Origin: Cyclobacteriaceae bacterium | GTDB taxonomy: Bacteria; Bacteroidota; Bacteroidia; Cytophagales; Cyclobacteriaceae | Direction: 5' to 3' | Assembly: GCA_026129485.1 (NCBI GenBank) | Contig: JAHCHY010000002.1 | Span: forward strand, 240,840 to 304,839 | Length of the DNA stretch: 64,000 nt | Shown here: in pieces, positions 1 to 64,000 of the stretch | Position numbering within the stretch: position 1 is the stretch's first letter | Layout of the letters: each line of letters starts with the position of its first letter | Notes under the pieces: generated by a model | The model's input: the letters and a program-made list of their open reading frames with translations, nothing else | Told to the model about the DNA's origin: nothing | Database searches by the model: none | Translations under genes and position numbers: made by a program

Positions 1-664
1 TACCTAATGGCGACATCATGTCTGCAAAATCAAAGAATACATCAAACCCGGAGATACCGGTACCTGCCGTTGTTTTGGTGGGTGATTGCGAAATCGTATT
101 CACCCGCACTTTCTTTTTGGTTCCATACCGCTGGCCATAGCTACGCGCAATAGATTCCAGCATGGCTTTGGCCTGCGCCATATCGGTATAATCGGGGTAT
201 GCGCGTTGTGCGGCAATGTAGCTTAACCCGACTACCGAAGCCCACTCGTTCAGCGCATCTAATTTTTCCGATGTTTGCAAAACTTTATGAAAAGATAAAG
301 CTGATATGTCCAGTGTTTTCAGGTACCACTCGTAATTCATGTCGCCATACTCTTTGCCTTTGCGGATGTTGGGGCTCATACCAATGGAGTGCAGCACAAA
401 ATCTAATTTACCGCCCAACGCTTCCATCGATTTGGAGAACAGGTTATTCAGATCTGCTTCGGAAGTGGCATCGGCAGGAATGACCTGCGCATTACACGCT
501 TCAGCCAGCTTATTAATCGTGCCCAGACGCATGGCAATAGGCGCGTTTGTCAACGTAAATTCTCCACCCTCTTCTTTTACTTTCAATGCAGTTTTCCAGG
601 CGATAGAGTTTTCATCCAAAGCTCCGAAGATGATTCCTTTTTTTCCTTTAAGCAGATTGGCCAT
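1..664 (-). CDS. fabI: Enoyl-[acyl-carrier-protein] reductase (NADH), C-terminus cut by window edge
   Basis: FabI carries out the final NADH-dependent reduction of the fatty-acid elongation cycle in the cytoplasm. The translation starts MANLLKGKKGIIFGALDENS at an ATG (662-664). It shows the N-terminal nucleotide-binding segment, the LHSIGMSPN stretch and the active-site pattern Tyr-(6)-Tyr-(6)-Lys in GLSYIAAQRAYPDYTDMAQAK, which separates FabI from ordinary short-chain dehydrogenases. About 221 residues are inside the window. The usual length is about 270, so the C-terminal substrate-binding part lies to the left. It is divergent from the nuo genes, with about 200 bp between, which presumably hold both promoters. 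I found no exact TAnnTTTG box there. Confidence 0.93.
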   Translation of the reverse strand, partial: MANLLKGKKGIIFGALDENSIAWKTALKVKEEGGEFTLTNAPIAMRLGTINKLAEACNAQVIPADATSEADLNNLFSKSMEALGGKLDFVLHSIGMSPNIRKGKEYGDMNYEWYLKTLDISALSFHKVLQTSEKLDALNEWASVVGLSYIAAQRAYPDYTDMAQAKAMLESIARSYGQRYGTKKKVRVNTISQSPTKTTAGTGISGFDVFFDFADMMSPLG

Positions 665-861
665 GTGCAGTACGATTTAAAAGTTTGGGCAATATTACAA
701 ATTTCCTGTGCATTGCCAGCAAGCCGGAAGCAGGGTGCACCTGCAACAATATCCGTCCTCGAATTAAAACCGCTAAAATCTATATGGATGTATGATTTTT
801 GCTTTTTGTTGAGTTTATATCTCAAATAAAAAGAGAACTTTAAGGCTCATAACCAAAGGCT

Positions 862-1944
862 GTGCTAACCACACTCGTGTTCATATTACCTTTCCTGGTA
901 TTCTATACCATTATGGTGGTCTATGCCGAACGGAAGATCTCAGCCTTTATCCAGGATAGACTGGGCCCGATGGAAGTGGGTTATTACGGCTTGCTCCAGA
1001 CCGTAGCCGACCTCGCTAAGCTGCTTCAGAAAGAAGACCTCGTTCCGGCAACGGCCAACCGGTTTCTCTTTAAAGCTGCACCGGTAATCATTTTCGTTCC
1101 CATCTTTTCAGGATTTAGTGTGCTGCCGCTTTCAGCCGGCTGGAGCGTTGGGTTTTCATCGGCTTTGTTTTTCCTGCTCGCCATTATCTCGCTGGATGTA
1201 ATCGGGATTGTAATTGCCGGTTGGGCATCTAACAACAAGTACAGCATGCTGGGCACCATGCGTTCCGTTGCCCAGATTATCTCCTATGAAGTTCCGCTAA
1301 GCATTTCCATACTGTGCGTATGCATCCTGGCACAATCACTCGACCTGCAGGAAATTTCTTTTCAGCAGGGAATATTAAGCAACAACACCGTTGTTCCGCT
1401 TTTGGGTATAAAAGGATTACCCGATGTAGCGGCTGCAGGTGGTATGCTTACCTGGAATGTGTTTCGCATGCCCGTTTTATTTGTTGCCTGGATTATCTTT
1501 TTCATAGCCTCACTGGCCGAGAGCAACCGCGCGCCTTTCGATCTTCCTGAGGCGGAGTCTGAGCTGGTGGCCGGCTATCAGACGGAGTATTCCGGGTTCA
1601 GGTGGGCTGTGATCATGTTAGCTGAATATGCCATGATGCTGTTAGTGAGCTTTGTGGGTGTTATTCTTTTTTGGGGAAGCTGGAACACACCGCTGCCCAA
1701 TATCGGGGCGGTACGCCTGGCCGACTGGACTACCGGGCAGCCCGGATCAATCTCCATACACCTCTGGGGTATTTTCTGGCTGGTACTTAAAACATGTATA
1801 ATGGTTGCCTTGCAGATATGGGTGCGATGGACCTACCCGCGTGTTCGGATAGATCAACTAACTTCATTAAGTTGGAAGTTTCTTACCCCTATTGCTTTTA
1901 TATTGCTGATGATTTGCGCATTGTGGAAACTTTGGTTGCTGTGA
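862..1944 (+). CDS. nuoH: NADH-quinone oxidoreductase subunit H (complex I, membrane)
   Basis: NuoH (ND1-like) sits at the joint between the peripheral and membrane arms of complex I and forms part of the quinone chamber. The 360-residue protein is membrane-embedded throughout. It shows the family stretches AERKISAFIQDRLGPMEVG near residue 22 and AESNRAPFDLPEAESELVAGY near residue 217, which are nearly invariant in NuoH. Translation appears to begin at a GTG (862) with AAAGG a few bases upstream; no ATG gives a full N-terminus. It is the first nuo gene of this cluster, and nuoA-G are not in the window. The next gene starts 1 bp after its stop. Confidence 0.96.
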   Translation: MLTTLVFILPFLVFYTIMVVYAERKISAFIQDRLGPMEVGYYGLLQTVADLAKLLQKEDLVPATANRFLFKAAPVIIFVPIFSGFSVLPLSAGWSVGFSSALFFLLAIISLDVIGIVIAGWASNNKYSMLGTMRSVAQIISYEVPLSISILCVCILAQSLDLQEISFQQGILSNNTVVPLLGIKGLPDVAAAGGMLTWNVFRMPVLFVAWIIFFIASLAESNRAPFDLPEAESELVAGYQTEYSGFRWAVIMLAEYAMMLLVSFVGVILFWGSWNTPLPNIGAVRLADWTTGQPGSISIHLWGIFWLVLKTCIMVALQIWVRWTYPRVRIDQLTSLSWKFLTPIAFILLMICALWKLWLL

Positions 1945-1945
1945 A

Positions 1946-3967
1946 ATGATGAGAAAATTTTTTAGCCAGGTAATAATTTCCGGTCTGATTGCTGCAACAC
2001 CGGCTCTCGCCCAGGAAAATCCGGATAGCCTCGAAATTGTACTTCGAAACACTACAAACGATTCCGTACGATTCAATGTAATACTCGACCTTTCAAAAAA
2101 ATACCAGTACAAGAACTTCGTAAAAGCAGAGCAATTCTCTGACCAGGCGCTGGCCATTGCCGAAAGTAAAAACTGGCACTGGGCTAAAGTAGCCGCCTAT
2201 TCGCAGAAAGGATTCCTGGCCACCATTAGCGGAGACTACACCAGCGCCATCAAATTCGACAACCAGAATTTACAGCTTGTGGTTGGCCAACGCGACAGCG
2301 CTGCCATAGCCGAATCCCTGAATTTCCTGGGTAATGATTACAGCGATTTGGGTAAGTATGATGAGGCGTACTACTACTTCACACAATCGTACCGCGTGGC
2401 AAGAGCCATACAAGATTCGTTGAAGATGACCATTGCGATTTATAACATCGGCACTGTGCTTACGGAACTGGGGCAGTTTGACCTCGCGCTGGATCATTTT
2501 TCTGTGGCTACCGGAATTAGCCAGGCCATTGGCGATAATGACGGGCTGCCTTACAACCAGGATGCCGTGGGCGATGTATTTCTACGCAAGAAGGATTATG
2601 AAAAGGCAGAAGATAACTTATTGAAAGCCCTGAAAAATACCAAAGCCCGCAAGCTTACGGTACTGGAGCCGCGCGTGCTCAAGCACCTGGCCCGGCTTTA
2701 TTTTGAAACAAAACAATTTGATAAGGCCCTCGCGATATACGATTCTGCCACACGGATTTACCAAAGCACCAGCAACGAGTTTGGCGTTGCAGAAGTGGAT
2801 CTTGGGATAAGCGAGATCCTGATTGAGCAGGAGCTGTTTGACCCGGCACAGAAAAAAATTGAGAGCAGCCTGGCAACGGCTAAAAGTTTCAATGCCGGTA
2901 AAATGAGCATCGATTGTTACAAATTACTTTCCGTGCTGGCCGAACGAAAGGGCGATTACAAAGCTGCGCTGGGTTATCATAAAAACTACAAGCAACTGGA
3001 AGATTCCTTGTTTAGCCAGGATATGGTGGAAAAGATTTTTCATGATCAACTGCGGTTTAGAACCGAAACCAAAGATTTTGAAATTGCAACCCTGAGTAAG
3101 GCCCGATCCGACCAGGAAGAAGAGATCAGGCGGGAGGAGTTTTTAAGAAACATCCTGGTCGTGGTTTTTTCATTAACCGTTATCATGTTGTTTACGGTTT
3201 ATCGTAGTGGTCAACGCAGAATCCAGATCAACAAGCTGCTGATCGAGCACCAGGAAGAAATCAAGAAACGAAACGATGAGCTGGAGCAGCTTAACCAGGT
3301 AAAAGACAAGTTTTTCTCCATCATTTCGCACGACCTGCGATCTCCCCTGAACGCGCTTTCCGGCATTCTTAACCTGATGGAAAAAGATAGCATCTCACGG
3401 GAAGAGTTTTCAAATCTTACCAAAGAATTGCGTACGCAATTCAACCATACGCGAACGCTCATCAACAACCTGCTGGATTGGGCCTTGTTGCAGATGGATA
3501 AGCTCAAGATCCAACAGGAAAAAGTAGAGCTATCCAAGCTGGTTGACGAGAACTTCAATCTCCTCGCTTCCATGCACCTGAAAGATATGAAGCTGATTAA
3601 CCGGGTTCCGGCCAATACATTCGGCTGGGGCGACATGAATATGATTAACCTCGTGCTCCGGAACCTGATTCTGAATGCCGTTAAATTTTCAAAGCCCGGG
3701 GGCGATATTGAAATTTCCGCCACCGAAAAAGAAGGTTGGATTACAATGGCTGTGCGCGACTTTGGTGTTGGTATTCAACCGGAAGTGCAGCGTATATTGT
3801 TTGAAAAAACAATGGGCTACAGCACACGCGGCACGGCAAACGAAAAAGGTACCGGCCTGGGCCTTATTCTATGCAAAGAGTTTGTAGAAAAAAACGGGGG
3901 CGCTATCTGGCTGGAAAGCGAAGTGGGTAAAGGCAGCACTTTTTACTTTACGCTTCGCAAGGCATAG
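1946..3967 (+). CDS. TPR-repeat sensor histidine kinase inside the nuo cluster
   Basis: This is a membrane sensor kinase of 673 residues. A signal peptide (residues 1-22, ending ALAQEN) leads to a periplasmic region of TPR-like helical repeats (about 60-370, with repeated Y-A/S-x-A patterns). A transmembrane helix follows (about 399-417, NILVVVFSLTVIMLFTVY), then a short coiled coil. The HisKA domain has the phospho-acceptor His462 in SIISHDLRSPLN. The HATPase domain shows the N box LILNAVKFSKPGG and the G box GTGLGLILCKEF. There is no receiver domain and no response regulator nearby. The start codon lies 1 bp after the nuoH stop and nuoI follows 76 bp downstream, so co-transcription with complex I is likely. 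The signal sensed is unknown. TPR-kinases of this layout are common in Bacteroidota. Confidence 0.9.
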   Translation: MMRKFFSQVIISGLIAATPALAQENPDSLEIVLRNTTNDSVRFNVILDLSKKYQYKNFVKAEQFSDQALAIAESKNWHWAKVAAYSQKGFLATISGDYTSAIKFDNQNLQLVVGQRDSAAIAESLNFLGNDYSDLGKYDEAYYYFTQSYRVARAIQDSLKMTIAIYNIGTVLTELGQFDLALDHFSVATGISQAIGDNDGLPYNQDAVGDVFLRKKDYEKAEDNLLKALKNTKARKLTVLEPRVLKHLARLYFETKQFDKALAIYDSATRIYQSTSNEFGVAEVDLGISEILIEQELFDPAQKKIESSLATAKSFNAGKMSIDCYKLLSVLAERKGDYKAALGYHKNYKQLEDSLFSQDMVEKIFHDQLRFRTETKDFEIATLSKARSDQEEEIRREEFLRNILVVVFSLTVIMLFTVYRSGQRRIQINKLLIEHQEEIKKRNDELEQLNQVKDKFFSIISHDLRSPLNALSGILNLMEKDSISREEFSNLTKELRTQFNHTRTLINNLLDWALLQMDKLKIQQEKVELSKLVDENFNLLASMHLKDMKLINRVPANTFGWGDMNMINLVLRNLILNAVKFSKPGGDIEISATEKEGWITMAVRDFGVGIQPEVQRILFEKTMGYSTRGTANEKGTGLGLILCKEFVEKNGGAIWLESEVGKGSTFYFTLRKA

Positions 3968-4043
3968 CTGCCGTAATCATTTTAGCCGTATTTTTGTTTC
4001 CGGAAGAAGGATGCGGTAAAACGCACGCATCTGTCCCAACTGC

Positions 4044-4697
4044 ATGCAAAAAGAACAGTCTTACTGGAACAGCATTCGCACGGCCGTTAAAACATTAACG
4101 CACGGACTGTCTTTGACATTTAAGCACATGGTACGCGCCCGCAAAAGCAGTAAAACATTTGCCATTACGCAACCCGGGTATTTTGAAGATCAGCAAGGTA
4201 TAGCTACGGTTCAGTATCCGCATGAAACTATTCCGGTACCCGATAACGGGCGATACAAGCTGCACAACGAAATTGACGATTGCATTGTGTGCGATAAGTG
4301 CGCAAAGATCTGCCCGGTAAACTGCATTACGATTGAGCCCATCCGCTCGCCCGGGGAATTTGGTAAAACATCAGACGGAACACCGAAACGTATTTATGCT
4401 GCCGTATTTGATATTGACATGGCCAAGTGTTGCTTTTGCGGATTGTGTACCACCGTTTGCCCCACCGAATGCCTGACCATGACAAAAGAGTATGATTTCG
4501 CTACGTTTGATGTTACCACGCATAACTTCGGTTTTGGAAATATGCGTGTAGCCGAAATTGAACAACGCAAAAAAGAATGGGCCGATCATCAGCAAAGCAA
4601 GGCACAGGCAATCACAACCGGCACACCCGCACCGGCAAAACCGGTTATGGCTAAACCTAAATTCAAGCCACCTACAACACCACCCGCTAATTCATGA
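4044..4697 (+). CDS. nuoI: NADH-quinone oxidoreductase subunit I (two 4Fe-4S clusters)
   Basis: NuoI carries clusters N6a and N6b, which pass electrons towards N2 and quinone in the peripheral arm of complex I. Two ferredoxin motifs are plain: CIVCDKCAKICP (about residues 79-90) and CCFCGLCTTVCP (about 129-140), each C-x2-C-x2-C-x3-C-P. The 217-residue protein ends in a low-complexity tail rich in Ala, Pro and Lys, which is longer than in the E. coli protein (about 180). It overlaps nuoJ by 4 bp (ATGA), indicating translational coupling. Confidence 0.96.
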   Translation: MQKEQSYWNSIRTAVKTLTHGLSLTFKHMVRARKSSKTFAITQPGYFEDQQGIATVQYPHETIPVPDNGRYKLHNEIDDCIVCDKCAKICPVNCITIEPIRSPGEFGKTSDGTPKRIYAAVFDIDMAKCCFCGLCTTVCPTECLTMTKEYDFATFDVTTHNFGFGNMRVAEIEQRKKEWADHQQSKAQAITTGTPAPAKPVMAKPKFKPPTTPPANS

Positions 4698-5200
4698 TGG
4701 AGCAGGCGGTGTTGTACATATTAGCAGGTGTGGCGGCAGCAAGTGCAATAGCTATAGTGTTTGTGCGCCATGTATTTTATGCCGCATTGATGCTGCTGGC
4801 CTGTTTGCTTGCGCTGGCCGGTATCTACGGCATTATGCAGGCAGGTTTTCTCGCCATCACCCAGGTATTGATTTACGCGGGCGGTGTGCTCGTGCTGATT
4901 GTATTTGCCATCGTGGTAACCAACCGGGTTGCCGGCAAATCATTACAGGTGGAATCGCAGCACCGATTTGCCGGCTTTCTCATCGCGGCAGCTATCGCCC
5001 GGGTTTTGGCATGGGGCTATCATCAAACGGAATTTTTAGTAAACAACCATAGCCAGATTGGCAAAGAATTAAAGCCGCTTGGTGAAACCCTGTTTACAAG
5101 CTATGCGGCACCATTCGAAATCGGAGGCGTGCTATTGCTTGTTTGCCTCGTTGGCGCAGCGTTTACGGCATCATCATTCAAAAAATCTGCACATGACTGA
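4694..5200 (+). CDS. nuoJ: NADH-quinone oxidoreductase subunit J
   Basis: This small membrane subunit (ND6-like) lies beside NuoK and NuoH in the proton-translocating arm. The 168-residue product has about five hydrophobic helices and the family stretch QVLIYAGGVLVLIVFAIVV around residues 57-75, whose YAGG turn is the conserved pi-bulge helix of ND6/NuoJ. It begins on the ATG that overlaps the nuoI stop, and its own stop overlaps the nuoK start by 8 bp, consistent with one coupled transcript. Confidence 0.95.
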   Translation: MMEQAVLYILAGVAAASAIAIVFVRHVFYAALMLLACLLALAGIYGIMQAGFLAITQVLIYAGGVLVLIVFAIVVTNRVAGKSLQVESQHRFAGFLIAAAIARVLAWGYHQTEFLVNNHSQIGKELKPLGETLFTSYAAPFEIGGVLLLVCLVGAAFTASSFKKSAHD

Positions 5201-5504
5201 TATTGATTTTCTGTTTTATTTAAGCGTGCTCTTGTTCTGCTGCGGACTGCTGATTGTATTCACCAAAAAAAATGCGTTGCTCATCCTGATGGGAATTGAG
5301 CTGATGTTAAATGCAGCAAACCTCAATCTCGTTGTATTCAATCGTCAGCAAGCCGGATTGGATGGCCAGCTATTCGCCTTGTTTGTAATCCTGGTTGCCG
5401 TATGCGAAGCTGTCGTAGGCATTGCCATTATTCTGCGGGTGTATCATTATTATAAATCGGCTGTGCCCGACCGGGTAAGTGAGCTGAAAGAAGAGAACCG
5501 ATGA
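5193..5504 (+). CDS. nuoK: NADH-quinone oxidoreductase subunit K
   Basis: NuoK (ND4L-like) is a 103-residue, three-helix subunit of the complex I membrane arm. The start was set at ATG 5193, giving MTDIDFLFYLSVLLF. The longer open frame upstream is only nuoJ read in another phase. The conserved glutamates lie in MGIELMLNAANLN (about residue 36) and AVCEAVVGIAI (about residue 72), the membrane-buried residues used in proton transfer in this family. It overlaps nuoJ by 8 bp and nuoL by 4 bp. Confidence 0.96.
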   Translation: MTDIDFLFYLSVLLFCCGLLIVFTKKNALLILMGIELMLNAANLNLVVFNRQQAGLDGQLFALFVILVAVCEAVVGIAIILRVYHYYKSAVPDRVSELKEENR

Positions 5505-7378
5505 GCGAAACGATTACCATACCGGTTCTGCTTGTTACGCTGATTATTCCGTTGGCATCGGGAATCCTTGCTTTTGCTGTTAAGGGTGAGCTCGGTCGGC
5601 TTGTTCCGATCGTAAGCTCGGTCTTATTGCTGGCCGCATATATTGTGATCTTATTTCCATTGCTTTCCGGCACGCAACTAACCGAACAGTTTTCTGTGCC
5701 CTGGCTTTCAACCGGCAACCATATCATCCGCATCGGAATAGTATCAACTCCTGTAACACGGCTAATGGCAACGGTTGTGTTGTTCGTTTCCGCTATGGTA
5801 CACATCTTTTCCATAGGCTATATGGCCGGTGAAAAAAATACCGGGCGCTACTTCGGGTTTCTGGGGTTGTTCACCTTCGCCATGCTGGGTTTGGTGTGGA
5901 GCGCCAATTTGCTCATTACATTTTGTTTCTGGGAGCTGGTGGGCTTTTGCTCGTACCGGCTTATTGCACACGCGCACGAAAAGCCCATTGCCGCTTATGC
6001 CGCCACCAAAGCTTTTCTCTTAACAAAAGCCGGAGACATCGGGTTTCTGATCGGGCTTATGATTTTGTGGACACAAAGCGGAACACTGGAGCTTGCAGCC
6101 GTTACCACTACTCCGGGAACCTGGAGCACGATAGCAGGCATTTGCATTTTTGCCGGTGTGGTGGGCAAGTCGGCACAGTTTCCGTTGTTCAACTGGTTGC
6201 CCGATGCCATGCAGGGGCCAACCCCGGTATCGGCCCTGATACATGCGGCCACTATGGTAGCGGCCGGAATTTTTGTTTTGGTCCAGGTTGTTCCGGTATT
6301 TACGCCCGACACGCGGTTGATCATGACGGGTGTTGGCGTGGTGTCTTCGCTGGCAGGAGCTGCGGGCGCCTGGCTCGTTACCGACATCAAAAAAATCCTG
6401 GCTTATTCTACCATCTCGCAGTTAGGCTTTATGATTCTTGCGCTCGGGCTGGGCGAAGTATCGGGGGCATTTACGCACCTGCTGCATCATGCTTTTTTTA
6501 AAGCCGGTTTGTTCCTGGCAGCAGGCTCTGTTATTCATGCCATGCACCGGGCCGCGCAGCATCAACCCGGCTTTGATGTGCAGGACATTCGCAACCTCGG
6601 CAGCTTACGAAAGCAGATGCCGGCAACGTTTACCGGGTTTGCAATATGTGCGGCAGCATTGGCAGGCTTACCCGGCACGGCAGGCTATATCTCAAAAGAA
6701 ATCATTCTGCACGCAGCGCAACAGCAAAACTTATGGTGGCTGAATGTAGCCGTATGGGCGATTGTGTTTGCTACACCGTTATACATATTCCGGTTGTTAT
6801 GGTTTACTTTCTTAAAACCTGCATCGCACAACCTGACCGTACAGGAAGCCCCGTGGGTCATGCGACTGCCGGTGCTGTTGCTGGCAGCAGGATCGCTTAC
6901 CTTTTTGTTTCGGAACGGGCATCTCAACTCATTCGCCTCACAGATTTTACAAACCGATTTAACCGTACCCGCAGGTATCGTTATCGGTTCTTTAATGGTT
7001 ACGGTCGCTTCGCTATTAATAGGTTGGCTAACCCGAAATGCCAAAGCGCCTGCAACCGATTTTCTCATTCAAACTTTTCTGGATGGTTTAAACCTGCTGC
7101 TTGTACGGTTTATTCTTTTTATAGCCACATTGGCCCGCAGCTTCGATAAAAAATGGATAGACCGGTTTATTCATATACTGGCTTATGGCAAAGTAGCTCT
7201 TGCGCACATGGCTGGCTTTACGGATAAATACGTGGTGGACGGCACCGTGCATGGGGTAACCCTTGCAGCACGTGGGCTGGGTGGAATAACCCGGTCGGTG
7301 GCGAACGGAAAAATTCAAAGCTATTTACTGTGGGCAATAGCCGGCTTACTTATTTTTATAACCTGGATGCTTTACTGA
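5501..7378 (+). CDS. nuoL: NADH-quinone oxidoreductase subunit L (antiporter-like)
   Basis: NuoL (ND5-like) is the distal antiporter-type proton-pumping subunit, with a long lateral helix. The 625-residue protein shows the Proton_antipo core: FWELVGFCSYRLIAHAHEKP with the key Glu near residue 146, KSAQFPLFNWLPDAMQGPTPVSALIHAATMV with the pump Lys at about 225-230, and DIKKILAYSTISQLGFM. A C-terminal hydrophobic helix follows a long amphipathic stretch. It starts 4 bp inside nuoK, and its TGA overlaps the nuoM ATG by one base (TGATG). Confidence 0.96.
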   Translation: MSETITIPVLLVTLIIPLASGILAFAVKGELGRLVPIVSSVLLLAAYIVILFPLLSGTQLTEQFSVPWLSTGNHIIRIGIVSTPVTRLMATVVLFVSAMVHIFSIGYMAGEKNTGRYFGFLGLFTFAMLGLVWSANLLITFCFWELVGFCSYRLIAHAHEKPIAAYAATKAFLLTKAGDIGFLIGLMILWTQSGTLELAAVTTTPGTWSTIAGICIFAGVVGKSAQFPLFNWLPDAMQGPTPVSALIHAATMVAAGIFVLVQVVPVFTPDTRLIMTGVGVVSSLAGAAGAWLVTDIKKILAYSTISQLGFMILALGLGEVSGAFTHLLHHAFFKAGLFLAAGSVIHAMHRAAQHQPGFDVQDIRNLGSLRKQMPATFTGFAICAAALAGLPGTAGYISKEIILHAAQQQNLWWLNVAVWAIVFATPLYIFRLLWFTFLKPASHNLTVQEAPWVMRLPVLLLAAGSLTFLFRNGHLNSFASQILQTDLTVPAGIVIGSLMVTVASLLIGWLTRNAKAPATDFLIQTFLDGLNLLLVRFILFIATLARSFDKKWIDRFIHILAYGKVALAHMAGFTDKYVVDGTVHGVTLAARGLGGITRSVANGKIQSYLLWAIAGLLIFITWMLY

Positions 7379-8958
7379 TGCCGTATCTTTCGTTATTGAT
7401 TTTTATTCCTGTTGCCGCTGCGCTGGCAACCTTGCTTATACCGGCCCGGTACACTCGTGCATTTCCATGGATTACCCTTGGGGTCAATATGCTTCAACTG
7501 ATCATCTTCATAGCCATGACCCTCCATTTCAGCAGTGGCGAAGGGTTACAATTCGCTGAGCAACATGCGTGGATCTCGCTTTCGCTGAATACCTGGGGCG
7601 AGCTTCAGGCCGAATACTTGGTTGCTGTGGATGGTTTAAGCTTTCCGTTGGTTGGCTTAAGTGTGCTCATCATGCTGATCGCCACAATCTCATCCTGGAA
7701 TGTTTCCCGAAGCCGTAAAGGATATTTTGCGCTGCTGCTGATTTTAAATGGCGCTATCATCGGCAGCTTTTGCGCGCTCGACTTCCTGCTGTTTTATGTC
7801 TTCTTTGAGTTCATGCTATTGCCGATGTATTTCCTGATCGGGATCTGGGGTGGGCCAAAGCGCGAATATGCTTCTATCAAATTTTTTCTTTACACGTTGT
7901 TAGGCTCTATTCTCATTCTGATTGTCATGATAGGTTTGTACCTCTCCGTTCAATCGCCCGAAAGGGCAAATGAAGTGGTGCATACCTTTAACGTGCTGCA
8001 CATGCAGCATCTCGAAAATTTTATTCCGGGCTCCTGGCTGGATGCCACCTCCACAGGTACGTGGCGCTTGTGGGCCTTCGCTCTTTTGTTTGTCGGCTTT
8101 GCCATCAAGCTGCCGGCTGTTCCGTTTCACACGTGGTTGCCCGATGCGCACGTGGAAGCGCCCACAGCTATCTCGGTTATTCTGGCTGCGCTGCTTCTGA
8201 AGATCGGGGGCTATGGTATTTTAAGGTTTGTGTACCCGGTATTCCCGGATGGTGCCGTTTACTTCAGCGATTGGGTGGCCGGTATAGGTGTAGTTTCTAT
8301 TATATATGGAGCATTGAATGCGTTGGCCAGCAAAGATCTGAAACGACTTATTGCGTATTCATCGGTTTCGCACATGGGTTTTGTCTTGCTGGGCATTGCA
8401 TCGGCCACTACGGAAGGAGTTGCCGGGGCAATATACCAGATGGTTAGTCATGGTATAATTTCAGCCATGCTGTTTTTGATTGCCGGTGTTTTGTATGATC
8501 GTACACACGATCGGCTGATCGAAAACTATTCGGGCCTTGCATCGCACATGAAGCATTACACGGCTTTTGTGCTGATTGCATTTTTTGCTTCGCTGGGCCT
8601 GCCCGGCTTTGCAGGCTTTATTGGCGAAGTGCTCATCTTCTTTGGTGCATTTCAATCGCACAGCTATAACAACCTTGTTCCGCTCTGGATGCCTGTGGTA
8701 GCTACATTAGGGCTATTGTTAGGTGCTGCCTATTACCTGTGGACTATTCAGCGCATGTTCTTTGGAACATTTGCAGTAAGAGCCAGTTATGCCGAGCTGA
8801 ATGACCTGACCGCACGCGAGTATGCTATGTTATTGCCATTAGCGGTTGCCGCTTTATTGTTTGGAATATTGCCGCAGCTTCTGCTCGACTTCATCAACCC
8901 TTTTGCCGAAACATTTACCGGCACCTGGTTTTCGTTAGGGATAAATACCAATCCGTAA
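7378..8958 (+). CDS. nuoM: NADH-quinone oxidoreductase subunit M (antiporter-like)
   Basis: NuoM (ND4-like) is the middle antiporter subunit of the complex I membrane arm. The start ATG at 7378 (MPYLSLLIFIPVAAAL) overlaps the nuoL stop; an in-frame extension further upstream lies inside nuoL and is rejected. The 526-residue product contains FFEFMLLPMYFLIGIWGG with the conserved Glu, KLPAVPFHTWLPDAHVEAPTA with the pump Lys, and DLKRLIAYSSVSHMGFVLLG. It is separated from nuoN by 4 bp. Confidence 0.96.
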   Translation: MPYLSLLIFIPVAAALATLLIPARYTRAFPWITLGVNMLQLIIFIAMTLHFSSGEGLQFAEQHAWISLSLNTWGELQAEYLVAVDGLSFPLVGLSVLIMLIATISSWNVSRSRKGYFALLLILNGAIIGSFCALDFLLFYVFFEFMLLPMYFLIGIWGGPKREYASIKFFLYTLLGSILILIVMIGLYLSVQSPERANEVVHTFNVLHMQHLENFIPGSWLDATSTGTWRLWAFALLFVGFAIKLPAVPFHTWLPDAHVEAPTAISVILAALLLKIGGYGILRFVYPVFPDGAVYFSDWVAGIGVVSIIYGALNALASKDLKRLIAYSSVSHMGFVLLGIASATTEGVAGAIYQMVSHGIISAMLFLIAGVLYDRTHDRLIENYSGLASHMKHYTAFVLIAFFASLGLPGFAGFIGEVLIFFGAFQSHSYNNLVPLWMPVVATLGLLLGAAYYLWTIQRMFFGTFAVRASYAELNDLTAREYAMLLPLAVAALLFGILPQLLLDFINPFAETFTGTWFSLGINTNP

Positions 8959-8962
8959 CGCT

Positions 8963-10423
8963 ATGAACCAACCGGTTTCCATGATACCCGACCTGTTGCA
9001 AATTATACCGGAAGTACTCCTGGCCGGTTCTGTCTGCCTAACCTTACTATTGGGCTTGTTCGTAAAAAAGAACAGGTCGGTATTGCTTGCGGTAGTAGCT
9101 GCAACGGTTTTTATTGTAGCCGGCATATATATTCTTACAAGCTGGCCGCACAAACCCGAAGAAATTTTTGCGGGTACTTTACGGGTAGATGACTTCTCTG
9201 CATTTTTCCGGGTACTGTTCCTGGCAGGGGGGTTATTAACACTTTTTATTTCACTTCAGAAAGAAAACGCTACCGAGTATGTAATCCTGATTCAAGCCAT
9301 TGTGCTGGGGGCATGCCTGCTATCCATGAGCATGCATTTTGCAACAGTGCTGGTCTCGCTCGAGCTGGTTTCGCTTTGTTCATACATACTGGCTGGCTTT
9401 GCCTTCAACAAACCGAGCTCAGAAGGAAGCATGAAATATTTCCTGATGGGCACGGTGGCCACCGCATGTCTTGTATATGGTATATCGCTCATCTACGGTA
9501 TTTCCGGAACCCTGAATTTTTCATCATCTCAGTTTGTAGATGCGCTTATGCAATCAAAATCGGTAATGATCGCGGTTGCGGCCCTGCTCATCCTGGCAGC
9601 ATTGCTTTTCAAGCTCGCGGCTGTGCCCTTCCACTTGTGGGCTCCTGATGTGTATCAAAGCGCTCCTACCCCGGTTGTAGCCTTTCTTTCCGTTGTGCCC
9701 AAGCTGGCAGGCCTTGCGCTGCTTATAAAAATCGTCCTGGCCTTTAATCTTTTCGGCCGGGCAACGGTTGACTGGCGTATGCTGGTTGCCGGAATATCGA
9801 TTGTATCCATTTTGGCAGGCAACCTTTCTGCCCTGGCACAAACCAACCCCAAGCGCATGCTGGCTTATTCTTCTATCGCGCAAGCCGGGTTTTTGCTGGC
9901 CGGGGTAGCCACATTAGATCCCACCGGTATCCAGGCTGCCTTATTCTACGCAGTAGTATTTCTGCTCATGAACCTGCTGGCTTTTACAGCGCTTCACCTG
10001 TTTGAAAAGTGGAAGTCATTACCGGCTATGGCCGACTTTGCCGGCCTGGGCAGGGTTGCATTTATACCGGCCTTCGCATTGACAATGGCCCTGGTAGCCC
10101 TTACCGGGTTGCCTCCCACAGCAGGCTTTACAGCAAAGCTTTTTCTTTTCAGCTCGCTATGGGCTTCCTGGAGCGATAGCGGATCAACGATCATGCTGAT
10201 ACTTTTTATTGCCGGGTTGCTCAACACCGTAATAGCATTATACTTCTACCTTAAAATCCCATATTATCTTTTCCTGAAGGAAACTCCCCCGGGCACAGCA
10301 TCCATAAAAATTTCAATAACAGGCAATTTTTTATTGCTCATTCTGGTTATAGCCGTTACCTGGCTCTTCCTCAACCCTGGGTTGTTGATGGGTTGGATAA
10401 ATCGGATTACCTTTGTGCTGTAA
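8963..10423 (+). CDS. nuoN: NADH-quinone oxidoreductase subunit N (antiporter-like)
   Basis: NuoN (ND2-like) is the third antiporter subunit, next to NuoK. The 486-residue protein has about 14 helices and the family motifs SLELVSLCSYILAGFAF with the buried Glu, KLAAVPFHLWAPDVYQSAPTPV with the pump Lys, and NPKRMLAYSSIAQAGFLLAG. It is the last gene of the complex I block. The downstream purF begins 62 bp after its stop on the same strand with no obvious terminator between, so read-through is possible. Confidence 0.96.
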   Translation: MNQPVSMIPDLLQIIPEVLLAGSVCLTLLLGLFVKKNRSVLLAVVAATVFIVAGIYILTSWPHKPEEIFAGTLRVDDFSAFFRVLFLAGGLLTLFISLQKENATEYVILIQAIVLGACLLSMSMHFATVLVSLELVSLCSYILAGFAFNKPSSEGSMKYFLMGTVATACLVYGISLIYGISGTLNFSSSQFVDALMQSKSVMIAVAALLILAALLFKLAAVPFHLWAPDVYQSAPTPVVAFLSVVPKLAGLALLIKIVLAFNLFGRATVDWRMLVAGISIVSILAGNLSALAQTNPKRMLAYSSIAQAGFLLAGVATLDPTGIQAALFYAVVFLLMNLLAFTALHLFEKWKSLPAMADFAGLGRVAFIPAFALTMALVALTGLPPTAGFTAKLFLFSSLWASWSDSGSTIMLILFIAGLLNTVIALYFYLKIPYYLFLKETPPGTASIKISITGNFLLLILVIAVTWLFLNPGLLMGWINRITFVL

Positions 10424-10485
10424 AAGCAACCGGACAGGGCTTACCCACCGATACCGCTTGGACAGGAAAACCGAAAAAGCTGATT

Positions 10486-12369
10486 ATGAGCGATTCAATC
10501 CTTCACGAATGCGGCATTGCCCTCGTTCGATTACGCAAGCCCCTCTCCTATTACATCGATAAGTATGGCCCTATGTATGCCATCAACAAGATGTATATCC
10601 TGATGGAAAAGCAACACAACCGGGGGCAGGATGGTGCCGGTATAGCCAACATTAAAATCGATCATAAGCCCGGGTACCGTTTTTTCAGCCGGTATCGTTC
10701 TGTTAAAAGTCAGCCCGTAGCCCACCTGTTTAGGAAGATCGGCAAAAAATATCAGAAAGCGCAGAAGGCAGGCAAGGAGAAATACAAAAGCGAAGAGTGG
10801 TTGAAGGATAATGTGGCCTTTAGCGGAGAGCTGTGGCTGGGCCACCTGCGCTACGGAACACATGGGCTGAACAGCATTGAAAATGTGCACCCGTTCCTGC
10901 GCCAGAACAACTGGCGTAGCCGTAACCTGATCATGGCCGGCAACTTCAACATGACCAACGTAGAGGAGCTCTTCAATGTGCTGGTAGAGCTGGGTCAGCA
11001 CCCGAAAGATAAAGTGGATACGGTTACTGTAATGGAAAAGATCGGCCACTTTCTTGACCTGGAGGTGCAGACGCTTTTCGATACATACAAAGATCAATAC
11101 AGCAATAAGGAGGTTTCGGAAATAATTGAGCGTGAGCTTGATCTGAGCCGTGTGCTGCGAAGGGCTTGTAAAGATTTTGATGGTGGTTACACTATGGCCG
11201 GTCTTACCGGTTCAGGCTCTGCGTTTATCGTACGCGACCCATCGGGTATTCGCCCCGCCTATTATTATGCTGATGATGAAGTGGTGGTAGTCGCCTCGGA
11301 AAAACCGGCTATCAAAACAGCATTCAACATCAACTATTCGCAGATAAAAGAAATTCAGCCCGGCCACGCGCTTATTATTAACAAAGATGGCGAGTTCCAG
11401 CACCAGGAAATTTTAAAGCCGCTTGAAAAAACCTCGTGCAGCTTTGAACGCATTTATTTCTCACGGGGCACCGATCCTGAAATTTACCAGGAACGCAAGC
11501 AGTTGGGTAAGCTGCTGGTGCCGCAGGTGCTGAAAGCTATCAACTTCGATTTAAAGAACACCATTTTCTCGTACATACCCAATACAGCCGAAACTGCCTT
11601 TATGGGTATGATGGCCGGCATTGAAGATTACCTCATCGCCAAACAGAAAGACATCATTATTGATTCTAAACCTACTGTTGATTCGTTTGATGATCTGCTT
11701 TCGTTCCGCCCGCGTGTGGAAAAAATAGTAGTTAAGGACGTAAAGCTCCGCACCTTCATAACAGACGATTCAAGTCGCAATGAAATGGTGGCGCACGTGT
11801 ACGATACCACCTACGAAGTGGTAAACAAAGGCAAGGACACGCTTGTAGTCATTGACGATTCGATCGTGCGCGGCACAACATTAGAGAAGAGCATTCTTAA
11901 AATGCTGGATCGCCTGCAACCCAAGAAAATCGTGGTGGTTTCATCTGCTCCGCAGATTCGTTTCCCGGATTGCTATGGCATTGACATGAGCAAGATGGGT
12001 GAGTTTGTAGCCTTCCGGGCGGTGATTCAGCTACTGAAAGAGCAAGGCAACGATTACCTGCTTGGCGAAGTGTATGAACAATGCCGGCAGGCCTGGCTGA
12101 ATAATGAACCGGTAAACCATGTGAAGAAGCTTTACGAACAGTTTGCCTACGAGGAGATATCAGAAAAAATCACGGACATTGTTCGTCCTGCGGATATGAA
12201 AGCTGAGCTGGAAGTAATTTTCCAGACGGTTGACAACCTGCACAAAGCCATTCCGCACCATAGTGGCGACTGGTACTTTACCGGCAACTACCCTACACCG
12301 GGCGGTATGCGCGTAGTAAACCGTTCGTATCTGAATTACATGGATGGGAAGCTGGTAAGAGCATATTGA
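10486..12369 (+). CDS. purF: Amidophosphoribosyltransferase (PurF-type)
   Basis: PurF makes 5-phosphoribosylamine from PRPP and glutamine, the first committed step of purine synthesis. The chosen start gives MSDSILHECGIALVRL, so Cys9 follows a short N-terminal peptide, as in PurF proteins matured to an N-terminal catalytic cysteine. The class II glutamine amidotransferase half includes the NRGQDGAGIANI and LWLGHLRYGTHG blocks. The phosphoribosyltransferase half has the PRPP loop VVIDDSIVRGTTLEKS (about residues 465-480). At 627 residues it is longer than the roughly 500-residue classical PurF, with extra material in the N-terminal half. That is the form I associate with Bacteroidota. A longer in-frame extension upstream overlaps nuoN and is unlikely. 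Confidence 0.9.
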   Translation: MSDSILHECGIALVRLRKPLSYYIDKYGPMYAINKMYILMEKQHNRGQDGAGIANIKIDHKPGYRFFSRYRSVKSQPVAHLFRKIGKKYQKAQKAGKEKYKSEEWLKDNVAFSGELWLGHLRYGTHGLNSIENVHPFLRQNNWRSRNLIMAGNFNMTNVEELFNVLVELGQHPKDKVDTVTVMEKIGHFLDLEVQTLFDTYKDQYSNKEVSEIIERELDLSRVLRRACKDFDGGYTMAGLTGSGSAFIVRDPSGIRPAYYYADDEVVVVASEKPAIKTAFNINYSQIKEIQPGHALIINKDGEFQHQEILKPLEKTSCSFERIYFSRGTDPEIYQERKQLGKLLVPQVLKAINFDLKNTIFSYIPNTAETAFMGMMAGIEDYLIAKQKDIIIDSKPTVDSFDDLLSFRPRVEKIVVKDVKLRTFITDDSSRNEMVAHVYDTTYEVVNKGKDTLVVIDDSIVRGTTLEKSILKMLDRLQPKKIVVVSSAPQIRFPDCYGIDMSKMGEFVAFRAVIQLLKEQGNDYLLGEVYEQCRQAWLNNEPVNHVKKLYEQFAYEEISEKITDIVRPADMKAELEVIFQTVDNLHKAIPHHSGDWYFTGNYPTPGGMRVVNRSYLNYMDGKLVRAY

Positions 12370-12371
12370 TT

Positions 12372-13376
12372 TCAAGGCAAGTAAAAATCAAACACAATCT
12401 CATTCATGCACTTAAAATGTCCTTTCGGGCAGGTGTTATGGCCTATCTTGGAACACGGTCTGCACGATATTTTTTTATTTTCCAGCACCGTAAACTTTGT
12501 GCGATACGGGTACATGCCAAACTCCGGTATGGTATTGCCCCAGATGGAAAACACTTCTTTCTTCAGCGCAGCAGCAATGTGCATCAGCCCGGTATCGTGC
12601 GCAAAAACATAACGGGCATTTTTTACCAGGCTGGCCGATTGATTAAGGTTAAACTTGCCGCAGGCATTGAAGATGATCGTCTTCTTGCCCAGTTCGGTAA
12701 GCCCGGCTTCATATTCGCTTTGTTCGGGGCGTTCAAAAAAACTGTGTATTGCTTCAGCCGTTTCAAAGTCTTCTTTGCCGCCTAACAGTACAACAGGCTT
12801 GTTGATTTTATCACACAGCTCAATCATCCGCTTTAAAGGAAGCTTTTTGGTGTTGTGCTGCGCTCCTATCGCGTACGCCACATAACCTTTCTGAAACTCC
12901 GGTGGCAGCCAATCAACAGGCACATTGTCTTTCTCGGGAATAAAATAATCCAGCCCCAATGCGTCTGCCTTCAGCCCCAACGGCTTTAAGGTTTCGAGAT
13001 ACCGGTCTACAATATGCACATGGGGCATACGGTTGATTTTCAGGTTCACCAAAAGCCACTTCTCTAAGTTGAGCTTATTAAAGCTATACGCTTTAGCACC
13101 TAATGCCGTTTTGATAATGCGCGTACGCAGGTTATGATGAAGGTCAATTACACAATCATAACGTTCGGCTTTTAGCTGACGGATAAGCTCCTTCAGGCTT
13201 TTTCCCAAAATCTGAACTTTATCCACATACGGGTTGGATTCCAGCAGCACGGCAAACTTGTCTTTGGTGGCAAAATGTACTTCTGCATCATTAAGCTGGG
13301 TTTTAAGCGCCCGTACTACAGGCGTGGTAAGCACAATATCCCCAATAGAAGAAAACCGGATCACTAAAACCTTCAT
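12372..13376 (-). CDS. Glycosyltransferase family 9 (heptosyltransferase-like)
   Basis: The family transfers heptose or other sugars to the lipopolysaccharide core at the inner face of the cytoplasmic membrane. The 334-residue protein begins MKVLVIRFSSIGDIVLTTPV, the typical N-terminal GT9 pattern. Its C-terminal donor-binding half shows PVVLLGGKEDFETAEAI and FAHDTGLMHIAAALKKEVFSIWG, the D-x-G-x-x-H signature. It converges with purF with only 2 bp between the stops and no hairpin visible. The exact sugar cannot be told from sequence. A symbol such as waaF would be a guess. Confidence 0.88.
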   Translation of the reverse strand: MKVLVIRFSSIGDIVLTTPVVRALKTQLNDAEVHFATKDKFAVLLESNPYVDKVQILGKSLKELIRQLKAERYDCVIDLHHNLRTRIIKTALGAKAYSFNKLNLEKWLLVNLKINRMPHVHIVDRYLETLKPLGLKADALGLDYFIPEKDNVPVDWLPPEFQKGYVAYAIGAQHNTKKLPLKRMIELCDKINKPVVLLGGKEDFETAEAIHSFFERPEQSEYEAGLTELGKKTIIFNACGKFNLNQSASLVKNARYVFAHDTGLMHIAAALKKEVFSIWGNTIPEFGMYPYRTKFTVLENKKISCRPCSKIGHNTCPKGHFKCMNEIVFDFYLP

Positions 13377-13471
13377 TCTTTAGTAGTTATGCCAGCGGGG
13401 AAAATTACGAATTCAATTTGCTATTTTAGATACTTTCAGGAACTTAACCATCGGTAAAAAAATTATCAAAT

Positions 13472-13873
13472 ATGAACTACTGGCTACTCAAAACTGAACC
13501 GGGGACCTTTTCGTGGAATGACCTGGTTCGTGATAAAAAAGCGGTATGGGATGGCGTTCGCAATTTCAAGGCAAGAAGTAACATGAAGGCAATGAAAAAA
13601 GGCGATTGGGCTTTTGTGTACCACACAGGCGATGAAAAATCGGTAGTAGGCATTGCCGAAGTTGTTCGTGAGCACTATCCGGAACCCAAAGACCCGGATT
13701 GGGTGGCTGTCGATTTAAAGCCGGTGCGTAAGCTTAAATCGCCCGTTGCTTTGTCCGTTATTAAGGCTGACAAAACCATAGCCGACATGGTGCTGGTTAA
13801 AGTTGCGCGGCTTTCGGTTCAACCTGTAAAAAAGCAGGAGTTTGATCGTGTTGTTGAGCTCAGTGAAAAATAA
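13472..13873 (+). CDS. EVE-domain protein (modified-base binding fold)
   Basis: This is a stand-alone EVE domain of 133 residues, a PUA-like fold. It shows MNYWLLKTEPGTFSWNDL, WDGVRNFKARSNMKAMKKGDWAFVYHTGDEKSVVGIAEVV and PDWVAVDLKPVRKL, all characteristic of the thymocyte nuclear protein 1/YtoQ-like family. EVE domains bind modified cytosine in DNA in characterised cases, and some act in restriction of modified phage DNA. A lone chromosomal copy like this one is usually of unknown role. It ends 4 bp before the next gene. Confidence 0.9.
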   Translation: MNYWLLKTEPGTFSWNDLVRDKKAVWDGVRNFKARSNMKAMKKGDWAFVYHTGDEKSVVGIAEVVREHYPEPKDPDWVAVDLKPVRKLKSPVALSVIKADKTIADMVLVKVARLSVQPVKKQEFDRVVELSEK

Positions 13874-13877
13874 GCGC

Positions 13878-15434
13878 ATGAAGCACAGGTTAGTTTTTGT
13901 TGTGTTGATCGCCCTGGCCCCGGGTTTTCTTTGCGCGCAGGCCACACAAACTGCGCGTTACGAACGGGAACAGAAAAACAGCGATAATGATTACATCCTG
14001 ATATCGCTGCAAAAAGAAGGGCTGGCCCTGGTGCGCGATAAAGACAAATACAAGGAAGGTAAAAAGCAATGGGAAATAATCCGGGTAGATACTACGCTGC
14101 AGGAAGTATGGCTGCTGGAAATGGAAATTGAAAACCGGCTGCGCCTGGTAGGCTATGATTATCGCGACAATCAGATTTACCTGCTTTACCGGGAGGGCGA
14201 CCATGAAGCCAGCAGCCTTGTCTTGTTTACCATTCATACACAATCGCAGGCCATCGGGCGTTATTCCATCAAGCAGGAGATGAGCTTTAAGGTAACACAC
14301 TTTAGCGCGCTTGCCAATGTGGTTACGCTGGGAGGTTATGTATCCAGCGAGCCGGCCATTTTATTGTACGATCTGCAAACTGAAAAAGCCAAGCTGGTGC
14401 CGGGTTTCTTTGTAACCAATTCCGAATTGCTGGATTTACGGGTTAACACCAACAACACCTTCAATGTGTTGCTTATCGATCGCAGTAATAAGCAGAGCAA
14501 AAAGCTGTTGCTTAAAACATTTGATGCTACCGGTGCTTCATTGCTTGAAGATGAAATAGAAATCGAAAGTGAACGCACCATTCTTTCCGGTATTACCAGC
14601 ACATTAATCAATGATGAATTGCTGGTTGCCGGAACATGGACAGAAGGTAACTCGAAGCAGGCGAGCGGTATTTTTACTACGTTAATCAATCCTTTCGCCA
14701 ACCAACCGGTCAACTACTACGACTTTGGGCGGTTTAATCACTTCCTGGATTACCTGAGCGATAAGCGGGCAGGTAAGATCAAATCAAAATCTGCTGACGC
14801 TGCCCGCACCGGGGTAATCCCGGATTTTAAAACCTACGCAGTACCCATGCGGCTGGATGAGCAGCCTGAAGGATTCGGGCTGCTGGTGGAAGTATACCAG
14901 CCCGCCAATAACTTTAGTCCCTATCCTTACTATGGAAACTTTGGCCCGCCTATGTATGCTTACTCACCTTATGGCTACAACCCATTCATGAATCGTTATT
15001 ACAATGCCCCTTATCAATATAACCAGCCTGTATCCGGCTATTCAAAAATGATTTATTCGGCCCTAACCGTATTGGATTTGAATGGCAAGCCTGTCCGCGA
15101 TTTCGGCTTAAAGCTGGGCGATCTGAAAACAAATTCATTGGAGCAAACTTCAGACTTTACTTTTTACAAAGGAGAAATCGCGATGGCTTTCAAGAAAGAA
15201 AAAGAGGTAAGGATACTCAGGAGTCTTACCGATGAGATTGAGATGGATACGCTTACCTCGCAGCTTAAAAACCCGAATGAATCGGTCCGGAATGAATCCG
15301 AGGCCAGCTATATCCGTAATTGGTATAATAATGTGTTTTACGTGTGGGGTTATCATACCCTGCGCGATTCCAGGAAAGGAGCATTGGAATCCGGCCGGCA
15401 GATTTTTTATATCAACAAAATTGAAGTTAAGTAA
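13878..15434 (+). CDS. Secreted protein of unknown function, paralogue 1 of a tandem pair
   Basis: Not recognised. The start at ATG 13878 gives a clear signal peptide (MKHRLVFVVLIALAPGFLCAQ). The mature protein of about 500 residues looks like an all-beta repeat protein. Short strands recur around phrases such as IIRVDTTLQEVW and VTLGGYVSSEPAILLYD, compatible with a beta-propeller. Around residues 350-380 is a Tyr/Pro/Asn/Gly-rich stretch (YPYYGNFGPPMYAYSPYGYN). There are no cysteines of note and no catalytic motif I can name. The downstream gene shares the same sequence landmarks, so the two arose by duplication. An envelope or exported role is inferred only from the signal peptide. Confidence 0.75.
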   Translation: MKHRLVFVVLIALAPGFLCAQATQTARYEREQKNSDNDYILISLQKEGLALVRDKDKYKEGKKQWEIIRVDTTLQEVWLLEMEIENRLRLVGYDYRDNQIYLLYREGDHEASSLVLFTIHTQSQAIGRYSIKQEMSFKVTHFSALANVVTLGGYVSSEPAILLYDLQTEKAKLVPGFFVTNSELLDLRVNTNNTFNVLLIDRSNKQSKKLLLKTFDATGASLLEDEIEIESERTILSGITSTLINDELLVAGTWTEGNSKQASGIFTTLINPFANQPVNYYDFGRFNHFLDYLSDKRAGKIKSKSADAARTGVIPDFKTYAVPMRLDEQPEGFGLLVEVYQPANNFSPYPYYGNFGPPMYAYSPYGYNPFMNRYYNAPYQYNQPVSGYSKMIYSALTVLDLNGKPVRDFGLKLGDLKTNSLEQTSDFTFYKGEIAMAFKKEKEVRILRSLTDEIEMDTLTSQLKNPNESVRNESEASYIRNWYNNVFYVWGYHTLRDSRKGALESGRQIFYINKIEVK

Positions 15435-16923
15435 CATCATAGCGTTATTCCTGTTAAGCATATCTTCGCTGGTTGCCCAGGTTGAGCAATTAAGCCGTTA
15501 TGAATTGGTCCTGGGCAATTATGACGGAGCCGAGGATTTTAAAGTCGCTTCGCTTGAAGAAGACGGCCTGCTGATTTACCGGAAAGTTGAAATAGCCGGG
15601 GACGACCGGCTGCACCTGATTAAGGTAGATACTTCGCTCAGCGAATCATGGCAAGGGTATATTTCGGTAGCAAAAAATCTTACTATTTCACATATCCGGT
15701 TAAGAGACAAGGTGGTTTACACGTTGTTCAAATCCGCCAATTTTATAACCGGCAACTTTCAATTACTGGCTTCCAGCGTTGTGAACGGAAATTACAAGGT
15801 TTACAACATCGAGAATTTTATTCCCTTTAACCCAACCGAGTTTATTATAACCGATAAAGGCGCCATGCTGGGCGGTTATTTTAATTACAGGCCGTTGGTA
15901 TTGTTCTATGATTTTTCCACTAACCGGGCACGGGTATTGCCGGGTTTCTTCAATGAGCCGGGCGAGCTTACCCAGGTTAAACAAAGCGCAGATGGTACCG
16001 TAGACGTAATTATAAGCTCCAAAAACTACGAACGGAAAAAAAGCTTGTGGATCAGAAACTACGATGCCGGTGGCGACCTGATTAAAACCACCATACTGGA
16101 ACCGGAAGACAATAAGCACCTGATCTTCGGGCGGTCGGCCAAGATGCCGAACAACGAACAGGTGGTGGCCGGGGTTTACGGTAGCCGCGACTCAGAATAT
16201 TCTCGTGGCATTTTTGTGGCCGAAATTAATGCGGCCGGAGAATACAGAACCACCTATTACAACTTTGGAGACCTTCATAATTTCTTTAGCTACATGAAAG
16301 CCAATCGTGAACGGAGAACAAAAGAACGCATTGAGCGCAGAAAAATTAAAGGAAAGAAAATCCGTTTCAGCTACAGGTTTATCGTACATGAAGTGGTGCC
16401 TTATGGCAACCAGTACCTGATGCTGGGCGAAGCTTTTTATCCGCGCTACACCTATGCCAACTCCCGTTCGGGCGGATTTGGATACTATGGCAACCCCATG
16501 ATGCGCAGCGACCGGGTTTTTGACGGGTATCAGTATACCCATGCGGTTATTATTGGCTTCAATGAAAACGGTAAGCTGATTTGGGATAACAGTTTTGAAA
16601 TAAATGATGTGAAGTCTTTCGAATTGCAGCAATTCGTAAAGATTGCGCCCGAGAGCGACCGGATAACATTGCTTTACCTGCACAATAACCTTATCCGTAC
16701 CAAAACCATACAGGGAAACCAGGTGCTGGAAGGTAAAACAACAGACCCGATGAAAACCCGTTACGACTTTGACCTCGTAAAAGAACGGGATACCCAAAAA
16801 AGCAAGCTGGATTACTGGTATCCCAATCATTTTTTTGCATCGGGTGTCCAGGTGGTGCGCAACCAGGCGCACGAATCGTCCTATCGCAAGGTGTTTTTTA
16901 TCAACAAACTGAAATACCAATAA
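15421..16923 (+). CDS. Secreted protein of unknown function, paralogue 2 of a tandem pair
   Basis: Not recognised. The best start is a TTG at 15421, which gives MKLSNIIALFLLSISSLVAQ, a good signal peptide, and overlaps the stop of the preceding gene by 14 bp. Longer in-frame options lie wholly within that gene in another phase. The roughly 500-residue product parallels its neighbour: LIKVDTSLSESW matches the neighbour's IIRVDTTLQEVW, AMLGGYFNYRPLVLFYDF matches VTLGGYVSSEPAILLYDL, and a Gly/Tyr-rich loop (GGFGYYGNPMM) sits in the same region. The C-terminus ends FINKLKYQ, like YINKIEVK in the neighbour. The overlap implies coupled expression. Confidence 0.7.
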   Translation: MKLSNIIALFLLSISSLVAQVEQLSRYELVLGNYDGAEDFKVASLEEDGLLIYRKVEIAGDDRLHLIKVDTSLSESWQGYISVAKNLTISHIRLRDKVVYTLFKSANFITGNFQLLASSVVNGNYKVYNIENFIPFNPTEFIITDKGAMLGGYFNYRPLVLFYDFSTNRARVLPGFFNEPGELTQVKQSADGTVDVIISSKNYERKKSLWIRNYDAGGDLIKTTILEPEDNKHLIFGRSAKMPNNEQVVAGVYGSRDSEYSRGIFVAEINAAGEYRTTYYNFGDLHNFFSYMKANRERRTKERIERRKIKGKKIRFSYRFIVHEVVPYGNQYLMLGEAFYPRYTYANSRSGGFGYYGNPMMRSDRVFDGYQYTHAVIIGFNENGKLIWDNSFEINDVKSFELQQFVKIAPESDRITLLYLHNNLIRTKTIQGNQVLEGKTTDPMKTRYDFDLVKERDTQKSKLDYWYPNHFFASGVQVVRNQAHESSYRKVFFINKLKYQ

Positions 16924-16950
16924 GCATACTTTTAGTATTTTCGCGCAGGC

Positions 16951-17496
16951 ATGCAGAAAAAACTCATCCTCGATTCAGACCTGCTTGATATTACGCTCAG
17001 TCGCCTTTGTGAACAATTGATCGAAAATCATGGCAGTTTTGAGGATAGCGTAATTCTTGGCCTGCAGCCCCGCGGCATTTTCCTGGCCGAGCTCATACAG
17101 CAAAAAATCCGGACGCTGGCTAAAAAAGAGGTTCCCCTCGGCTACCTCGATGCGACTTTCTACCGCGATGATTTCAGAAGACGCGATACACCCGCCAAAG
17201 CCAGTGAAACCCGCGTGTCGTTTGTCATTGAAGGTAAGCGCGTAATCCTGGTGGATGATGTATTGTTTACCGGCCGAACCGTACGAGCTGCGCTGGATGC
17301 GATGATCGCCTTTGGCCGCCCGGAAAAAGTAGAGCTGCTCGTGCTGGTAGACCGCACCCACACACGCGACCTGCCCATTGCTGCCGATTATATAGGCAAA
17401 TGCGTAAACACCCTGGAGTCGCAACGCGTGCTGGTGGAATTGGTAGCGCAGGGACACAAGCAAAACAGAATCTGGTTAATCAATAATAAGGTCTGA
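16951..17496 (+). CDS. pyrR: PyrR-type phosphoribosyltransferase (pyr regulator / uracil PRTase)
   Basis: The family is type I phosphoribosyltransferases of the PyrR kind, with UMP-responsive RNA binding and weak uracil phosphoribosyltransferase activity in characterised members. The 181-residue protein shows VILGLQPRGIFLAELI, LGYLDATFYRDDFRRRD and the PRPP loop VILVDDVLFTGRTVRAALD (about residues 94-112). It directly precedes pyrB (3 bp gap), the classic partner. Only 27 bp separate it from the preceding gene, so there is no room for a PyrR-binding leader upstream of pyrR itself, and I see no terminator hairpin before pyrB. Regulation by attenuation is therefore not supported at this locus. 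Confidence 0.9.
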   Translation: MQKKLILDSDLLDITLSRLCEQLIENHGSFEDSVILGLQPRGIFLAELIQQKIRTLAKKEVPLGYLDATFYRDDFRRRDTPAKASETRVSFVIEGKRVILVDDVLFTGRTVRAALDAMIAFGRPEKVELLVLVDRTHTRDLPIAADYIGKCVNTLESQRVLVELVAQGHKQNRIWLINNKV

Positions 17497-17499
17497 ACC

Positions 17500-18426
17500 A
17501 TGTCTTCACTCAGTCAACGCCACCTGCTCGGAATAAAGAACATCACCGCCAAGGACATTGAACTGATTTTTGAAACTGCCGATACCTTCAAGGAAGTAAT
17601 AAACAGGCCCATTAAAAAAGTGCCATCGCTTCGCGATGTAACCATTGCCAACATCTTTTTCGAAAACTCCACCCGCACAAGACTCTCGTTTGAGTTAGCA
17701 GAGAAACGCCTTTCGGCCGATGTGGTAAACTTTTCTGCATCCAACAGTTCGGTTAAAAAAGGAGAAACGCTGCTGGATACCGTACACAATATACTGGCTA
17801 TGAAAGTAGATATGGTGGTGATGCGGCACGCCAGTGTGGGCGCTCCTCACTTTTTATCGCGACACATTAAAGCCAATATTGTAAATGCCGGTGATGGCAC
17901 ACACGAGCACCCCACGCAGGCACTGCTCGATACTTTCTCTATCCGCGAAAAGCTGGGCGATGTGCAGGGGAAAAAGGTGGCTATTATCGGTGATATTCTT
18001 CATTCGCGCGTAGCGCTCTCCAACATTTTTGCGCTGCAGAAGCTGGGCGCCAAAGTTATGGTGTGTGGCCCGCCTACATTACTGCCTAAGTTTATTGCTT
18101 CGCTGGGCGTGCAGGTTGAGCTGGATGTAAAGAAAGCATTGGAATGGTGCGATGTAGCCAACGTATTGCGCATTCAATTAGAGCGCCAGCAAATCAAATA
18201 CTTTCCGTCTTTACGGGAATACGCGCTCTATTACGGCATTACCAAAAAGATGCTCGACAACCTGAAAAAGCAAATTGTAATTATGCACCCGGGGCCTATT
18301 AACCGCGGTGTGGAATTAAGCAGCGATGCCGCTGATTCTGCTCACTCCATTATCCTGGACCAGGTTGAGAACGGTGTAGCGGTACGTATGGCAGTACTCT
18401 ACCTGCTGGCCGGGGCAACAGCCTGA
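17500..18426 (+). CDS. pyrB: Aspartate carbamoyltransferase, catalytic subunit
   Basis: PyrB condenses carbamoyl phosphate with aspartate, the second step of pyrimidine synthesis. The 308-residue protein has the carbamoyl-phosphate motif FENSTRTRLSFELAEKRL (about residues 51-68) and the downstream HPTQALLDTFSIREKLGD stretch with the conserved His and Gln. The C-terminal aspartate-binding part includes VLRIQLERQ and MHPGPINRGVEL. The length matches the family. No pyrI regulatory-chain gene follows, so the enzyme is probably of the unregulated trimeric or PyrR-controlled type. Confidence 0.95.
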   Translation: MSSLSQRHLLGIKNITAKDIELIFETADTFKEVINRPIKKVPSLRDVTIANIFFENSTRTRLSFELAEKRLSADVVNFSASNSSVKKGETLLDTVHNILAMKVDMVVMRHASVGAPHFLSRHIKANIVNAGDGTHEHPTQALLDTFSIREKLGDVQGKKVAIIGDILHSRVALSNIFALQKLGAKVMVCGPPTLLPKFIASLGVQVELDVKKALEWCDVANVLRIQLERQQIKYFPSLREYALYYGITKKMLDNLKKQIVIMHPGPINRGVELSSDAADSAHSIILDQVENGVAVRMAVLYLLAGATA

Positions 18427-18468
18427 TTCTGACTTTAGAGCTTATTCAAAAATATTAGTACTATGTCG

Positions 18469-18525
18469 GCCTGAGCTTGTCGAAGGCTATCTCCGTGCAG
18501 AAAATTGGTTTCGACAGGCTCAACC
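18469..18525. repeat. Imperfect inverted repeat of the CTTGTCGAA intergenic type
   Basis: In the 289-bp gap between pyrB and the cystathionine beta-synthase-like gene, GCCTGAGCTTGTCGAAGGC (18469-18487) is followed by TTCGACAGGCTCAACC (18509-18525), an imperfect inverse of it. This TGAGC-TGTCGAA unit resembles widely distributed intergenic palindromic repeats that I know from many bacterial genomes. Nearby, the phrase GCAGAAAAT occurs twice (18497 and 18590 areas). The function is unknown, and the arms could also pair as a weak terminator after pyrB. Nothing else is recognised in this gap except the promoter element listed separately. Confidence 0.6.
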
Positions 18526-18685
18526 TGACATCAGGTGCTGTTTACTTCAGCAATCAAGCCGGCAGACAACTTTGCAGCGTTTCCACGCAGAAAATCAGTT
18601 TCTCCTGAAATTTCGGGCGCAACCTGGCATCGGGCCATTTTTGAGATGGGCTCTAAAAGCTAACTCCTGTTAGCCCGTTAATTTG

Positions 18686-18693
18686 TACTTTTG
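18686..18693 (+). promoter_or_regulatory. Candidate -7 promoter element upstream of the cystathionine beta-synthase-like gene
   Basis: TACTTTTG matches the Bacteroidota -7 consensus TAnnTTTG and lies 22 bp before the ATG at 18716, which would give a short leader. No good TTTG is seen at the expected -33 distance, so the call rests on the -7 box only. Confidence 0.45.
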
Positions 18694-18715
18694 CAGCTCA
18701 ATCAAATTAACGCGT

Positions 18716-20086
18716 ATGATCTACAATTCAATTATTGAAACCATTGGCAATACACCAATCGTGCGCCTGAACAAGGTAACAAAAGGAATTGCCGGAACCG
18801 TATTGGCCAAAGTTGAATATTTCAATCCCGGAAACTCTACCAAAGACCGCATGGCGTTAAAGATGGTTGAAGATGCTGAAAAAGCAGGCTTGCTGAAACC
18901 GGGAGGTACCATTATTGAAGGTACCAGCGGTAACACGGGCATGGGGCTGGCGCTTGCTGCTGCGGCAAAAGGCTACAAGTGTATTTTTACAATGGCCGAT
19001 AAACAATCACAGGAGAAAATTAATATCCTGCGGGCTGTAGGTGCCGAGGTAATTGTATGCCCGACCAACGTAGAGCCTGACGATCCGCGCTCTTATTATT
19101 CTGTGGCCCGCAAGCTCAACAAAGAAATACCCAATTCCATTTACCCCAACCAGTACGATAATCCCTCCAATGCAAAAGCGCATTTTGAAACCACCGGCCC
19201 CGAAATCTGGCATCATACTGCCGGAAAGATTACCCATTACGTAGCTACTGTAGGTACGGGGGGTTCTATGTGTGGAACTGCACAATACCTGAAACAGCAA
19301 AACCCCAACCTGGTTGCAGTAGGCATTGATACGTATGGATCAGTATTCAAAAAATATAAGGAAACCGGGATCTTCGACAGAAACGAAATCTATCCTTACC
19401 TGACGGAAGGATTTGGTGAAGACATTCTTCCTAAGAATGTAGACTTCGATGTAATTGACCAGTTTATAAAAGTTACCGATAAAGACGGGGCTATCGCGGC
19501 ACGCAGGCTGGCACGCGAAGAAGGCTTGTTTGTAGGCTGGAGCAGCGGCTCTGCCTTACATGGCGCATTGGAGTATGCCAAAGACAATCTGAAAAAAGAT
19601 GATGTAATGGTCATCCTGTTGCCCGATCATGGCACCCGTTATCTCAACAAGGTTTATAACGATATCTGGATGAAAGACCACGGCTTCCTGGAAGAACGTG
19701 CTTACGGAACCGCGCGCGAAATCATTGCCCGGAGAAACGGAAAAGACGCTTTGTTAACGGTAACCAAAAAATCGAGCATAGGCGAAGCCATTCGCATTAT
19801 GAACAAGGAGGGTGTAGACCAGATGCCTGTGGTAGAAGGCGATGAGTTTGTAGGCAGTGTAACCACCGCATCGTTGATCGAAAAAATCATCCAGGATCCT
19901 ACCATTAAAGACAAGGCCGTGGGCGAGATTATGGATAAGCCCATGCAGGTTGTGGCATTGGATAGTACATTAGATGTATTGTCATCGATGCTTAATAAAA
20001 CCAACAAGGCCTTGCTGGTGCGCGATGAGCAGGAGAAAGCGCACATCATTACACAACACGATATTCTGCGGGCTATGACGATGTAA
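18716..20086 (+). CDS. Pyridoxal-phosphate cystathionine beta-synthase / cysteine synthase with C-terminal CBS domains
   Basis: This is a PLP-dependent beta-replacement enzyme joining serine or O-acetylserine with homocysteine or sulfide. Translation from ATG 18716 gives MIYNSIIETIGNTPIVRLNK. The PLP lysine is in NPGNSTKDRMALKM (about residue 42), and the phosphate-binding loop is EGTSGNTGMGLA. The enzyme core runs to about residue 330. Two CBS motifs follow (about 340-455, with VDQMPVVEGDEFVG and MDKPMQVVALDSTLDV), giving 456 residues, as in bacterial cystathionine beta-synthases. It has its own candidate promoter and ends at a strong bidirectional terminator. Substrate choice between the two reactions cannot be settled by eye. 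Confidence 0.9.
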   Translation: MIYNSIIETIGNTPIVRLNKVTKGIAGTVLAKVEYFNPGNSTKDRMALKMVEDAEKAGLLKPGGTIIEGTSGNTGMGLALAAAAKGYKCIFTMADKQSQEKINILRAVGAEVIVCPTNVEPDDPRSYYSVARKLNKEIPNSIYPNQYDNPSNAKAHFETTGPEIWHHTAGKITHYVATVGTGGSMCGTAQYLKQQNPNLVAVGIDTYGSVFKKYKETGIFDRNEIYPYLTEGFGEDILPKNVDFDVIDQFIKVTDKDGAIAARRLAREEGLFVGWSSGSALHGALEYAKDNLKKDDVMVILLPDHGTRYLNKVYNDIWMKDHGFLEERAYGTAREIIARRNGKDALLTVTKKSSIGEAIRIMNKEGVDQMPVVEGDEFVGSVTTASLIEKIIQDPTIKDKAVGEIMDKPMQVVALDSTLDVLSSMLNKTNKALLVRDEQEKAHIITQHDILRAMTM

Positions 20087-20140
20087 GCGGATGGCCTGAA
20101 GTTTTCGTACAAGCGGATATCAGGTAACCGCAACCACTCA

Positions 20141-20182
20141 AAAGCCAGAACGCCCCGACATTTATCGGGGCGTTCTGGCTTT
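20141..20182. terminator. Strong bidirectional rho-independent terminator
   Basis: An 18-bp perfect stem (AAAGCCAGAACGCCCCGA with its inverse) around a 6-nt loop, with an A-rich 5' side and a T-rich 3' side, lies between the convergent cystathionine beta-synthase-like gene and an OmpA-family gene. It can terminate transcription from both sides. Confidence 0.9.
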
Positions 20183-20197
20183 GATTTCAGCAGCTGA

Positions 20198-21379
20198 TCA
20201 TCTGCGTGTAATTTCTATCTCAACGCGGTCGTTGTATTGTCCCAATGTTCCGCCTGAAGGGTACAAAGGAATTTTTCCGCCTTCACCCTTAATATCAATA
20301 CGATTGGCCTCTATACCCTGGCTAACCAGGTAAGCTTTAACCGTGGCGGCACGCTCGGTAGTAAGTTCTTTGGCAGAAAACCGGCCAATCTTATTTTTAC
20401 CCGGATCAAGCGCAAAAAAGTTGGTGCTGGAACCCAGTATGGATCCTTCCTTATCCTGCGTACCATTGCAATGGCCATGTACCCGGATCTTATAACCGGG
20501 TGATTCTTTCATCAGGTCAACCAGCCCGTCCAGTTCGTTTCGGGCAGCCGGCTCAAGAATAGAGGAGTTGCGGAAGAAACGCACATTGGTGAAGTCAATG
20601 TAATCGCCACGCTTAACCTTGCTCATTTCAATAGGAATGATAACCTCACCTTCAGCACCGGTTTCCGGGCTGGGCTCCTGATAGCTTAAGATCAGGCTTA
20701 CCGGTTGATAGCCGGGCGCCTGCGTAACCACTACATAATTGCCGCGGGCGTTCTTCGGGGCTTCTAAGTAAATGATCTCATTTGCATTAAAGGCCTGGTA
20801 ACGGGTGGCATTCGTAGATTCCTGAATATGGACTTCACCTGTAACCGCTTCGCCACCGGCTGTCTGGAATTTGAATAAGAAAGGCTTGCCTGCCGGTTTC
20901 TTAACTTCTGGTTCTACCGGTTTCTCTTCTACGGGCTTTTGCTCTACCGAATCGGGCTTAACCGGAACTTCCTCTGGTTTTTCTTCCACTACGGGCTTTT
21001 CCTCCACTATGGGTTTTTCCTCTATCACAGGCTTTTCTTCAGTTACAACGGGTTGCCCTTCTCCCACGCGACCGTGATAAACCCAGGCTTGCTTATGCTC
21101 CGATTCGGCACGCAACCGGATTACGAATGCGTACGCTTTCCGCTTATCCGTTGACTGAAATACAGATACATAATACCAGTTCGGTTTCTTAGGATTGATT
21201 ATGGCATACTGCGCATTAAACCCATGTTGATTAGCCCTGTCTGTAAAGCGTAGGGCGTAATCCTGCTTCGCAAATACCCCGATAACTACATAATAATTTG
21301 GTTCGCTTTGAGCTTTTGCTAATTGGCCGCTGCCCGCCACCAGGAGCAAGATTAAAAGCGCGCGTATAGATTTTTGCAT
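20198..21379 (-). CDS. SPOR-like / OmpA-C-terminal envelope protein, paralogue A
   Basis: The start was set at ATG 21379 (MQKSIRALLILLLVAGSGQL), giving a signal peptide. The first domain (about residues 28-110) has the SPOR-like rhythm YYVVIGVFAKQDYALRF and YYVSVFQSTDKRKAYAF. It is followed by a linker of repeated EEKPVVEEKP units (about 115-170). A carboxypeptidase-regulatory-like beta domain comes next. The C-terminus is an OmpA peptidoglycan-binding domain (YKIRVHGHCNGTQ, FSAKELTTERAATVKAYLVSQGIEANRIDIKGEG). This layout indicates a periplasmic or outer-membrane protein tethered to the cell wall. A paralogue of the same order lies 102 bp upstream, and together with pbpC they form a cell-wall neighbourhood. 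Confidence 0.85.
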   Translation of the reverse strand: MQKSIRALLILLLVAGSGQLAKAQSEPNYYVVIGVFAKQDYALRFTDRANQHGFNAQYAIINPKKPNWYYVSVFQSTDKRKAYAFVIRLRAESEHKQAWVYHGRVGEGQPVVTEEKPVIEEKPIVEEKPVVEEKPEEVPVKPDSVEQKPVEEKPVEPEVKKPAGKPFLFKFQTAGGEAVTGEVHIQESTNATRYQAFNANEIIYLEAPKNARGNYVVVTQAPGYQPVSLILSYQEPSPETGAEGEVIIPIEMSKVKRGDYIDFTNVRFFRNSSILEPAARNELDGLVDLMKESPGYKIRVHGHCNGTQDKEGSILGSSTNFFALDPGKNKIGRFSAKELTTERAATVKAYLVSQGIEANRIDIKGEGGKIPLYPSGGTLGQYNDRVEIEITRR

Positions 21380-21481
21380 ATCACCTGAAAATTGGAATAG
21401 CCTCCAAGTTAATAATTTATACAGGTAAACCACAAATTTTGAGGAGTCATCTGCCCGGTACCCGGTAAGCAATATGGGCTG

Positions 21482-22681
21482 TTAATCTTCCAGAATTTCG
21501 ATTTCCACGCGCACATTGGCATGTGCCGAGGCATGGTCCACATCATAAACAGGCTGGTTTCCACCCCAGGCCTTTACCAGGATACGATTGGCATTTACAC
21601 CGTTTTCAACCAGGAATTGCTTCAGGAGCAGAGCCCTTTCCTCTGATAATTTTTTGGCTGATCCGCGACCTTCCTTATTATCAGCATTAAGCTGAAAAAA
21701 GTTTTTACTGGTTCCCCTGGAAATAATCTTCCCGGCAGCATTCCCATTGGTATGGCCGTGAATCATGATTTTATATTTCAGGTTCTCATTCATCATCTCC
21801 AGCAAGCTATTCACCTCGTACCGGGATTCCGGGCGCATAATGGCTGCATCCTTATAAAAATACACATTGAACATGATAGCCTTATCACCTTTCTGTAAAC
21901 GCACCAGCTCGAACGGAACGGTTACTACATCATTCACTATGGTAACGCCATCGGTACTCTCCGGGCTATTGAAATTAACGGGTAATTGCAGCTTGCGATA
22001 ACCAAAAATTTCGCATTCCAGCATCATGTTACCGGTTTTGTTGATGGCTTTAACCGTAACCGCATCATTTCCCCGATAGGTAGCGGCCTTTCGCTTTTTG
22101 TTAGCGGCATCAGCATCGTACACATCTACATCTCCCGCAAGGGTATCTTTATCAACCAGTGCCGTAATCCTGAACAGGAAAGTACGGGCATCCAATGCTG
22201 CAACCTTTGTTTCCGTCTTCGTTTCAGGCTTGGGTTCTGTTATGGCTATGGCAGCAGCCTGCTTTACTGTGTCCGGTTGAGGTTGCGCGGTAGCCTCGCT
22301 TTCCTGCGCCAGTGTTTGGGCTATCGCCTTTTGTTCGGCTTCGCTGATTTTAACTACCTGCGGGTTTTCACCTAAAAGTCCTTTATATACCCAAGTATCC
22401 GGGTAAGGCGATTGCTTTTGAAGCTTGATCGCTTCGGTAATGGCCGACCTGTGATCTTCCGTATGCAATACATATACATAGAAAAGCTTCCGTTTTGCAT
22501 TAAGCTCAAATTGCGCTGCATACCCTTGCTTTTGGGCGTTCGCAGTAAACTCAATGGCATTTTTGGGTATTCCGAAAGCCCCGATTACGACATAAAGCGA
22601 TTGATCGGTATGGGGTTTCTGCTGGGCTACTGCCTTACCGGTGCAGCAAAAAAATAATACCAGGTAAAAAAATGGGCGCAT
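21482..22681 (-). CDS. SPOR-like / OmpA-C-terminal envelope protein, paralogue B
   Basis: A 399-residue paralogue of the neighbouring gene. It has a signal peptide MRPFFYLVLFFCCTGKAVAQ and an N-terminal SPOR-like part (LYVVIGAFGIPKNAIEFTANAQKQGYA, FYVYVLHTEDHRSAI). A Gln/Ala/Pro/Lys-rich linker follows, then a middle beta domain. The OmpA C-terminus carries YKIMIHGHTNGNAAG and LSEERALLLKQFLVENGVNANRILVKAWGG. The linker here is Ala/Gln/Thr-rich rather than the EEKP repeats of its partner, so that region has diverged fastest. It probably anchors outer-membrane material to peptidoglycan. The ligand is unknown. Confidence 0.85.
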   Translation of the reverse strand: MRPFFYLVLFFCCTGKAVAQQKPHTDQSLYVVIGAFGIPKNAIEFTANAQKQGYAAQFELNAKRKLFYVYVLHTEDHRSAITEAIKLQKQSPYPDTWVYKGLLGENPQVVKISEAEQKAIAQTLAQESEATAQPQPDTVKQAAAIAITEPKPETKTETKVAALDARTFLFRITALVDKDTLAGDVDVYDADAANKKRKAATYRGNDAVTVKAINKTGNMMLECEIFGYRKLQLPVNFNSPESTDGVTIVNDVVTVPFELVRLQKGDKAIMFNVYFYKDAAIMRPESRYEVNSLLEMMNENLKYKIMIHGHTNGNAAGKIISRGTSKNFFQLNADNKEGRGSAKKLSEERALLLKQFLVENGVNANRILVKAWGGNQPVYDVDHASAHANVRVEIEILED

Positions 22682-22770
22682 ATCACTTTGGTTAGATGTA
22701 CAAGCTTAAAAAATAGGTAACTATACCCCCGGTGCAATGCAATCAACAAAAATTACCAAGCCAAAGATAC

Positions 22771-25125
22771 TTAGTTCTCTGAAACAACACTAAACGTTAA
22801 GGCTACAATATTGCCGTCATCATCAATTAACGTGAGCTTATGCGTACCGGCCGTTGGCGCCACCGGTATACGATGCGTGCCCCGCGTAGCAGCTATGTAA
22901 TGATCATCAAGATGCCAGTAAATTACGGTACCCGGTTGCCGGTGCACCACCTCAAACAAGGCGCTCCCCTGCTCACCATTCAATTGACGGGGAATAAAAA
23001 TCCGTGCATTCGGCCGGGGGTAAATTACATCCATCGAGGCAACTGATGCCGGGTTGACACAATCCGCACGAAGGGGCGGCAAAGACCGGTAGCTGAGATT
23101 TTTTGATTTATAATAATACTCCTGAACAGGCGGCAGCACAAACCACGATTCGGTTTTAATGTTGCTTAACGATTCACACGCGCTATGCACACGATGCTTT
23201 CCATCGTGCGACAAATGCACCGGCTTATGATACCTGCACGCCCCGCTTTGCAAGCCGGCACGGGTTACCCATTGCTTTTCGCGAGGCTCACATAATTCAG
23301 TAGCACGCATACCACTTTTGGTACATACCTCTACTTCGTGCAATTCGTTCTGCGGTTTTAAAAACCATTCGTTACCGGGCAGCTGGTTAAAAATGTCAAA
23401 CAACAAAGGCGCAGCTGATTCAGTGCCGGTCAGCCCGGACCGGCCTTCGCCATCGGCATTGCCGGCCCAAACCCCCACCGCGTACTCACCGTTTACACCC
23501 ACAGCCCACGCATCGCGCAAGCCATGACTGGTTCCCGTCTTCCACGCTACACGTTTTGAGCTATGGAACATACGCCAGCCGGTTTCTTCACCGGGCCGAT
23601 ATACTTCCTGCAAGGCATCGAACGTAAGGTAAACGGCTGCTGCCGACAGCCATGATGCAGCTTCATTATTCTTGTTCACGATCGAATCGCGAAGCTGGTA
23701 AGCCGGTGCGTGAAAGTCTTGCTTATTGTAACGGTTTGAGCCCGGTGATTCAAAAAAATTATTTAATGTGCGCGCCATAGAAGCATACAAGCCGGTTATT
23801 TCCCAAAGTGTTCCTTCCGCGCCACCCAGAATGAGCGATAACCCGTAATGATCAGCCGGTTGATTTAATGTAGTTAGTCCTGCGTGCTGCAAAAGGTTAT
23901 AAAATTTTTCGTACCGGAATTCTCTTAGCTGATGCACAGCCGGAATGTTAAGCGAACGGATCAATGCCTGATTGGCAGCCACTGCCCCATCATATTGTTT
24001 ACTGAAGTTACGCGGTGCAAAACCGTTTATGAGTGTAGGCACATCTGGCTGAAGGGTGGACTGTAACATCTTTCCCTCGTCCAGCATGGCCGCGAAAAGG
24101 ATTGGCTTCAAAATACTTCCGGTGCTTCTTCGGGCCGTTATAATATCCACCGCTTCGCCATGCGCCACACCGGCATTTGTATTACCCACATACGCCAACG
24201 TTCTCCCGGTCTTAACCTCCACCACCAACGCAGCAGCATTGAATACGCGATTGCCTTTTAGCCTTTCGTGGTGATAATTGACTAATTGTGTTATGCGCTC
24301 CTGCATGGCCCTGTCTATCGAAGATACCACACGCCTGCCACCATATCCGTCTTTTATCAGCCTGCTTAGTAAATGCGGGGCCAATCGCGGAAGCGCCACC
24401 GGATGCTCCGGTATGGGTTCTGTTAAAGCAAGCTCGTACGTGAGCGAATCCATTTCACCAACCTGCATGAGTCGCTTAAGCAGGCGATCGCGTTTGGCTT
24501 TTAATACGCTCCTGTTTTTACCGGGATGGATTAACGATGGATTGTTGGGCAGCACGGCTAACAAAGCTGCTTCCGACCAGCTAAGCTCGGCTGCATCTCT
24601 GCCAAAGTATCGCCAGCAGGCAGCTTCAATGCCTACTACGTTACCCCCAAAAGGAGCATGTGCCGCATAGAGCGCCAGGATTTCTTCCTTGGAGTAACGC
24701 CATTCGAGCCGCGTGGCTAAAATCATTTCTACCAGCTTCTCAAATAATGTACGGCTGTTGTTCCGCGACAAGCGGATCACCTGCATGGAGAGTGTGCTGC
24801 CGCCACTTACAATTTTTCCTGCGGCCAAATTCTGCCGGGTAGCACGACCTAATGAAAATACATCCACACCCGGATGCGAATAGAAACGCTTGTCTTCAAA
24901 CAGCACCAGCGCTGCTTTGAATTTGCCCGGTATCGTATCGCCTTCCGGGAAACGCCATTGACCATCTGCTGCGATGGTAGCGCCCAGTAATTTACCTGTA
25001 CGATCTTCCAGCACGGTAGAATACGATTCGCGGAATATGGTTCGGGGTAACGAGAAGTAGTAAATAACGAGCAACAAAAAGAACGCACTTAGGTAATATC
25101 GGTTCCTTTTCAGAAAGGCGCGCAT
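22771..25125 (-). CDS. pbpC: Penicillin-binding protein 1C (bifunctional transglycosylase/transpeptidase)
   Basis: PbpC polymerises and cross-links peptidoglycan at the outer face of the cytoplasmic membrane. The 784-residue protein has an N-terminal transmembrane anchor (YYLSAFFLLLVIYYFSL). A GT51 glycosyltransferase domain follows, with LVLFEDKRFYSHPGVD (catalytic Glu), GGSTLSMQVIRL and KEEILALYAAHAPFGG. The transpeptidase domain has Ser334 in RRSTGSILKP and the KTG box WKTGTSHGLRDAW. A C-terminal beta domain typical of PBP1C ends the protein. In many bacteria pbpC adjoins an alpha-2-macroglobulin gene. Here that gene is about 13 kb away on the same strand. The downstream partners on this strand are the OmpA-like genes. 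Confidence 0.93.
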   Translation of the reverse strand: MRAFLKRNRYYLSAFFLLLVIYYFSLPRTIFRESYSTVLEDRTGKLLGATIAADGQWRFPEGDTIPGKFKAALVLFEDKRFYSHPGVDVFSLGRATRQNLAAGKIVSGGSTLSMQVIRLSRNNSRTLFEKLVEMILATRLEWRYSKEEILALYAAHAPFGGNVVGIEAACWRYFGRDAAELSWSEAALLAVLPNNPSLIHPGKNRSVLKAKRDRLLKRLMQVGEMDSLTYELALTEPIPEHPVALPRLAPHLLSRLIKDGYGGRRVVSSIDRAMQERITQLVNYHHERLKGNRVFNAAALVVEVKTGRTLAYVGNTNAGVAHGEAVDIITARRSTGSILKPILFAAMLDEGKMLQSTLQPDVPTLINGFAPRNFSKQYDGAVAANQALIRSLNIPAVHQLREFRYEKFYNLLQHAGLTTLNQPADHYGLSLILGGAEGTLWEITGLYASMARTLNNFFESPGSNRYNKQDFHAPAYQLRDSIVNKNNEAASWLSAAAVYLTFDALQEVYRPGEETGWRMFHSSKRVAWKTGTSHGLRDAWAVGVNGEYAVGVWAGNADGEGRSGLTGTESAAPLLFDIFNQLPGNEWFLKPQNELHEVEVCTKSGMRATELCEPREKQWVTRAGLQSGACRYHKPVHLSHDGKHRVHSACESLSNIKTESWFVLPPVQEYYYKSKNLSYRSLPPLRADCVNPASVASMDVIYPRPNARIFIPRQLNGEQGSALFEVVHRQPGTVIYWHLDDHYIAATRGTHRIPVAPTAGTHKLTLIDDDGNIVALTFSVVSEN

Positions 25126-25132
25126 AAAGAAG

Positions 25133-25753
25133 CTAAACCGGCTTTACATTTTTGGAAAACCATTCAGCCCCGGAAGCAGCAGGCAACTCGTTCCGTACCA
25201 TGCTTTCCACTTTTTCGCGCGCACGTTTCATGGAAGCGGTTACCATACGATGCTCAATGGCTTCATCTTCTTTCATACCCATGTTGTTCATCATGTTTGT
25301 TAATCGTTCCCCGCCAAACATTTTGAACGATGGCTCATCCAACGATGAATAAAATACAATAGAAGCTGTTGGAATGCCTGCACGGATTTTTTCAAGCAGC
25401 GTATTTTCTTTTGAGGGTAAGGGATAATGTCCAAAGAAAAGAAGTGTAACCGGTTCATTTTTTAATGCGGGTAAAAAATCGGGAGCCGACCACGAAGTAG
25501 CAAACCAAACCACGCCATCTTGTTTTGCTGCCTTATAATCCTGTAAAGGAACTGCCGGTACGCCCTTCTCTGCCAAAAACTGTGTGATCCGCACAAACTC
25601 ATCCTCAAAATAGCAAAGCACAACAGGCGCTTGCTTTTGCCTGATAGCCAGCATGGCATCGGTAATCATACCGCGCAACGCCATGCCTGTTGTTTTCCAT
25701 ACCCGATCGGTGTAGGCGGGCCCGGCTGATTTGAAGAAGGAAAATAAGCCCAT
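25133..25753 (-). CDS. Conserved-looking cytoplasmic protein of unknown function
   Basis: Not recognised. The 206 residues begin MGLFSFFKSAGPAYTDRVWK, with no signal peptide or membrane segment. The middle has alternating hydrophobic strands and short helices (APVVLCYFEDEFVRITQFL, DGVVWFATSWSAPDFLPAL, PVTLLFFGHYPLPSKE, ASIVFYSSLDEPSFKMFGG). This gives a Rossmann-like alpha/beta pattern reminiscent of the C-terminal RecA-like lobe of SecA or helicases, though no ATP-binding motif is present. It lies 7 bp upstream of pbpC and 1 bp downstream of the ArsC-like gene on the same strand, so the three are probably one transcript. Confidence 0.6.
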   Translation of the reverse strand: MGLFSFFKSAGPAYTDRVWKTTGMALRGMITDAMLAIRQKQAPVVLCYFEDEFVRITQFLAEKGVPAVPLQDYKAAKQDGVVWFATSWSAPDFLPALKNEPVTLLFFGHYPLPSKENTLLEKIRAGIPTASIVFYSSLDEPSFKMFGGERLTNMMNNMGMKEDEAIEHRMVTASMKRAREKVESMVRNELPAASGAEWFSKNVKPV

Positions 25754-25754
25754 A

Positions 25755-26102
25755 CTATTTCAGTTTCCTTGCGTACTCCGTTTCATCAAATCCCAGCAAC
25801 AGCACCTTGCCCCTGTCTTCAATAAGCGGGCGCTTGATCACGCTGGTTTTCTCTGTCATCAAAGCAATAGCTGCTTTCTCGCTGGTGATCTTCTTTTGCA
25901 CTGCTTCATCCAACTGGCGCCAGGTGGTGCCGCGCTTATTTACAAGGCTTTCCCACCCCACCTGCCTGCTCCAGCCGGTTAGCTTGCCTGCCGTGATACC
26001 TGATTTTTTATAATCGTGAAATTCAAACTCCACCTTATTCTTCTTCAGCCAGTCTAATGCCGATTTTACCGTATTGCAATTTTTGATTCCGTAAACGATC
26101 AT
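25755..26102 (-). CDS. ArsC/Spx-family thioredoxin-fold protein (YffB-like)
   Basis: This is a 115-residue thioredoxin-fold protein. It begins MIVYGIKNCNTVKSALDWLKKN, with a single cysteine in N-C-N-T-V-K, then VEFEFHDYKKSGI and GTTWRQLDE. Its C-terminal part (MTEKTSVIKRPLIEDRGKVLLLGFDETEYA) has the RPLI motif of the arsenate reductase/Spx superfamily. The CNT pattern fits the YffB-like subgroup rather than a true arsenate reductase, and no arsR or arsB is nearby. The role is probably thiol or glutathione-linked reduction, not proven. Confidence 0.85.
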   Translation of the reverse strand: MIVYGIKNCNTVKSALDWLKKNKVEFEFHDYKKSGITAGKLTGWSRQVGWESLVNKRGTTWRQLDEAVQKKITSEKAAIALMTEKTSVIKRPLIEDRGKVLLLGFDETEYARKLK

Positions 26103-26126
26103 GCGCTTTTGGTTTTGATCCGAAAA

Positions 26127-28166
26127 TTAGTTGTTTCTGTAAAACAATTCACCTATTTCATAAATATCAAAAGCGGCAGCATGCTGTGAATTGGCCACCA
26201 ACGCCACCACGAGGTTATCGTCCGGGTAGATTACCAACCATGAGCTGCTGCTGAACGAATCACCTGCATGGTACCAAATACGATGGCCATTGCGGTCTAT
26301 ACCCGTGTACCAGCCCAAGCCGTAACCGGTATCCTTTCCATCTTTTGTTTTTTGCGATTGAAACAATGCTTCCCGTTGCTTTGGTGTCAGGCTTTTTCCG
26401 TTCAAAATTTCATTTCCAAATTTCACCAAATCTTCGGCTGTAGAGAGCAGTCCGCCACCTGCGTATTTATAGCTGATGTCGCCCAGGTCGTTAGGCTGGC
26501 CGGTAAGATCATAAAACGTGCTCCGGTCGGGAATTTCCTTAGTAGCGTCATCGCCTATAGTAGCCTGCATGCCAAAAGGTTCAAAAACGGTTTCCGTCAT
26601 GTATGTGAGATAATGTTTACCGCTTATTTTTTCGATCAATGCACCCAACAAATTCCATCCAAAAGAAGAGTAATGGAAACGTGTGCCTGGCTCAAACAAC
26701 AAACTATCTTCACTAAAAATTTTCAATGCATCGATGGAACTGGCATAATGTTCAGTACGAATTAAATCGCTAAGGTCGTTCTCATGATAGTCCCGGATAC
26801 CGGCCACGTGCCCGGCCAACTGCCGTGCCGTAACCGGGTATTTCTTTTCCGGAAATTCCGGGACATATTTCTGAACCGGTGCATCCGGATCAAACTTACG
26901 TTCAGCCATCAACCTGATCAACGCCAGCGAGGTTAACGATTTGGATATGCTGTTAATCCGGAATTTGGTTTGTGCGGTTACAGGTGTTTGCGTTTCCACA
27001 TTAGCATATCCAAACACACCAGACCACTTTACAACACCATCTCGGCTCACACAAATCTGCATGCCGTTCACACCGGTTTCATCCATAAAATTTTCACATA
27101 CCTTCTGTGCGTTACAAACAGCATCGCTCTTGGCACAAGGTGTTACTTTCTCTTTTGTGGTAACGGGCTGGTTGCTTACCGAAACAGTGGCCGTTACAAT
27201 ACCCCGCACTTTTACCCATTCTGCAAAGCTGGTCTGGCGGGTATAGCAGGTATATTTTTTCGCAGCCCACTCTTTGGAGGAAACCGCGATGAACGTACCG
27301 GGCAAATCAATACCTCCCCGCTTTATTGTCATGTGCGGTTCTTTCTTTCCTTCAAACTCAATGGTATCAATTTTTATCCTGTCGGGATGTGCACGAATAA
27401 ACTCGCGGTAGCCATCGGCAATAGCGGTGCGGTCGTTCTTATCGAGAATCTGCTCAAACGTAGCAAAGAAAGGCTTTGTAATAAGCATTTTAAATGAAGT
27501 AAGATCGAACTCCAGCCAGCCTTTTCGCATGGTTGATTCCATCACCACGCTCTCACGCAACATATCGGCACCCGGATGGCCGCTCACGCTATCTACTTCA
27601 TTGAGGCGAACCCTGAACTTAAACGATGGCAGGTTGTTTCGCAGAATACGCAGCCTTGCTTTCTCCACGTACACCGGGAATTCAAGACCTTGCTTTTTTG
27701 ATTCCGCTGTGCTTTCGATCAGGAGTGCGGTAGCATAACCGGCATACAGCGTGTCGGTTTCCAGCACGCCTCCGCTTACATCCCGGTTACCTAACTGGTA
27801 GATCTTGTTCTTTTCGCGCTTAGCGGTTATCGAAACATCACTTAGCATGGTGGGCTGTTCATGCAGTAAGATAACTGGCGATTGATTTACGAGGAGAAAC
27901 TGAATGGGAATTGGTTTCTTTCCAAAACCCAATGCCGAAACAAGCAGTGTGTCTTTCTTTAACTTTTCCGGAATGCGAAGGGAAAAGGTGCCGTCCGGAT
28001 TAGAGATGGTACCGGCATTGCTTCGCATGATGCCAATGTTGGCATACGGTATCGGAGCTTTGGTTTTCCCGTTAAGCAATTTTCCACTGATGATAACCGG
28101 TTGCGAAAAAGCGTGTAAGCAACCAACGTGCAACACTAGAAAGACAAAGATAAATCTGTGCTTCAT
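26127..28166 (-). CDS. Serine hydrolase (class C beta-lactamase-like) with N-terminal carboxypeptidase-regulatory-like domain
   Basis: The start at ATG 28166 gives a signal peptide (MKHRFIFVFLVLHVGCLHAFS). Residues about 20-105 are a CarboxypepD_reg-like beta domain (VIISGKLLNGKTKAPIPYANIGI, SNPDGTFSLRIPEKLKKDTLLVSALGFG). A middle domain of about 200 residues is unrecognised. The C-terminal about 330 residues are a beta-lactamase-related serine hydrolase: RINSISKSLTSLALIRL with the S-x-x-K nucleophile, FHYSSFGWNLLGALIEKISG at the Tyr motif, and RIWYHAGDSFSSSSW at the third motif. It is exported and probably acts on peptides or esters in the envelope. A beta-lactam-hydrolysing role cannot be claimed. 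Confidence 0.85.
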   Translation of the reverse strand: MKHRFIFVFLVLHVGCLHAFSQPVIISGKLLNGKTKAPIPYANIGIMRSNAGTISNPDGTFSLRIPEKLKKDTLLVSALGFGKKPIPIQFLLVNQSPVILLHEQPTMLSDVSITAKREKNKIYQLGNRDVSGGVLETDTLYAGYATALLIESTAESKKQGLEFPVYVEKARLRILRNNLPSFKFRVRLNEVDSVSGHPGADMLRESVVMESTMRKGWLEFDLTSFKMLITKPFFATFEQILDKNDRTAIADGYREFIRAHPDRIKIDTIEFEGKKEPHMTIKRGGIDLPGTFIAVSSKEWAAKKYTCYTRQTSFAEWVKVRGIVTATVSVSNQPVTTKEKVTPCAKSDAVCNAQKVCENFMDETGVNGMQICVSRDGVVKWSGVFGYANVETQTPVTAQTKFRINSISKSLTSLALIRLMAERKFDPDAPVQKYVPEFPEKKYPVTARQLAGHVAGIRDYHENDLSDLIRTEHYASSIDALKIFSEDSLLFEPGTRFHYSSFGWNLLGALIEKISGKHYLTYMTETVFEPFGMQATIGDDATKEIPDRSTFYDLTGQPNDLGDISYKYAGGGLLSTAEDLVKFGNEILNGKSLTPKQREALFQSQKTKDGKDTGYGLGWYTGIDRNGHRIWYHAGDSFSSSSWLVIYPDDNLVVALVANSQHAAAFDIYEIGELFYRNN

Positions 28167-28258
28167 CAACCTGTTGATTGTTATTTTCTGTATCAATGCA
28201 TCCTGTCAAAAATCTGTATAAGCAAACAGCGATAGAGCTTCAATAAAACGCACTTGTA

Positions 28259-29047
28259 TTAGGGATGATTCGCAGCCTGAAAAAGTTGTTCGGTATAATC
28301 CAGTAATTCAACGCCCCCTGTTTTCCCATGACCCGGAATAACCACTTTTACTTCAGGGTATTTTGCTTTCAGCTTAACTATTGTACCCGACCATGCCACC
28401 GTATCGGCATCTTCCAGGTTTCCCTTTCCGGCCCCCACTTCTTTCACAAGGCATCCGCCAAACATGATGTGTTCATCCGGAAAATATCCCACTACATTAT
28501 CGCGTGTGTGGCCTTCTCCTGAAAAAGAAGCATATACTTTTTTATCACCGACATTCAGCGCCAGCTCTCCGTCAAATCCATTTTGCGGAATGTTATCGCT
28601 GTTCTGCTCATTCAAAAACCGGATGGTAAGCCGGTTGGCATAGGAAGGAATACCTTTTTTATGGAATTCTTTTAAGCCACCCACGCAATCCGCATGAAAG
28701 TGTGTAGCTATCAATGCCGTAACTTTCAGGTTCAGCTTGGCCGACAAGTAATCCAGCAGCTCGGCTGAACCGTTGTCATCAGCAGGGGTATCAAAAACAA
28801 TCGCTTCATTACCATTGATTACTACCATGCCGTTGCACGGCACACGGCCAAAGCTCTGCGTATTCAAAAACGTGATGTGCTGGTAAACATGGCCGGATAG
28901 TTTTTTCACAATCAATCCTCCTGTTTCATATACTGCACTATCCCGATGCTGCCTTGTCGCTTCCTTTATACCAGGTTGATTTGACGTTTTTCCGCATGAA
29001 AACAACAGTGATGTGATAAGAGGGGCTATTACTATATATTTCATCAT
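28259..29047 (-). CDS. Subclass B1 metallo-beta-lactamase, predicted lipoprotein
   Basis: This is a zinc hydrolase of the B1 metallo-beta-lactamase type, 262 residues. All six metal ligands of the subclass are present: the two His and the Asp in ATHFHADCVGG, His in GEGHTRDNVVGYFP, Cys in IMFGGCLVKEVGAG, and His in VVIPGHGKTGG. The Cys ligand and the GG-C-LVK context distinguish B1 from B3 enzymes and from generic MBL-fold hydrolases. The N-terminus MMKYIVIAPLITSLLFSCGK carries a lipobox ending in Cys, so the enzyme is probably membrane-anchored. It sits with wall-synthesis genes and shows no mobile-element context, so it looks like a resident chromosomal enzyme. Confidence 0.88.
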   Translation of the reverse strand: MMKYIVIAPLITSLLFSCGKTSNQPGIKEATRQHRDSAVYETGGLIVKKLSGHVYQHITFLNTQSFGRVPCNGMVVINGNEAIVFDTPADDNGSAELLDYLSAKLNLKVTALIATHFHADCVGGLKEFHKKGIPSYANRLTIRFLNEQNSDNIPQNGFDGELALNVGDKKVYASFSGEGHTRDNVVGYFPDEHIMFGGCLVKEVGAGKGNLEDADTVAWSGTIVKLKAKYPEVKVVIPGHGKTGGVELLDYTEQLFQAANHP

Positions 29048-29237
29048 GATCTTAGCTGCACATTATACCATAAAAGGCACGATTTGTATTAAGCCTTAGC
29101 TCACCGGAGCTATCCTTCCATTTGTGGTAAAGCCTTCCCGTAATGTACCCATATCCTTTAAAGCTTTGAGCATGAGCATAGCTCAAACATACGAAAAACT
29201 GTATTGCGATGTATTTCGACTTATCTGTTTAGGCTAT

Positions 29238-30173
29238 CTAAAACAGCTTCATCTGCTCTGCCTTGGGCTGTTTCTTTTGCACAGGTTCAACCAGCGAAGC
29301 GGGAATCTCACCCACAAACCTTGATACCTCTTTTTCTTCTGTTTCATTAAAGTTTTTGCGTTGTGCGGCATGCGTAATGAACAGCGCATCTTTTGCACGG
29401 GTCATCGCCACATAAAACAAACGCCTTTCTTCTTCCATGTCGGAGTCTTTCCTTAACACGGGTGTAATGCCTTCTTCGGCCCCGGCAATGAACACAACCG
29501 GGAACTCAAGCCCCTTGGAAGCATGAAAGGTTGATAAGTTTACGGCATCGGTTTTCAGGCGGGCGACATCGGTGTAGGTGTCTAACAACAGCTTGTACAG
29601 GAATTGCTCAATGTCTGCTCCGTATTCTTTGGCGAGGTTCAAGATGGTTTCTTTCCGGAGCAGGCCTGTATCGTCTAATGCTTCATCGGAGATGAATTTT
29701 TGAAAAATGAATTTCACGGTGCTTTCTGTTCCTTGCCGGGTAAAATCCTGTTCGCCAAAAAGCGCGGTAAAGCGTTTTTCCTCGGAGTATGATGAAAGAA
29801 ATTCCTGCTTTTCTTTTTTGCTCATTTTCAACCCATGTGTCAGCACGCTGTCTAAAGCAATCATGTCTTGGGCATTTAGGTACAGCTTGATCACATCGGT
29901 GATGATATGAAATGGGTATTCCGCCAGGAAAGAAGAAGCATCGCCAAAGCGCACAGGTATACCCGATTGTTTGAATGAAGCCAGTAATGCTTTGCCCACG
30001 GCACGGGTGCGAAACAGCACGGCAATATCCGAAAAGCCATACGCGCTGTCGTAATGCGTATTATCCCCGCTGAGGTTGTTGAGTCCGCCTACCAGCTTTT
30101 CAATTTCGCTGACGATGAACGCGGCTTCTTTGTATTCATCGTCTGCGGTGTAGAGTTTTATTTTTGAGGTCAT
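29238..30173 (-). pseudogene. C-terminal fragment of a PHP-UvrD helicase, separated by the R-M island
   Basis: This is the second half of a UvrD/PcrA-like superfamily 1 helicase. It includes the C-terminal RecA lobe with STFHASKGLEFPVVFIAGAEEGITP (motif V area) and EEERRLFYVAMTRAKDALFITH (motif VI). The first half (Walker A, DELQD) lies beyond the restriction-modification island at 35721-37955 on the same strand. The fragment can start at ATG 30173 (MTSKIKLYTADDE). A TTG-initiated extension upstream runs into island DNA. Joining GGC-AAG-AA from the far side with C-AAC-ATG here restores the frame, so no helicase sequence seems lost. Whether the fragments still work as a split enzyme is unknown. 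Confidence 0.85.
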
Positions 30174-30283
30174 GTTGTTTCTATTTTGCTTAGTAAACAA
30201 TTTAGTGATTTGCTATTGACAATGGGATTGGTTTACTTTAGGCATTCAGCACTATGTTTCAATAGAAGTGCCGAGATTCGAAT

Positions 30284-30487
30284 TTAATATAAATCTTTCA
30301 TATAGATATTCACTTTGTACTTCTCTAAGTTTTTATTGGCGTAATTACTCCCGTTCTCAGTTGATGAGTCGTCACATAGTAGAGAATAGAATTTTTTGTG
30401 TAAACCTATGGTTTGAGTAAGCATTCTACAGAATGTACTTGTATCTAATTCTAAATACTTTACTGTTGACAGTAGTCCGTTGTTCAA
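30284..30487 (-). CDS. Possible small ORF divergent from the controller gene
   Basis: An open frame of 67 codons faces away from the XRE regulator and starts inside the inverted-repeat operator. The product (MNNGLLSTVKYLELDTSTF...) has no recognised motif, signal peptide or membrane segment. It is listed only because it lies in an otherwise empty 300-bp stretch of the island and its start overlaps the presumed control region. It may well be non-coding. Confidence 0.2.
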   Translation of the reverse strand: MNNGLLSTVKYLELDTSTFCRMLTQTIGLHKKFYSLLCDDSSTENGSNYANKNLEKYKVNIYMKDLY

Positions 30488-30510
30488 TAGTCAACATATT
30501 TAGACCTTTG
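30464..30510 (+). promoter_or_regulatory. Putative controller-protein operator and promoter for the XRE-endonuclease operon
   Basis: TGTTGAC (30464-30470) is repeated in inverse as GTCAACA (30490-30496), with 19 bp between. TAGTC also recurs directly at 30473-30477 and 30488-30492. A promoter-like pair, TTG (30480-30482) and GACCTTTG (30503-30510, one mismatch to TAnnTTTG), overlaps the repeat, and the regulator ATG follows 9 bp later. This arrangement is what a C-protein type autoregulated operator would look like. Confidence 0.5.
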
Positions 30511-30518
30511 TTTCTGAT

Positions 30519-30725
30519 ATGGATATAAAGAAAAAATTCGGTAAACAGGTCAAGAAGCTACGTCTTGAAAAAGGTTTGTCGCAAGAGAAACTTGCTTATG
30601 AAGCTGACCTTGACAGAACTTACATTCCAAGCATTGAAAAGGGTGAAAGGAATGTATCTATTACTGTTATTGAGAAAATAGCAAAGACTCTCAAAGTCAA
30701 AATTTCTGTTCTATTTGATGAGTAA
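30519..30725 (+). CDS. XRE-family regulator, probable R-M controller protein
   Basis: A 68-residue single helix-turn-helix protein. FGKQVKKLRLEKGLSQEKLAYEADLDRTYIPSIEKGERNVSITVIEKIAKTLKV is spread over residues 6-61, with the turn at LSQEKLAYEADLDRTYI. Size and fold match the controller (C) proteins that delay endonuclease expression in type II restriction systems. Its stop overlaps the endonuclease ATG by 8 bp (ATGAGTAA), so both are on one message, and an inverted repeat overlaps its promoter. Confidence 0.85.
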   Translation: MDIKKKFGKQVKKLRLEKGLSQEKLAYEADLDRTYIPSIEKGERNVSITVIEKIAKTLKVKISVLFDE

Positions 30726-32133
30726 ACCGAAAATCAATAAACGTAAAATGAAAGAATTAAAAGAAACTGCTGATAATAAACGGCAATGGAACACCAAATT
30801 TTTAAAATACACGGAGTTTATCATTGCACACCCAAACTACAAAGGTCTGTTTTATGAACGTGGCGAAGACGGAAAAGTAAAATGGGTTGTTACAGGAAAG
30901 TCTGACAAAGGTCAGCAACGTAGAAAATGGTGGGACGAACAATGTAAGAAGCACGGAATAAAAATAGAAGCTGGTGCTTACGCGAAAATCGCTTTGAAAA
31001 TACACCCGATAAAGAAACATACTTGTCAGATTTGCGGAAAAGAATTAAGTATTGAATACGTTTACCCAAACAAAAGAACAATTACCGCAATAAATAAAGA
31101 GTTTGGGGTTTCGGTCGCTCCGTTTACAAAAGATATTTTTCAAATCGTGAATGAACTTGTGAAGTCTGAAAACGATATTGAAAAAGTAAAACGAATTTTC
31201 AGAATAAAATCGTCAGAAAAACTTACAAAGCAGAATCTCAAAGCTTACTTGCAAAAGTATTTTGTTGATAGTTACGCAAAAGGTTTGCTTTCGCCCGGGG
31301 CAATGAGCAATTCGCCCGACAGGTTTGACGGTTTTCATTCTGATGGTGCTTGTTGCCGACACGAAAGCGACAAAGGTCGCCACAAATCTAATTTGCAACG
31401 ATACGGACAAGACCGAAGAGTTTACGAAAATTGGGCTGATGGTGATTGGAAAATGGCTGACCGTTTAATGTCGTTGTTTCGTAAACACGATTTGAGTGCC
31501 GACCATATCGGACCAATTTCACTCGGATTTTGTCATCGTCCAAAATTCCGCCCGCTTACAAAAGCAGAAAATTCTGCGAAGAACAACCGAATGAGCTTGA
31601 GTGATGTCAAGGTCTTACTTGCTGATGAGAAAAACGAACAAGTCGTTTCGTGGCACTCCAAATTTATTTGGAACAAACTGAAATACAAAGTTTCAACAGA
31701 TAAAGAAGCGGTTAACTTGAGCGACTTAATGCGAAAAAATTTGCACCACGTTCTTATCATCTTTTCAATGATTGATGAAAAAGGATTTGGTGAATTTTTG
31801 GAACAGTTTTTAAACCCCGAATACTCTTTCTTTGATTACAAGTTTGAAGGTTTTGACCCGAAGACAGGAAACTATAAATCCGTTCAACAAATCAAGAAAA
31901 CGGGCAGAAATCAACAAAATAATATCAAACGCTACTATCGTGTTTCGTTTGACATTTTGAAAGAATACAAGGAAAAAGAAAACCGAAAAAACAAAATTTG
32001 GGACAACAAAGAAGTTGATACTACTCTTGAAACATTGTTTTCATTGCTGAAAGCAAAGAAAAACGAAGAGGCGAAAACTCAACTTGAAAATGTGTTCAAA
32101 AAATTGGCGGATTTAGCCGAAAACAACTGGTAA
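30718..32133 (+). CDS. Type IIS restriction endonuclease, Alw26I/Eco31I/Esp3I-like HNH family
   Basis: The 471-residue protein is probably the cleaving enzyme of the island. The start is ATG 30718; the TTG before it is not needed. An HNH (beta-beta-alpha metal) centre is visible as Asp262-His263 in SADHIGPISLGFCH and Asn285 in KAENSAKNNRMS. The D-H-(21)-N spacing equals the D311/H312/N334 spacing I recall for Eco31I. Zinc-type cysteines occur in HTCQICGKEL and in DGACCRHESDKGRHKSN. Relatives recognise asymmetric sites containing GTCTC and need two methyltransferases, and both are present here. The gene overlaps the convergent C5 methyltransferase by 21 bp at the 3' ends. The target is inferred, not seen. 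Confidence 0.75.
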   Translation: MSKPKINKRKMKELKETADNKRQWNTKFLKYTEFIIAHPNYKGLFYERGEDGKVKWVVTGKSDKGQQRRKWWDEQCKKHGIKIEAGAYAKIALKIHPIKKHTCQICGKELSIEYVYPNKRTITAINKEFGVSVAPFTKDIFQIVNELVKSENDIEKVKRIFRIKSSEKLTKQNLKAYLQKYFVDSYAKGLLSPGAMSNSPDRFDGFHSDGACCRHESDKGRHKSNLQRYGQDRRVYENWADGDWKMADRLMSLFRKHDLSADHIGPISLGFCHRPKFRPLTKAENSAKNNRMSLSDVKVLLADEKNEQVVSWHSKFIWNKLKYKVSTDKEAVNLSDLMRKNLHHVLIIFSMIDEKGFGEFLEQFLNPEYSFFDYKFEGFDPKTGNYKSVQQIKKTGRNQQNNIKRYYRVSFDILKEYKEKENRKNKIWDNKEVDTTLETLFSLLKAKKNEEAKTQLENVFKKLADLAENNW

Positions 32134-33288
32134 TTTCTCCAAACAACTTTCGTAAAATTTAGTAAAATCAATTTCTCCCGCCATTAGTTTTTCATAAGCT
32201 GAAACAGGTTTGTAATTGCAAATCATTTCGAAATCTCCTTCGCCTGTTTTTAACGCAGGTAAACTTCCAATTGCTTGCTTTACGGTAATTGGGTTCGGTA
32301 AATTTTCATTAGTCAAGGAAAATAAACCTTTCGGTTGACTGATTTTTTCTTTTTTCAACGAACCGATAATGACAATCCTTTTTCTCTTTTGCGGAACACC
32401 AAAGTTTTCCGCACTCAATTTGAAGGGTGCATTTACATTATATCCGATTGCTTCAAAAGAAGCGATAATTTCTTTTATGGCTTCTCCTTTTCGCATTGTT
32501 AAAATCCCTGGTACATTTTCCATTACAAAAACTTCAGGGCGTAATTCACCAACAATATGAACAAACTCTTTAAACAACTGATTACGTTTGTCATCAGGAT
32601 TTCGCCAACCTGCATTAGAAAACCCCTGACAAGGTGGACCTCCGATTACAACGCCAATTTTCTTTTGTTTGGAAGCAACAGAGATAATCTGTTTTTTTAT
32701 TTCGGACAAGGTGATGTCGCCTAAAATCAAGTTATTTCCGTTATCAAATTCTGAATGATTTTTTTGATATGTTTCAAAAAAATTAGGCTCTATTTCATTG
32801 GCTGCAATTAGTTTAAATCCTTCCAAAATAAACCCTTCTGACATTCCGCCTGCACCTGCAAACAAATCAACAAAAGTCAGGTTTTTTAAATATGGTTTTA
32901 GCGTTTCTGCGATGGCTCTTGCCAACAAAGGCGGAACAGCATTCCCAATTTGCTTGTATTGCGATGTTTTGCTTCCGTAAAAAATAAAACTATCTCTAAA
33001 CGATTGAAGTTTGGCTCCTTCTCGTGTAGAAATTATGCGGTCTTGTTTCGGGTGCAAATTACAACCGTTGCCTAAACGATTAAAATAAGTCGTAATCGTG
33101 TAACTTGGTTTGTCTGCTTCAAGTCTGCCGTAATAAGTTGTTCTTCCACCCGAACGCCTGATTTGCTCTAAACGTTGCGAAGGAATTGTTTCGGGAATGT
33201 TTTGCCAATTACCACCTTCGGGAATGTGCTGCACCATTTCCCACTCCAATTTACTAAGTCTGGGTGCAATATGATTATACAGCTTCAT
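32113..33288 (-). CDS. DNA (cytosine-5) methyltransferase with circularly permuted motif order
   Basis: Transfers a methyl group from S-adenosylmethionine to cytosine C5. In this 391-residue protein the motif order is rotated. The part that is normally C-terminal comes first: TRD-like GRTTYYGRLEADKPSYTITTYF, then TREGAKLQSFRDSF and the motif IX/X stretch YKQIGNAVPPLLARAIAETL (to about residue 130). Motif I follows as FVDLFAGAGGMSEGF, then GGPPCQGFSNAG with catalytic Cys220, MENVPGI and QKRKRIVIIGS. The start is ATG 33288, overlapping the adenine methyltransferase gene. It protects one strand of the presumed asymmetric site of the island's endonuclease. Confidence 0.88.
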   Translation of the reverse strand: MKLYNHIAPRLSKLEWEMVQHIPEGGNWQNIPETIPSQRLEQIRRSGGRTTYYGRLEADKPSYTITTYFNRLGNGCNLHPKQDRIISTREGAKLQSFRDSFIFYGSKTSQYKQIGNAVPPLLARAIAETLKPYLKNLTFVDLFAGAGGMSEGFILEGFKLIAANEIEPNFFETYQKNHSEFDNGNNLILGDITLSEIKKQIISVASKQKKIGVVIGGPPCQGFSNAGWRNPDDKRNQLFKEFVHIVGELRPEVFVMENVPGILTMRKGEAIKEIIASFEAIGYNVNAPFKLSAENFGVPQKRKRIVIIGSLKKEKISQPKGLFSLTNENLPNPITVKQAIGSLPALKTGEGDFEMICNYKPVSAYEKLMAGEIDFTKFYESCLEKLPVVFG

Positions 33289-35257
33289 ATTCAAATACTG
33301 TTTCCGCTTTCTTCTTGTTGCTCAAAATGTAATTTATTTCGGATTTTGTCAAACCGTATAGTTTACATATTGTTTCATTTGTTTCATTTTTTGAAAAATT
33401 GCTTAATTCAATTTTATCCAAATCAACAACAGGCAATTCGTCCAATTCATAATTATTAATGTGGTTGTTACTGCTTGTAATTTTAAAACGCCAATTCAAT
33501 AATTCGCTGTTCAGAATGAAAAACAACTTTTTTAAATCACTTTGTTTGCGTGTAGAAACAATGTAATTGCAGGAATTTCCAAGTATATCGGTCTTTTCAC
33601 AAAAGACAAACTTCAAGCGTTTTTGCATATCTACGTTTGAAATTTGCTGACAAATCAAACGTTTTTTGTTATAATCATTTGCTTTAAAATCGTCAGATTT
33701 TTTGTTAAGAAAATTCTCAATTTCAACAAATTCTCCATTCTTATCGATTACTCCGTTTTCGGCAATCATATTGCCTCGCACCAATCGCCAACCTGTATTT
33801 TTTGTTGTGATAAATGGTTTGTATAAAGTCAGATCCAATTCGCCTCTGCGATTGCGGATAAACGGAATGTCTTTGATTTTTTTCTGTTTTGAAAATTTTG
33901 AAAGAATACTCCAACCTGTTTCGTCAATCAAAGGAATTTCAAAATTAGTCGGAAAAATGCTTTTTATTGTTTCAAAATCAATTTCAAAAGTATTGTCCGA
34001 CATTTCAATTCCGATTTTATCCGTTCTTCCGTTTTTCTGCAAATAGAAAATTACAGTTGATTGCGACACGTTTTCAAACAATCTTGAGGCTTCGGGATAA
34101 TAACGAATGAAATGTAATTTGTGTGAAGTCAAAATATGTTTGCGAAGTTTTGCGGAGGTCAAATCAGCAAAGAGGGAAGAAGGGCAAATAATTCCGATTT
34201 GTCCGTTTCTTTTTGTCAAACGCAAAATCATTTCAATGGAAAGCTGATAATAATTCAACATTCCCTCAATAGAATATTGATAAACTCCCGAAGTTCTGAA
34301 AAAGCCGATTTCATTTTGAACTTTTCTTTGCAGATTTACATAGTAACCGTTTAGTTTTTGCTGCTCGTCTGCTTTCTTATTTACTTTCAGTAAACAATAT
34401 GGTGGGTTTGACAACACAACGTCAAAACCGCCTTTTGCAAACACTTTTTGAAAATCATTTGCAAGGTCAATGCTGTTTTCTTCCTCTGAAAGTAACGTTG
34501 CTTTCGGAATTAGTGCATTGCGATTGATGATGTTTGTTGCAAGTGCATGGATTATTTTAGAATTGAGTTTTTGAAACAGCGAAATGACTTTGCAACGCAA
34601 AACCGATAAAGCGGTTTCGTCAATGTCAATCGCAAACAGATTGTTGCAAACAGATTGTTGCAAAGTCAAATTATATTTTTCTTTTAAAATCTCAACCGCT
34701 TCAAAATAAAAACGACCTGTTCCACTTGCAAAATCAAGGCAGGTAATTTCTTTTGGGTTTAGACCTTGCTGAATGGCTTTATCAATGGTATTTTCAACCA
34801 TTTCATTTGTAATTTCTTTCAGCGTATAAACCGCACCGTTTTCTCTTAAATGATGTTTCGATTTTTTTCTTATCAGTTTTCCGTTGTTTATGGAAAATTC
34901 AGAGTTCAAAAAAATAATGTGCAATTCTTCAACGATTGCAGGAATTTCCGAAATGTGTTTTTGTGTAAAATCTTCAATGCTTGCAGTTTCCTCAAACTGA
35001 AAGACAGTTTTCAAGTCATTTGTTTGATTTGTAAATTTGGCATTTACATAGGAACGAATCAATGAATTGATAAGTCGTTTATGCACTTTAAAAGCAACGT
35101 TTGTTTCGTCTGTCAAAAGCAAGTTGGCATTTATCAAATGAGTATCCTTTGATGAAACAGACTTCATTTCATCTTTTCCCGAAAGGAAAATCTTCTGAAT
35201 TTCAAGCAAAATCAGTTGCTCCTCTTTGGTTAAAAAATAGTTTAGTATGTTGCTCAT
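33275..35257 (-). CDS. N6-adenine DNA methyltransferase (large, HsdM/TaqI-like)
   Basis: A 660-residue methyltransferase. Residues about 1-150 are helical. The SAM-binding motif is CLDFASGTGRFYFEAVEIL (about 175-193), and the catalytic tetrapeptide is NPPY in FDVVLSNPPYCLLK (about 283). The C-terminal half (about 400-640) has the look of a target-recognition domain, with WRLVRGNMI and the EFVEIENFLNKKSDDFKA stretch. The motif order I-IV-TRD is the gamma class. Its ATG overlaps the upstream XRE stop (ATGA), and its 3' end overlaps the C5 methyltransferase start by 14 bp, so the three form one operon. It presumably protects the second strand of an asymmetric site. Confidence 0.88.
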   Translation of the reverse strand: MSNILNYFLTKEEQLILLEIQKIFLSGKDEMKSVSSKDTHLINANLLLTDETNVAFKVHKRLINSLIRSYVNAKFTNQTNDLKTVFQFEETASIEDFTQKHISEIPAIVEELHIIFLNSEFSINNGKLIRKKSKHHLRENGAVYTLKEITNEMVENTIDKAIQQGLNPKEITCLDFASGTGRFYFEAVEILKEKYNLTLQQSVCNNLFAIDIDETALSVLRCKVISLFQKLNSKIIHALATNIINRNALIPKATLLSEEENSIDLANDFQKVFAKGGFDVVLSNPPYCLLKVNKKADEQQKLNGYYVNLQRKVQNEIGFFRTSGVYQYSIEGMLNYYQLSIEMILRLTKRNGQIGIICPSSLFADLTSAKLRKHILTSHKLHFIRYYPEASRLFENVSQSTVIFYLQKNGRTDKIGIEMSDNTFEIDFETIKSIFPTNFEIPLIDETGWSILSKFSKQKKIKDIPFIRNRRGELDLTLYKPFITTKNTGWRLVRGNMIAENGVIDKNGEFVEIENFLNKKSDDFKANDYNKKRLICQQISNVDMQKRLKFVFCEKTDILGNSCNYIVSTRKQSDLKKLFFILNSELLNWRFKITSSNNHINNYELDELPVVDLDKIELSNFSKNETNETICKLYGLTKSEINYILSNKKKAETVFEYEAV

Positions 35258-35574
35258 TTTAACTTTTTTGTTTTGGTTCGCTGATATTCAATTTTTGCTT
35301 CTGCTACCTGAAGAATTTCAGAAAATGCTTTTTCTTTTTGGATTTCATACATTACTACGTCACTGTAAAATGATACAAGAAGTTTATCTTTATCAGCTTT
35401 AAAAATCCTGGCAATTTGCTCAATCATCTGAACATTAGTTCTGCGCTCGTCACGTTCAATTTTACTTAAAGTAGATTGGTCTATATCAAGCAAAGCAGCA
35501 AGTTTCCTCAAAGGTATTTCTGCTTCTTCTCGAAACTTTCTGATTTGTGTGCCGATGCTGTCCAAATTCTGCAT
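35254..35574 (-). CDS. XRE-family regulator of the methyltransferase operon
   Basis: A helix-turn-helix protein. From ATG 35574 it reads MQNLDSIGTQIRKFREEAEI, with the recognition helices in PLRKLAALLDIDQSTLSKIERDERR and a C-terminal lysine-rich tail (RTKTKKLK). An alternative upstream start at 35634 would add 20 residues of unlikely sequence. It is the second XRE protein of the island. This one heads the modification operon while the other heads the restriction operon, so the two halves may be timed separately. It is longer (106 residues) than typical C proteins. Confidence 0.8.
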   Translation of the reverse strand: MQNLDSIGTQIRKFREEAEIPLRKLAALLDIDQSTLSKIERDERRTNVQMIEQIARIFKADKDKLLVSFYSDVVMYEIQKEKAFSEILQVAEAKIEYQRTKTKKLK

Positions 35575-35720
35575 AGAAAAAACATTTCTTGACAAATTAT
35601 GTCCAATAATAGGGCAATCTTTTGGAATCCACAATACCTATTTAAAAAATTCATAATGAATATTGACTCTTGGCTTTTTGTGTTTGGATAAGCTCTTTCT
35701 GTGGTAGGACAAAGACTTTA

Positions 35721-37955
35721 CTAATTCTTGCCCCTCACCGCCCCCAGATTCACCGGCTTCCTACCTGTATTATGCCCAATAACAGCCGATGCCGCCTCTA
35801 CAATAAAAGCTGAAGACCGGTAATTCTTTTGAAGCGCAATCTCCTTTGCATGGAAATCTTCGCTGAATTGAAAAAACAACTGTACATCCGAGCCGCGGAA
35901 ACCGTAAATGCTCTGATCAGGGTCGCCAATGGCGAATACATTTTTGCCGCTTGCCAGCAGCTTTAAAAACTCATACTGTAAAGGGTTAATATCCTGCAAT
36001 TCATCCACGGCAATGTAATGGTAACGGTTACGGTATCCCTCCAGCCATTCGGGTTCGGTGTTCCATAACCGTATGACTGAACCGATGATGTCGGCCAGGT
36101 CAATACCCCCGTTTTGCAGCGTAAAATCGCGATAGGTTGCCGCAATGCTTTTTATTTCAGCAGAAATCTCTTCACGGTTACTTTCAAAGTAATTACTCAG
36201 TTCAGCAGACAGCTTTTTAATTTCTTTTTCTTCTTTATCGGGGAACAGCGTACCGAGAATGATCTCACGGCTTTTATCATCATACACTTTGTCTAAGTTT
36301 TCATATCGCTCCTGCAAAACGGCAAAGCAGATCGAGTGAAACGTGTCCAACGTAATGCCTCTGGATTTATCTTCCAGCACAACGGCCAGGCGTTCTTTCA
36401 TTTCATCGGCTGCTTTGTTGGTGAACGTAACCGCCAGCACTTCCCGTGGCTGGGCATTTCTTTTATGAATGCAATGCGCTATCCAACTGATGAGCGTTTT
36501 GGTTTTCCCGGTTCCCGGGCCTGCCGTTACCAATACTGCACCTTCGGCTTCGCAGGCGGCTTGTTGCTCTGCGTTGAGTGCAGCAGATTTATTTTCTTGT
36601 GCTGTATCAACCGGCAAAACTTTCTTTTCAATTTCCCTATCCTTGCTTTTTCGTTTGGTGGTTTTATTCACCGCATCCATCCCGAAGAAATTTGTCTGCC
36701 CGGTCAGTTGCGCCAGCTCGCCTTCCTTAAAAATTTTAATCACACCATATTCACCATCATACCCGCCCTGCGGATTTACCTGCTGGGTGCGCATCCGCTT
36801 AATGGCTTCGGCTACTACCATGCCCGCCTTTTTTTCAATATCTTCAATAGGCGCCTGTTTTAGTAATGTAAATTCATTGCCGAACAAAGAGATGGTTTGC
36901 TGAAACGACTGGTTCACGGTCTTGCTGGAAGCCGAAGCGTTTTTTATTTCGGAAAGTATTTCCGGCAGGGGAATGATATAATGAAAATCCGCAGCGCCTT
37001 CAGGTTTTTGTGGCTGCTTCCGGTCGGATAATTCAGTAACGCGGTGCAGTACACCAATGGTGAGCGGTTGCCCGCACTTGGGGCAGATGTTTTTGTGCTT
37101 AATGCTTTCTTCCGGCTCAAAGCAAACATCGCACTTGCGATGGCCGTCCATGTGGTATTTTCCTTCTTCGGGAAAAAATTCATACGTGCCCAGAAATCCT
37201 TTTTTGCTTTTCAGCGCATCGAACAGACCGTAATAGCTTCGTTCCGTATCGAACAGGTTGGCTTCGCGTCCCAGTTTTTGCGGAGAGTGTGCATCGGAGT
37301 TGGACACCAGCGTGTATTTATCCAGCATGCTTAATCGCCAGTTCATTTCCGGGTCAGACGACAGGCCGGTTTCCAGTGCAAAGATGTGATCGGATAGGTC
37401 GCGGAAACATTCTTTCACACTATCATAGCCCGACTTGGAGCCGAACATCGAAAACCAGGGTGTCCAGATATGCGCGGGAATCAAATGTGCGTGCTCGGAA
37501 GTCTGCAAAACAATTTCCAGCAAATCGCGTGAAGGCAAACCCAGTATAGGCCGACCATCTGCCGCTAAATTCCCGATTTGTGCCAGCTTCGCATTGATGC
37601 GGGCTACGGTTTCAAGGTCGGGCGCGTAAACACAATTGTGATTTTTACGCACCTTATCGCCATGCTTGTAAATGGAGCTGATCTCGGAAGTAAGACAAAA
37701 TCGTACGTCAATGTCCGCGCATTTAAAACCAGGCACATCTTCTTTCGGAGGATTCTTCAAACGAAACAAGCCCGTGCCGTCCGGCTCTAATTTTTCTTTC
37801 AACTCCTTGAACCAGAGCGGATGCGTGAAATCGCCCGTGCCTACGACATGAATGCCTTTGATACGCGCCCACTGGTAGAGTGTTTCTAAGTTCAGGTCTT
37901 TGCTGGTGGCACGTGAGTAATGCGAATGGAGGTGAAGGTCGGCAATGTAAAACAT
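35721..37955 (-). pseudogene. N-terminal fragment of a PHP-UvrD helicase (PHP phosphoesterase + helicase lobe 1)
   Basis: The first 744 codons of a fused enzyme. A PHP metal-phosphoesterase domain comes first (IADLHLHSHYSRATSKD; TGDFTHPLWF; SNSDAHSPQKLGRE), then a zinc ribbon (CDVC...CPKCGQ, about 277-297). A UvrD lobe follows with Walker A in VTAGPGTGKTKTL (about 478-485), TFTNKAADEMKER, VDELQDINPLQYEF (about 650) and IGDPDQSIYGFRG. Translation runs 4 codons past the conserved GRKPVNL segment into VRGKN and stops at a TAG made at the insertion junction. Motifs V and VI are on the far side of the island (29238-30173). The uninterrupted protein would have been about 1,055 residues. Confidence 0.85.
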
Positions 37956-38068
37956 AATGAGTACACAATTAATCGACCAAGTTAAGGTTTAAGCAGGAAT
38001 TTGTGAACGATCAGCCATCCCTGAGCTTGCCACACATGGAACAATCAATCCCTTTCCTTCTGACAATA

Positions 38069-41000
38069 CTACTGCACCACGCGCTTCACCACCTCCACTG
38101 CTTTTCCTTTCTTCCGGGCATACACGCTGTTATCATACATCGCTTCGCAGCTTACGGCCGGCAGGTAATAGGAACCGGCATAGCTGGCGGTGAGCATCAC
38201 CTTAAAGGTTTTGGTTTGCCGTGCGCCAATATCGAAGTAGGTATAAACCCGGTCATCGCGAATATCCTGGTAGGTGGGCACATCGCCTGTAATGCGTGCG
38301 GCATCATCGCCTGTTAAACGTAAGTTGTTGATCTCCCAGCCCGAAGGGAAAATCTGGTTCAATGCCAGATTTTTATACAAGCCGCGCAAGCCGGGATTGA
38401 ATATCGTAACGGTAGCCACAAACTCAGTGCCTTGCTCTAATGTTGCGGGGTCGAGCGGTGTGCCATCCGGCTTGGCATAGGTAACGTTTAACGTCAGGTT
38501 CTTCTCGCTATCCTCCTCTGTTCCGCGTGCAGGCACACCTTCCTGTATTACACGCGCAAACAAAACTCCTTTGCTGGCGCTTACCACTTTGAGGTTAGCC
38601 GGTTTGGTGCCGGCTGGCAATGTTAACGAGGCCACCGGCAAATCGGTGCCTGTGGTTACTTCCTTACCTCCGTTATAGGCATAGGAGAATTTAAGATCAC
38701 CTTTTTCACCGCCCGCAAATGAGCCCACCGATTTCAGGCTCCACGCCAGTGTTTGTGTGTTCATCCAGTAATTAAAATCGCTCAAAGCATTGGATAATTC
38801 TTTCACCAGCTCAAATGCGCGTGTACGATCATTCAGCAGCACCAACGTTTCGAGAATGATTGCTTTATCGCGTAAATCCGAACCGTAGGAATACGCCAGC
38901 TCCTGGTACGGCTTTACCTGTGTCGGTAATTTTTCAATCAGCTTTTTAGCTGCTTCCGGCTGACCGGCTTTTACATACGCTGCAGCCAGCATCCACGAGG
39001 CTGTGGAGGGCAGGTTGCCTTGTTCGCGCAGGCGGTTCATCGCGCCTAACTCGGCATCACCGGCAAGGGCCAATGTATAGAGCCGGTAAGCCTGTATCAG
39101 TTCGCTGCTGCTGTACTCCTGTGCTTTACGCCAGGCTTGTGCCTTGTTCTTCTGATATTTTTTCCAGCGCCTGATCATATCATTCGGAACATAATAACCT
39201 CTTGCCTCTGCTTCCAGCAGGAAATGCCCGGCATAGGTTGTGCCCCAGCTATCGGAATTTTCATGTCCCGGCCAGTAGCTGAAGCCGCCATCTGCATTTA
39301 CAAAAGTTTTTAACCGTTCTATTGCGCCTGCCATGTTTCGCTGAATGGTTGTCTTTTCTGCATCGGTCAACGCTTTCACCTTATCGAGGTATAATTGCGG
39401 GAACGCTGTGGATGTAGTTTGCTCGATGCAACCATACGGGTATTGCAGCAGGTAACGCATACGCTGACCGAGGTTGACCGGTGGCAGGCTTGAAATCTCC
39501 AGCGTAGCCACATTTGTACCGGCTACACCAAACGGGGTAACCGTGGTGTTCCAGGTTTTACCTGCATCCAGCACAACATCCTGCACTTGTGTAACGGGAG
39601 GGTTAGGATTGCGAACCTCAATTTCGATTTCATCGGTAGCGGAATAATTGCCCGATGTAGCCGTTACGGAAACTTTAGCTACGCCTGTTTCACTTTTTAC
39701 ATTCAGCGCGAAATCAAACGTAAGATCGTTTTCGCTGCCCATCGATACGGTGCGCAATGCGCCATCTGCCACACCAAGCGGGCCTGTTACCTTCACCTCT
39801 ACTTTAACCTGGTTGATATTATTCTCACTCTTAAAAAGCGTGATGGGCAATTTCACCTGCTCTTCCGGCCCCAGCACACGCGGCAACGTAGCCAGCACCA
39901 TTAACGGCTTGCGCACCGGTGTTGCCTTTTCGGTTTTTCCATACGCGCCATCATAACCCGCTACCAGCATGGTTTTAACCGAACCGATATATTGCGGCAT
40001 AATAAACTTATGCTCGTTGCTGTTGCCGCTAAGCGTTACCGGCCCGAAGTACATCACTACAGGCTTAAACCGGTTGGCTTTTGCATCGTCTTCTTTCGCG
40101 GCAAGCTCGCCATCGCCACCCAAAGCCAGCAAGCGTTCCACTCTTCCGCCCAGCGAGCCCATTACCTGGTCGTACAGATCCCATGTTTTAACACCCAATG
40201 CTTCCCGCGCATAAAATTTACTCCAGGCATCGGGTGTGGTAAACCGTGTCAGGTCAAGCAGCCCTTCATCCACAACAGCCAATGTATAGGTCATTTTACG
40301 TTTCGACTTCTCACTTACTTTAATCACTACTTCCTTGCCGGGCTCCAGCACATCGGGCATAGTAATGACGGGTTCAAGATGCGTATTCGGATCTTCCACC
40401 TGGATGGGAATAACTCCATACAGGCGAATGGGTAAATCGTTGGTAGTTTGTGCGTGCGGTTGTAATAGAGTAATGTTCACAAACACGTTGGGTGTCATTT
40501 CCTTTGTTACCTCGAACGTAAACTGGTTATCGCCTTTTTGTGTTTCCAGCCAGTAGGTTTGCAACACTTTACTTCCATTCTCAATGCTGATCAGCGCACG
40601 GCCTTTTTCGCTACCCGGAATAGCCAGCATGGCCTTCTCGCCCACATTATAAATCGTTTTATCGGATGAGAACGAAAGCATGGTTGCGCCTTCGCCTTCA
40701 TTACGTGCACGGCCTGCCCAGCCCGGCCAATCGATATACACAACCTTACCCGTGCTGTGCCCGCTTTGCGGATCATAAGCTTTAACAAAGAAGCGCCCCC
40801 ATTCGGGGTATTTGATCTCAAAATTCCACGAGCCTTTGCCATTAACCGTACTTACCCTGCCGGTAGCAACGGGCTGCGAATAATTTCCGGACATAAAGTT
40901 CACCGATCCCTCCGAGCTGTCCCACCACCAGCGCCAGTTGATTTTGTATATCGAAAGCTCAACCGTCCGCGAAAGCGGTTTCCCGTTGGCATCTATCGTA

Positions 41001-43639
41001 ACAATATCTACTCGTTGTGTGGTATCGGTGCGCAGCATGCCACGCGCCTTATCACCTTTCGGTAACTTAATTCCGGTGAGCGTCTGATACGGATAGAACG
41101 GAATGCTGAACCGGTCGATGCTGAAGTTGCCGCTCTCTTCATACACCTTACCCCGGAACACGGCATTGAGCGTACCGGGCGCTTCACTGTTCACTTCCAG
41201 GTCGGCATTTACTTTTGCATTGCCGTTTGCATCGGTATAGCCGTCAAATATGGTAGTGGATTCGCTGTAAAAATCAATGGACGGATCGTCAAACACATAA
41301 TCCTTATACTGATCAAATTTTGTGGTGGCGCGTGTAAGCAATACATCAAACTGGGCACGCAGGTTTTTACCGGGCGCACCGTGCAGCCAGCTTACTTTCA
41401 GATCGCCCGAAACATTGTTATTGCCCGCAGTTAATTTATCCACGCCAAAATCAAGGTTGATCTTTAGCCGGTTCGGCTTAACCATCTCAACTTTAAGAAA
41501 CTGCTGGAACTCCGTACCGCCAACCTTTACACGGCCAAGCCAGTTTCCGGTAGGCGCATCGCTGGCTGTTGCTGTAGCGAATTTGTAGAATCCGTTTTCA
41601 GAAGATGAACGAACCAAACGTGCAGTAACCTGTCCTTGCGGGTTTTGCAATTCAAACACTACCGGGTGCGAAGCCGGCAACAGCTTGTTTTTATCCTCCA
41701 ATATAAAACTGAGGTAAAGCGAATCACCCGGCCGCCATACGCCACGCTCGCCATACAAAAATCCTTTCAGCCCGTTTTGAACATACTGGCCGCTTACATT
41801 AAAGTTGCTGAGCGATAATGACTCGCCATCCTGCACTTTGAGGAAGCCCCGCTGCGTTCCGTTCTTCGCGATAATGGCAAAAGGCTTTTTAGTTGTATTC
41901 AGCACAGCCTTTCCATCGTTTCCGGTTTTGGCTGTTGCGATAAGCTGCTGCTGGTAATCGTACATCTCCACTTCAACTCCTGAAACCGGTAGTGTGGTTT
42001 TCAGATCATTTACCACCACCAGCGTATTATCATCACCTCCGCGCTTGGCCAATAGCCCTAAATCGGAAGCCATTACATTGCGTTTGATAGTCCGGTTGCC
42101 TGTGTAGTACGATGAATGACACGGATTATCGCGCTGCGACCAGTCGTAATCTTCATAGTAATAATACTCATCGTACGAATCCCAGTAGCTTTCCTCACCC
42201 GTGCTTTCATCTCCGTCCCATTGTTCAAATGTACCTTCGGCAATTGTTCCTTCTTCACCGCCTTCGCACACATAGGCTAAGTAAGCTTTCTTAAAGCTGA
42301 GGCGCACCTGGTAGATAGCGCCCGGCTCTGCCTGTATCAGCTTTGATAAATCGAGCGTAAAGCGGTTCCATTTACCCAGGTCTGCCACGCCTGAATTTTC
42401 AAGTGAGATGGTCTTGCTCAGGATCGGTCGCCCTACACGCCTTAATTCCTGGTTGCCGTCCAGGTTGTTTACCTGCAAAAACTGGAGCACATTATCTTCA
42501 TAAATGCGAATCACTTTTACATCTACCGATTTGAGGTTAACGGCTTCAAACGGCATTACCCAACCATCGGTAGAAGGCAGGATGTTGCCTTTGCCCGCAA
42601 AGCGTACGGCAGGCAGTGTTTGTTCAAAGGCCACATCAAACGTGGCAGCTTCGCTCATTTTATAGTTGAGAATATTTTTAATGCCGGCCTCGATAGTAAT
42701 GGTGCGCGAGCCGGTTTGCCTAACGGGAGGAAATACTTTTACTTCGTTATCCTTCACTTCAAAATCAAGCGAAGCTAATTGCGAAATGCGAATAAGTCCT
42801 TCGAGGTTCTGGGTTTCATTAAGCGGATCGGAAAACTGCACGATCACCTGCTGGCTTGTGCCTTGCTCCACACGCACATTCACTACTTTAAAATCGCCAA
42901 GCGCAGGAATTTCCACTTCGCGCTCTTCTTTACGTTCCACATTAAGCGAAGTTCCGGCAAAAGCCAATGCTACTTTACTGGCCGCTTCTTTTCTTGCCAC
43001 TTCTTCCACCACAAAGGCATGTGTTTTTCCTTCGCCCGTGTGCGACCAGCTTATTTTCAAGGATGATCCGTCCTGCGTGGCGGCAATCATTTTCTCTACA
43101 GCTTCAGCTTCGGCATAATCGGCTGTATATAGCGTGCCTTCAATTTTCTGGCGCTTCAGATCTGTTTTAACATAGGGCCTGACGTTATCAACCGATACCT
43201 CAAAGTTTTGCGGAATAACCTGTAATGAATATTCAAACGTGCGAAGATCCCGGGGCACCTCCATAAGCCGGTGCAGGTTGAAATTGATCTTGTAAACCTG
43301 GCCTGAAACCAATCGCGCAGCCGGCCTGAACTCCAGCGTGCGTTTATCCACCCAAATAGTTGTGCCCTTTACTGCCGGGCTTAAGTCGAACAGCTTAAGC
43401 GTGGTTTCCGAGCCTACCGCTGTTTCTTCGGCCACATCCTGCGAAAGCACCACCCGAACGGGCGAGCCCGACCCGATTATACCGGCCGTGTACGAAGTAA
43501 TGTACTGGCCAAAGGCCGGGTTTACCGATGTATTGTAAATTTTAGCGCCCTGGCCGGTCTTGTAATAAAAGAATGCAACAATTATAGCAGCCACGCCCAA
43601 CACACCAAGTGCGATTTTTTTCCAGGATATTTTTTTCAT
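38069..43639 (-). CDS. Bacterial alpha-2-macroglobulin with thioester motif
   Basis: An 1,856-residue protease-trapping protein of the YfhM type. It has an N-terminal membrane anchor (IALGVLGVAAIIVAFFYYK), several MG beta domains, and an A2M core (GVWRPGDSLYLSFILEDKNK; VNITLLQPH; YTLAVVDEGLLDLTRF). The thioester Cys1404-Ile-Glu-Gln1407 lies in YPYGCIEQTTSTAFPQL. An alpha/alpha-toroid follows, with GGFSYWPGHENSDSWGTTYAGHFLLEA. Such proteins are thought to entrap invading proteases in the periplasm, working with PBP1C wall repair. An acidic Tyr/Asp-rich insertion (DEYYYYEDYDW, about residue 495) is unusual. It is the largest gene in the window and appears intact. Confidence 0.93.
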   Translation of the reverse strand: MKKISWKKIALGVLGVAAIIVAFFYYKTGQGAKIYNTSVNPAFGQYITSYTAGIIGSGSPVRVVLSQDVAEETAVGSETTLKLFDLSPAVKGTTIWVDKRTLEFRPAARLVSGQVYKINFNLHRLMEVPRDLRTFEYSLQVIPQNFEVSVDNVRPYVKTDLKRQKIEGTLYTADYAEAEAVEKMIAATQDGSSLKISWSHTGEGKTHAFVVEEVARKEAASKVALAFAGTSLNVERKEEREVEIPALGDFKVVNVRVEQGTSQQVIVQFSDPLNETQNLEGLIRISQLASLDFEVKDNEVKVFPPVRQTGSRTITIEAGIKNILNYKMSEAATFDVAFEQTLPAVRFAGKGNILPSTDGWVMPFEAVNLKSVDVKVIRIYEDNVLQFLQVNNLDGNQELRRVGRPILSKTISLENSGVADLGKWNRFTLDLSKLIQAEPGAIYQVRLSFKKAYLAYVCEGGEEGTIAEGTFEQWDGDESTGEESYWDSYDEYYYYEDYDWSQRDNPCHSSYYTGNRTIKRNVMASDLGLLAKRGGDDNTLVVVNDLKTTLPVSGVEVEMYDYQQQLIATAKTGNDGKAVLNTTKKPFAIIAKNGTQRGFLKVQDGESLSLSNFNVSGQYVQNGLKGFLYGERGVWRPGDSLYLSFILEDKNKLLPASHPVVFELQNPQGQVTARLVRSSSENGFYKFATATASDAPTGNWLGRVKVGGTEFQQFLKVEMVKPNRLKINLDFGVDKLTAGNNNVSGDLKVSWLHGAPGKNLRAQFDVLLTRATTKFDQYKDYVFDDPSIDFYSESTTIFDGYTDANGNAKVNADLEVNSEAPGTLNAVFRGKVYEESGNFSIDRFSIPFYPYQTLTGIKLPKGDKARGMLRTDTTQRVDIVTIDANGKPLSRTVELSIYKINWRWWWDSSEGSVNFMSGNYSQPVATGRVSTVNGKGSWNFEIKYPEWGRFFVKAYDPQSGHSTGKVVYIDWPGWAGRARNEGEGATMLSFSSDKTIYNVGEKAMLAIPGSEKGRALISIENGSKVLQTYWLETQKGDNQFTFEVTKEMTPNVFVNITLLQPHAQTTNDLPIRLYGVIPIQVEDPNTHLEPVITMPDVLEPGKEVVIKVSEKSKRKMTYTLAVVDEGLLDLTRFTTPDAWSKFYAREALGVKTWDLYDQVMGSLGGRVERLLALGGDGELAAKEDDAKANRFKPVVMYFGPVTLSGNSNEHKFIMPQYIGSVKTMLVAGYDGAYGKTEKATPVRKPLMVLATLPRVLGPEEQVKLPITLFKSENNINQVKVEVKVTGPLGVADGALRTVSMGSENDLTFDFALNVKSETGVAKVSVTATSGNYSATDEIEIEVRNPNPPVTQVQDVVLDAGKTWNTTVTPFGVAGTNVATLEISSLPPVNLGQRMRYLLQYPYGCIEQTTSTAFPQLYLDKVKALTDAEKTTIQRNMAGAIERLKTFVNADGGFSYWPGHENSDSWGTTYAGHFLLEAEARGYYVPNDMIRRWKKYQKNKAQAWRKAQEYSSSELIQAYRLYTLALAGDAELGAMNRLREQGNLPSTASWMLAAAYVKAGQPEAAKKLIEKLPTQVKPYQELAYSYGSDLRDKAIILETLVLLNDRTRAFELVKELSNALSDFNYWMNTQTLAWSLKSVGSFAGGEKGDLKFSYAYNGGKEVTTGTDLPVASLTLPAGTKPANLKVVSASKGVLFARVIQEGVPARGTEEDSEKNLTLNVTYAKPDGTPLDPATLEQGTEFVATVTIFNPGLRGLYKNLALNQIFPSGWEINNLRLTGDDAARITGDVPTYQDIRDDRVYTYFDIGARQTKTFKVMLTASYAGSYYLPAVSCEAMYDNSVYARKKGKAVEVVKRVVQ

Positions 43640-43844
43640 GCAAAATGATTTTTTGATTGAGAGCAGGGAAAGATCGTAAAAAGTGGTTGAAAAAGACGGA
43701 GCATTAAGCGATTAATTTTTGTGGAAAACTCAAGTCGGTTGTGGGGCAGCTTTTACAGGAAATCTAAGCATCTGTTTTTGTTCGATTGTCAGGGATTCCA
43801 TACGGAAGCATTTCAATTTTCTTTTTTTCCACAGCGTTATTGGC

Positions 43845-44573
43845 TTATGTTACTTCTACTATTATCATTCCTGTTTCCATTAGCGGAACTTGTTCAACTA
43901 CTTGCCCGTTGGGATTTATAGCGGAAGTTGGCCCATAAGAAATTCGCCCGTTACGTTCCCCCGTTACGTCTGCGGACACCAACCAAACTTTTGTTTCATT
44001 CACCCGTTCGATACGCATTTTGTGATGCAAGTGTTTAAATTTCTCTGCTGTTTCGTATCTCATCATATTGTTTGCAGGGCAAAGTATTAATGTTGCTCCT
44101 TGTTTGGCAACACTTTGAGCTGCTTCTGAAAATTGCGTATCATAGCAAATGTTTATTCCAAACGTTAAACCATTGATATGAAAAACAGGGTATTCAGAAC
44201 CCGCCTTAAATACTCGTTCACCGTCTAAAAGATGTGTCTTACGATATTTACCAAAAAACTCACCGTCTTTTATTACTACTGCCGTATTAAACAAGTTGTC
44301 ATCGTCCTGCTCTATTAGTCCAAAAACAATTAGTGGTTTGTATTTTGTCAGGCGTTGAAGCATTGTTTTAAACGTTGCAGATATGAGGTTAACGGCATAC
44401 TTTTTTGCTAATCGTTCGTCTGTCAGGTAACCCTGTAAAAAACATTCGGGAAAACAAATCAACGAAACGTCCTTTTCTTCTGCCTGCTTTGTAAAGTTTT
44501 CAATCCATTCAAGTGAAGCGTCAATGTTCTCTCTGATGTCCGGAACCTGGCAGGCGGCAACTTTTTTCGGCAT
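43845..44573 (-). CDS. Carbon-nitrogen hydrolase (nitrilase superfamily)
   Basis: A 242-residue amidohydrolase with the Glu-Lys-Cys triad: Glu in LICFPECFLQGYL, Lys in GKYRKTHLLDGER, and Cys in GINICYDTQFSEAA. It has no signal peptide, so it is cytoplasmic. The substrate is not predictable; close families include omega-amidase, carbamoylputrescine amidase and generic nitrilase-like proteins. It is the last gene of an AT-rich run of same-strand small genes, with a 74-bp gap to the GNAT gene. Confidence 0.88.
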   Translation of the reverse strand: MPKKVAACQVPDIRENIDASLEWIENFTKQAEEKDVSLICFPECFLQGYLTDERLAKKYAVNLISATFKTMLQRLTKYKPLIVFGLIEQDDDNLFNTAVVIKDGEFFGKYRKTHLLDGERVFKAGSEYPVFHINGLTFGINICYDTQFSEAAQSVAKQGATLILCPANNMMRYETAEKFKHLHHKMRIERVNETKVWLVSADVTGERNGRISYGPTSAINPNGQVVEQVPLMETGMIIVEVT

Positions 44574-44647
44574 ATTTGTTTTTTTTCGTTTGGGCCTTCA
44601 ATAAATCCGTCTAAGGTAACTGCTAAATCTAAGATTATTTTCGCATC

Positions 44648-45121
44648 TTATTTTTCGTTTGATTTCCATGTAACTTTAATTCCGTTAATGTTTTTCTTTT
44701 TTAGTTGAACATCCGCTCGCACTTTAAATCCGTTTTTGCGATAAAAATCAATTGGCGATTTATAATTTTTGCCATTTTGTTTTGTTTCATTATTATTGTC
44801 AATAACCCATCCATTCAATTCCGAATTCCGTTCTTTAGCCATATTCAAAAATTTTGAACCCCACCCATGTCCTTGTAAAGAGGAGTCCAAGAGCATAGCA
44901 AAGCATTGTTCATTATCTCGTATAAAATATACAAGCCATCCTTTTACAGTTCCGTTTTCATCAGAAAGCAAAATATGGTTTTTACCGGAAAGCGTCTGAA
45001 GGTATTGCTCGAATTCGGTTATGCCTGCGAGTGATAATGCCTTTGGGTATTCGGCATTCCACAGCCTGAGTATATCTGATTTTTGATTTTTGTCTAAGAT
45101 GTTTGTTTCTGTAAAACTCAT
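44648..45121 (-). CDS. GNAT-family N-acetyltransferase
   Basis: A 157-residue acetyltransferase. The acetyl-CoA binding signature appears as CFAMLLDSSLQGHGWGSKFLNMAKE (Q-x-x-G-x-G/S around residues 85-95), followed by LNGWVIDNNNETKQNG and YKSPIDFYRKNGFKVRADV, the usual beta5-alpha4 ending. The substrate is unknown. Its position in a cluster with a MarR regulator and a rifampin-modifying enzyme is compatible with a detoxification role, but that is context only. Confidence 0.82.
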   Translation of the reverse strand: MSFTETNILDKNQKSDILRLWNAEYPKALSLAGITEFEQYLQTLSGKNHILLSDENGTVKGWLVYFIRDNEQCFAMLLDSSLQGHGWGSKFLNMAKERNSELNGWVIDNNNETKQNGKNYKSPIDFYRKNGFKVRADVQLKKKNINGIKVTWKSNEK

Positions 45122-45159
45122 TTTATGATGACTTCCGCTATTTTCGGTAGTTGTCTTTA

Positions 45160-45720
45160 TTACTTTTTTATGGATTTTATGTCGTTAGCTACTAAAGTCA
45201 AATCATTGTTGAATTGATGTCCGCCATTTTCAATTTCACGGAAAGTAGCCCAGGGAAGATATTGCTTATAGGTTGTGAAATGCGAAAATGGAACTTCATC
45301 ATCATCCTTGCAGTGATAGAAAAAAACCGGGATGTCTTTCGGCAATTTACCGGAAAAACCGTCTTGCAGTCTAAGCGGTTGAACCCAATCTTCGTTACCG
45401 CTCCAAAAAGGCGGTGCAATAAGGAAAACTCCTGTAATGTTTTTCCTGATGCTCTTTTCTGAAAGATATTTCAGCAACATGGAAGCACCGAGCGAATGTC
45501 CTGCTAAAATAAGTTCATCTTTGACAGAAGAAATCTCTTTGTCCATTTGGTTTAGCCAAAAAGGTGCAAAATCTTCTATGGTTTCATCAGGAAGCATTTG
45601 TGGATAATGCACTTTGTAATTGTTGCCCAATTCAGCTTGTAACGAAGCTGCCAATGCCGCATCAGCTTCGTAACCACCGTTGCCACCGCCCTGAATAAAT
45701 AATACTTGTTTTACTTTCAT
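45160..45720 (-). CDS. Alpha/beta hydrolase of the RBBP9/YdeN type
   Basis: A 186-residue serine hydrolase. The nucleophile elbow is LILAGHSLGASMLLKYL (G-H-S-L-G, Ser near residue 76). The acid is in VFFYHCKDDDEVPFSHF (about 139), and the His is in REIENGGHQFNNDL (about 168). The N-terminus QVLFIQGGGNGGYEAD is the oxyanion strand. It starts within the stop region of the upstream NIPSNAP gene (4-bp overlap), so the two are coupled. Its natural substrate is unknown. Confidence 0.85.
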   Translation of the reverse strand: MKVKQVLFIQGGGNGGYEADAALAASLQAELGNNYKVHYPQMLPDETIEDFAPFWLNQMDKEISSVKDELILAGHSLGASMLLKYLSEKSIRKNITGVFLIAPPFWSGNEDWVQPLRLQDGFSGKLPKDIPVFFYHCKDDDEVPFSHFTTYKQYLPWATFREIENGGHQFNNDLTLVANDIKSIKK

Positions 45721-46190
45721 TGCTTTATTTTTATAAAACGTTCTTTTTTATTGGTTTTTCTCAGGTTAACTTGTGGAGAGTATTCAGTAAGTTTAAGTGT
45801 CCTGTCTTCAATACTATTCACAAAGGTGCCATGCTCCTTACTCGTCAGCGCTTTTATATCTTTCCATTCCTGGTCTGCCATAAATTTATTCCAGGCTATT
45901 GTCATTGAATCCTGATTCGTCCATTCAATCAGGTAAACAAACTCAATCCTCTCTTTATATTCCGATTCCCATATCGCAACAATATTGAATCCATATTTTT
46001 TCATTATCCTGTTGGCATGGTCTCTGAATCTATTGTGAAAAGCCTGTCTGTTTTCTTTAGGGATTTCATAAATTCTTAACTGATGGATTGGCTCGTTCAG
46101 TGTTATCGGGTCGTTTTTAGGTGCCGTTTGTCCACTGGCGGGGACAACAAACATTATCAATAATAAAGTTAATAAATGCCTCATTTTCAT
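45717..46190 (-). CDS. NIPSNAP-family protein with signal peptide
   Basis: About 157 residues starting MKMRHLLTLLLIMFVVPASGQ, an export signal. The mature part has the dimeric ferredoxin-like NIPSNAP pattern: IHQLRIYEIPKENRQAFHNRFRDHANRIMKKYGFNIVAIWE, then FVYLIEWTNQDSMTIAWNKFMADQEW, spread over residues 35-120. The family has no firm biochemical role. A second ATG two codons in could be the start instead. It overlaps the alpha/beta hydrolase gene by 4 bp. Confidence 0.82.
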   Translation of the reverse strand: MKMRHLLTLLLIMFVVPASGQTAPKNDPITLNEPIHQLRIYEIPKENRQAFHNRFRDHANRIMKKYGFNIVAIWESEYKERIEFVYLIEWTNQDSMTIAWNKFMADQEWKDIKALTSKEHGTFVNSIEDRTLKLTEYSPQVNLRKTNKKERFIKIKQ

Positions 46191-46239
46191 ATGTAACATG
46201 TTTTATTGTCAGTCTTAACAATAACCGCTAACGGTTCGT

Positions 46240-46692
46240 TTATTTTTCATTCAGCCGTTCTGCCAATCCAATCAAAAGCCCTTCAACCCCACGAATGTAG
46301 CATAGCCGATATACGTTTTCATAGTTCACCACTTCGCCAACAAGTTCAGCGCCTTGCTTTGTAAGCCTGGACACCAACTCGTCAATATTGTCAACTCTGA
46401 GCATAATTCTTAGGTACCCAAGCGAATTAACGGGCGCTGTTCTATGGTCTGAAACGGTTGCAGGTGTTATAAACCTTGAAAGTTCAAGCCGGCTGTGTCC
46501 GTCTGGTGTAACCATCATCGCAATTTCTACGGATTGATTTCCAAGCCCGGTTACACGACCAGCCCATTCGCCTGCAACTGTCATCCGGCCTTCAAGCTTC
46601 AGTCCTATTTCTGTGAAAAAAGATATTGCGTTATCGAGGTTTTCAACAACGATTCCGACATTGTTCATTTCAAGTAATTTACTTTTTTTCAT
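46240..46692 (-). CDS. VOC-family (glyoxalase/bleomycin-resistance-like) protein
   Basis: A 150-residue vicinal-oxygen-chelate fold protein. It has two beta-alpha-beta-beta-beta halves: NNVGIVVENLDNAISFFTEIGLKLEGR, and later LGYLRIMLRVDNIDELVSRLTKQGAELVGEVVNYENVYRLCYIRGVEGLLIGLAER, running to residue 147. The usual metal ligands are only partly evident, so it may be a binding protein rather than an enzyme. It lies 27 bp downstream of the rifampin-transferase gene on the same strand. Confidence 0.82.
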   Translation of the reverse strand: MKKSKLLEMNNVGIVVENLDNAISFFTEIGLKLEGRMTVAGEWAGRVTGLGNQSVEIAMMVTPDGHSRLELSRFITPATVSDHRTAPVNSLGYLRIMLRVDNIDELVSRLTKQGAELVGEVVNYENVYRLCYIRGVEGLLIGLAERLNEK

Positions 46693-46719
46693 ATTATGCT
46701 TTTGTCTTGCGTTGATGTT

Positions 46720-47163
46720 TTAGTCTAAAATAACATTCACACCTTGCTCTCTTAGTTTGTCCAATCCGTCTTTAATTGCCTTGATTTGTTCCGGGGTGCG
46801 TCCCTGCCATGTAGTTACCTCTCCGATTACTTTAAACGGATGTACCGAACGGTAAGACATGGTTGGATTGCCGGGAAATTTTTTATCCGTTACGTTTGGG
46901 TCATCTTCTATATCGCCCGTTGCCTCCACCAAATAAATTCTTTCCCGTCCGTTGCCTGAAGCAAGTTCTGCTCCCAAAACAGCCGTATTTAGCGTAGCTG
47001 ATACATATACATGTTTGAGTTTCCTGTCTTCGTAGTTGGATGTAAAACCTACCTGAATGAAATCACCAATTTTCAAATCTGCCTTTGTCCCGTGAAAATA
47101 GGTTTGAGCAAAAGGAGTTGGGGTATGAAGTGTGCTCTGGTCTTCTTTTTTAGCCGTGCCCAT
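46720..47163 (-). CDS. arr: NAD+-rifampin ADP-ribosyltransferase
   Basis: Arr inactivates rifamycins by ADP-ribosylating the C23 hydroxyl, using NAD+. The 147-residue protein follows the family throughout: FAQTYFHGTKADLKIGDFI at the NAD site (residues 18-36), KHVYVSATLNTAVLGAELA, GRERIYLVEATGDIEDDPN, VTDKKFPGNPTMSYRS and the C-terminal EQIKAIKDGLDKLREQG. These blocks closely match the mycobacterial enzyme as I remember it. It sits 13 bp downstream of a MarR regulator and is probably controlled by it. No integron or insertion-sequence context is visible, but the surrounding DNA is more AT-rich than the core genes. Confidence 0.93.
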   Translation of the reverse strand: MGTAKKEDQSTLHTPTPFAQTYFHGTKADLKIGDFIQVGFTSNYEDRKLKHVYVSATLNTAVLGAELASGNGRERIYLVEATGDIEDDPNVTDKKFPGNPTMSYRSVHPFKVIGEVTTWQGRTPEQIKAIKDGLDKLREQGVNVILD

Positions 47164-47176
47164 TGTATTGCAGCAA

Positions 47177-47635
47177 TTATTTTTCGTTTATTTTTTCAAT
47201 TTTCCTGTCCATTATTTCCAACGCATTTTGAAAATATTTTTCTAAGATGTTTAATTCTTTGGTGCTGAATGATGAGAAAAGTTCGTCTGTGTTGTCCTGA
47301 AAATCCTTGTAAAATGGCGTAATCAGCTTTGTTATTTTATCAACATCGGGCACTATGATTATTTTCCGCCTGTCGGTTTTGTCGGGTTGTCTTTTCACAA
47401 ACTTTTTGCGTTCAAACCTGTCTATCAATCCTGTAACAGCGCCCGTTGTTAAACCTGTAAGTATGGCAAGCTCCCCTGCCGTCATTTGTCCTTTCTGGAT
47501 CAAAAATCCCAAGTATTTATGGTCAGTACCTATTAGTCCGATTTTTCTCCCGATGCTTTCGTGCAGTTGAATAGAAGTATAGGCATATCGCTGGCTTAAT
47601 TTTCTTATTTTGATGATTTCTTCCTTAGTATTCAT
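47177..47635 (-). CDS. MarR-family transcriptional regulator
   Basis: A 152-residue winged-helix regulator. The DNA-binding part is KGQMTAGELAILTGLTTGAVTGLIDRFERKKFVKRQPDKTDRRKIIIV (residues about 48-95), with the conserved D-x-R wing (KTDRRK). Dimerisation helices flank it. It heads the minus-strand run arr, VOC, NIPSNAP, hydrolase, GNAT and nitrilase, so it is the likely local repressor. The 135 bp upstream up to the DUF488 gene presumably hold its operator. That gap is very AT-rich and I could not single out a clean palindrome. Confidence 0.9.
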   Translation of the reverse strand: MNTKEEIIKIRKLSQRYAYTSIQLHESIGRKIGLIGTDHKYLGFLIQKGQMTAGELAILTGLTTGAVTGLIDRFERKKFVKRQPDKTDRRKIIIVPDVDKITKLITPFYKDFQDNTDELFSSFSTKELNILEKYFQNALEIMDRKIEKINEK

Positions 47636-47770
47636 AAAGTTTAATAAATAAATATCTTATTTACAAAGATAATTATTATTTTCATAGCTGTCCAAAAAGA
47701 AATCAGTCAATTTAAAAATTGTGCGATTTTGATAGGACTGTCAGCTTTCAGGGTTTGTCTTACCAGACGG

Positions 47771-48124
47771 CTATTTTACCATTAACAAGACTTCCCTGAG
47801 CACGGTAGCATGATTGATCTGCGTATCTTTTGCCGCGTAGAGCAACGTGAGGTTGCGGTTTTTCAAAATGGATTTCATTCGCTTCAGCTCGTCCGTTTTG
47901 GCTTTTAGCTCATCCGCATACAGCCCGGAAAAGCGTTTAAAGTTTTCGGGCTTATGGCCAAACCATTTGCGCAGTTCAGGTGAGGGAGCAATGTTTCTAT
48001 TCCATTCATCGATAAATGCTTCTTCCTTTTTCAATCCTCTGGGCCACAACCTGTCCACCAGCATCCTGTAGCCGTCTTCGGGAAAAGGTTCTTCGTATAT
48101 TCTTTTAATTTTCAGGGTATGCAT
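47771..48124 (-). CDS. DUF488-family protein
   Basis: A 117-residue protein starting MHTLKIKRIYEEPFPEDGYRMLVDRLWPRGLKKEEAFIDEW. The DRLWPRG block is the DUF488 signature, followed by APSPELRKWFGHKPENFKRF and LTLLYAAKDTQINHATVLRE. The start at ATG 48124 lies 20 bp inside the RIC gene. An in-frame extension further upstream is a Ser/Thr-rich reading of RIC codons and is rejected. The family function is not settled. Here it is the last gene of the nitrosative-stress operon. Confidence 0.85.
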   Translation of the reverse strand: MHTLKIKRIYEEPFPEDGYRMLVDRLWPRGLKKEEAFIDEWNRNIAPSPELRKWFGHKPENFKRFSGLYADELKAKTDELKRMKSILKNRNLTLLYAAKDTQINHATVLREVLLMVK

Positions 48125-48842
48125 ACATTTCCTTTTCCATGGCAATGGCTTTCGGGAAGAGGATGTTGTTTTCGAGGTGGATATGCAGGTGCAGGTCTTC
48201 CTCAAATTCTTTCAGCAACGAAAACGTAACGCGGTATGTATTACAGGCATCGGCCGGTGGTGTATAGCTGCCGGTAAGAGCGGCAATTCTGCGGAAGCGT
48301 TCGCCTTCTGTATCATGCTCGTGGTGCATCATAGTGATGGGGTTTTGAACCGTGCCAAAATGTGGCTGGGCTAATGGCTCGCGGCTGTCTTTCGATTTTA
48401 TCATTTTCCGGATAAAAGGAAAAAGAATGAATTCTTCTTTCTTCATGTGGGCAGCCAGCTCACCTGCCGACTGGTTAAATAGCTGCTCCACTTCTGCCAG
48501 TTCGGGGTGTTGGCTTCCGTGCACTTTTACAACTTTATTCAGAAATGGTTTTATTTCCTGGATTTTCGCATCCACATACCGGTGGTGCTTTTTCTCAATG
48601 TAGTCGGCCAATAAATCCAACGGCCAGGTGTTATAATCCATTGATTTGTTTTCGTTTTGCTGAACGGAATGCTGCAGCTTTTCGATCAGCACGCTGCTTG
48701 CTACATTTTTTCGCTCGCAGGCTTCGGCAATGCTGCAGTTGCCGTTACAGCAAAAATCAATTCCATGATTTTTGAATACCCATGCGGTGCGGTAGTCCTG
48801 TGCTACCAGCTCACCCACTATGCTTTGATCTGTAATATTCAT
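48105..48842 (-). CDS. ric: Iron-sulfur cluster repair di-iron protein (RIC/ScdA/YtfE)
   Basis: RIC restores iron-sulfur clusters damaged by nitric oxide or oxidants. The start at ATG 48842 gives MNITDQSIVGELVAQDYRTA. The N-terminal DUF542 domain includes HGIDFCCNGNCSIAEACERK with its CC pair. The hemerythrin-like domain supplies the iron ligands in EKKHHRYVDAKIQEI, HMKKEEFILFPFI, MMHHEHDTEGERF and HLHIHLENNILFPKA. The length of 245 residues is normal. Its neighbours are a truncated haemoglobin and an Rrf2 regulator, which together make a nitrosative-stress operon. Confidence 0.93.
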   Translation of the reverse strand: MNITDQSIVGELVAQDYRTAWVFKNHGIDFCCNGNCSIAEACERKNVASSVLIEKLQHSVQQNENKSMDYNTWPLDLLADYIEKKHHRYVDAKIQEIKPFLNKVVKVHGSQHPELAEVEQLFNQSAGELAAHMKKEEFILFPFIRKMIKSKDSREPLAQPHFGTVQNPITMMHHEHDTEGERFRRIAALTGSYTPPADACNTYRVTFSLLKEFEEDLHLHIHLENNILFPKAIAMEKEMYAYPEN

Positions 48843-48931
48843 GTTACTTTGATTTAATTGATGATTGCGCGGTTGATTTAAAAAGTGAAATTCCAAAACT
48901 GTAGCTAATGCTATGGGCTGCTTTACGGTTG

Positions 48932-49327
48932 TCATTTAAGAGGTGTTGATGAACTGTCCCGGTAATACTGAATCTTGGAAAGAAACATTTCGGCCATACG
49001 CTCGCCCTGCCATTTGGCGCGTTCCGCTTTCTCTCCGCTAAAATGTTCATCAACGGTTTCGTAAAACAGCTTTAGCCACCGGTCGAAATGTTCCTTTTCT
49101 ACCGGAAGATGAGCATGCGGTAAAAACGGACTGCCGAAATAAGTATGCTCTTCCAGCAGCACGGTTTGCCAGAAGCGGTACATTTTTTCGAGATGCTCCG
49201 GCCATCGGTTCTGAATAATATTGTTAAAAATATCTTTCAGTAAATCATCCTCACGCGCTTTATCGTAAAAGCTGTTCACCAGCAACCTGATGTCGTCTAA
49301 AGCTTGTATGTCTTTCAAATGTTCCAT
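48932..49327 (-). CDS. Group III truncated haemoglobin
   Basis: A 131-residue haem protein of the TrHb3 type. It starts MEHLKDIQALDDIRLLVNSFYDKAREDD, then shows WPEHLEKMYRFWQTVLL, FLPHAHLPVEKEHFDRWLKLF with the probable proximal His in EHFDRWL, and WQGERMAEMFLSKIQYY. It is the second gene of the Rrf2-led operon, 90 bp before ric. A role in NO dioxygenation or NO sensing is likely from context and the family's reputation, not proven. No cognate reductase gene is nearby. Confidence 0.9.
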   Translation of the reverse strand: MEHLKDIQALDDIRLLVNSFYDKAREDDLLKDIFNNIIQNRWPEHLEKMYRFWQTVLLEEHTYFGSPFLPHAHLPVEKEHFDRWLKLFYETVDEHFSGEKAERAKWQGERMAEMFLSKIQYYRDSSSTPLK

Positions 49328-49378
49328 CCGGAAGTTTTTATTTTAGGACATTTTTATCTTAAATAAGAATAAATTTTT

Positions 49379-49846
49379 TTATCGTATTAAAATTGTTTTT
49401 CCTGATTTAAGACCAACGGCCAAATCGTATATGCTGGTTGTTTCCAGCATTTTCTTAAGCTCATTTCTGATCTTAACAAACTTGCTGTGCACCGGGCATG
49501 GTTCGGTATTGCTGCATTCGCTCAGGCCCAGTCCGCAGCCTTTGTAAACAGAATCACCGTCAATCGCAAATACAATATCGCTGACTTTGATCTCTTTCAT
49601 TCGTTTCGGAGCAATCTCAAACCCGCCATACGGCCCGGTGAGCGAGTTAACAATGTTATGCTTGGTAAGGGCGCCCAGAATCTTACCGGTAAAAGCTTCG
49701 GGCGATCCGGAGTTTTCCACCACATCGCCTATTTTCACTCTCCTGCCCTCTAAGGATTGCGTGGCAATGTAAACGATTGCCTTTATGCCATGCTCACATG
49801 CTTTTGAAAACATCGCTCCGTCTTTTTCAGGAGCAAATTTAGACAT
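49379..49846 (-). CDS. Rrf2-family regulator, NsrR-like by context
   Basis: A 155-residue winged-helix Rrf2 protein (MFSKACEHGIKAIVYIATQSLEGRRV at residues 12-37; ENSGSPEAFTGKILGALTKHNIVNS; GPYGGFEI). Three cysteines in GCGLGLSECSNTEPCPVHSKF, spaced C-x6-C-x5-C, form the usual cluster-binding loop, so it probably senses NO or redox through an iron-sulfur cluster. It leads the haemoglobin and RIC genes, as NsrR-type regulators do. Its start codon (49844-49846) is the first triplet of a perfect 42-bp palindrome, so autoregulation at this site is very likely. Spacing to the haemoglobin gene is 51 bp. Confidence 0.88.
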   Translation of the reverse strand: MSKFAPEKDGAMFSKACEHGIKAIVYIATQSLEGRRVKIGDVVENSGSPEAFTGKILGALTKHNIVNSLTGPYGGFEIAPKRMKEIKVSDIVFAIDGDSVYKGCGLGLSECSNTEPCPVHSKFVKIRNELKKMLETTSIYDLAVGLKSGKTILIR

Positions 49847-49885
49847 ATTTTTATTTCAGACAAATTTGTCTGAAATAAAAATATG
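49844..49885. promoter_or_regulatory. Perfect 42-bp palindrome over the Rrf2 start: probable Rrf2 operator
   Basis: Each 21-base half is the exact reverse complement of the other. The centre, CAGACAAATTTGTCTG, lies around 49864/49865. On the minus strand the palindrome covers the ribosome-binding region and ends exactly with the ATG of the Rrf2 gene. By symmetry it also places an ATG on the plus strand at 49883. Rrf2 regulators bind inverted repeats of this kind, though usually shorter and less perfect ones. Confidence 0.85.
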
Positions 49886-49950
49886 GTTGATCTGTTAATC
49901 CGTTTCAGAAAAAATAGTTCGTTTTCTTCGATCAAATCAGTTAAGCTCCG

Positions 49951-49979
49951 TCTTGTATTACCGGTTTGGTAATACAAGA
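49951..49979. promoter_or_regulatory. Perfect 12-bp inverted repeat upstream of the methyltransferase gene
   Basis: TCTTGTATTACC and its exact inverse GGTAATACAAGA flank the 5-nt spacer GGTTT. It ends 39 bp before the methyltransferase ATG at 50019. It lacks a T-tract, so an operator or RNA hairpin in the leader is more likely than a terminator. No DNA-binding gene for it lies nearby except the Rrf2 regulator, whose palindrome is different. Confidence 0.6.
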
Positions 49980-50018
49980 AGCCTGTCGTAATTTTATGCA
50001 ACCCGTCAACCATTGTAT

Positions 50019-50894
50019 ATGAAAAAAGAGATTGCCAGGAATAAAATCTATCATGAAGATTGTCTGCATACCATGTCGCTGATGCCCGACAATTACCTTG
50101 ACCTGACCATTACCTCGCCACCATACGATGATCTAAGAACATACAATAATAAAATTAAGGGTACGAAGTCAGCGTTCAACGGCTACACATTTGATTTTGA
50201 AAAGATAGCACAGGAACTATACCGTGTTACCAAAAACGGTGGGGTGGTTGTCTGGATTGTTGGGGATGCAACTGCATCCGGGAGTGAAACAGGAACAAGC
50301 TTCCGGCAGGCTCTTTTTTTTAAAGAATGCGGGTTTAACTTGTTTGACACCATGATCTATTTAAAACCACCCCGAGGCGCTGTTGGAAACAATAATACCT
50401 ACTGGCAATCATTTGAATATATGTTTGTGCTAAGCAAAGGTCGGCCTAAAACGATTAACCTCATAAAAGACCGCGAAAACAAAGAATCAAGAAATGGTGA
50501 TAACGGAACTAAAAGGCTTCAGAATGGCAACCTGCTTCAGTTAAAGCGGGGCGGATATAGCGAGTTTGGCAGAAGAACCAATGTTTGGGAATATCGTATT
50601 GGCAAAGGTCATTCCGCCAGTGATGAGTTTGCTCATGAGCATCCTGCCATCTTTCCCGAAAAGCTTGCACGGGATCATATCATTTCATGGAGTAACCCGG
50701 GAGAAGTTGTTTATGACCCTATGATGGGGAGCGGGACAGTAGCCAAGATGTGTATTTTGACGGGAAGAAAGTTTATAGGAAGTGAAATCAACAAAGCGTA
50801 TTGCAAAATTGCTAATAAGAGAATTGCGAGCATAGTTAATTCAACAAATCAATTTTATGTCAATACCCAATCAAAAGAGCTTACCTCCCTTTGA
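50019..50894 (+). CDS. DNA methyltransferase, beta-class (N4-cytosine or N6-adenine)
   Basis: A 291-residue methyltransferase. It starts MKKEIARNKIYHEDCLHTMS at ATG 50019; the TTG two codons earlier is not needed. The catalytic motif comes first, LDLTITSPPYDDLRTY (about residues 28-43), then NGGVVVWIVGDATASGSETG. Near the C-terminus is the SAM-binding motif VVYDPMMGSGTVAKMCILTGRKFIGSEIN (about 232-260). The order IV before I is the beta class. TSPPY suggests N4-cytosine, but adenine cannot be excluded. Its last 38 bp overlap an HNH nuclease gene in another frame, which is the strongest hint that this is a modification enzyme with a partner rather than an orphan. Confidence 0.88.
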   Translation: MKKEIARNKIYHEDCLHTMSLMPDNYLDLTITSPPYDDLRTYNNKIKGTKSAFNGYTFDFEKIAQELYRVTKNGGVVVWIVGDATASGSETGTSFRQALFFKECGFNLFDTMIYLKPPRGAVGNNNTYWQSFEYMFVLSKGRPKTINLIKDRENKESRNGDNGTKRLQNGNLLQLKRGGYSEFGRRTNVWEYRIGKGHSASDEFAHEHPAIFPEKLARDHIISWSNPGEVVYDPMMGSGTVAKMCILTGRKFIGSEINKAYCKIANKRIASIVNSTNQFYVNTQSKELTSL

Positions 50895-51297
50895 AGAACC
50901 CACCTCTAAAATTTGTACGAGCTGCGGTATTGAAAAACCTATAGAAGCATTTGCAAAAAATCAGTTTGGTAAGAACAACCGGGTTTTGCGAAGACCTGTC
51001 TGTAGAGCGTGTTATTCAAAAAAAGTAAAAATCGACCCGGAGGAAAAGAAAATTTATGAAGCCCTGTTCCCCCGGCCCAAGATTGGGGAAGAGTTTAGCT
51101 GCCCGATCTGTTACCGGAAAAAGATAAGGAGGTTTCAAAATGATGTTGTATTAGATCATAGCCATATTGACGGATCTGTAAGAGGGTGGGTTTGCAGCAG
51201 TTGCAACACAAGTATTGGTAAGTTTTATGATAACCCTGAAATTTTACAACGAGCAATCGATTGGATAAAAAGCAAGGGTAACTATCCTAAATCGTAG
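50857..51297 (+). CDS. Endonuclease VII-like HNH protein with zinc motifs, candidate restriction enzyme
   Basis: A 146-residue protein. An N-terminal treble-clef-like motif (ICTSCGIEKPIEAFAKN then RPVCRACYSKKV) precedes the recombination endonuclease VII core: FSCPICYRKKIRRFQNDVVLDHSHIDGSVRGWVCSSCNTSIGKFYDNPEILQRAIDWI, residues about 77-140. This shows the four zinc cysteines (CPIC, CSSC) and the catalytic D-H-S/H-G pattern with Asn in CNTSIG. It starts inside the methyltransferase gene (38-bp overlap), so both are one transcription unit. Endonuclease VII folds occur in phage resolvases and in some type II restriction enzymes such as Hpy99I. Pairing with a methyltransferase favours the latter. 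Confidence 0.82.
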   Translation: MSIPNQKSLPPFEEPTSKICTSCGIEKPIEAFAKNQFGKNNRVLRRPVCRACYSKKVKIDPEEKKIYEALFPRPKIGEEFSCPICYRKKIRRFQNDVVLDHSHIDGSVRGWVCSSCNTSIGKFYDNPEILQRAIDWIKSKGNYPKS

Positions 51298-51316
51298 TTC
51301 CCTGAAACGGAAGGTT

Positions 51317-51987
51317 TTACTTCACTATATAGCTAATCCCTAATGCCAGGCCGAGTGAATTATGCTTTATCGCTCCACCATCAACAACCGGCAAAGCGCT
51401 TACATTAAGAAGTCCAAAATAGTCATCAATTCCCACTTTAATTGAAAGATTATCATTAACAGGAAAATACGCACTAAAGCCAGCTGACAATCCCAAGTCC
51501 ATTCTTCTAAAGTTTTTTGTATTGTCGTTGCTAAAATTAAATGATCCATCAAGATCACTATATTGGGTTTGTTTCAACAGAATGCTTGTATAAAGTCCTA
51601 TTCCGAACTGATATTTAATTTTCTTTCCAAATCGTTTTCCCATTGTATAGGAATAGTGATATAATCAAACTCCACACTGTTGGTTACTGTTCCTTCCCCT
51701 GTGGGCTGTCCCTGATCATCACTTAGCTGAATTTTATGTTCCCCGGCACCGCCTTTCTTTTCATAAAGGACAGCCCCGTTTATCAACGTACTACTTTTAA
51801 TAAATAAGTTAACCCCTAAACCGGCTGAAAAATTTACCCTGGGGTTCAAGTACTCTTTAAAAAATAAATTACCTCTTAATGATGTTTGTGTCGGGCGCAG
51901 CAAATATTCAATTTCTACTCCCTGAGAATAGGAATGAACAACAATTAAACTGAATAATAAAATCAGCAGCTTTTTGAATGCTTTCAT
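51317..51987 (-). pseudogene. Outer-membrane beta-barrel (porin-like) gene with a frameshift
   Basis: Two overlapping frames make one protein. The first has a signal peptide (MKAFKKLLILLFSLIVVHSYSQ) and beta-strands up to VEFDYITIPIQWEN. The second continues RFGKKIKYQFGIGLYTSILLKQT to the end, LALGISYIVK, a typical C-terminal barrel strand. The break is at the run of four A (plus strand TTTT, 51635-51638). One extra A would give IPIQWEKRFGKK and a barrel protein of about 220 residues. This may be a real inactivation or a homopolymer sequencing error. The family is the small outer-membrane beta-barrel proteins common in Bacteroidota, function unknown. Confidence 0.75.
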
Positions 51988-52010
51988 ATTCAGAAGCCTT
52001 TGAATTATGG

Positions 52011-52736
52011 TTACCTCTCTTTCTTACACGCCACTCCCTCCACATAATTCTTAATCACCCCCATCGGCTTAGCCGCTTCGCTGCCCTCAAAGCCGGTAAT
52101 ATCGGCATAGGTAACTTGTTTTTTGTATTCATTCAAAAGCTCACCCGATAGCGGCAGGTAGCTCCAGTGCCAGCGCTCTTCTTCATAGCCGGTACGGCCG
52201 CTTTCTTTAGAAGTATAAGGCTGGCAAAAGCCATATTCTGCCGCGTGGGCCTTTAGCCACGTGTAAGTTTTCAACCCTTCACCCGAATCAAAAAAATTAT
52301 TGCTGAGCGCATTCAAATCCATGTCGGTACCCCAATGGTGCCGCGAAGTTGAGGGCATGGAGCTATACAACAAGATAAGCCGGGCGCGTTCTTTCGGATC
52401 ATCGATGGTAGTCAGGTCCTTGCCTTCCACCTGTACTTTTCCGTTCCATTTGTTTTCCCAGATTCGCTTTTGTGAATCAAAGTTGCGTGTGGCTGAAATG
52501 ATCACCAGCTTAACGCTGTCTTTAAGAGCCGCTTCGCTCATCCTTACAAAAGCTTCGTAAGTTTCTTTTCTCAGGTAAGCGTTTCGTGCGCTGCCTCTTG
52601 TGTGTTCATCTGCAAGTTTGACAAACTGCGGATGGGTGGCCGGATCGAATTTTCCCAGCAGGTAATTTTTGTCAACGGGCTGAGAACAAACAATGCCCGG
52701 TAACAAAATCAGAATATAAATCAGTATATGCTTCAT
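52011..52736 (-). CDS. VanY/M15B-type D-alanyl-D-alanine carboxypeptidase
   Basis: A 241-residue exported peptidase (signal MKHILIYILILLPGIVCSQ) that trims the terminal D-Ala of peptidoglycan peptides. Zinc ligands are in SRHHWGTDMDLNALSNNFF (His and Asp) and YEEERWHWSYLPLSGEL (His of ERWHWSY), with the upstream LVIISATRNFDSQKRIWENKW segment giving the conserved Ser/Arg. The C-terminal tail ending VACKKER is short. No vanRS, vanHAX or vanZ is nearby, so it is a housekeeping wall enzyme rather than part of a glycopeptide-resistance cluster. Confidence 0.9.
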   Translation of the reverse strand: MKHILIYILILLPGIVCSQPVDKNYLLGKFDPATHPQFVKLADEHTRGSARNAYLRKETYEAFVRMSEAALKDSVKLVIISATRNFDSQKRIWENKWNGKVQVEGKDLTTIDDPKERARLILLYSSMPSTSRHHWGTDMDLNALSNNFFDSGEGLKTYTWLKAHAAEYGFCQPYTSKESGRTGYEEERWHWSYLPLSGELLNEYKKQVTYADITGFEGSEAAKPMGVIKNYVEGVACKKER

Positions 52737-52758
52737 AGTTTATCTGTTGCCGTTGGCT

Positions 52759-52819
52759 GTTGTTGGTTGATAGTTTATTTTGTCGAATATCCAACAACAA
52801 TCAACTAACAACCAACAAC
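52759..52819. repeat. Imperfect inverted repeat of GTTGTTGGTTG type between two minus-strand genes
   Basis: GTTGTTGGTTGATAGTTTAT (52759-52778) is followed by ACAACAATCAACTAACAACC (52793 onward), its near inverse. The 87-bp gap between the DAHP synthase gene and the VanY-type gene is largely this structure. It resembles mobile intergenic palindromes, and folded on the minus strand it could also slow or stop transcription leaving the aromatic operon. Confidence 0.55.
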
Positions 52820-52823
52820 TAAA

Positions 52824-53927
52824 TTATACCCGCTCCGCTACCTGGTTCATTACTTTGGTTTGCACCTGTATCGATTCGTGGTGAATGAGCTTGAGCAAAT
52901 CGTTGGTAAACTCTTCGTTTAAGCCCATCGCCTTACATAAGGCAATCCGGGTCTGCACGATTTCTTCCCAGCGACTTACCTGCAAAATGGTAACGTTATT
53001 TTCTTTTTTATAATGGCCGATCTTTTCCGAAATCTTCATGCGCTGCGAAAGCTTCTGCATGATCTCATCATCCAACTGGTCGATCTGCTCGCGCAAAATG
53101 CTGAGCGTATCCTTGAAGGTTTTATTCTCAACCGAAGAAGTACGCACCACCAGCTCGCTCACGATTTTGCCCAGCACTGCCGGGGTAACCTGCTGTTTGG
53201 CATCGCTCCACGCTGCATCGGGGTTAATATGGCTTTCAATCATCAGGCCGGCCATATCCAGGTCGAGCGCCTTTTGCGAAATAAACGCGATCAGGTCGCG
53301 GTTGCCGGCAATGTGGCTGGGATCACAAATCATATCCAGCTCGGGCACACGTGTTTTCAATTCGATGGCCAGATCCCACATGGGTGCATTTCTGAACGGG
53401 CCTTTTTCAAACGAGGAAAAACCACGATGAATGGCAGCCAGCTTGGTGATACCGGCTTTGTTCAAGCGCTCGAGCGCACCCAGCCACAGCTCCACATCGG
53501 GATTAATGGGGTTTTTAACCAGCACCGGAATATCCACACCTCTCAGGGCATCGGCTACTTCCTGCACCGAGAACGGGTTTACGGTTGTGCGTGCACCCAC
53601 CCAAAGAAAATTAACACCTGCTTTTAAAGCCGCTTCCACGTGCGTGGCATTGGCCACTTCGGTGGTTACCGGCAAACCGGTTTCCTTACCTGCTTTTATC
53701 AGCCATTGTAAGCCCACATCGCCAGCGCCTTCGTACTGGCCGGGCCGGGTGCGCGGCTTCCAGATACCGGCACGCAATGCATGCACTTTGCCGGTGGCTG
53801 CAATCTGTTTGGCGGTGGCAATGGTTTGCTCTTCTGTCTCTGCACTGCATGGTCCGCTGATGATAACGGGTCTGCTCGTTTTCATCCACGATGCTATCGG
53901 TTCGAGCTGTAGTCCTTTCTTTGTCAT
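52824..53927 (-). CDS. Bifunctional DAHP synthase / chorismate mutase
   Basis: The 367-residue enzyme joins the first step of the shikimate pathway to chorismate mutase. Residues about 1-260 are the KDO8P-synthase-like (type I-beta) DAHP synthase: RPVIISGPCSAETEEQ, LRAGIWKPRTRPGQYEGAG, NFLWVGARTTVNPFSVQE and MICDPSHIAGNRD. Residues about 275-355 are an AroQ chorismate mutase (SILREQIDQLDDEIMQKLSQRMKISEKIGHYKKEN). It is the last gene of the pheA-aminotransferase-tyrA operon, 37 bp after tyrA. Fusion to chorismate mutase usually confers feedback control by prephenate or its products. Confidence 0.93.
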   Translation of the reverse strand: MTKKGLQLEPIASWMKTSRPVIISGPCSAETEEQTIATAKQIAATGKVHALRAGIWKPRTRPGQYEGAGDVGLQWLIKAGKETGLPVTTEVANATHVEAALKAGVNFLWVGARTTVNPFSVQEVADALRGVDIPVLVKNPINPDVELWLGALERLNKAGITKLAAIHRGFSSFEKGPFRNAPMWDLAIELKTRVPELDMICDPSHIAGNRDLIAFISQKALDLDMAGLMIESHINPDAAWSDAKQQVTPAVLGKIVSELVVRTSSVENKTFKDTLSILREQIDQLDDEIMQKLSQRMKISEKIGHYKKENNVTILQVSRWEEIVQTRIALCKAMGLNEEFTNDLLKLIHHESIQVQTKVMNQVAERV

Positions 53928-53964
53928 GATTCAATAAAGTTAACTGGATATTTCTGATTTTGAT

Positions 53965-54855
53965 TTATGATACAAGGGTTTCTTTGTTCTGCGTGCCGGG
54001 CTTGTCGGCTTGCTGATCCAACACTCTGCGGATTTCATTTGCCTTCGACATAATGCGATGCAGCTCTTTCGTATCGCGTTTCATTAAATGATAATGAAAC
54101 TTTTGCAGGTGCATGATGTACTCCAGCAAGGCCTGGCTCAGGTACTCTACGTTCTGCTCAAAAATAGGTGTCCACATATCGGGCGAGCTTTTAGCCAGGC
54201 GCACGGTAGAGGCAAACCCGCTACCGGCCAGGTCGAAAATATTTTTCTCGTCTTTTTCAATATCAAGAACAGTTTGCCCCAGCAGAAATGAGCTTACGTG
54301 CGAAAGGTGCGATACATACGCTACGTGCCGGTCGTGCTCATCCGCTTCCATGAAAATGGTTTTCATCTCCAGCGCGTCAAATACTTTCATAGCTGTGTTG
54401 AGCGCTTCAACAGAAGATTTTCCGGCTTCGCAAATAATATTGGTCTTACCTTTAAACAAGCCATCGAAAGCTGCCTGCGGACCGGAGTTCTCAGTTCCGG
54501 CAATGGGGTGAGCGGCCACAAACTGCTGGCGTTTCGGGTGGTTCGCTACCGATTTGCAAATAGACGTTTTGGTTGAGCCGGCATCGATCACCACAGCATT
54601 TTTCTTTACAATATCCAGCACAGTCGGCAAGAAAGCGTTCAGTGCATTTACCGGGATGGATAATACAACAAGGTCAGCCGATGACAAGGCTTTATCTTCC
54701 GTAAGCATTTTATCCACGAGTCCAAGCTCTACAGCTTTAACTCCATTAGCCGCGTTTGCATCTACACCAATCAGTTCGGTGGCAATGCCTGCCCTGCGCA
54801 AGCCTATTGCAACAGATCCTCCAATCAATCCTAATCCCACTATGGTTGTTTTCAT
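53965..54855 (-). CDS. tyrA: Prephenate dehydrogenase
   Basis: TyrA oxidatively decarboxylates prephenate to 4-hydroxyphenylpyruvate for tyrosine synthesis. The 296-residue protein has the NAD(P) loop VGLGLIGGSVAIGLRR (residues 6-21), SIPVNALNAFLP, the conserved VIDAGSTKTSICKSV and AAHPIAGTENSGPQAAFDGLFKG blocks, and HDRHVAYVSHLSHVSSFLL. No chorismate mutase domain is fused here; that activity is on the neighbouring DAHP synthase. It overlaps the aminotransferase gene by 4 bp. Confidence 0.94.
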   Translation of the reverse strand: MKTTIVGLGLIGGSVAIGLRRAGIATELIGVDANAANGVKAVELGLVDKMLTEDKALSSADLVVLSIPVNALNAFLPTVLDIVKKNAVVIDAGSTKTSICKSVANHPKRQQFVAAHPIAGTENSGPQAAFDGLFKGKTNIICEAGKSSVEALNTAMKVFDALEMKTIFMEADEHDRHVAYVSHLSHVSSFLLGQTVLDIEKDEKNIFDLAGSGFASTVRLAKSSPDMWTPIFEQNVEYLSQALLEYIMHLQKFHYHLMKRDTKELHRIMSKANEIRRVLDQQADKPGTQNKETLVS

Positions 54856-56039
54856 AACTGACTTACTGCCTCCTTTTTCACTGCTAAAAATTTTACAATA
54901 CGCTCGTGCGCCTCTTCCAGTTTTTCCTCAGTAGCGCACAACGAAATCCTGATAAAGCGGGAACCGGCCTCACCAAAAATAAAGCCCGGTGTAATGAACA
55001 CGTGCGTACCGTACAATATTTCATCAATCCATTTCTCTACATCCTGAACATATTCCGGAGCCTTTGCCCACACAAACAAGCCAGATTGTTTTTTAGAATA
55101 GGTACAGCCCAACGCATCCAGAATTTGACGCGCGGCTTCTCTTCTCTTTTTATAAACTTCGTTTAATTCAGCAAACCACTCTTTTCCGTTCTTCAATGCT
55201 TCGGCAGCAGCCTGCTGCAACCCTAAAAACATTCCGCTATCCATATTGCTCTTTACACGAAGCACCGCATCAATCAAATCTTGATTACCCGCTACCCAAC
55301 CAATGCGCCAGCCGGCCATGTTGTGCGATTTGCTCAGAGAGTTTAACTCCAATGCCACATCGGCAGCGCCTTCAACCGCTAAAATACTTTGCGGGTTGTC
55401 ATTCAATATGAGTGAATACGGGTTATCATTTACAATCAAAAAATTGTTCTGGCGGGCAAGATCGACCAGCGCTTTTAATTCTTCCTTCGAGGCCACGCGG
55501 CCGGTAGGCATGTGCGGGAAATTCACCCACATGATTTTTACATTCGATAAATCCGATTTCTTTAATGCTTCCACATCAATACCCCAGTCGAGCGATTCCT
55601 GAAGTTTATACGTTCTTACTTTGGCTCCCACCAATTTAGCCACCGATGAATACGTGGGGTAGCCCGGATCGGGAATCAGCACTTCTTCGCCTTCGTTTAC
55701 AAACGCCATCGCAATATGCATGATACCTTCCTTCGAGCCCATCAACGGAAGTATTTCTGTTTCAGCATTCAGGTTAACACCATACGTATTTTTATAGAAC
55801 GCCTGGATGCCTTGCCGCAAAGCAGGTATTCCTTTATAGCCCTGGTAGCCGTGGCTGGTTGCTTTTTGTGCTGTATCGGTTAACGCCCGGATGGTTTCAG
55901 CAGATGGCGCGAGATCGGGGCTTCCGATACCGAGATTAATTACCGGCAATGCAGGCGTATCAAGCCCGCGAACTTCAGCCAGCTTTTTGCTGAAGTAGTA
56001 TTCTTCTACATGGGCAATCCGGTTTGCGGTTTTAATCAT
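54852..56039 (-). CDS. Class I/II pyridoxal-phosphate aminotransferase of the aromatic operon
   Basis: A 395-residue fold-type I aminotransferase starting MIKTANRIAHVEEYYFSKKL at ATG 56039, 1 bp after the pheA stop. Landmarks are VINLGIGSPDLAPS, LPLMGSKEGIMHIAMAF, VLIPDPGYPTYSSVAKL, MWVNFPHMPTGRVAS, and the PLP lysine in ELNSLSKSHNMAGWRIGW. From its place between pheA and tyrA it probably transaminates phenylpyruvate and 4-hydroxyphenylpyruvate. Sequence alone would also allow an aspartate- or diaminopimelate-type substrate. Confidence 0.9.
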   Translation of the reverse strand: MIKTANRIAHVEEYYFSKKLAEVRGLDTPALPVINLGIGSPDLAPSAETIRALTDTAQKATSHGYQGYKGIPALRQGIQAFYKNTYGVNLNAETEILPLMGSKEGIMHIAMAFVNEGEEVLIPDPGYPTYSSVAKLVGAKVRTYKLQESLDWGIDVEALKKSDLSNVKIMWVNFPHMPTGRVASKEELKALVDLARQNNFLIVNDNPYSLILNDNPQSILAVEGAADVALELNSLSKSHNMAGWRIGWVAGNQDLIDAVLRVKSNMDSGMFLGLQQAAAEALKNGKEWFAELNEVYKKRREAARQILDALGCTYSKKQSGLFVWAKAPEYVQDVEKWIDEILYGTHVFITPGFIFGEAGSRFIRISLCATEEKLEEAHERIVKFLAVKKEAVSQL

Positions 56040-56040
56040 A

Positions 56041-56883
56041 TCACTTGTATTCAATCTTTGCCTTTTTGTACTCACCCAGAATATTCAGGTTCTTTACTTG
56101 CCTTAGTACTTCCCCAATCGCAGTTTCATAGCTTTTGCGCTTTTTCCATTCCACATCAATGTGAATGGAGTACTCGCTGGGCTTACCAATAATCGGTATC
56201 GACTGGATTTTAGACAGGTTGATGCTGTTCTTTTTAAACGTCATCAATGCTTCGGCCAGGCTGCCTACCTCGTTGGCCACTTCAAAATATAACGAAGCCT
56301 TGTTGCTGTCGCTTGCTGTTTTGATCTTGCGCGTAAGAATCAAAAAGCGGGTAAAATTTTTCTTATGGGTTTCAATCCTCTTTTCGAGTATCTGCAACCC
56401 GAATCTTTTGGCCGCAAACTCATTGGCAATGGCTGCGGTAGTCTTCAGCTTTTGCTCTTTCACCTTACGGGCCGAAAGAGCCGTATCTTCACTTTCCACA
56501 AGCTGCACGCCATTGAGCTTATACAAATAATCCGAACACTGGCGTATGGCCATCGGGTGCGATTCGATCGTCCTGATGTCGGCCAGCTTAACACCGGGCG
56601 CAGCCAGCAGGTGCATGTGTATGGGCAGGTATATTTCGCCCACGATCGAAAAATGATATTCCTGCAATAAAAAATAGTTGGGCAAAATGCTTCCCGCGAT
56701 GGAATTTTCAATCGCCATTACGGCATAATCCGCTTCACCGCTTTTAAGCGATTCGCACAGCGTATGAAACGACAGGCATTCCATTGTATGGATAGGCTCC
56801 TGAAAGTAGGTAAACGCAGCTATTTCATGAAAGCTGGCCGCAATGCCCTGTATGGCGATCTTCAGTTTTTTCTTTTTACGCAT
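56041..56883 (-). CDS. pheA: Prephenate dehydratase
   Basis: PheA converts prephenate to phenylpyruvate. From ATG 56883 the protein is 280 residues, MRKKKKLKIAIQGIAASFHE. The catalytic part includes YAVMAIENSIAGSILPNYFLL and KKNFTRFLILTRK, the T-R-F motif. The C-terminal ACT domain (about 195-275; SLYFEVANEVGSLAEALMTF, INLSKIQSIPIIGKPSEYSIHIDVE) should bind phenylalanine for feedback inhibition. A TTG five codons upstream lies in the T-tract of the attenuator and is rejected as the start. It is the first structural gene after the leader peptide described below. Confidence 0.94.
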   Translation of the reverse strand: MRKKKKLKIAIQGIAASFHEIAAFTYFQEPIHTMECLSFHTLCESLKSGEADYAVMAIENSIAGSILPNYFLLQEYHFSIVGEIYLPIHMHLLAAPGVKLADIRTIESHPMAIRQCSDYLYKLNGVQLVESEDTALSARKVKEQKLKTTAAIANEFAAKRFGLQILEKRIETHKKNFTRFLILTRKIKTASDSNKASLYFEVANEVGSLAEALMTFKKNSINLSKIQSIPIIGKPSEYSIHIDVEWKKRKSYETAIGEVLRQVKNLNILGEYKKAKIEYK

Positions 56884-56897
56884 AATCCTATCAAACA

Positions 56898-56925
56898 AAA
56901 AGTCCCGACTTACACCGGGACTTTT
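56898..56925 (-). terminator. Attenuator terminator hairpin of the aromatic amino-acid operon
   Basis: On the minus strand AAAAGTCCCG pairs with CGGGACTTTT around an 8-nt loop and runs straight into a T-rich tail, 15 bp before the pheA ATG. The 5' arm AAGTCCCG can instead pair with CGGGACTT lying inside the leader peptide region (plus-strand positions 56970-56977), so terminator and antiterminator exclude each other. Confidence 0.85.
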
Positions 56926-56948
56926 GATTATCTGCTTTGTTTATTTTT

Positions 56949-57026
56949 TTAACAAACCGATCCTCTTTCAAGTCCCGCAGGGGATTGATAAAAGTACCAG
57001 AAGAAGTAAAATCGGTTAGCGTTCAT
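56949..57026 (-). CDS. Aromatic-operon leader peptide (attenuation peptide)
   Basis: A 25-codon reading frame starts at ATG 57026, behind an A-rich ribosome-binding stretch (TTAAAAGAT), and stops at TAA 56949-56951. Its codons 6-13 read Phe-Tyr-Phe-Phe-Trp-Tyr-Phe-Tyr: eight consecutive aromatic residues out of 25, just upstream of prephenate dehydratase. Directly after these codons CAATCCC can pair with GGGACTTG, and a ribosome stalled on the aromatic codons would cover the first arm. The freed CGGGACTT can then pair with the 5' arm of the terminator. This is the layout of ribosome-mediated attenuation known from enterobacterial pheA and trp operons. Too short for routine gene callers. Confidence 0.88.
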   Translation of the reverse strand: MNANRFYFFWYFYQSPAGLERGSVC

Positions 57027-57175
57027 ATCTTTTAACGATGCCAAGAAAAACGAAAAAATCTGCATCTGCAAACCCATCCAATAAATGTTTTAAAAATTCC
57101 GGTTTAACTAACCCTTGTTAGCCCTTACCGGTTACGGCTCAATGTCTTACCTTTACATTCACCAACATTTCTGAT

Positions 57176-57616
57176 ATGAAACAATTTGTATTCCTGGTGG
57201 TGATTGTCCTGCTCAGCGCCTGCGATAAGCGTAACTCGTCTGTATCGGAAACCGATGATACCCGTGATGATCCCAACCAGGTATTATACGACCAGGTAAT
57301 GGATGTGCACGATGAGGTGATGCCTAAAATGGACGAGATTATGAGGCTTAAACGACAATTACAGGAGCAAATAGCCAATACTCCGGGTATGGTGGTGGAA
57401 CGCAAACAGCAGCTTGAACGGATGATCAGCAACCTCGATTCGGCCGGTGCGGCCATGATGAACTGGATGCACAAGTTTAACCCCCTGCCCGATTCAGCTG
57501 ACCCGGAAAAAGCACGGGAATACTTAGAGAGTGAAATGGAGCGCATCCGGAGTGTTAGGACCCTTATGCTGGAAAGTATTGATAAAGCCAAACAGGAGGC
57601 TACAAGTAAACAATAA
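57176..57616 (+). CDS. Small predicted lipoprotein with coiled coil, function unknown
   Basis: Not recognised as a named family. The 146 residues start MKQFVFLVVIVLLSACDKRN, a lipoprotein signal with Cys16 in LSAC-D. An acidic spacer follows, then a long helical part with heptad-like spacing (VHDEVMPKMDEIMRLKRQLQEQI, VVERKQQLERMISNLDSAGAAMMNWM, EYLESEMERIRSVRTLMLE), suggesting an extended coiled-coil lipoprotein of the envelope. It lies 150 bp from the divergent leader peptide and 18 bp upstream of the SET-domain gene on the same strand. Confidence 0.8.
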   Translation: MKQFVFLVVIVLLSACDKRNSSVSETDDTRDDPNQVLYDQVMDVHDEVMPKMDEIMRLKRQLQEQIANTPGMVVERKQQLERMISNLDSAGAAMMNWMHKFNPLPDSADPEKAREYLESEMERIRSVRTLMLESIDKAKQEATSKQ

Positions 57617-57634
57617 CCCTACTTTATCAAAAGC

Positions 57635-58051
57635 ATGGACAAATCCCGGTTGCTGGCTGAGCTGAGCCAATCCACTTACGTGATACTAAAGCCATCTCCT
57701 GTATCGGGCGTTGGTGTGTTTGCAGTAGTGGATATCCCCAAAGGCTGCCGCGATATGTTTAGTCCGCCCGACCCGGAAGAACGCTGGATAATGCTGTCCA
57801 AACAGGAAGTAGATTCCCTACCCGAACACGCACAGTTTATGATCGGGAATTATTGCCTGTACGATGATGAGCTGAATTACTATGTACCGGAGAAAGGGTT
57901 TAAGAAAATGGATGTTTCGCTGTTCATCAACCACCACGATCAACCCAATATTCAATCCATAAATGATGGGGACTACTTTGAAGCCCTGCACGACATAAAA
58001 GCAGGTGAAGAATTATTCCTGGACTATGGGCAGATAGTACCCGGTGAATAA
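57635..58051 (+). CDS. SET-domain protein (plus-strand member of a convergent pair)
   Basis: A 138-residue SET fold, a protein-lysine methyltransferase-like domain otherwise typical of eukaryotes. It shows VILKPSPVSGVGVFAVVDIPKG at the start of the domain. SLFINHHDQPNIQSI stands at the usual NHS/C position, reading N-H-H. The C-terminal ALHDIKAGEELFLDYGQI has the conserved Tyr. The departure from R-F-x-N-H-S/C may change or abolish catalysis. The stop lies directly against the stop of the second SET gene on the other strand. Confidence 0.85.
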   Translation: MDKSRLLAELSQSTYVILKPSPVSGVGVFAVVDIPKGCRDMFSPPDPEERWIMLSKQEVDSLPEHAQFMIGNYCLYDDELNYYVPEKGFKKMDVSLFINHHDQPNIQSINDGDYFEALHDIKAGEELFLDYGQIVPGE

Positions 58052-58558
58052 TTACTTCTTCTTGCCTACGCGCTTGGTTGCCTTATGGTGCGGCAACTCT
58101 GTTTTCTTATTCACCTTCTTCCCTTCCTTCTCTTTGTTGCGCTGCTCTAACCTGATGTTGTACCGGATCGATTGCCAATACTCGCCACCATACCCCACTA
58201 ATATTTCTGAGCCTGCCGGTATGTCGCGGGTTGCTTCAATGTAGCAACGCTTTTTCTCGGTTACATACTCCGAATTATTTTTAACGCCTTCCACCCGCAC
58301 AATCCCTTTTGCATCATTGGCATAATGCGCAATGCCCTTTTTGGTTTTCCAGGCATCAATACAATGCTTGTTATTAAAGAAGAAAACGTACCCATTCCGG
58401 TCATCGGCCATCTTCTCCACCTCTTTCCACGTAACAATCTCCCCTTTGTATTCTACAATTCGGGTGCCTTTGGGAATAAATACTTTTGTAAAAAGCCCCT
58501 TGCCTGCTCCCGGCAAGGTGGACTTCCTGATCGCCATTTTCTTTTCCAATAATGCCAT
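58052..58558 (-). CDS. SET-domain protein (minus-strand member of a convergent pair)
   Basis: A 168-residue SET-domain protein. It shows LPGAGKGLFTKVFIPKGTRIVEYKGEIV, a central NKHCIDAWKTKKGIAHYANDA at the N-H-S position (reading HYAND), YVTEKKRCYIEATRDIPAGSEILVGYGGEYW with the conserved Tyr, and a basic C-terminal tail (KEGKKVNKKTELPHHKATKRVGKKK) that could contact nucleic acid. Histone-like or ribosomal substrates are conceivable for bacterial SET proteins. There is no evidence of the target here. Confidence 0.85.
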   Translation of the reverse strand: MALLEKKMAIRKSTLPGAGKGLFTKVFIPKGTRIVEYKGEIVTWKEVEKMADDRNGYVFFFNNKHCIDAWKTKKGIAHYANDAKGIVRVEGVKNNSEYVTEKKRCYIEATRDIPAGSEILVGYGGEYWQSIRYNIRLEQRNKEKEGKKVNKKTELPHHKATKRVGKKK

Positions 58559-58603
58559 AAGGCCGCGAAGATAATTGAAAATTGATTAGCGGAAAGGCAA
58601 TAA

Positions 58604-59539
58604 TCAAACAGCGGTAATGGATTTAACCAGCAATCGAATGCTAACGAGTACCACCACTATACCTACGAATATCATCATCCGTTTTACCGGTAGCCTGCTC
58701 GTTATTTTAGCAGCAAGAGGCGCTGCTATAACACCACCCAGCATAAGGCCTGCAATAATCTGCAAATGACTTAACCCTATTGTAGCAAAAAAAGTAAGTG
58801 AGCTGGCCAATGAAACAAAGAACTCGGCCAGGTTTACCGATCCCACCGTGTAGCGCGGGTGCCTTCCGCGCGCTATCAGCGTGGTGGTAACAATCGGCCC
58901 CCAACCTCCACCGCCAATCGAATCCATAAACCCTCCAAAAGCCGCCAGGGCCGGAACGTTTTTGGTTTTGCGTTTTTTCCGGATTTGCATTAGCACTGCC
59001 TTGCGAATGATAGCCATACCCAGTATAAGGGTATAGACGGATACAACAGGTCTGATGATGTAGTTATAATCTTCCAACGAAAAAAGAATGTACGCCCCGG
59101 CCACTGCACCCAGCATACCGGGAACAAGCAAGCTTTTGAACAACTTCTTATTTACATTCTGAAAACGGAGGTGCGTTAAGCCGGATACGCCACTGGTAAA
59201 AATCTCGGCTGTATGTACACTGGCGCTGGAGGCTGCAGGCGAAATACCAAATGAAAGAAGAAACGTGGTGGCGCTAACACCATACGCCATTCCCAACGAT
59301 CCGTCAATCATCTGGGCAATAAATCCGCCCAGCACAAACAACAAAAAGTCAGGGCCGACAACCGACCGCCATTCGAATTCTGAGATTGCATCGGACCCGA
59401 AAAAGACAACCAGGATTAAAACAATAGAAGCAACTACACCTAACAAGACCCAGATGTGCCTGGGCCTGCTCCGGGGCTCTTGCGGCTCCGGGTTTTCATC
59501 ATAGATAAGCCTGTCGTCTTCTATGTTTTCAGGGCGCAT
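58604..59539 (-). CDS. TauE/SafE-family sulfite exporter-like permease
   Basis: A 311-residue membrane protein with an N-terminal cytosolic tail (about 28 residues) followed by about eight helices. The family landmarks are GGFIAQMIDGSLGMAYGVSAT (about residues 72-92), SVHTAEIFTSGVSGLTH and FGGFMDSIGGGGWGPIVTT (about 200-218), the two inverted TauE repeats. It probably moves sulfite, sulfonates or a related anion. It starts immediately after the stop of the DUF2490 gene with no gap, so the two are translationally coupled and may work together. Confidence 0.88.
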   Translation of the reverse strand: MRPENIEDDRLIYDENPEPQEPRSRPRHIWVLLGVVASIVLILVVFFGSDAISEFEWRSVVGPDFLLFVLGGFIAQMIDGSLGMAYGVSATTFLLSFGISPAASSASVHTAEIFTSGVSGLTHLRFQNVNKKLFKSLLVPGMLGAVAGAYILFSLEDYNYIIRPVVSVYTLILGMAIIRKAVLMQIRKKRKTKNVPALAAFGGFMDSIGGGGWGPIVTTTLIARGRHPRYTVGSVNLAEFFVSLASSLTFFATIGLSHLQIIAGLMLGGVIAAPLAAKITSRLPVKRMMIFVGIVVVLVSIRLLVKSITAV

Positions 59540-60280
59540 TTAATTTTTATTTCTGAAGTCGAGGTTATGGAAGACAAACACGCGAACCGCATCGGTATGC
59601 GCGAACGAGCTTGACGCTGGCAGTTGCTGGAACACATACAGGTACCCTATCTGCGCATATAGCTGCGTGGTAAACTGGTATCCTGCACCGGCAAACAACC
59701 GGTTCTGATCAAGGTAATTATTCGCGATATGCTTACCTGCGCTTACATGCAATTCGTCATTAAGAAAGATAAAAGGAGTTTTGGGCTCAACCGTCTTCCG
59801 GGTTAGGGGTATGGTTACCGCAACGTTATACCGGAAACGCCAGCTAAATGTATAGTCTTCACTTACCGCGCCTCCTGCCCATGTTTTACGAAAGCGCTCT
59901 TCTACCCGAAAGTACTGTGCCGTGGTAAACCAGTTCTTCTTTCCAAACCATTGTACCTGCTGCCATAGCCGGTGTTCGGGCAAATCAGGCAACGGATCGA
60001 TGTTATAGGATGTGATATAACCGTAACCGGAAGAAATACGGGTTTGATCCGTTACATAGTACACAGGCGCTATACGGAAAATGCTAAGGCCGAGCCTGTC
60101 GGCAAAGTTATCGGTAAACCGGAAATGAACATCGGCCCACAAACCCCATTTATCGGACAAACGGGTTTGATTGAAATAGGCAGTCCATGTCTGCTGGCGG
60201 AATTCTTTATTCTTGCCCTGCGCCATTGCCATTGAACAACCTAAGCTTAAGCCTGAAATCATAATCAAAAGCCTCATCAT
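59540..60280 (-). CDS. DUF2490-family outer-membrane-type protein
   Basis: A 246-residue exported protein (signal MMRLLIMISGLSLGCSMAMAQ) made of alternating beta-strands: WTAYFNQTRLSDKWGLWADVHFRFTDNF, ISSGYGYITSYN, EHRLWQQVQWFGKKNWFTTAQYFRVEERF, and GYQFTTQLYAQIGYLYVFQQL. It ends in an aromatic-rich terminal strand (VFVFHNLDFRNKN). The pattern and length fit DUF2490, predicted outer-membrane barrels. It is the first gene of a two-gene unit with the TauE permease, preceded by a near-perfect promoter and a 13-bp inverted repeat in the leader. Confidence 0.85.
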   Translation of the reverse strand: MMRLLIMISGLSLGCSMAMAQGKNKEFRQQTWTAYFNQTRLSDKWGLWADVHFRFTDNFADRLGLSIFRIAPVYYVTDQTRISSGYGYITSYNIDPLPDLPEHRLWQQVQWFGKKNWFTTAQYFRVEERFRKTWAGGAVSEDYTFSWRFRYNVAVTIPLTRKTVEPKTPFIFLNDELHVSAGKHIANNYLDQNRLFAGAGYQFTTQLYAQIGYLYVFQQLPASSSFAHTDAVRVFVFHNLDFRNKN

Positions 60281-60287
60281 ATCATTT

Positions 60288-60320
60288 ACGTTATTCCTGT
60301 AAACTTAACAGGAATAACGT
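60288..60320. promoter_or_regulatory. Perfect 13-bp inverted repeat in the DUF2490-tauE leader
   Basis: ACGTTATTCCTGT (60288-60300) and its exact inverse ACAGGAATAACGT (60308-60320) flank a 7-nt spacer. It begins 8 bp before the DUF2490 start codon and lies well downstream of the predicted promoter. It would form a stem in the mRNA next to the ribosome-binding site, or serve as a DNA operator. There is no T-tract. Confidence 0.7.
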
Positions 60321-60451
60321 AATGTAATACCTCACACCTACAACTCACCCAAACACCTTATGGTACAAGCCATCTGCAAACTCAGCAAAGGCTTAAAGTA
60401 CCGGTAGCAGAACTCAAGAAATTCAATATCTATAGATTTAGTAGACTAATA

Positions 60452-60482
60452 CAAAAGTATTGCAATTGGTTTCAAATACAAA
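60452..60482 (-). promoter_or_regulatory. Bacteroidota-type promoter for DUF2490-tauE
   Basis: On the minus strand TTTG (60479-60482), a 19-bp spacer and TACTTTTG (60452-60459) match the TTTG-N19-TAnnTTTG consensus exactly. The leader to the DUF2490 ATG would be about 165 nt and contains the inverted repeat at 60288-60320. The rest of the 263-bp gap holds only the rpsJ terminator. Confidence 0.75.
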
Positions 60483-60502
60483 TGATCATGTAAAACAAAA
60501 AA

Positions 60503-60519
60503 CCCCGACAAAATCGGGG
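60503..60519 (-). terminator. Terminator after rpsJ (end of the str operon)
   Basis: CCCCGA and TCGGGG form a 6-bp stem with a 5-nt loop. On the minus strand it is followed by TTTTTTG-TTTT, and by AAAA-type bases on the other side. It lies 25 bp after the rpsJ stop, so transcription of rpsL-rpsG-fusA-rpsJ should end here. Confidence 0.85.
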
Positions 60520-60543
60520 CTTTTTCAAACAATCTTTATGCTT

Positions 60544-60849
60544 CTACACTTTAATCTCCACATCCACTCCGCTCGGCAATTCCAGCTTCATTAACGCATC
60601 AACCGTTTTAGCGCTATTGCTGTAAATGTCAACAAGGCGCTTATACGTACATAGTTGAAACTGCTCACGCGACTTTTTATTAACGTGTGGTGAGCGCAGC
60701 ACCGTAAATTTTTCTTTCTCGGTAGGCAACGGAATTGGTCCGCTTACCACAGCGCCAGTAGCTTTTACAGCACGTACTATTTTTTCAGATGACTTATCAA
60801 CCAGATTGTGGTCGTAAGACTTAAGCTTAATTCTGATTTTCTGATTCAT
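60544..60849 (-). CDS. rpsJ: 30S ribosomal protein S10
   Basis: A 101-residue ribosomal protein S10: [65 protein letters not shown] across residues 1-65, and [25 protein letters not shown] at the end. S10 is part of the 30S head and is also a NusG/NusB antitermination partner. It follows fusA by 24 bp. Normally it leads into rplC and the S10 operon, but here a terminator and unrelated genes follow. Confidence 0.98.
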
Positions 60850-60873
60850 AATCTAAACGTCTTTTAGATATTT

Positions 60874-62988
60874 TTATTTAGCGGCTACTGCGCCTTTTAC
60901 TTCTTCAATTACTTTATCTGCAAGGTTTTTAGGAACTGGTGCATAGTGCGAGAACGTAAGCGTTGCGGAAGCGCGACCAGAAGTGATCGTACGCAAGTCG
61001 GTTACATAACCAAACAATTCTGCCAAAGGCACATCAGCTTTGATAACCTGGGCACCGCCACGGGTATCCATTCCCTTCATAATACCTCTTCTGCGGTTCA
61101 GATCACCTGTTACAGAACCGGTGTATTCATCCGGTGAGATCACCTCTACACCCATAATAGGTTCCAGCAACTGAGGCCCACACTTCGCAGCAGCTTCCTT
61201 AAAGCCAAGGCGGGCAGCCAGTTCGAACGACAGTGAATCCGAATCCACATCGTGGTACGAGCCGTGGAATAATCTCACTTTCATCGAATCGATCGGGTAA
61301 CCAGCCAACGGTCCGTTAACCATTGCCTGATCAAAACCTTTCTGAACTGCAGGAATAAATTCGCGTGGGATAACACCGCCCACAATATCGTTCACAAATT
61401 CAAGACCCGGCTTATCTTCCGGTCCAAGCTCGCGCGGCCCGATCTCGAATACGATATCAGCGAATTTACCACGACCACCTGTCTGCTTCTTGTAAACTTC
61501 CTTATGCTCAACAAACCGGGTAAGGGCTTCCTTGTAAGCAACCTGGGGCGCACCCTGGTTAATCTCTACTTTGAATTCGCGCTTTAAACGATCAATGATG
61601 ATCTCTAAGTGCAATTCACCCATACCACGCAATATGGTCTGACCGGTTTCCTGATCGGTATTTACACGCAGGGTAGGATCTTCTTCCACCAGCTTGGCAA
61701 TAGCCATACCTAATTTATCAGCATCAACCTGCTTCTTCGGTTCGATGGCATAACCAATAACCGGCTCAGGGAAGATCATCGACTCCAATACCACAGGGCG
61801 TTTTTCATCGCAAAGGGTATCGCCTGTCTTAATGTCTTTGAAGCCAACTACTGCACCGATATCACCGGCATGCAGTCTTTCAATCTGGTTTTGCTTGTTT
61901 GCGTGCATCTGGAACACACGTGAAATACGTTCCTTCTGGCCGGAACGGGTATTCTTAATATAAGAACCTGATTCCAGCACACCTGAGTATGCGCGTACAA
62001 AGCAAAGACGACCTACGAACGGATCTGTTGCAATCTTGAAGGCAAGGCCTACAAACGGCTCACTCTCATTCGGGCGTATTTCAACCGGCTCTTCCGTGTC
62101 GGGGTTGGTGCCTACAATCACATCCTTGTCAAGCGGTGAAGGAAGCAATTCCATCACATAGTCAAGCATGGTTTGTACACCTTTATTCTTGAATGACGAT
62201 CCGCACACCATGGGTACGATCTTCATATCGATAACAGCCTTGCGAAGCGCTGTTAAAATTTCCTGTTCTGTGATGGAGTTCGGATCTTCGAAGAATTTCT
62301 CGATCAGCGTTTCGTCATACTCAGCCACAGCTTCCAGAAGCTTTTCACGGTATTCATGCGCTTCTTCCTTCATGTCATCCGGAATCGGAACTTCCTGGAA
62401 GGTCATACCCTTATCCGCTTCATTCCAGATAATACCCCGGTTGTTGATCAGGTCAACCACGCCCCTGAAATTCTCCTCGGCACCGATCGGCAACTGAAGG
62501 GCAACGGCCTTACTGCCTAATTTTTCTTTAACCTGCTTGCATACTCCAAGGAAGTCTGCACCGGAACGATCCATTTTGTTAACAAAACCGATACGGGCAA
62601 CTTTATAATTATCAGCCAGACGCCAGTTCGTTTCGGACTGAGGCTCAACACCATCTACCGAGCTGAACAAAAACACCAGGCCATCCAATACCCGCAACGA
62701 ACGGTTTACCTCTACGGTAAAATCCACGTGCCCCGGTGTATCAATAATGTTAACATGATATTCCTGTCCCCGGTACTTCCAGTGCACTGTAGTAGCAGCG
62801 GAGGTAATGGTAATACCACGCTCCTGCTCCTGTGCCATCCAGTCCATGGTAGCAGCGCCTTCATGCACTTCACCAATTTTGTGATTTACACCGGCATAAT
62901 AAAGAATACGTTCCGTGGTAGTAGTCTTACCGGCATCGATATGCGCAGCAATACCAATATTTCTCGTGTATTTAAGATCTCTTGCCAT
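60874..62988 (-). CDS. fusA: Elongation factor G
   Basis: The translocation GTPase, 704 residues. G1 is [19 protein letters not shown], switch I is [15 protein letters not shown]3 is [13 protein letters not shown], and G4 is [12 protein letters not shown]. Domain IV shows [19 protein letters not shown] and the C-terminal domain V shows [27 protein letters not shown]. The standard length and full motif set indicate the canonical EF-G rather than a fusidic-acid-tolerance paralogue. It starts 6 bp after the rpsG stop, inside the str operon. Confidence 0.97.
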
Positions 62989-62994
62989 GGAGGA

Positions 62995-63465
62995 TTATAA
63001 TCTGAAATGTGAAAACGCCTTGTTCGCCTCAGCCATGCGATGCGTATCGTCTTTTTTCTTGATAGCCGCACCTTCGCCTTTGGATGCAGCAAGAATTTCC
63101 GCAGCCAGCTTATCCATCATCGTCTTTTCACCACGGGCACGGGCATAATCAATAAGCCATTTGATGCTCAGGTTGATTTTACGTTCAGGGCGGATTTCCA
63201 CCGGAACCTGGAACGTTGCACCGCCTACCCTGCGGCTTTTCACTTCCACAGCAGGCATTACATTGTTCATGGCGCGCTTCCAAACTTCAAGGCCGGCCTC
63301 TCCGCCCGCTTTCTTCTCTACTTGCGCAATGGCGTCATAGAAAATATTGTAAGCAACACTTTTCTTGCCGCTCTCCATCATGTAATTCACAAACTTGGTT
63401 ACCAGGGTATCGCCAAACTTGGGATCGGGCAACAGGTATCTCTTCTTGGGTTTCGCCTTTCTCAT
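62995..63465 (-). CDS. rpsG: 30S ribosomal protein S7
   Basis: A 156-residue S7 that nucleates the 30S head and contacts 16S r[45 protein letters not shown], and [24 protein letters not shown] in the beta-ribbon. The C-terminus [13 protein letters not shown] is typical. It lies 9 bp after rpsL in the same operon, the conserved str order. Confidence 0.98.
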
Positions 63466-63474
63466 ATTCTAATT

Positions 63475-63897
63475 CTATTTTTTGCCTTTGGCAGGAGCGC
63501 CTTTACCAGCAGGAGCTGCGGCACCAGCTTTAGGACGTTTTGCACCATATTTAGAACGGGCCTGCAGACGACCGTTAACACCTGAGGTATCCAGCGCACC
63601 CCGGATGATGTGGTAACGAACACCCGGAAGATCCTTAACCCGGCCTCCGCGGATTAATACGATTGAGTGTTCCTGAAGATTATGACCCTCGCCCGGAATG
63701 TATGCATTTACCTCCTTATGGTTGGTCAGGCGTACACGGGCCACTTTACGCATGGCCGAATTCGGTTTTTTAGGGGTTGTGGTGTACACACGGGTACAAA
63801 CTCCCCTGCGCTGAGGGCAAGAATCAAGGGCTGGCGACTTTGACTTGAAAGTCAATTTCTTTCTCCCTTTTCTTACAAGTTGCTGAATGGTAGGCAT
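63475..63897 (-). CDS. rpsL: 30S ribosomal protein S12
   Basis: A 140-residue S12, a decoding-centre protein: [53 protein letters not shown] (the lysine of TTPKKPNS and the [11 protein letters not shown] loop are the sites where streptomycin-resistance changes arise in other bacteria), and [21 protein letters not shown]. Both sensitive-type residues, Lys in TPKKPN and Lys in GRVKDLPG, look wild-type. A C-terminal Ala/Gly/Lys-rich tail ([15 protein letters not shown]) extends beyond the E. coli protein. It is the first gene of the operon, 38 bp downstream of a consensus promoter. Confidence 0.98.
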
Positions 63898-63935
63898 TTA
63901 TGTTTCGTTTTATAACCCTTAAAAAATAAGGACTG

Positions 63936-63966
63936 CAAAGGTATCTAAAGTACAATAGGATGCAAA
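63936..63966 (-). promoter_or_regulatory. Bacteroidota-type promoter for the str operon
   Basis: On the minus strand TTTG (63963-63966), 19 bp, then TACCTTTG (63936-63943) match the primary sigma consensus of Bacteroidota. The implied leader to the rpsL ATG is about 35 nt and A-rich, consistent with a strong ribosomal-protein promoter. It also supports the phylum assignment. Confidence 0.82.
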
Positions 63967-64000
63967 ACCCTGACTTAAGATTTTTCTTGGCGATTTAGCC

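Follow-up and report, generated by a model that had tools for sequence, protein, structure and literature searches.

In the attenuation of enterobacterial phe and trp operons, the leader RNA follows a logic in which a protector, an antiterminator, and a terminator succeed one another in this order. The element described here resembles the enterobacterial pheA attenuator (pheL) in that its leader is rich in codons for the regulated amino acids and pheA is the first gene behind it. Unlike in pheL, Tyr occurs in the codon run as regularly as Phe, the gene row also comprises tyrA and a DAHP synthase/chorismate mutase gene (DAHPS/CM), and the run lies inside an additional stem. The Rfam model of the enterobacterial leader (RF01859, Phe_leader) scores 22.5 bits (E = 0.16) against the window, i.e. 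the whole 64,000-nt stretch of Cyclobacteriaceae DNA that was analyzed, with gathering set at 55 bits.

Within the Bacteroidota, an RNA motif has been described whose name, Bacteroid-trp (RF01692), points to Trp genes (PMC2864571, in its accessible part). The present element is likewise a Bacteroidota motif, but does not match that model, which appears neither at gathering in the window nor among the 15 weak matches that Rfam gives for the leader region at E <= 10. The best of these, at E = 0.004, is to rimP, on the plus strand across the terminator hairpin; all were set aside as weak. At gathering, no Rfam family matches anywhere in the window, Bacteroidota trp/phe leaders included, for which the sequence-only reading from which the analysis started had suggested a search as a check.

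For Flavobacterium psychrophilum, the accessible part of PMC9723704 gives strong clues that amino-acid operons are preceded by leader-peptide attenuators; it also reports 5' elements without Rfam match upstream of pheA and hisG in other Flavobacteriaceae genera and describes the phylum as being without Shine-Dalgarno sequences. The Flavobacteriaceae pheA element and the present one are both structured, lie upstream of pheA in the same phylum, and lack an Rfam match; the present one, unlike the former, occurs in Cytophagales relatives, and the two are likened by description, not by structure, as far as the accessible text of that source goes (PMC9723704). Leader-like sORFs are mentioned for Bacteroides in the accessible part of a second source (PMC7366714). 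To the extent that these two texts are accessible, they indicate that this kind of attenuator is already known, also in this phylum (PMC7366714; PMC9723704); the latter, in its accessible part, is the only directly relevant earlier report found. The same element may have been predicted in print before, e.g. in comparative papers cited in PMC4833913 (Lyubetsky, 2007; Lopatovskaya, 2010). The principle is an old one, and the new contribution is a detailed account of the Cytophagales element.

Layout of the pheA leader region

The element occupies positions 57026..56892 of the minus strand, directly before pheA. From 5' to 3' on this strand, a leader, a 23-nt A-rich linker, and a terminator hairpin are followed by the pheA start codon at 56883. 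The features are as follows.

56949..57026, minus strand: leader peptide ORF, 25 codons plus stop; a similar leader in 82/82 distinct upstream regions
56988..57011, minus strand: aromatic codon run FYFFWYFY, eight aromatic codons in a row, proposed stall site
57011..57017, minus strand: 5' arm AACCGAT of the stem enclosing the run (columns 19-25 of alignment A1)
56955..56961, minus strand: 3' arm ATCGGTT of the enclosing stem (columns 78-84 of alignment A1)
56981..56987, minus strand: segment 1, CAATCCC, imperfect pairing with segment 2
56970..56977, minus strand: segment 2, CGGGACTT, a copy of the terminator 3' arm that pairs with the terminator 5' arm
56914..56925, minus strand: terminator 5' arm, including segment 3 (AAGTCCCG, 56916-56923)
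56897..56909, minus strand: terminator 3' arm (segment 4) and U tract, 98.4% of cells paired
56041..56883, minus strand: pheA, prephenate dehydratase, first gene past the leader (Pfam PDT, E = 9.8e-57)
54852..56075, minus strand: aminotransferase class I/II (Pfam PF00155)
53965..54855, minus strand: tyrA, prephenate dehydrogenase (Pfam PDH_N and PDH_C)
52824..53927, minus strand: DAHP synthase fused to chorismate mutase (Pfam DAHP_synth_1 and CM_2)

All elements that the sequence-only reading had claimed are present at their places on the minus strand: the 25-codon frame (MNANRFYFFWYFYQSPAGLERGSVC) with its aromatic run at 57011..56988, the terminator hairpin said to end 15 bp before pheA (56925..56898), and the leader arm at 56977..56970 that repeats the terminator 3' arm and is complementary to 56923..56916. 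The row of genes that it had named behind the leader (pheA, aminotransferase, tyrA, DAHPS/CM) is confirmed by Pfam.

The open frame of the leader reaches back to 57077 (42 codons); relatives align with the 25-codon start. The hairpin has a 12-bp stem and a 4-nt loop and is followed by a T tract. It is the only terminator-like hairpin in 381 bases of the window (shuffle mean 0.3), and by sequence it represents a predicted intrinsic terminator between the leader and the first gene. The next ORF upstream of the leader (57176-57616, plus strand, no Pfam match) is divergent, so that the terminator ends no visible upstream minus-strand gene. Taken by itself, the folding energy of the leader region is unremarkable (z = -1.92; 8/200 shuffles equally good). 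A Bacteroidota-type promoter is found upstream of 23/82 leaders of the comparison described below, versus 7% in shuffles, and none is found in the window at the same score; the A-rich ribosome-entry signal is slight (0.35 versus 0.29).

Conservation of the codon run and the RNA helices

Relatives were collected by a scan of genome contigs, from which the best 80 of 169 pheA relatives were retained, and by a second search of 58 relatives, in which 47 genomes matched and 30 loci were obtained. Together with the window's own, 111 loci yielded 82 distinct upstream regions, with identical last 150 bases counted once and a second cut of the window's own region left out as an 83rd entry. Of these, 80 carry a leader at most 300 bases upstream in which 6 to 8 of 8 codons are aromatic; in the remaining two (L071, L075), it is present further upstream, giving 82/82. 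A terminator is found in 81/82 in the stretch examined, and the last region (L056), where that stretch is shorter, shows one too, again giving 82/82; a T-rich tract past the stem is seen in 81/82. Cultured relatives among the carriers are Chryseolinea serpens DSM 24574 and Ohtaekwangia koreensis DSM 25262 (loci L024, L034). The observation is thus confirmed as real and well beyond chance, with a short upstream ORF carrying a codon run for the operon's products in every distinct region; in the window, Phe and Tyr synthesis genes lie behind it. One leader (L013) is frameshifted; pheA of the same genome (G023) contains internal stops, and a sequencing error is therefore likely.

The conservation of the aromatic codons, proposed earlier as a check, is borne out in frame. 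The best 8-codon window contains on average 7.6/8 aromatic codons in frame 0 over the 82 sequences, versus 3.0 and 1.8 in the other frames and 3.9 in shuffles of the same bases, and the first codon position of the run is T in 95% of cases. F and Y each occur in 82/82 runs. Past the run, the reading frame varies among relatives (GLERESVC versus RDLR), and the bases of segment 2 are retained. At the level of sequence, the run is selected as codons, the remainder of the leader as RNA.

The helices were evaluated on alignment A1 (82 sequences, 81 distinct rows counted). The terminator is paired in 98.4% of cells, shows changes on both sides in 8/12 pairs, and exceeds all 500 shuffles in all five measures. 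The antiterminator (segments 2:3) is paired in 91.2% of cells, versus 17-62% when slid, and lies above all shuffles in paired fraction and covariation score. Covariation of the stems, which the sequence-only reading had suggested as a check, is thus found for the terminator, but the antiterminator has only two pairs with changes on both sides, a number reached by 435/500 shuffles. Such change would be limited by the coding role of segment 2 and the two partners of segment 3. Segments 2, 3, and 4 nevertheless change together at the same position in 10/82 sequences, e.g. from C-G-C to A-U-A or from A-U-A to G-C-G; these three-way coordinated changes and the 91.2% pairing characterize the antiterminator as mutually exclusive with the terminator.

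The pair AACCGAT/ATCGGTT, which had been proposed as a possible second stabilizing stem, is conserved in relatives with compensatory changes: 77.4% of cells are paired, 5/7 pairs show changes on both sides, and upon swapping arms between dissimilar sequences the own pairing is stronger in 71/82 one way and 68/82 the other. The 1:2 hairpin (columns 51-58/63-71) is paired in 82.6% of cells, with both-side changes in 4/8 pairs. Taken jointly, the enclosing stem and the 1:2 hairpin are paired in 80.1% of cells versus 72.0% in shuffles (0/500 as high), and 447/500 shuffles reach their count of both-side-changed pairs. Among 24 representatives below 70% identity, the paired fractions amount to 98% for the terminator, 86% for the antiterminator, 71% for the enclosing stem, and 78% for the 1:2 hairpin. 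An extension of the antiterminator finds modest support in a sequence swap test, in which the own pairing is stronger in 52 and 59 of 81, versus 29 to 42 of 81 in two controls.

Proposed mechanism and alternative readings

Judged from its composition and its conservation, the element very probably attenuates transcription through coupling to translation, with charged tRNA-Phe and tRNA-Tyr as the sensed signals. Stalling, termination, and read-through are the events to which the observed leader, codon run, helices, conservation, and gene content point. A ribosome stalled in the F/Y run would cover segment 1 and open the enclosing stem, whereupon segment 2 of the opened leader would capture the 5' arm of the terminator (segment 3). 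Short pairings of the leader end with the linker probably lengthen this antiterminator, and the polymerase would then read into pheA, the aminotransferase gene, tyrA, and the DAHP synthase/chorismate mutase gene. With both tRNAs charged, the advancing ribosome would shield segment 2 during synthesis of segments 3 and 4; the antiterminator could not form, and transcription would stop. In 33/82 sequences, a stop codon lies at most 6 nt past segment 2, so that a terminating ribosome would keep this segment covered. The window belongs to the other 49, in which the stop is further off and termination would have to rest on timing and on the reformation of the enclosing and 1:2 stems.

Folding under ribosome masks, which are crude and contain no kinetics, was assessed on transcripts ending at segment 3 as the proportion of segment 2 that pairs with segment 3. 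Over the 82 sequences, this fraction averages 0.63 without a ribosome and 0.93 with a mid-run stall, which raises the pairing by more than 0.2 in 34/82 and lowers it by that much in none. A ribosome on segment 2 brings it to 0.00, by construction; one at the stop codon gives 0.00 where the stop is near (33 sequences) and 0.76 in the remaining 49. If the ribosome stalls at the end of the run, the average is 0.93 with a shorter footprint; a stall on the last codons of the run with a wider one (14 nt each side) yields 0.21-0.24 on average and 0.50 in the window. The position of the stall in the run and the true footprint consequently matter.

For the window, the antiterminator reaches 0.92 without a ribosome and 0.97 with a ribosome at the stop codon. 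The protector hairpin is weak at equilibrium, with a 1:2 pairing of only 0.05, though this pairing is conserved. Of the anti-antiterminator that had been proposed for CAATCCC, the conserved pairing thus stands, but the strength ascribed to it does not, and the timing of the ribosome probably decides. In these models, a protector that acts by thermodynamics alone fits the window poorly. In full-length RNA at equilibrium, none of the masks tried keeps the terminator from winning (window: 0.98), which means that the switch must be kinetic. Coupling and timing are thus likely to decide, with the enclosing stem and the 1:2 hairpin assisting as pause or protector.

The sequence-only reading had gone further and taken the mixed F/Y/W run to suggest joint sensing of Phe, Tyr, and Trp, placing the whole operon under control of charged tRNA-Phe, tRNA-Tyr, and tRNA-Trp. 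The Phe/Tyr part of this claim is supported, with the conserved run at the head of the gene row. The inclusion of Trp is unlikely: the window's run does contain one TGG codon, W occurs in 23/82 runs, and the DAHP synthase of the gene row also feeds the Trp pathway, but 59/82 runs lack W altogether, and trpE in the same genome has a WWW leader of its own, MSQLVHTAWWWHKSKFDW, followed by a terminator (L199, G000:C13). WWW leaders recur in relatives, with a WW or WWW leader beside a terminator in 20/30 trpE upstream regions. Since trpE has its own leader, the best reading of the pheA run is that W is optional in it.

A leader that works by ribosome stalling could also act through a hairpin masking translation initiation at pheA, with no termination involved. 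The short distance in the window (about 15 nt between hairpin and pheA ATG) would suit this alternative, as would a median distance from U tract to pheA of 18 nt and a minimum of -16 (start-equivalent). The T-rich tract in 81/82 sequences speaks against it, and the distance extends to a maximum of 142 and is at least 40 nt in 23/80 measured; such variability is easier to reconcile with termination than with a masked start site, and the masking alternative is quite improbable. A constitutive attenuator or plain upstream ORF, independent of amino-acid supply, deserves hardly any credence, because F/Y codons in frame in 82/82 leaders before F/Y biosynthesis genes, together with competing helices, would then lack an evident reason.

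Related leaders in the genome, the order, and the class

The predicted Phe/Tyr attenuator is accompanied by further leaders in the same genome. A leader MTNAQSIHGHHHHVNRTGGIALF followed by a terminator precedes hisG (L200, G000:C40), and His-run leaders recur in relatives. Among 30 trpE and 30 hisG loci, some of them truncated, a leader with terminator is found by script in 22 and 21, respectively, and by manual reading in 20 of the trpE loci; the trpE leaders at L229 and L243 were rejected as spurious ORFs. Weaker candidates stand before genes that we take to be thrA and ilvE-ilvD, namely a candidate Thr/Ile leader (MEAIITTTITG) upstream of a homoserine dehydrogenase fusion (L221) and, upstream of an ilvD gene pair (L222), an Ile/Leu/Val-rich ORF with a strong terminator behind it.

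A covariance model built from the enclosing stem, the 1:2 hairpin, and the terminator finds one strong site in the window's own genome (E = 1.4e-18; next 0.015). Of the 18 weaker own-genome matches (E 0.015 and worse), seven were inspected (L113-L119), and none of these seven has a leader with at least 5/8 aromatic codons. In 390 genomes of the order, matches at E <= 0.01 occur in 138, many of them doubtful; among the matches listed, all 29 at E <= 1.2e-6 adjoin a pheA homologue, and 18 of these come from a different family (f13), in which pheA shows 34-48% identity and the core reads like CGGGGCTC versus AGCCCCG. Two genomes of f13 carry a second weak match about 1.4 kb from the pheA leader (G194:C4:25441-25591 and G374:C1:3186292-3186427), at which the scan finds no aromatic leader with terminator. 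Within the window's family, 9/11 regions around weaker matches (G113 left out of the count) have a leader like MLITAAIYFTFFYFYFRSQNRIGAVYCPVKN plus a terminator before DAHP synthase; with L148, this arrangement occurs in 10 genomes of 8 other genera. In one of these genomes (G085), DAHP synthase/chorismate mutase is followed by 3-dehydroquinate synthase and EPSP synthase, and pheA lies about 3.6 kb from the leader.

Across the class, a PDT match is found in 42/159 genomes, and an aromatic leader (at least 5/8) with terminator lies upstream of pheA in 19/42 (reverse strand 1, shuffles 0.2). As 3 of the 19 belong to the window's family, 16/37 pheA-bearing Bacteroidia genomes outside it have such a leader. 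These leaders may all be homologous or partly convergent. No aromatic leader was recognized before pheA in G050, G051, and G054 (other families), and G047, with two aromatic ORFs before pheA and no terminator by scan, was counted as a miss. Tandem aromatic leaders before pheA were observed at L197 (G559:C30; MAYRSAYYFYFFCFFSSCRG and MGYTYYYFFSLMDHRRLWVV) and, in G047, at L154 (G047:C11; MLQTRFFFGYYYFYAAA and a second Y/F-rich ORF, a locus without terminator by scan).

A weak model match in G307 precedes an aromatic amino acid hydroxylase gene (Pfam Biopterin_H), with leader MKRSFNTYYYYYYREIISWSKCYMF and a terminator. This enzyme makes Tyr from Phe. A hydroxylase search in 58 relatives of G307 matched in 38 and gave 30 loci, 15 of which have an upstream ORF with at least 4 Tyr in 8 codons, 11 of these with a terminator by scan (reverse strand 1, shuffles 0); the other 15 have no Tyr-run ORF upstream. 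The runs reach YYYYYYY, and leaders such as MKTMNNYYYYYYYRMMSFGMGVVCS with terminators were seen at L286, L305, L306, L307, L301, L284, and other loci. They favor the view that Tyr is a genuine signal for these bacteria, and no report of Tyr-run leaders before hydroxylase was found in the open-licence literature. Their position beside the hydroxylase suggests a strategy broader than the enterobacterial textbook set.

On a wider reading, for and against which the balance is even, the dual Phe/Tyr attenuators of Bacteroidia would form an RNA family that is old and as yet undescribed, that keeps its place in front of aromatic operons when their genes are rearranged, and in which a composite antiterminator competes with the terminator and the enclosing stem. 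The family would be part of a wider leader set (Phe/Tyr, Trp, His, perhaps Thr/Ile and branched-chain, and Tyr-only before hydroxylase). The present element is a well-delimited candidate RNA switch for Phe/Tyr synthesis in Bacteroidota, with an 82-sequence alignment ready for an RNA family, and offers a case for asking how leader-peptide attenuation works without Shine-Dalgarno initiation. If the wider reading is true, leader peptides that sense charged tRNA would be a principal means of amino-acid control in this phylum, which the accessible literature reports to be without Shine-Dalgarno sequences.
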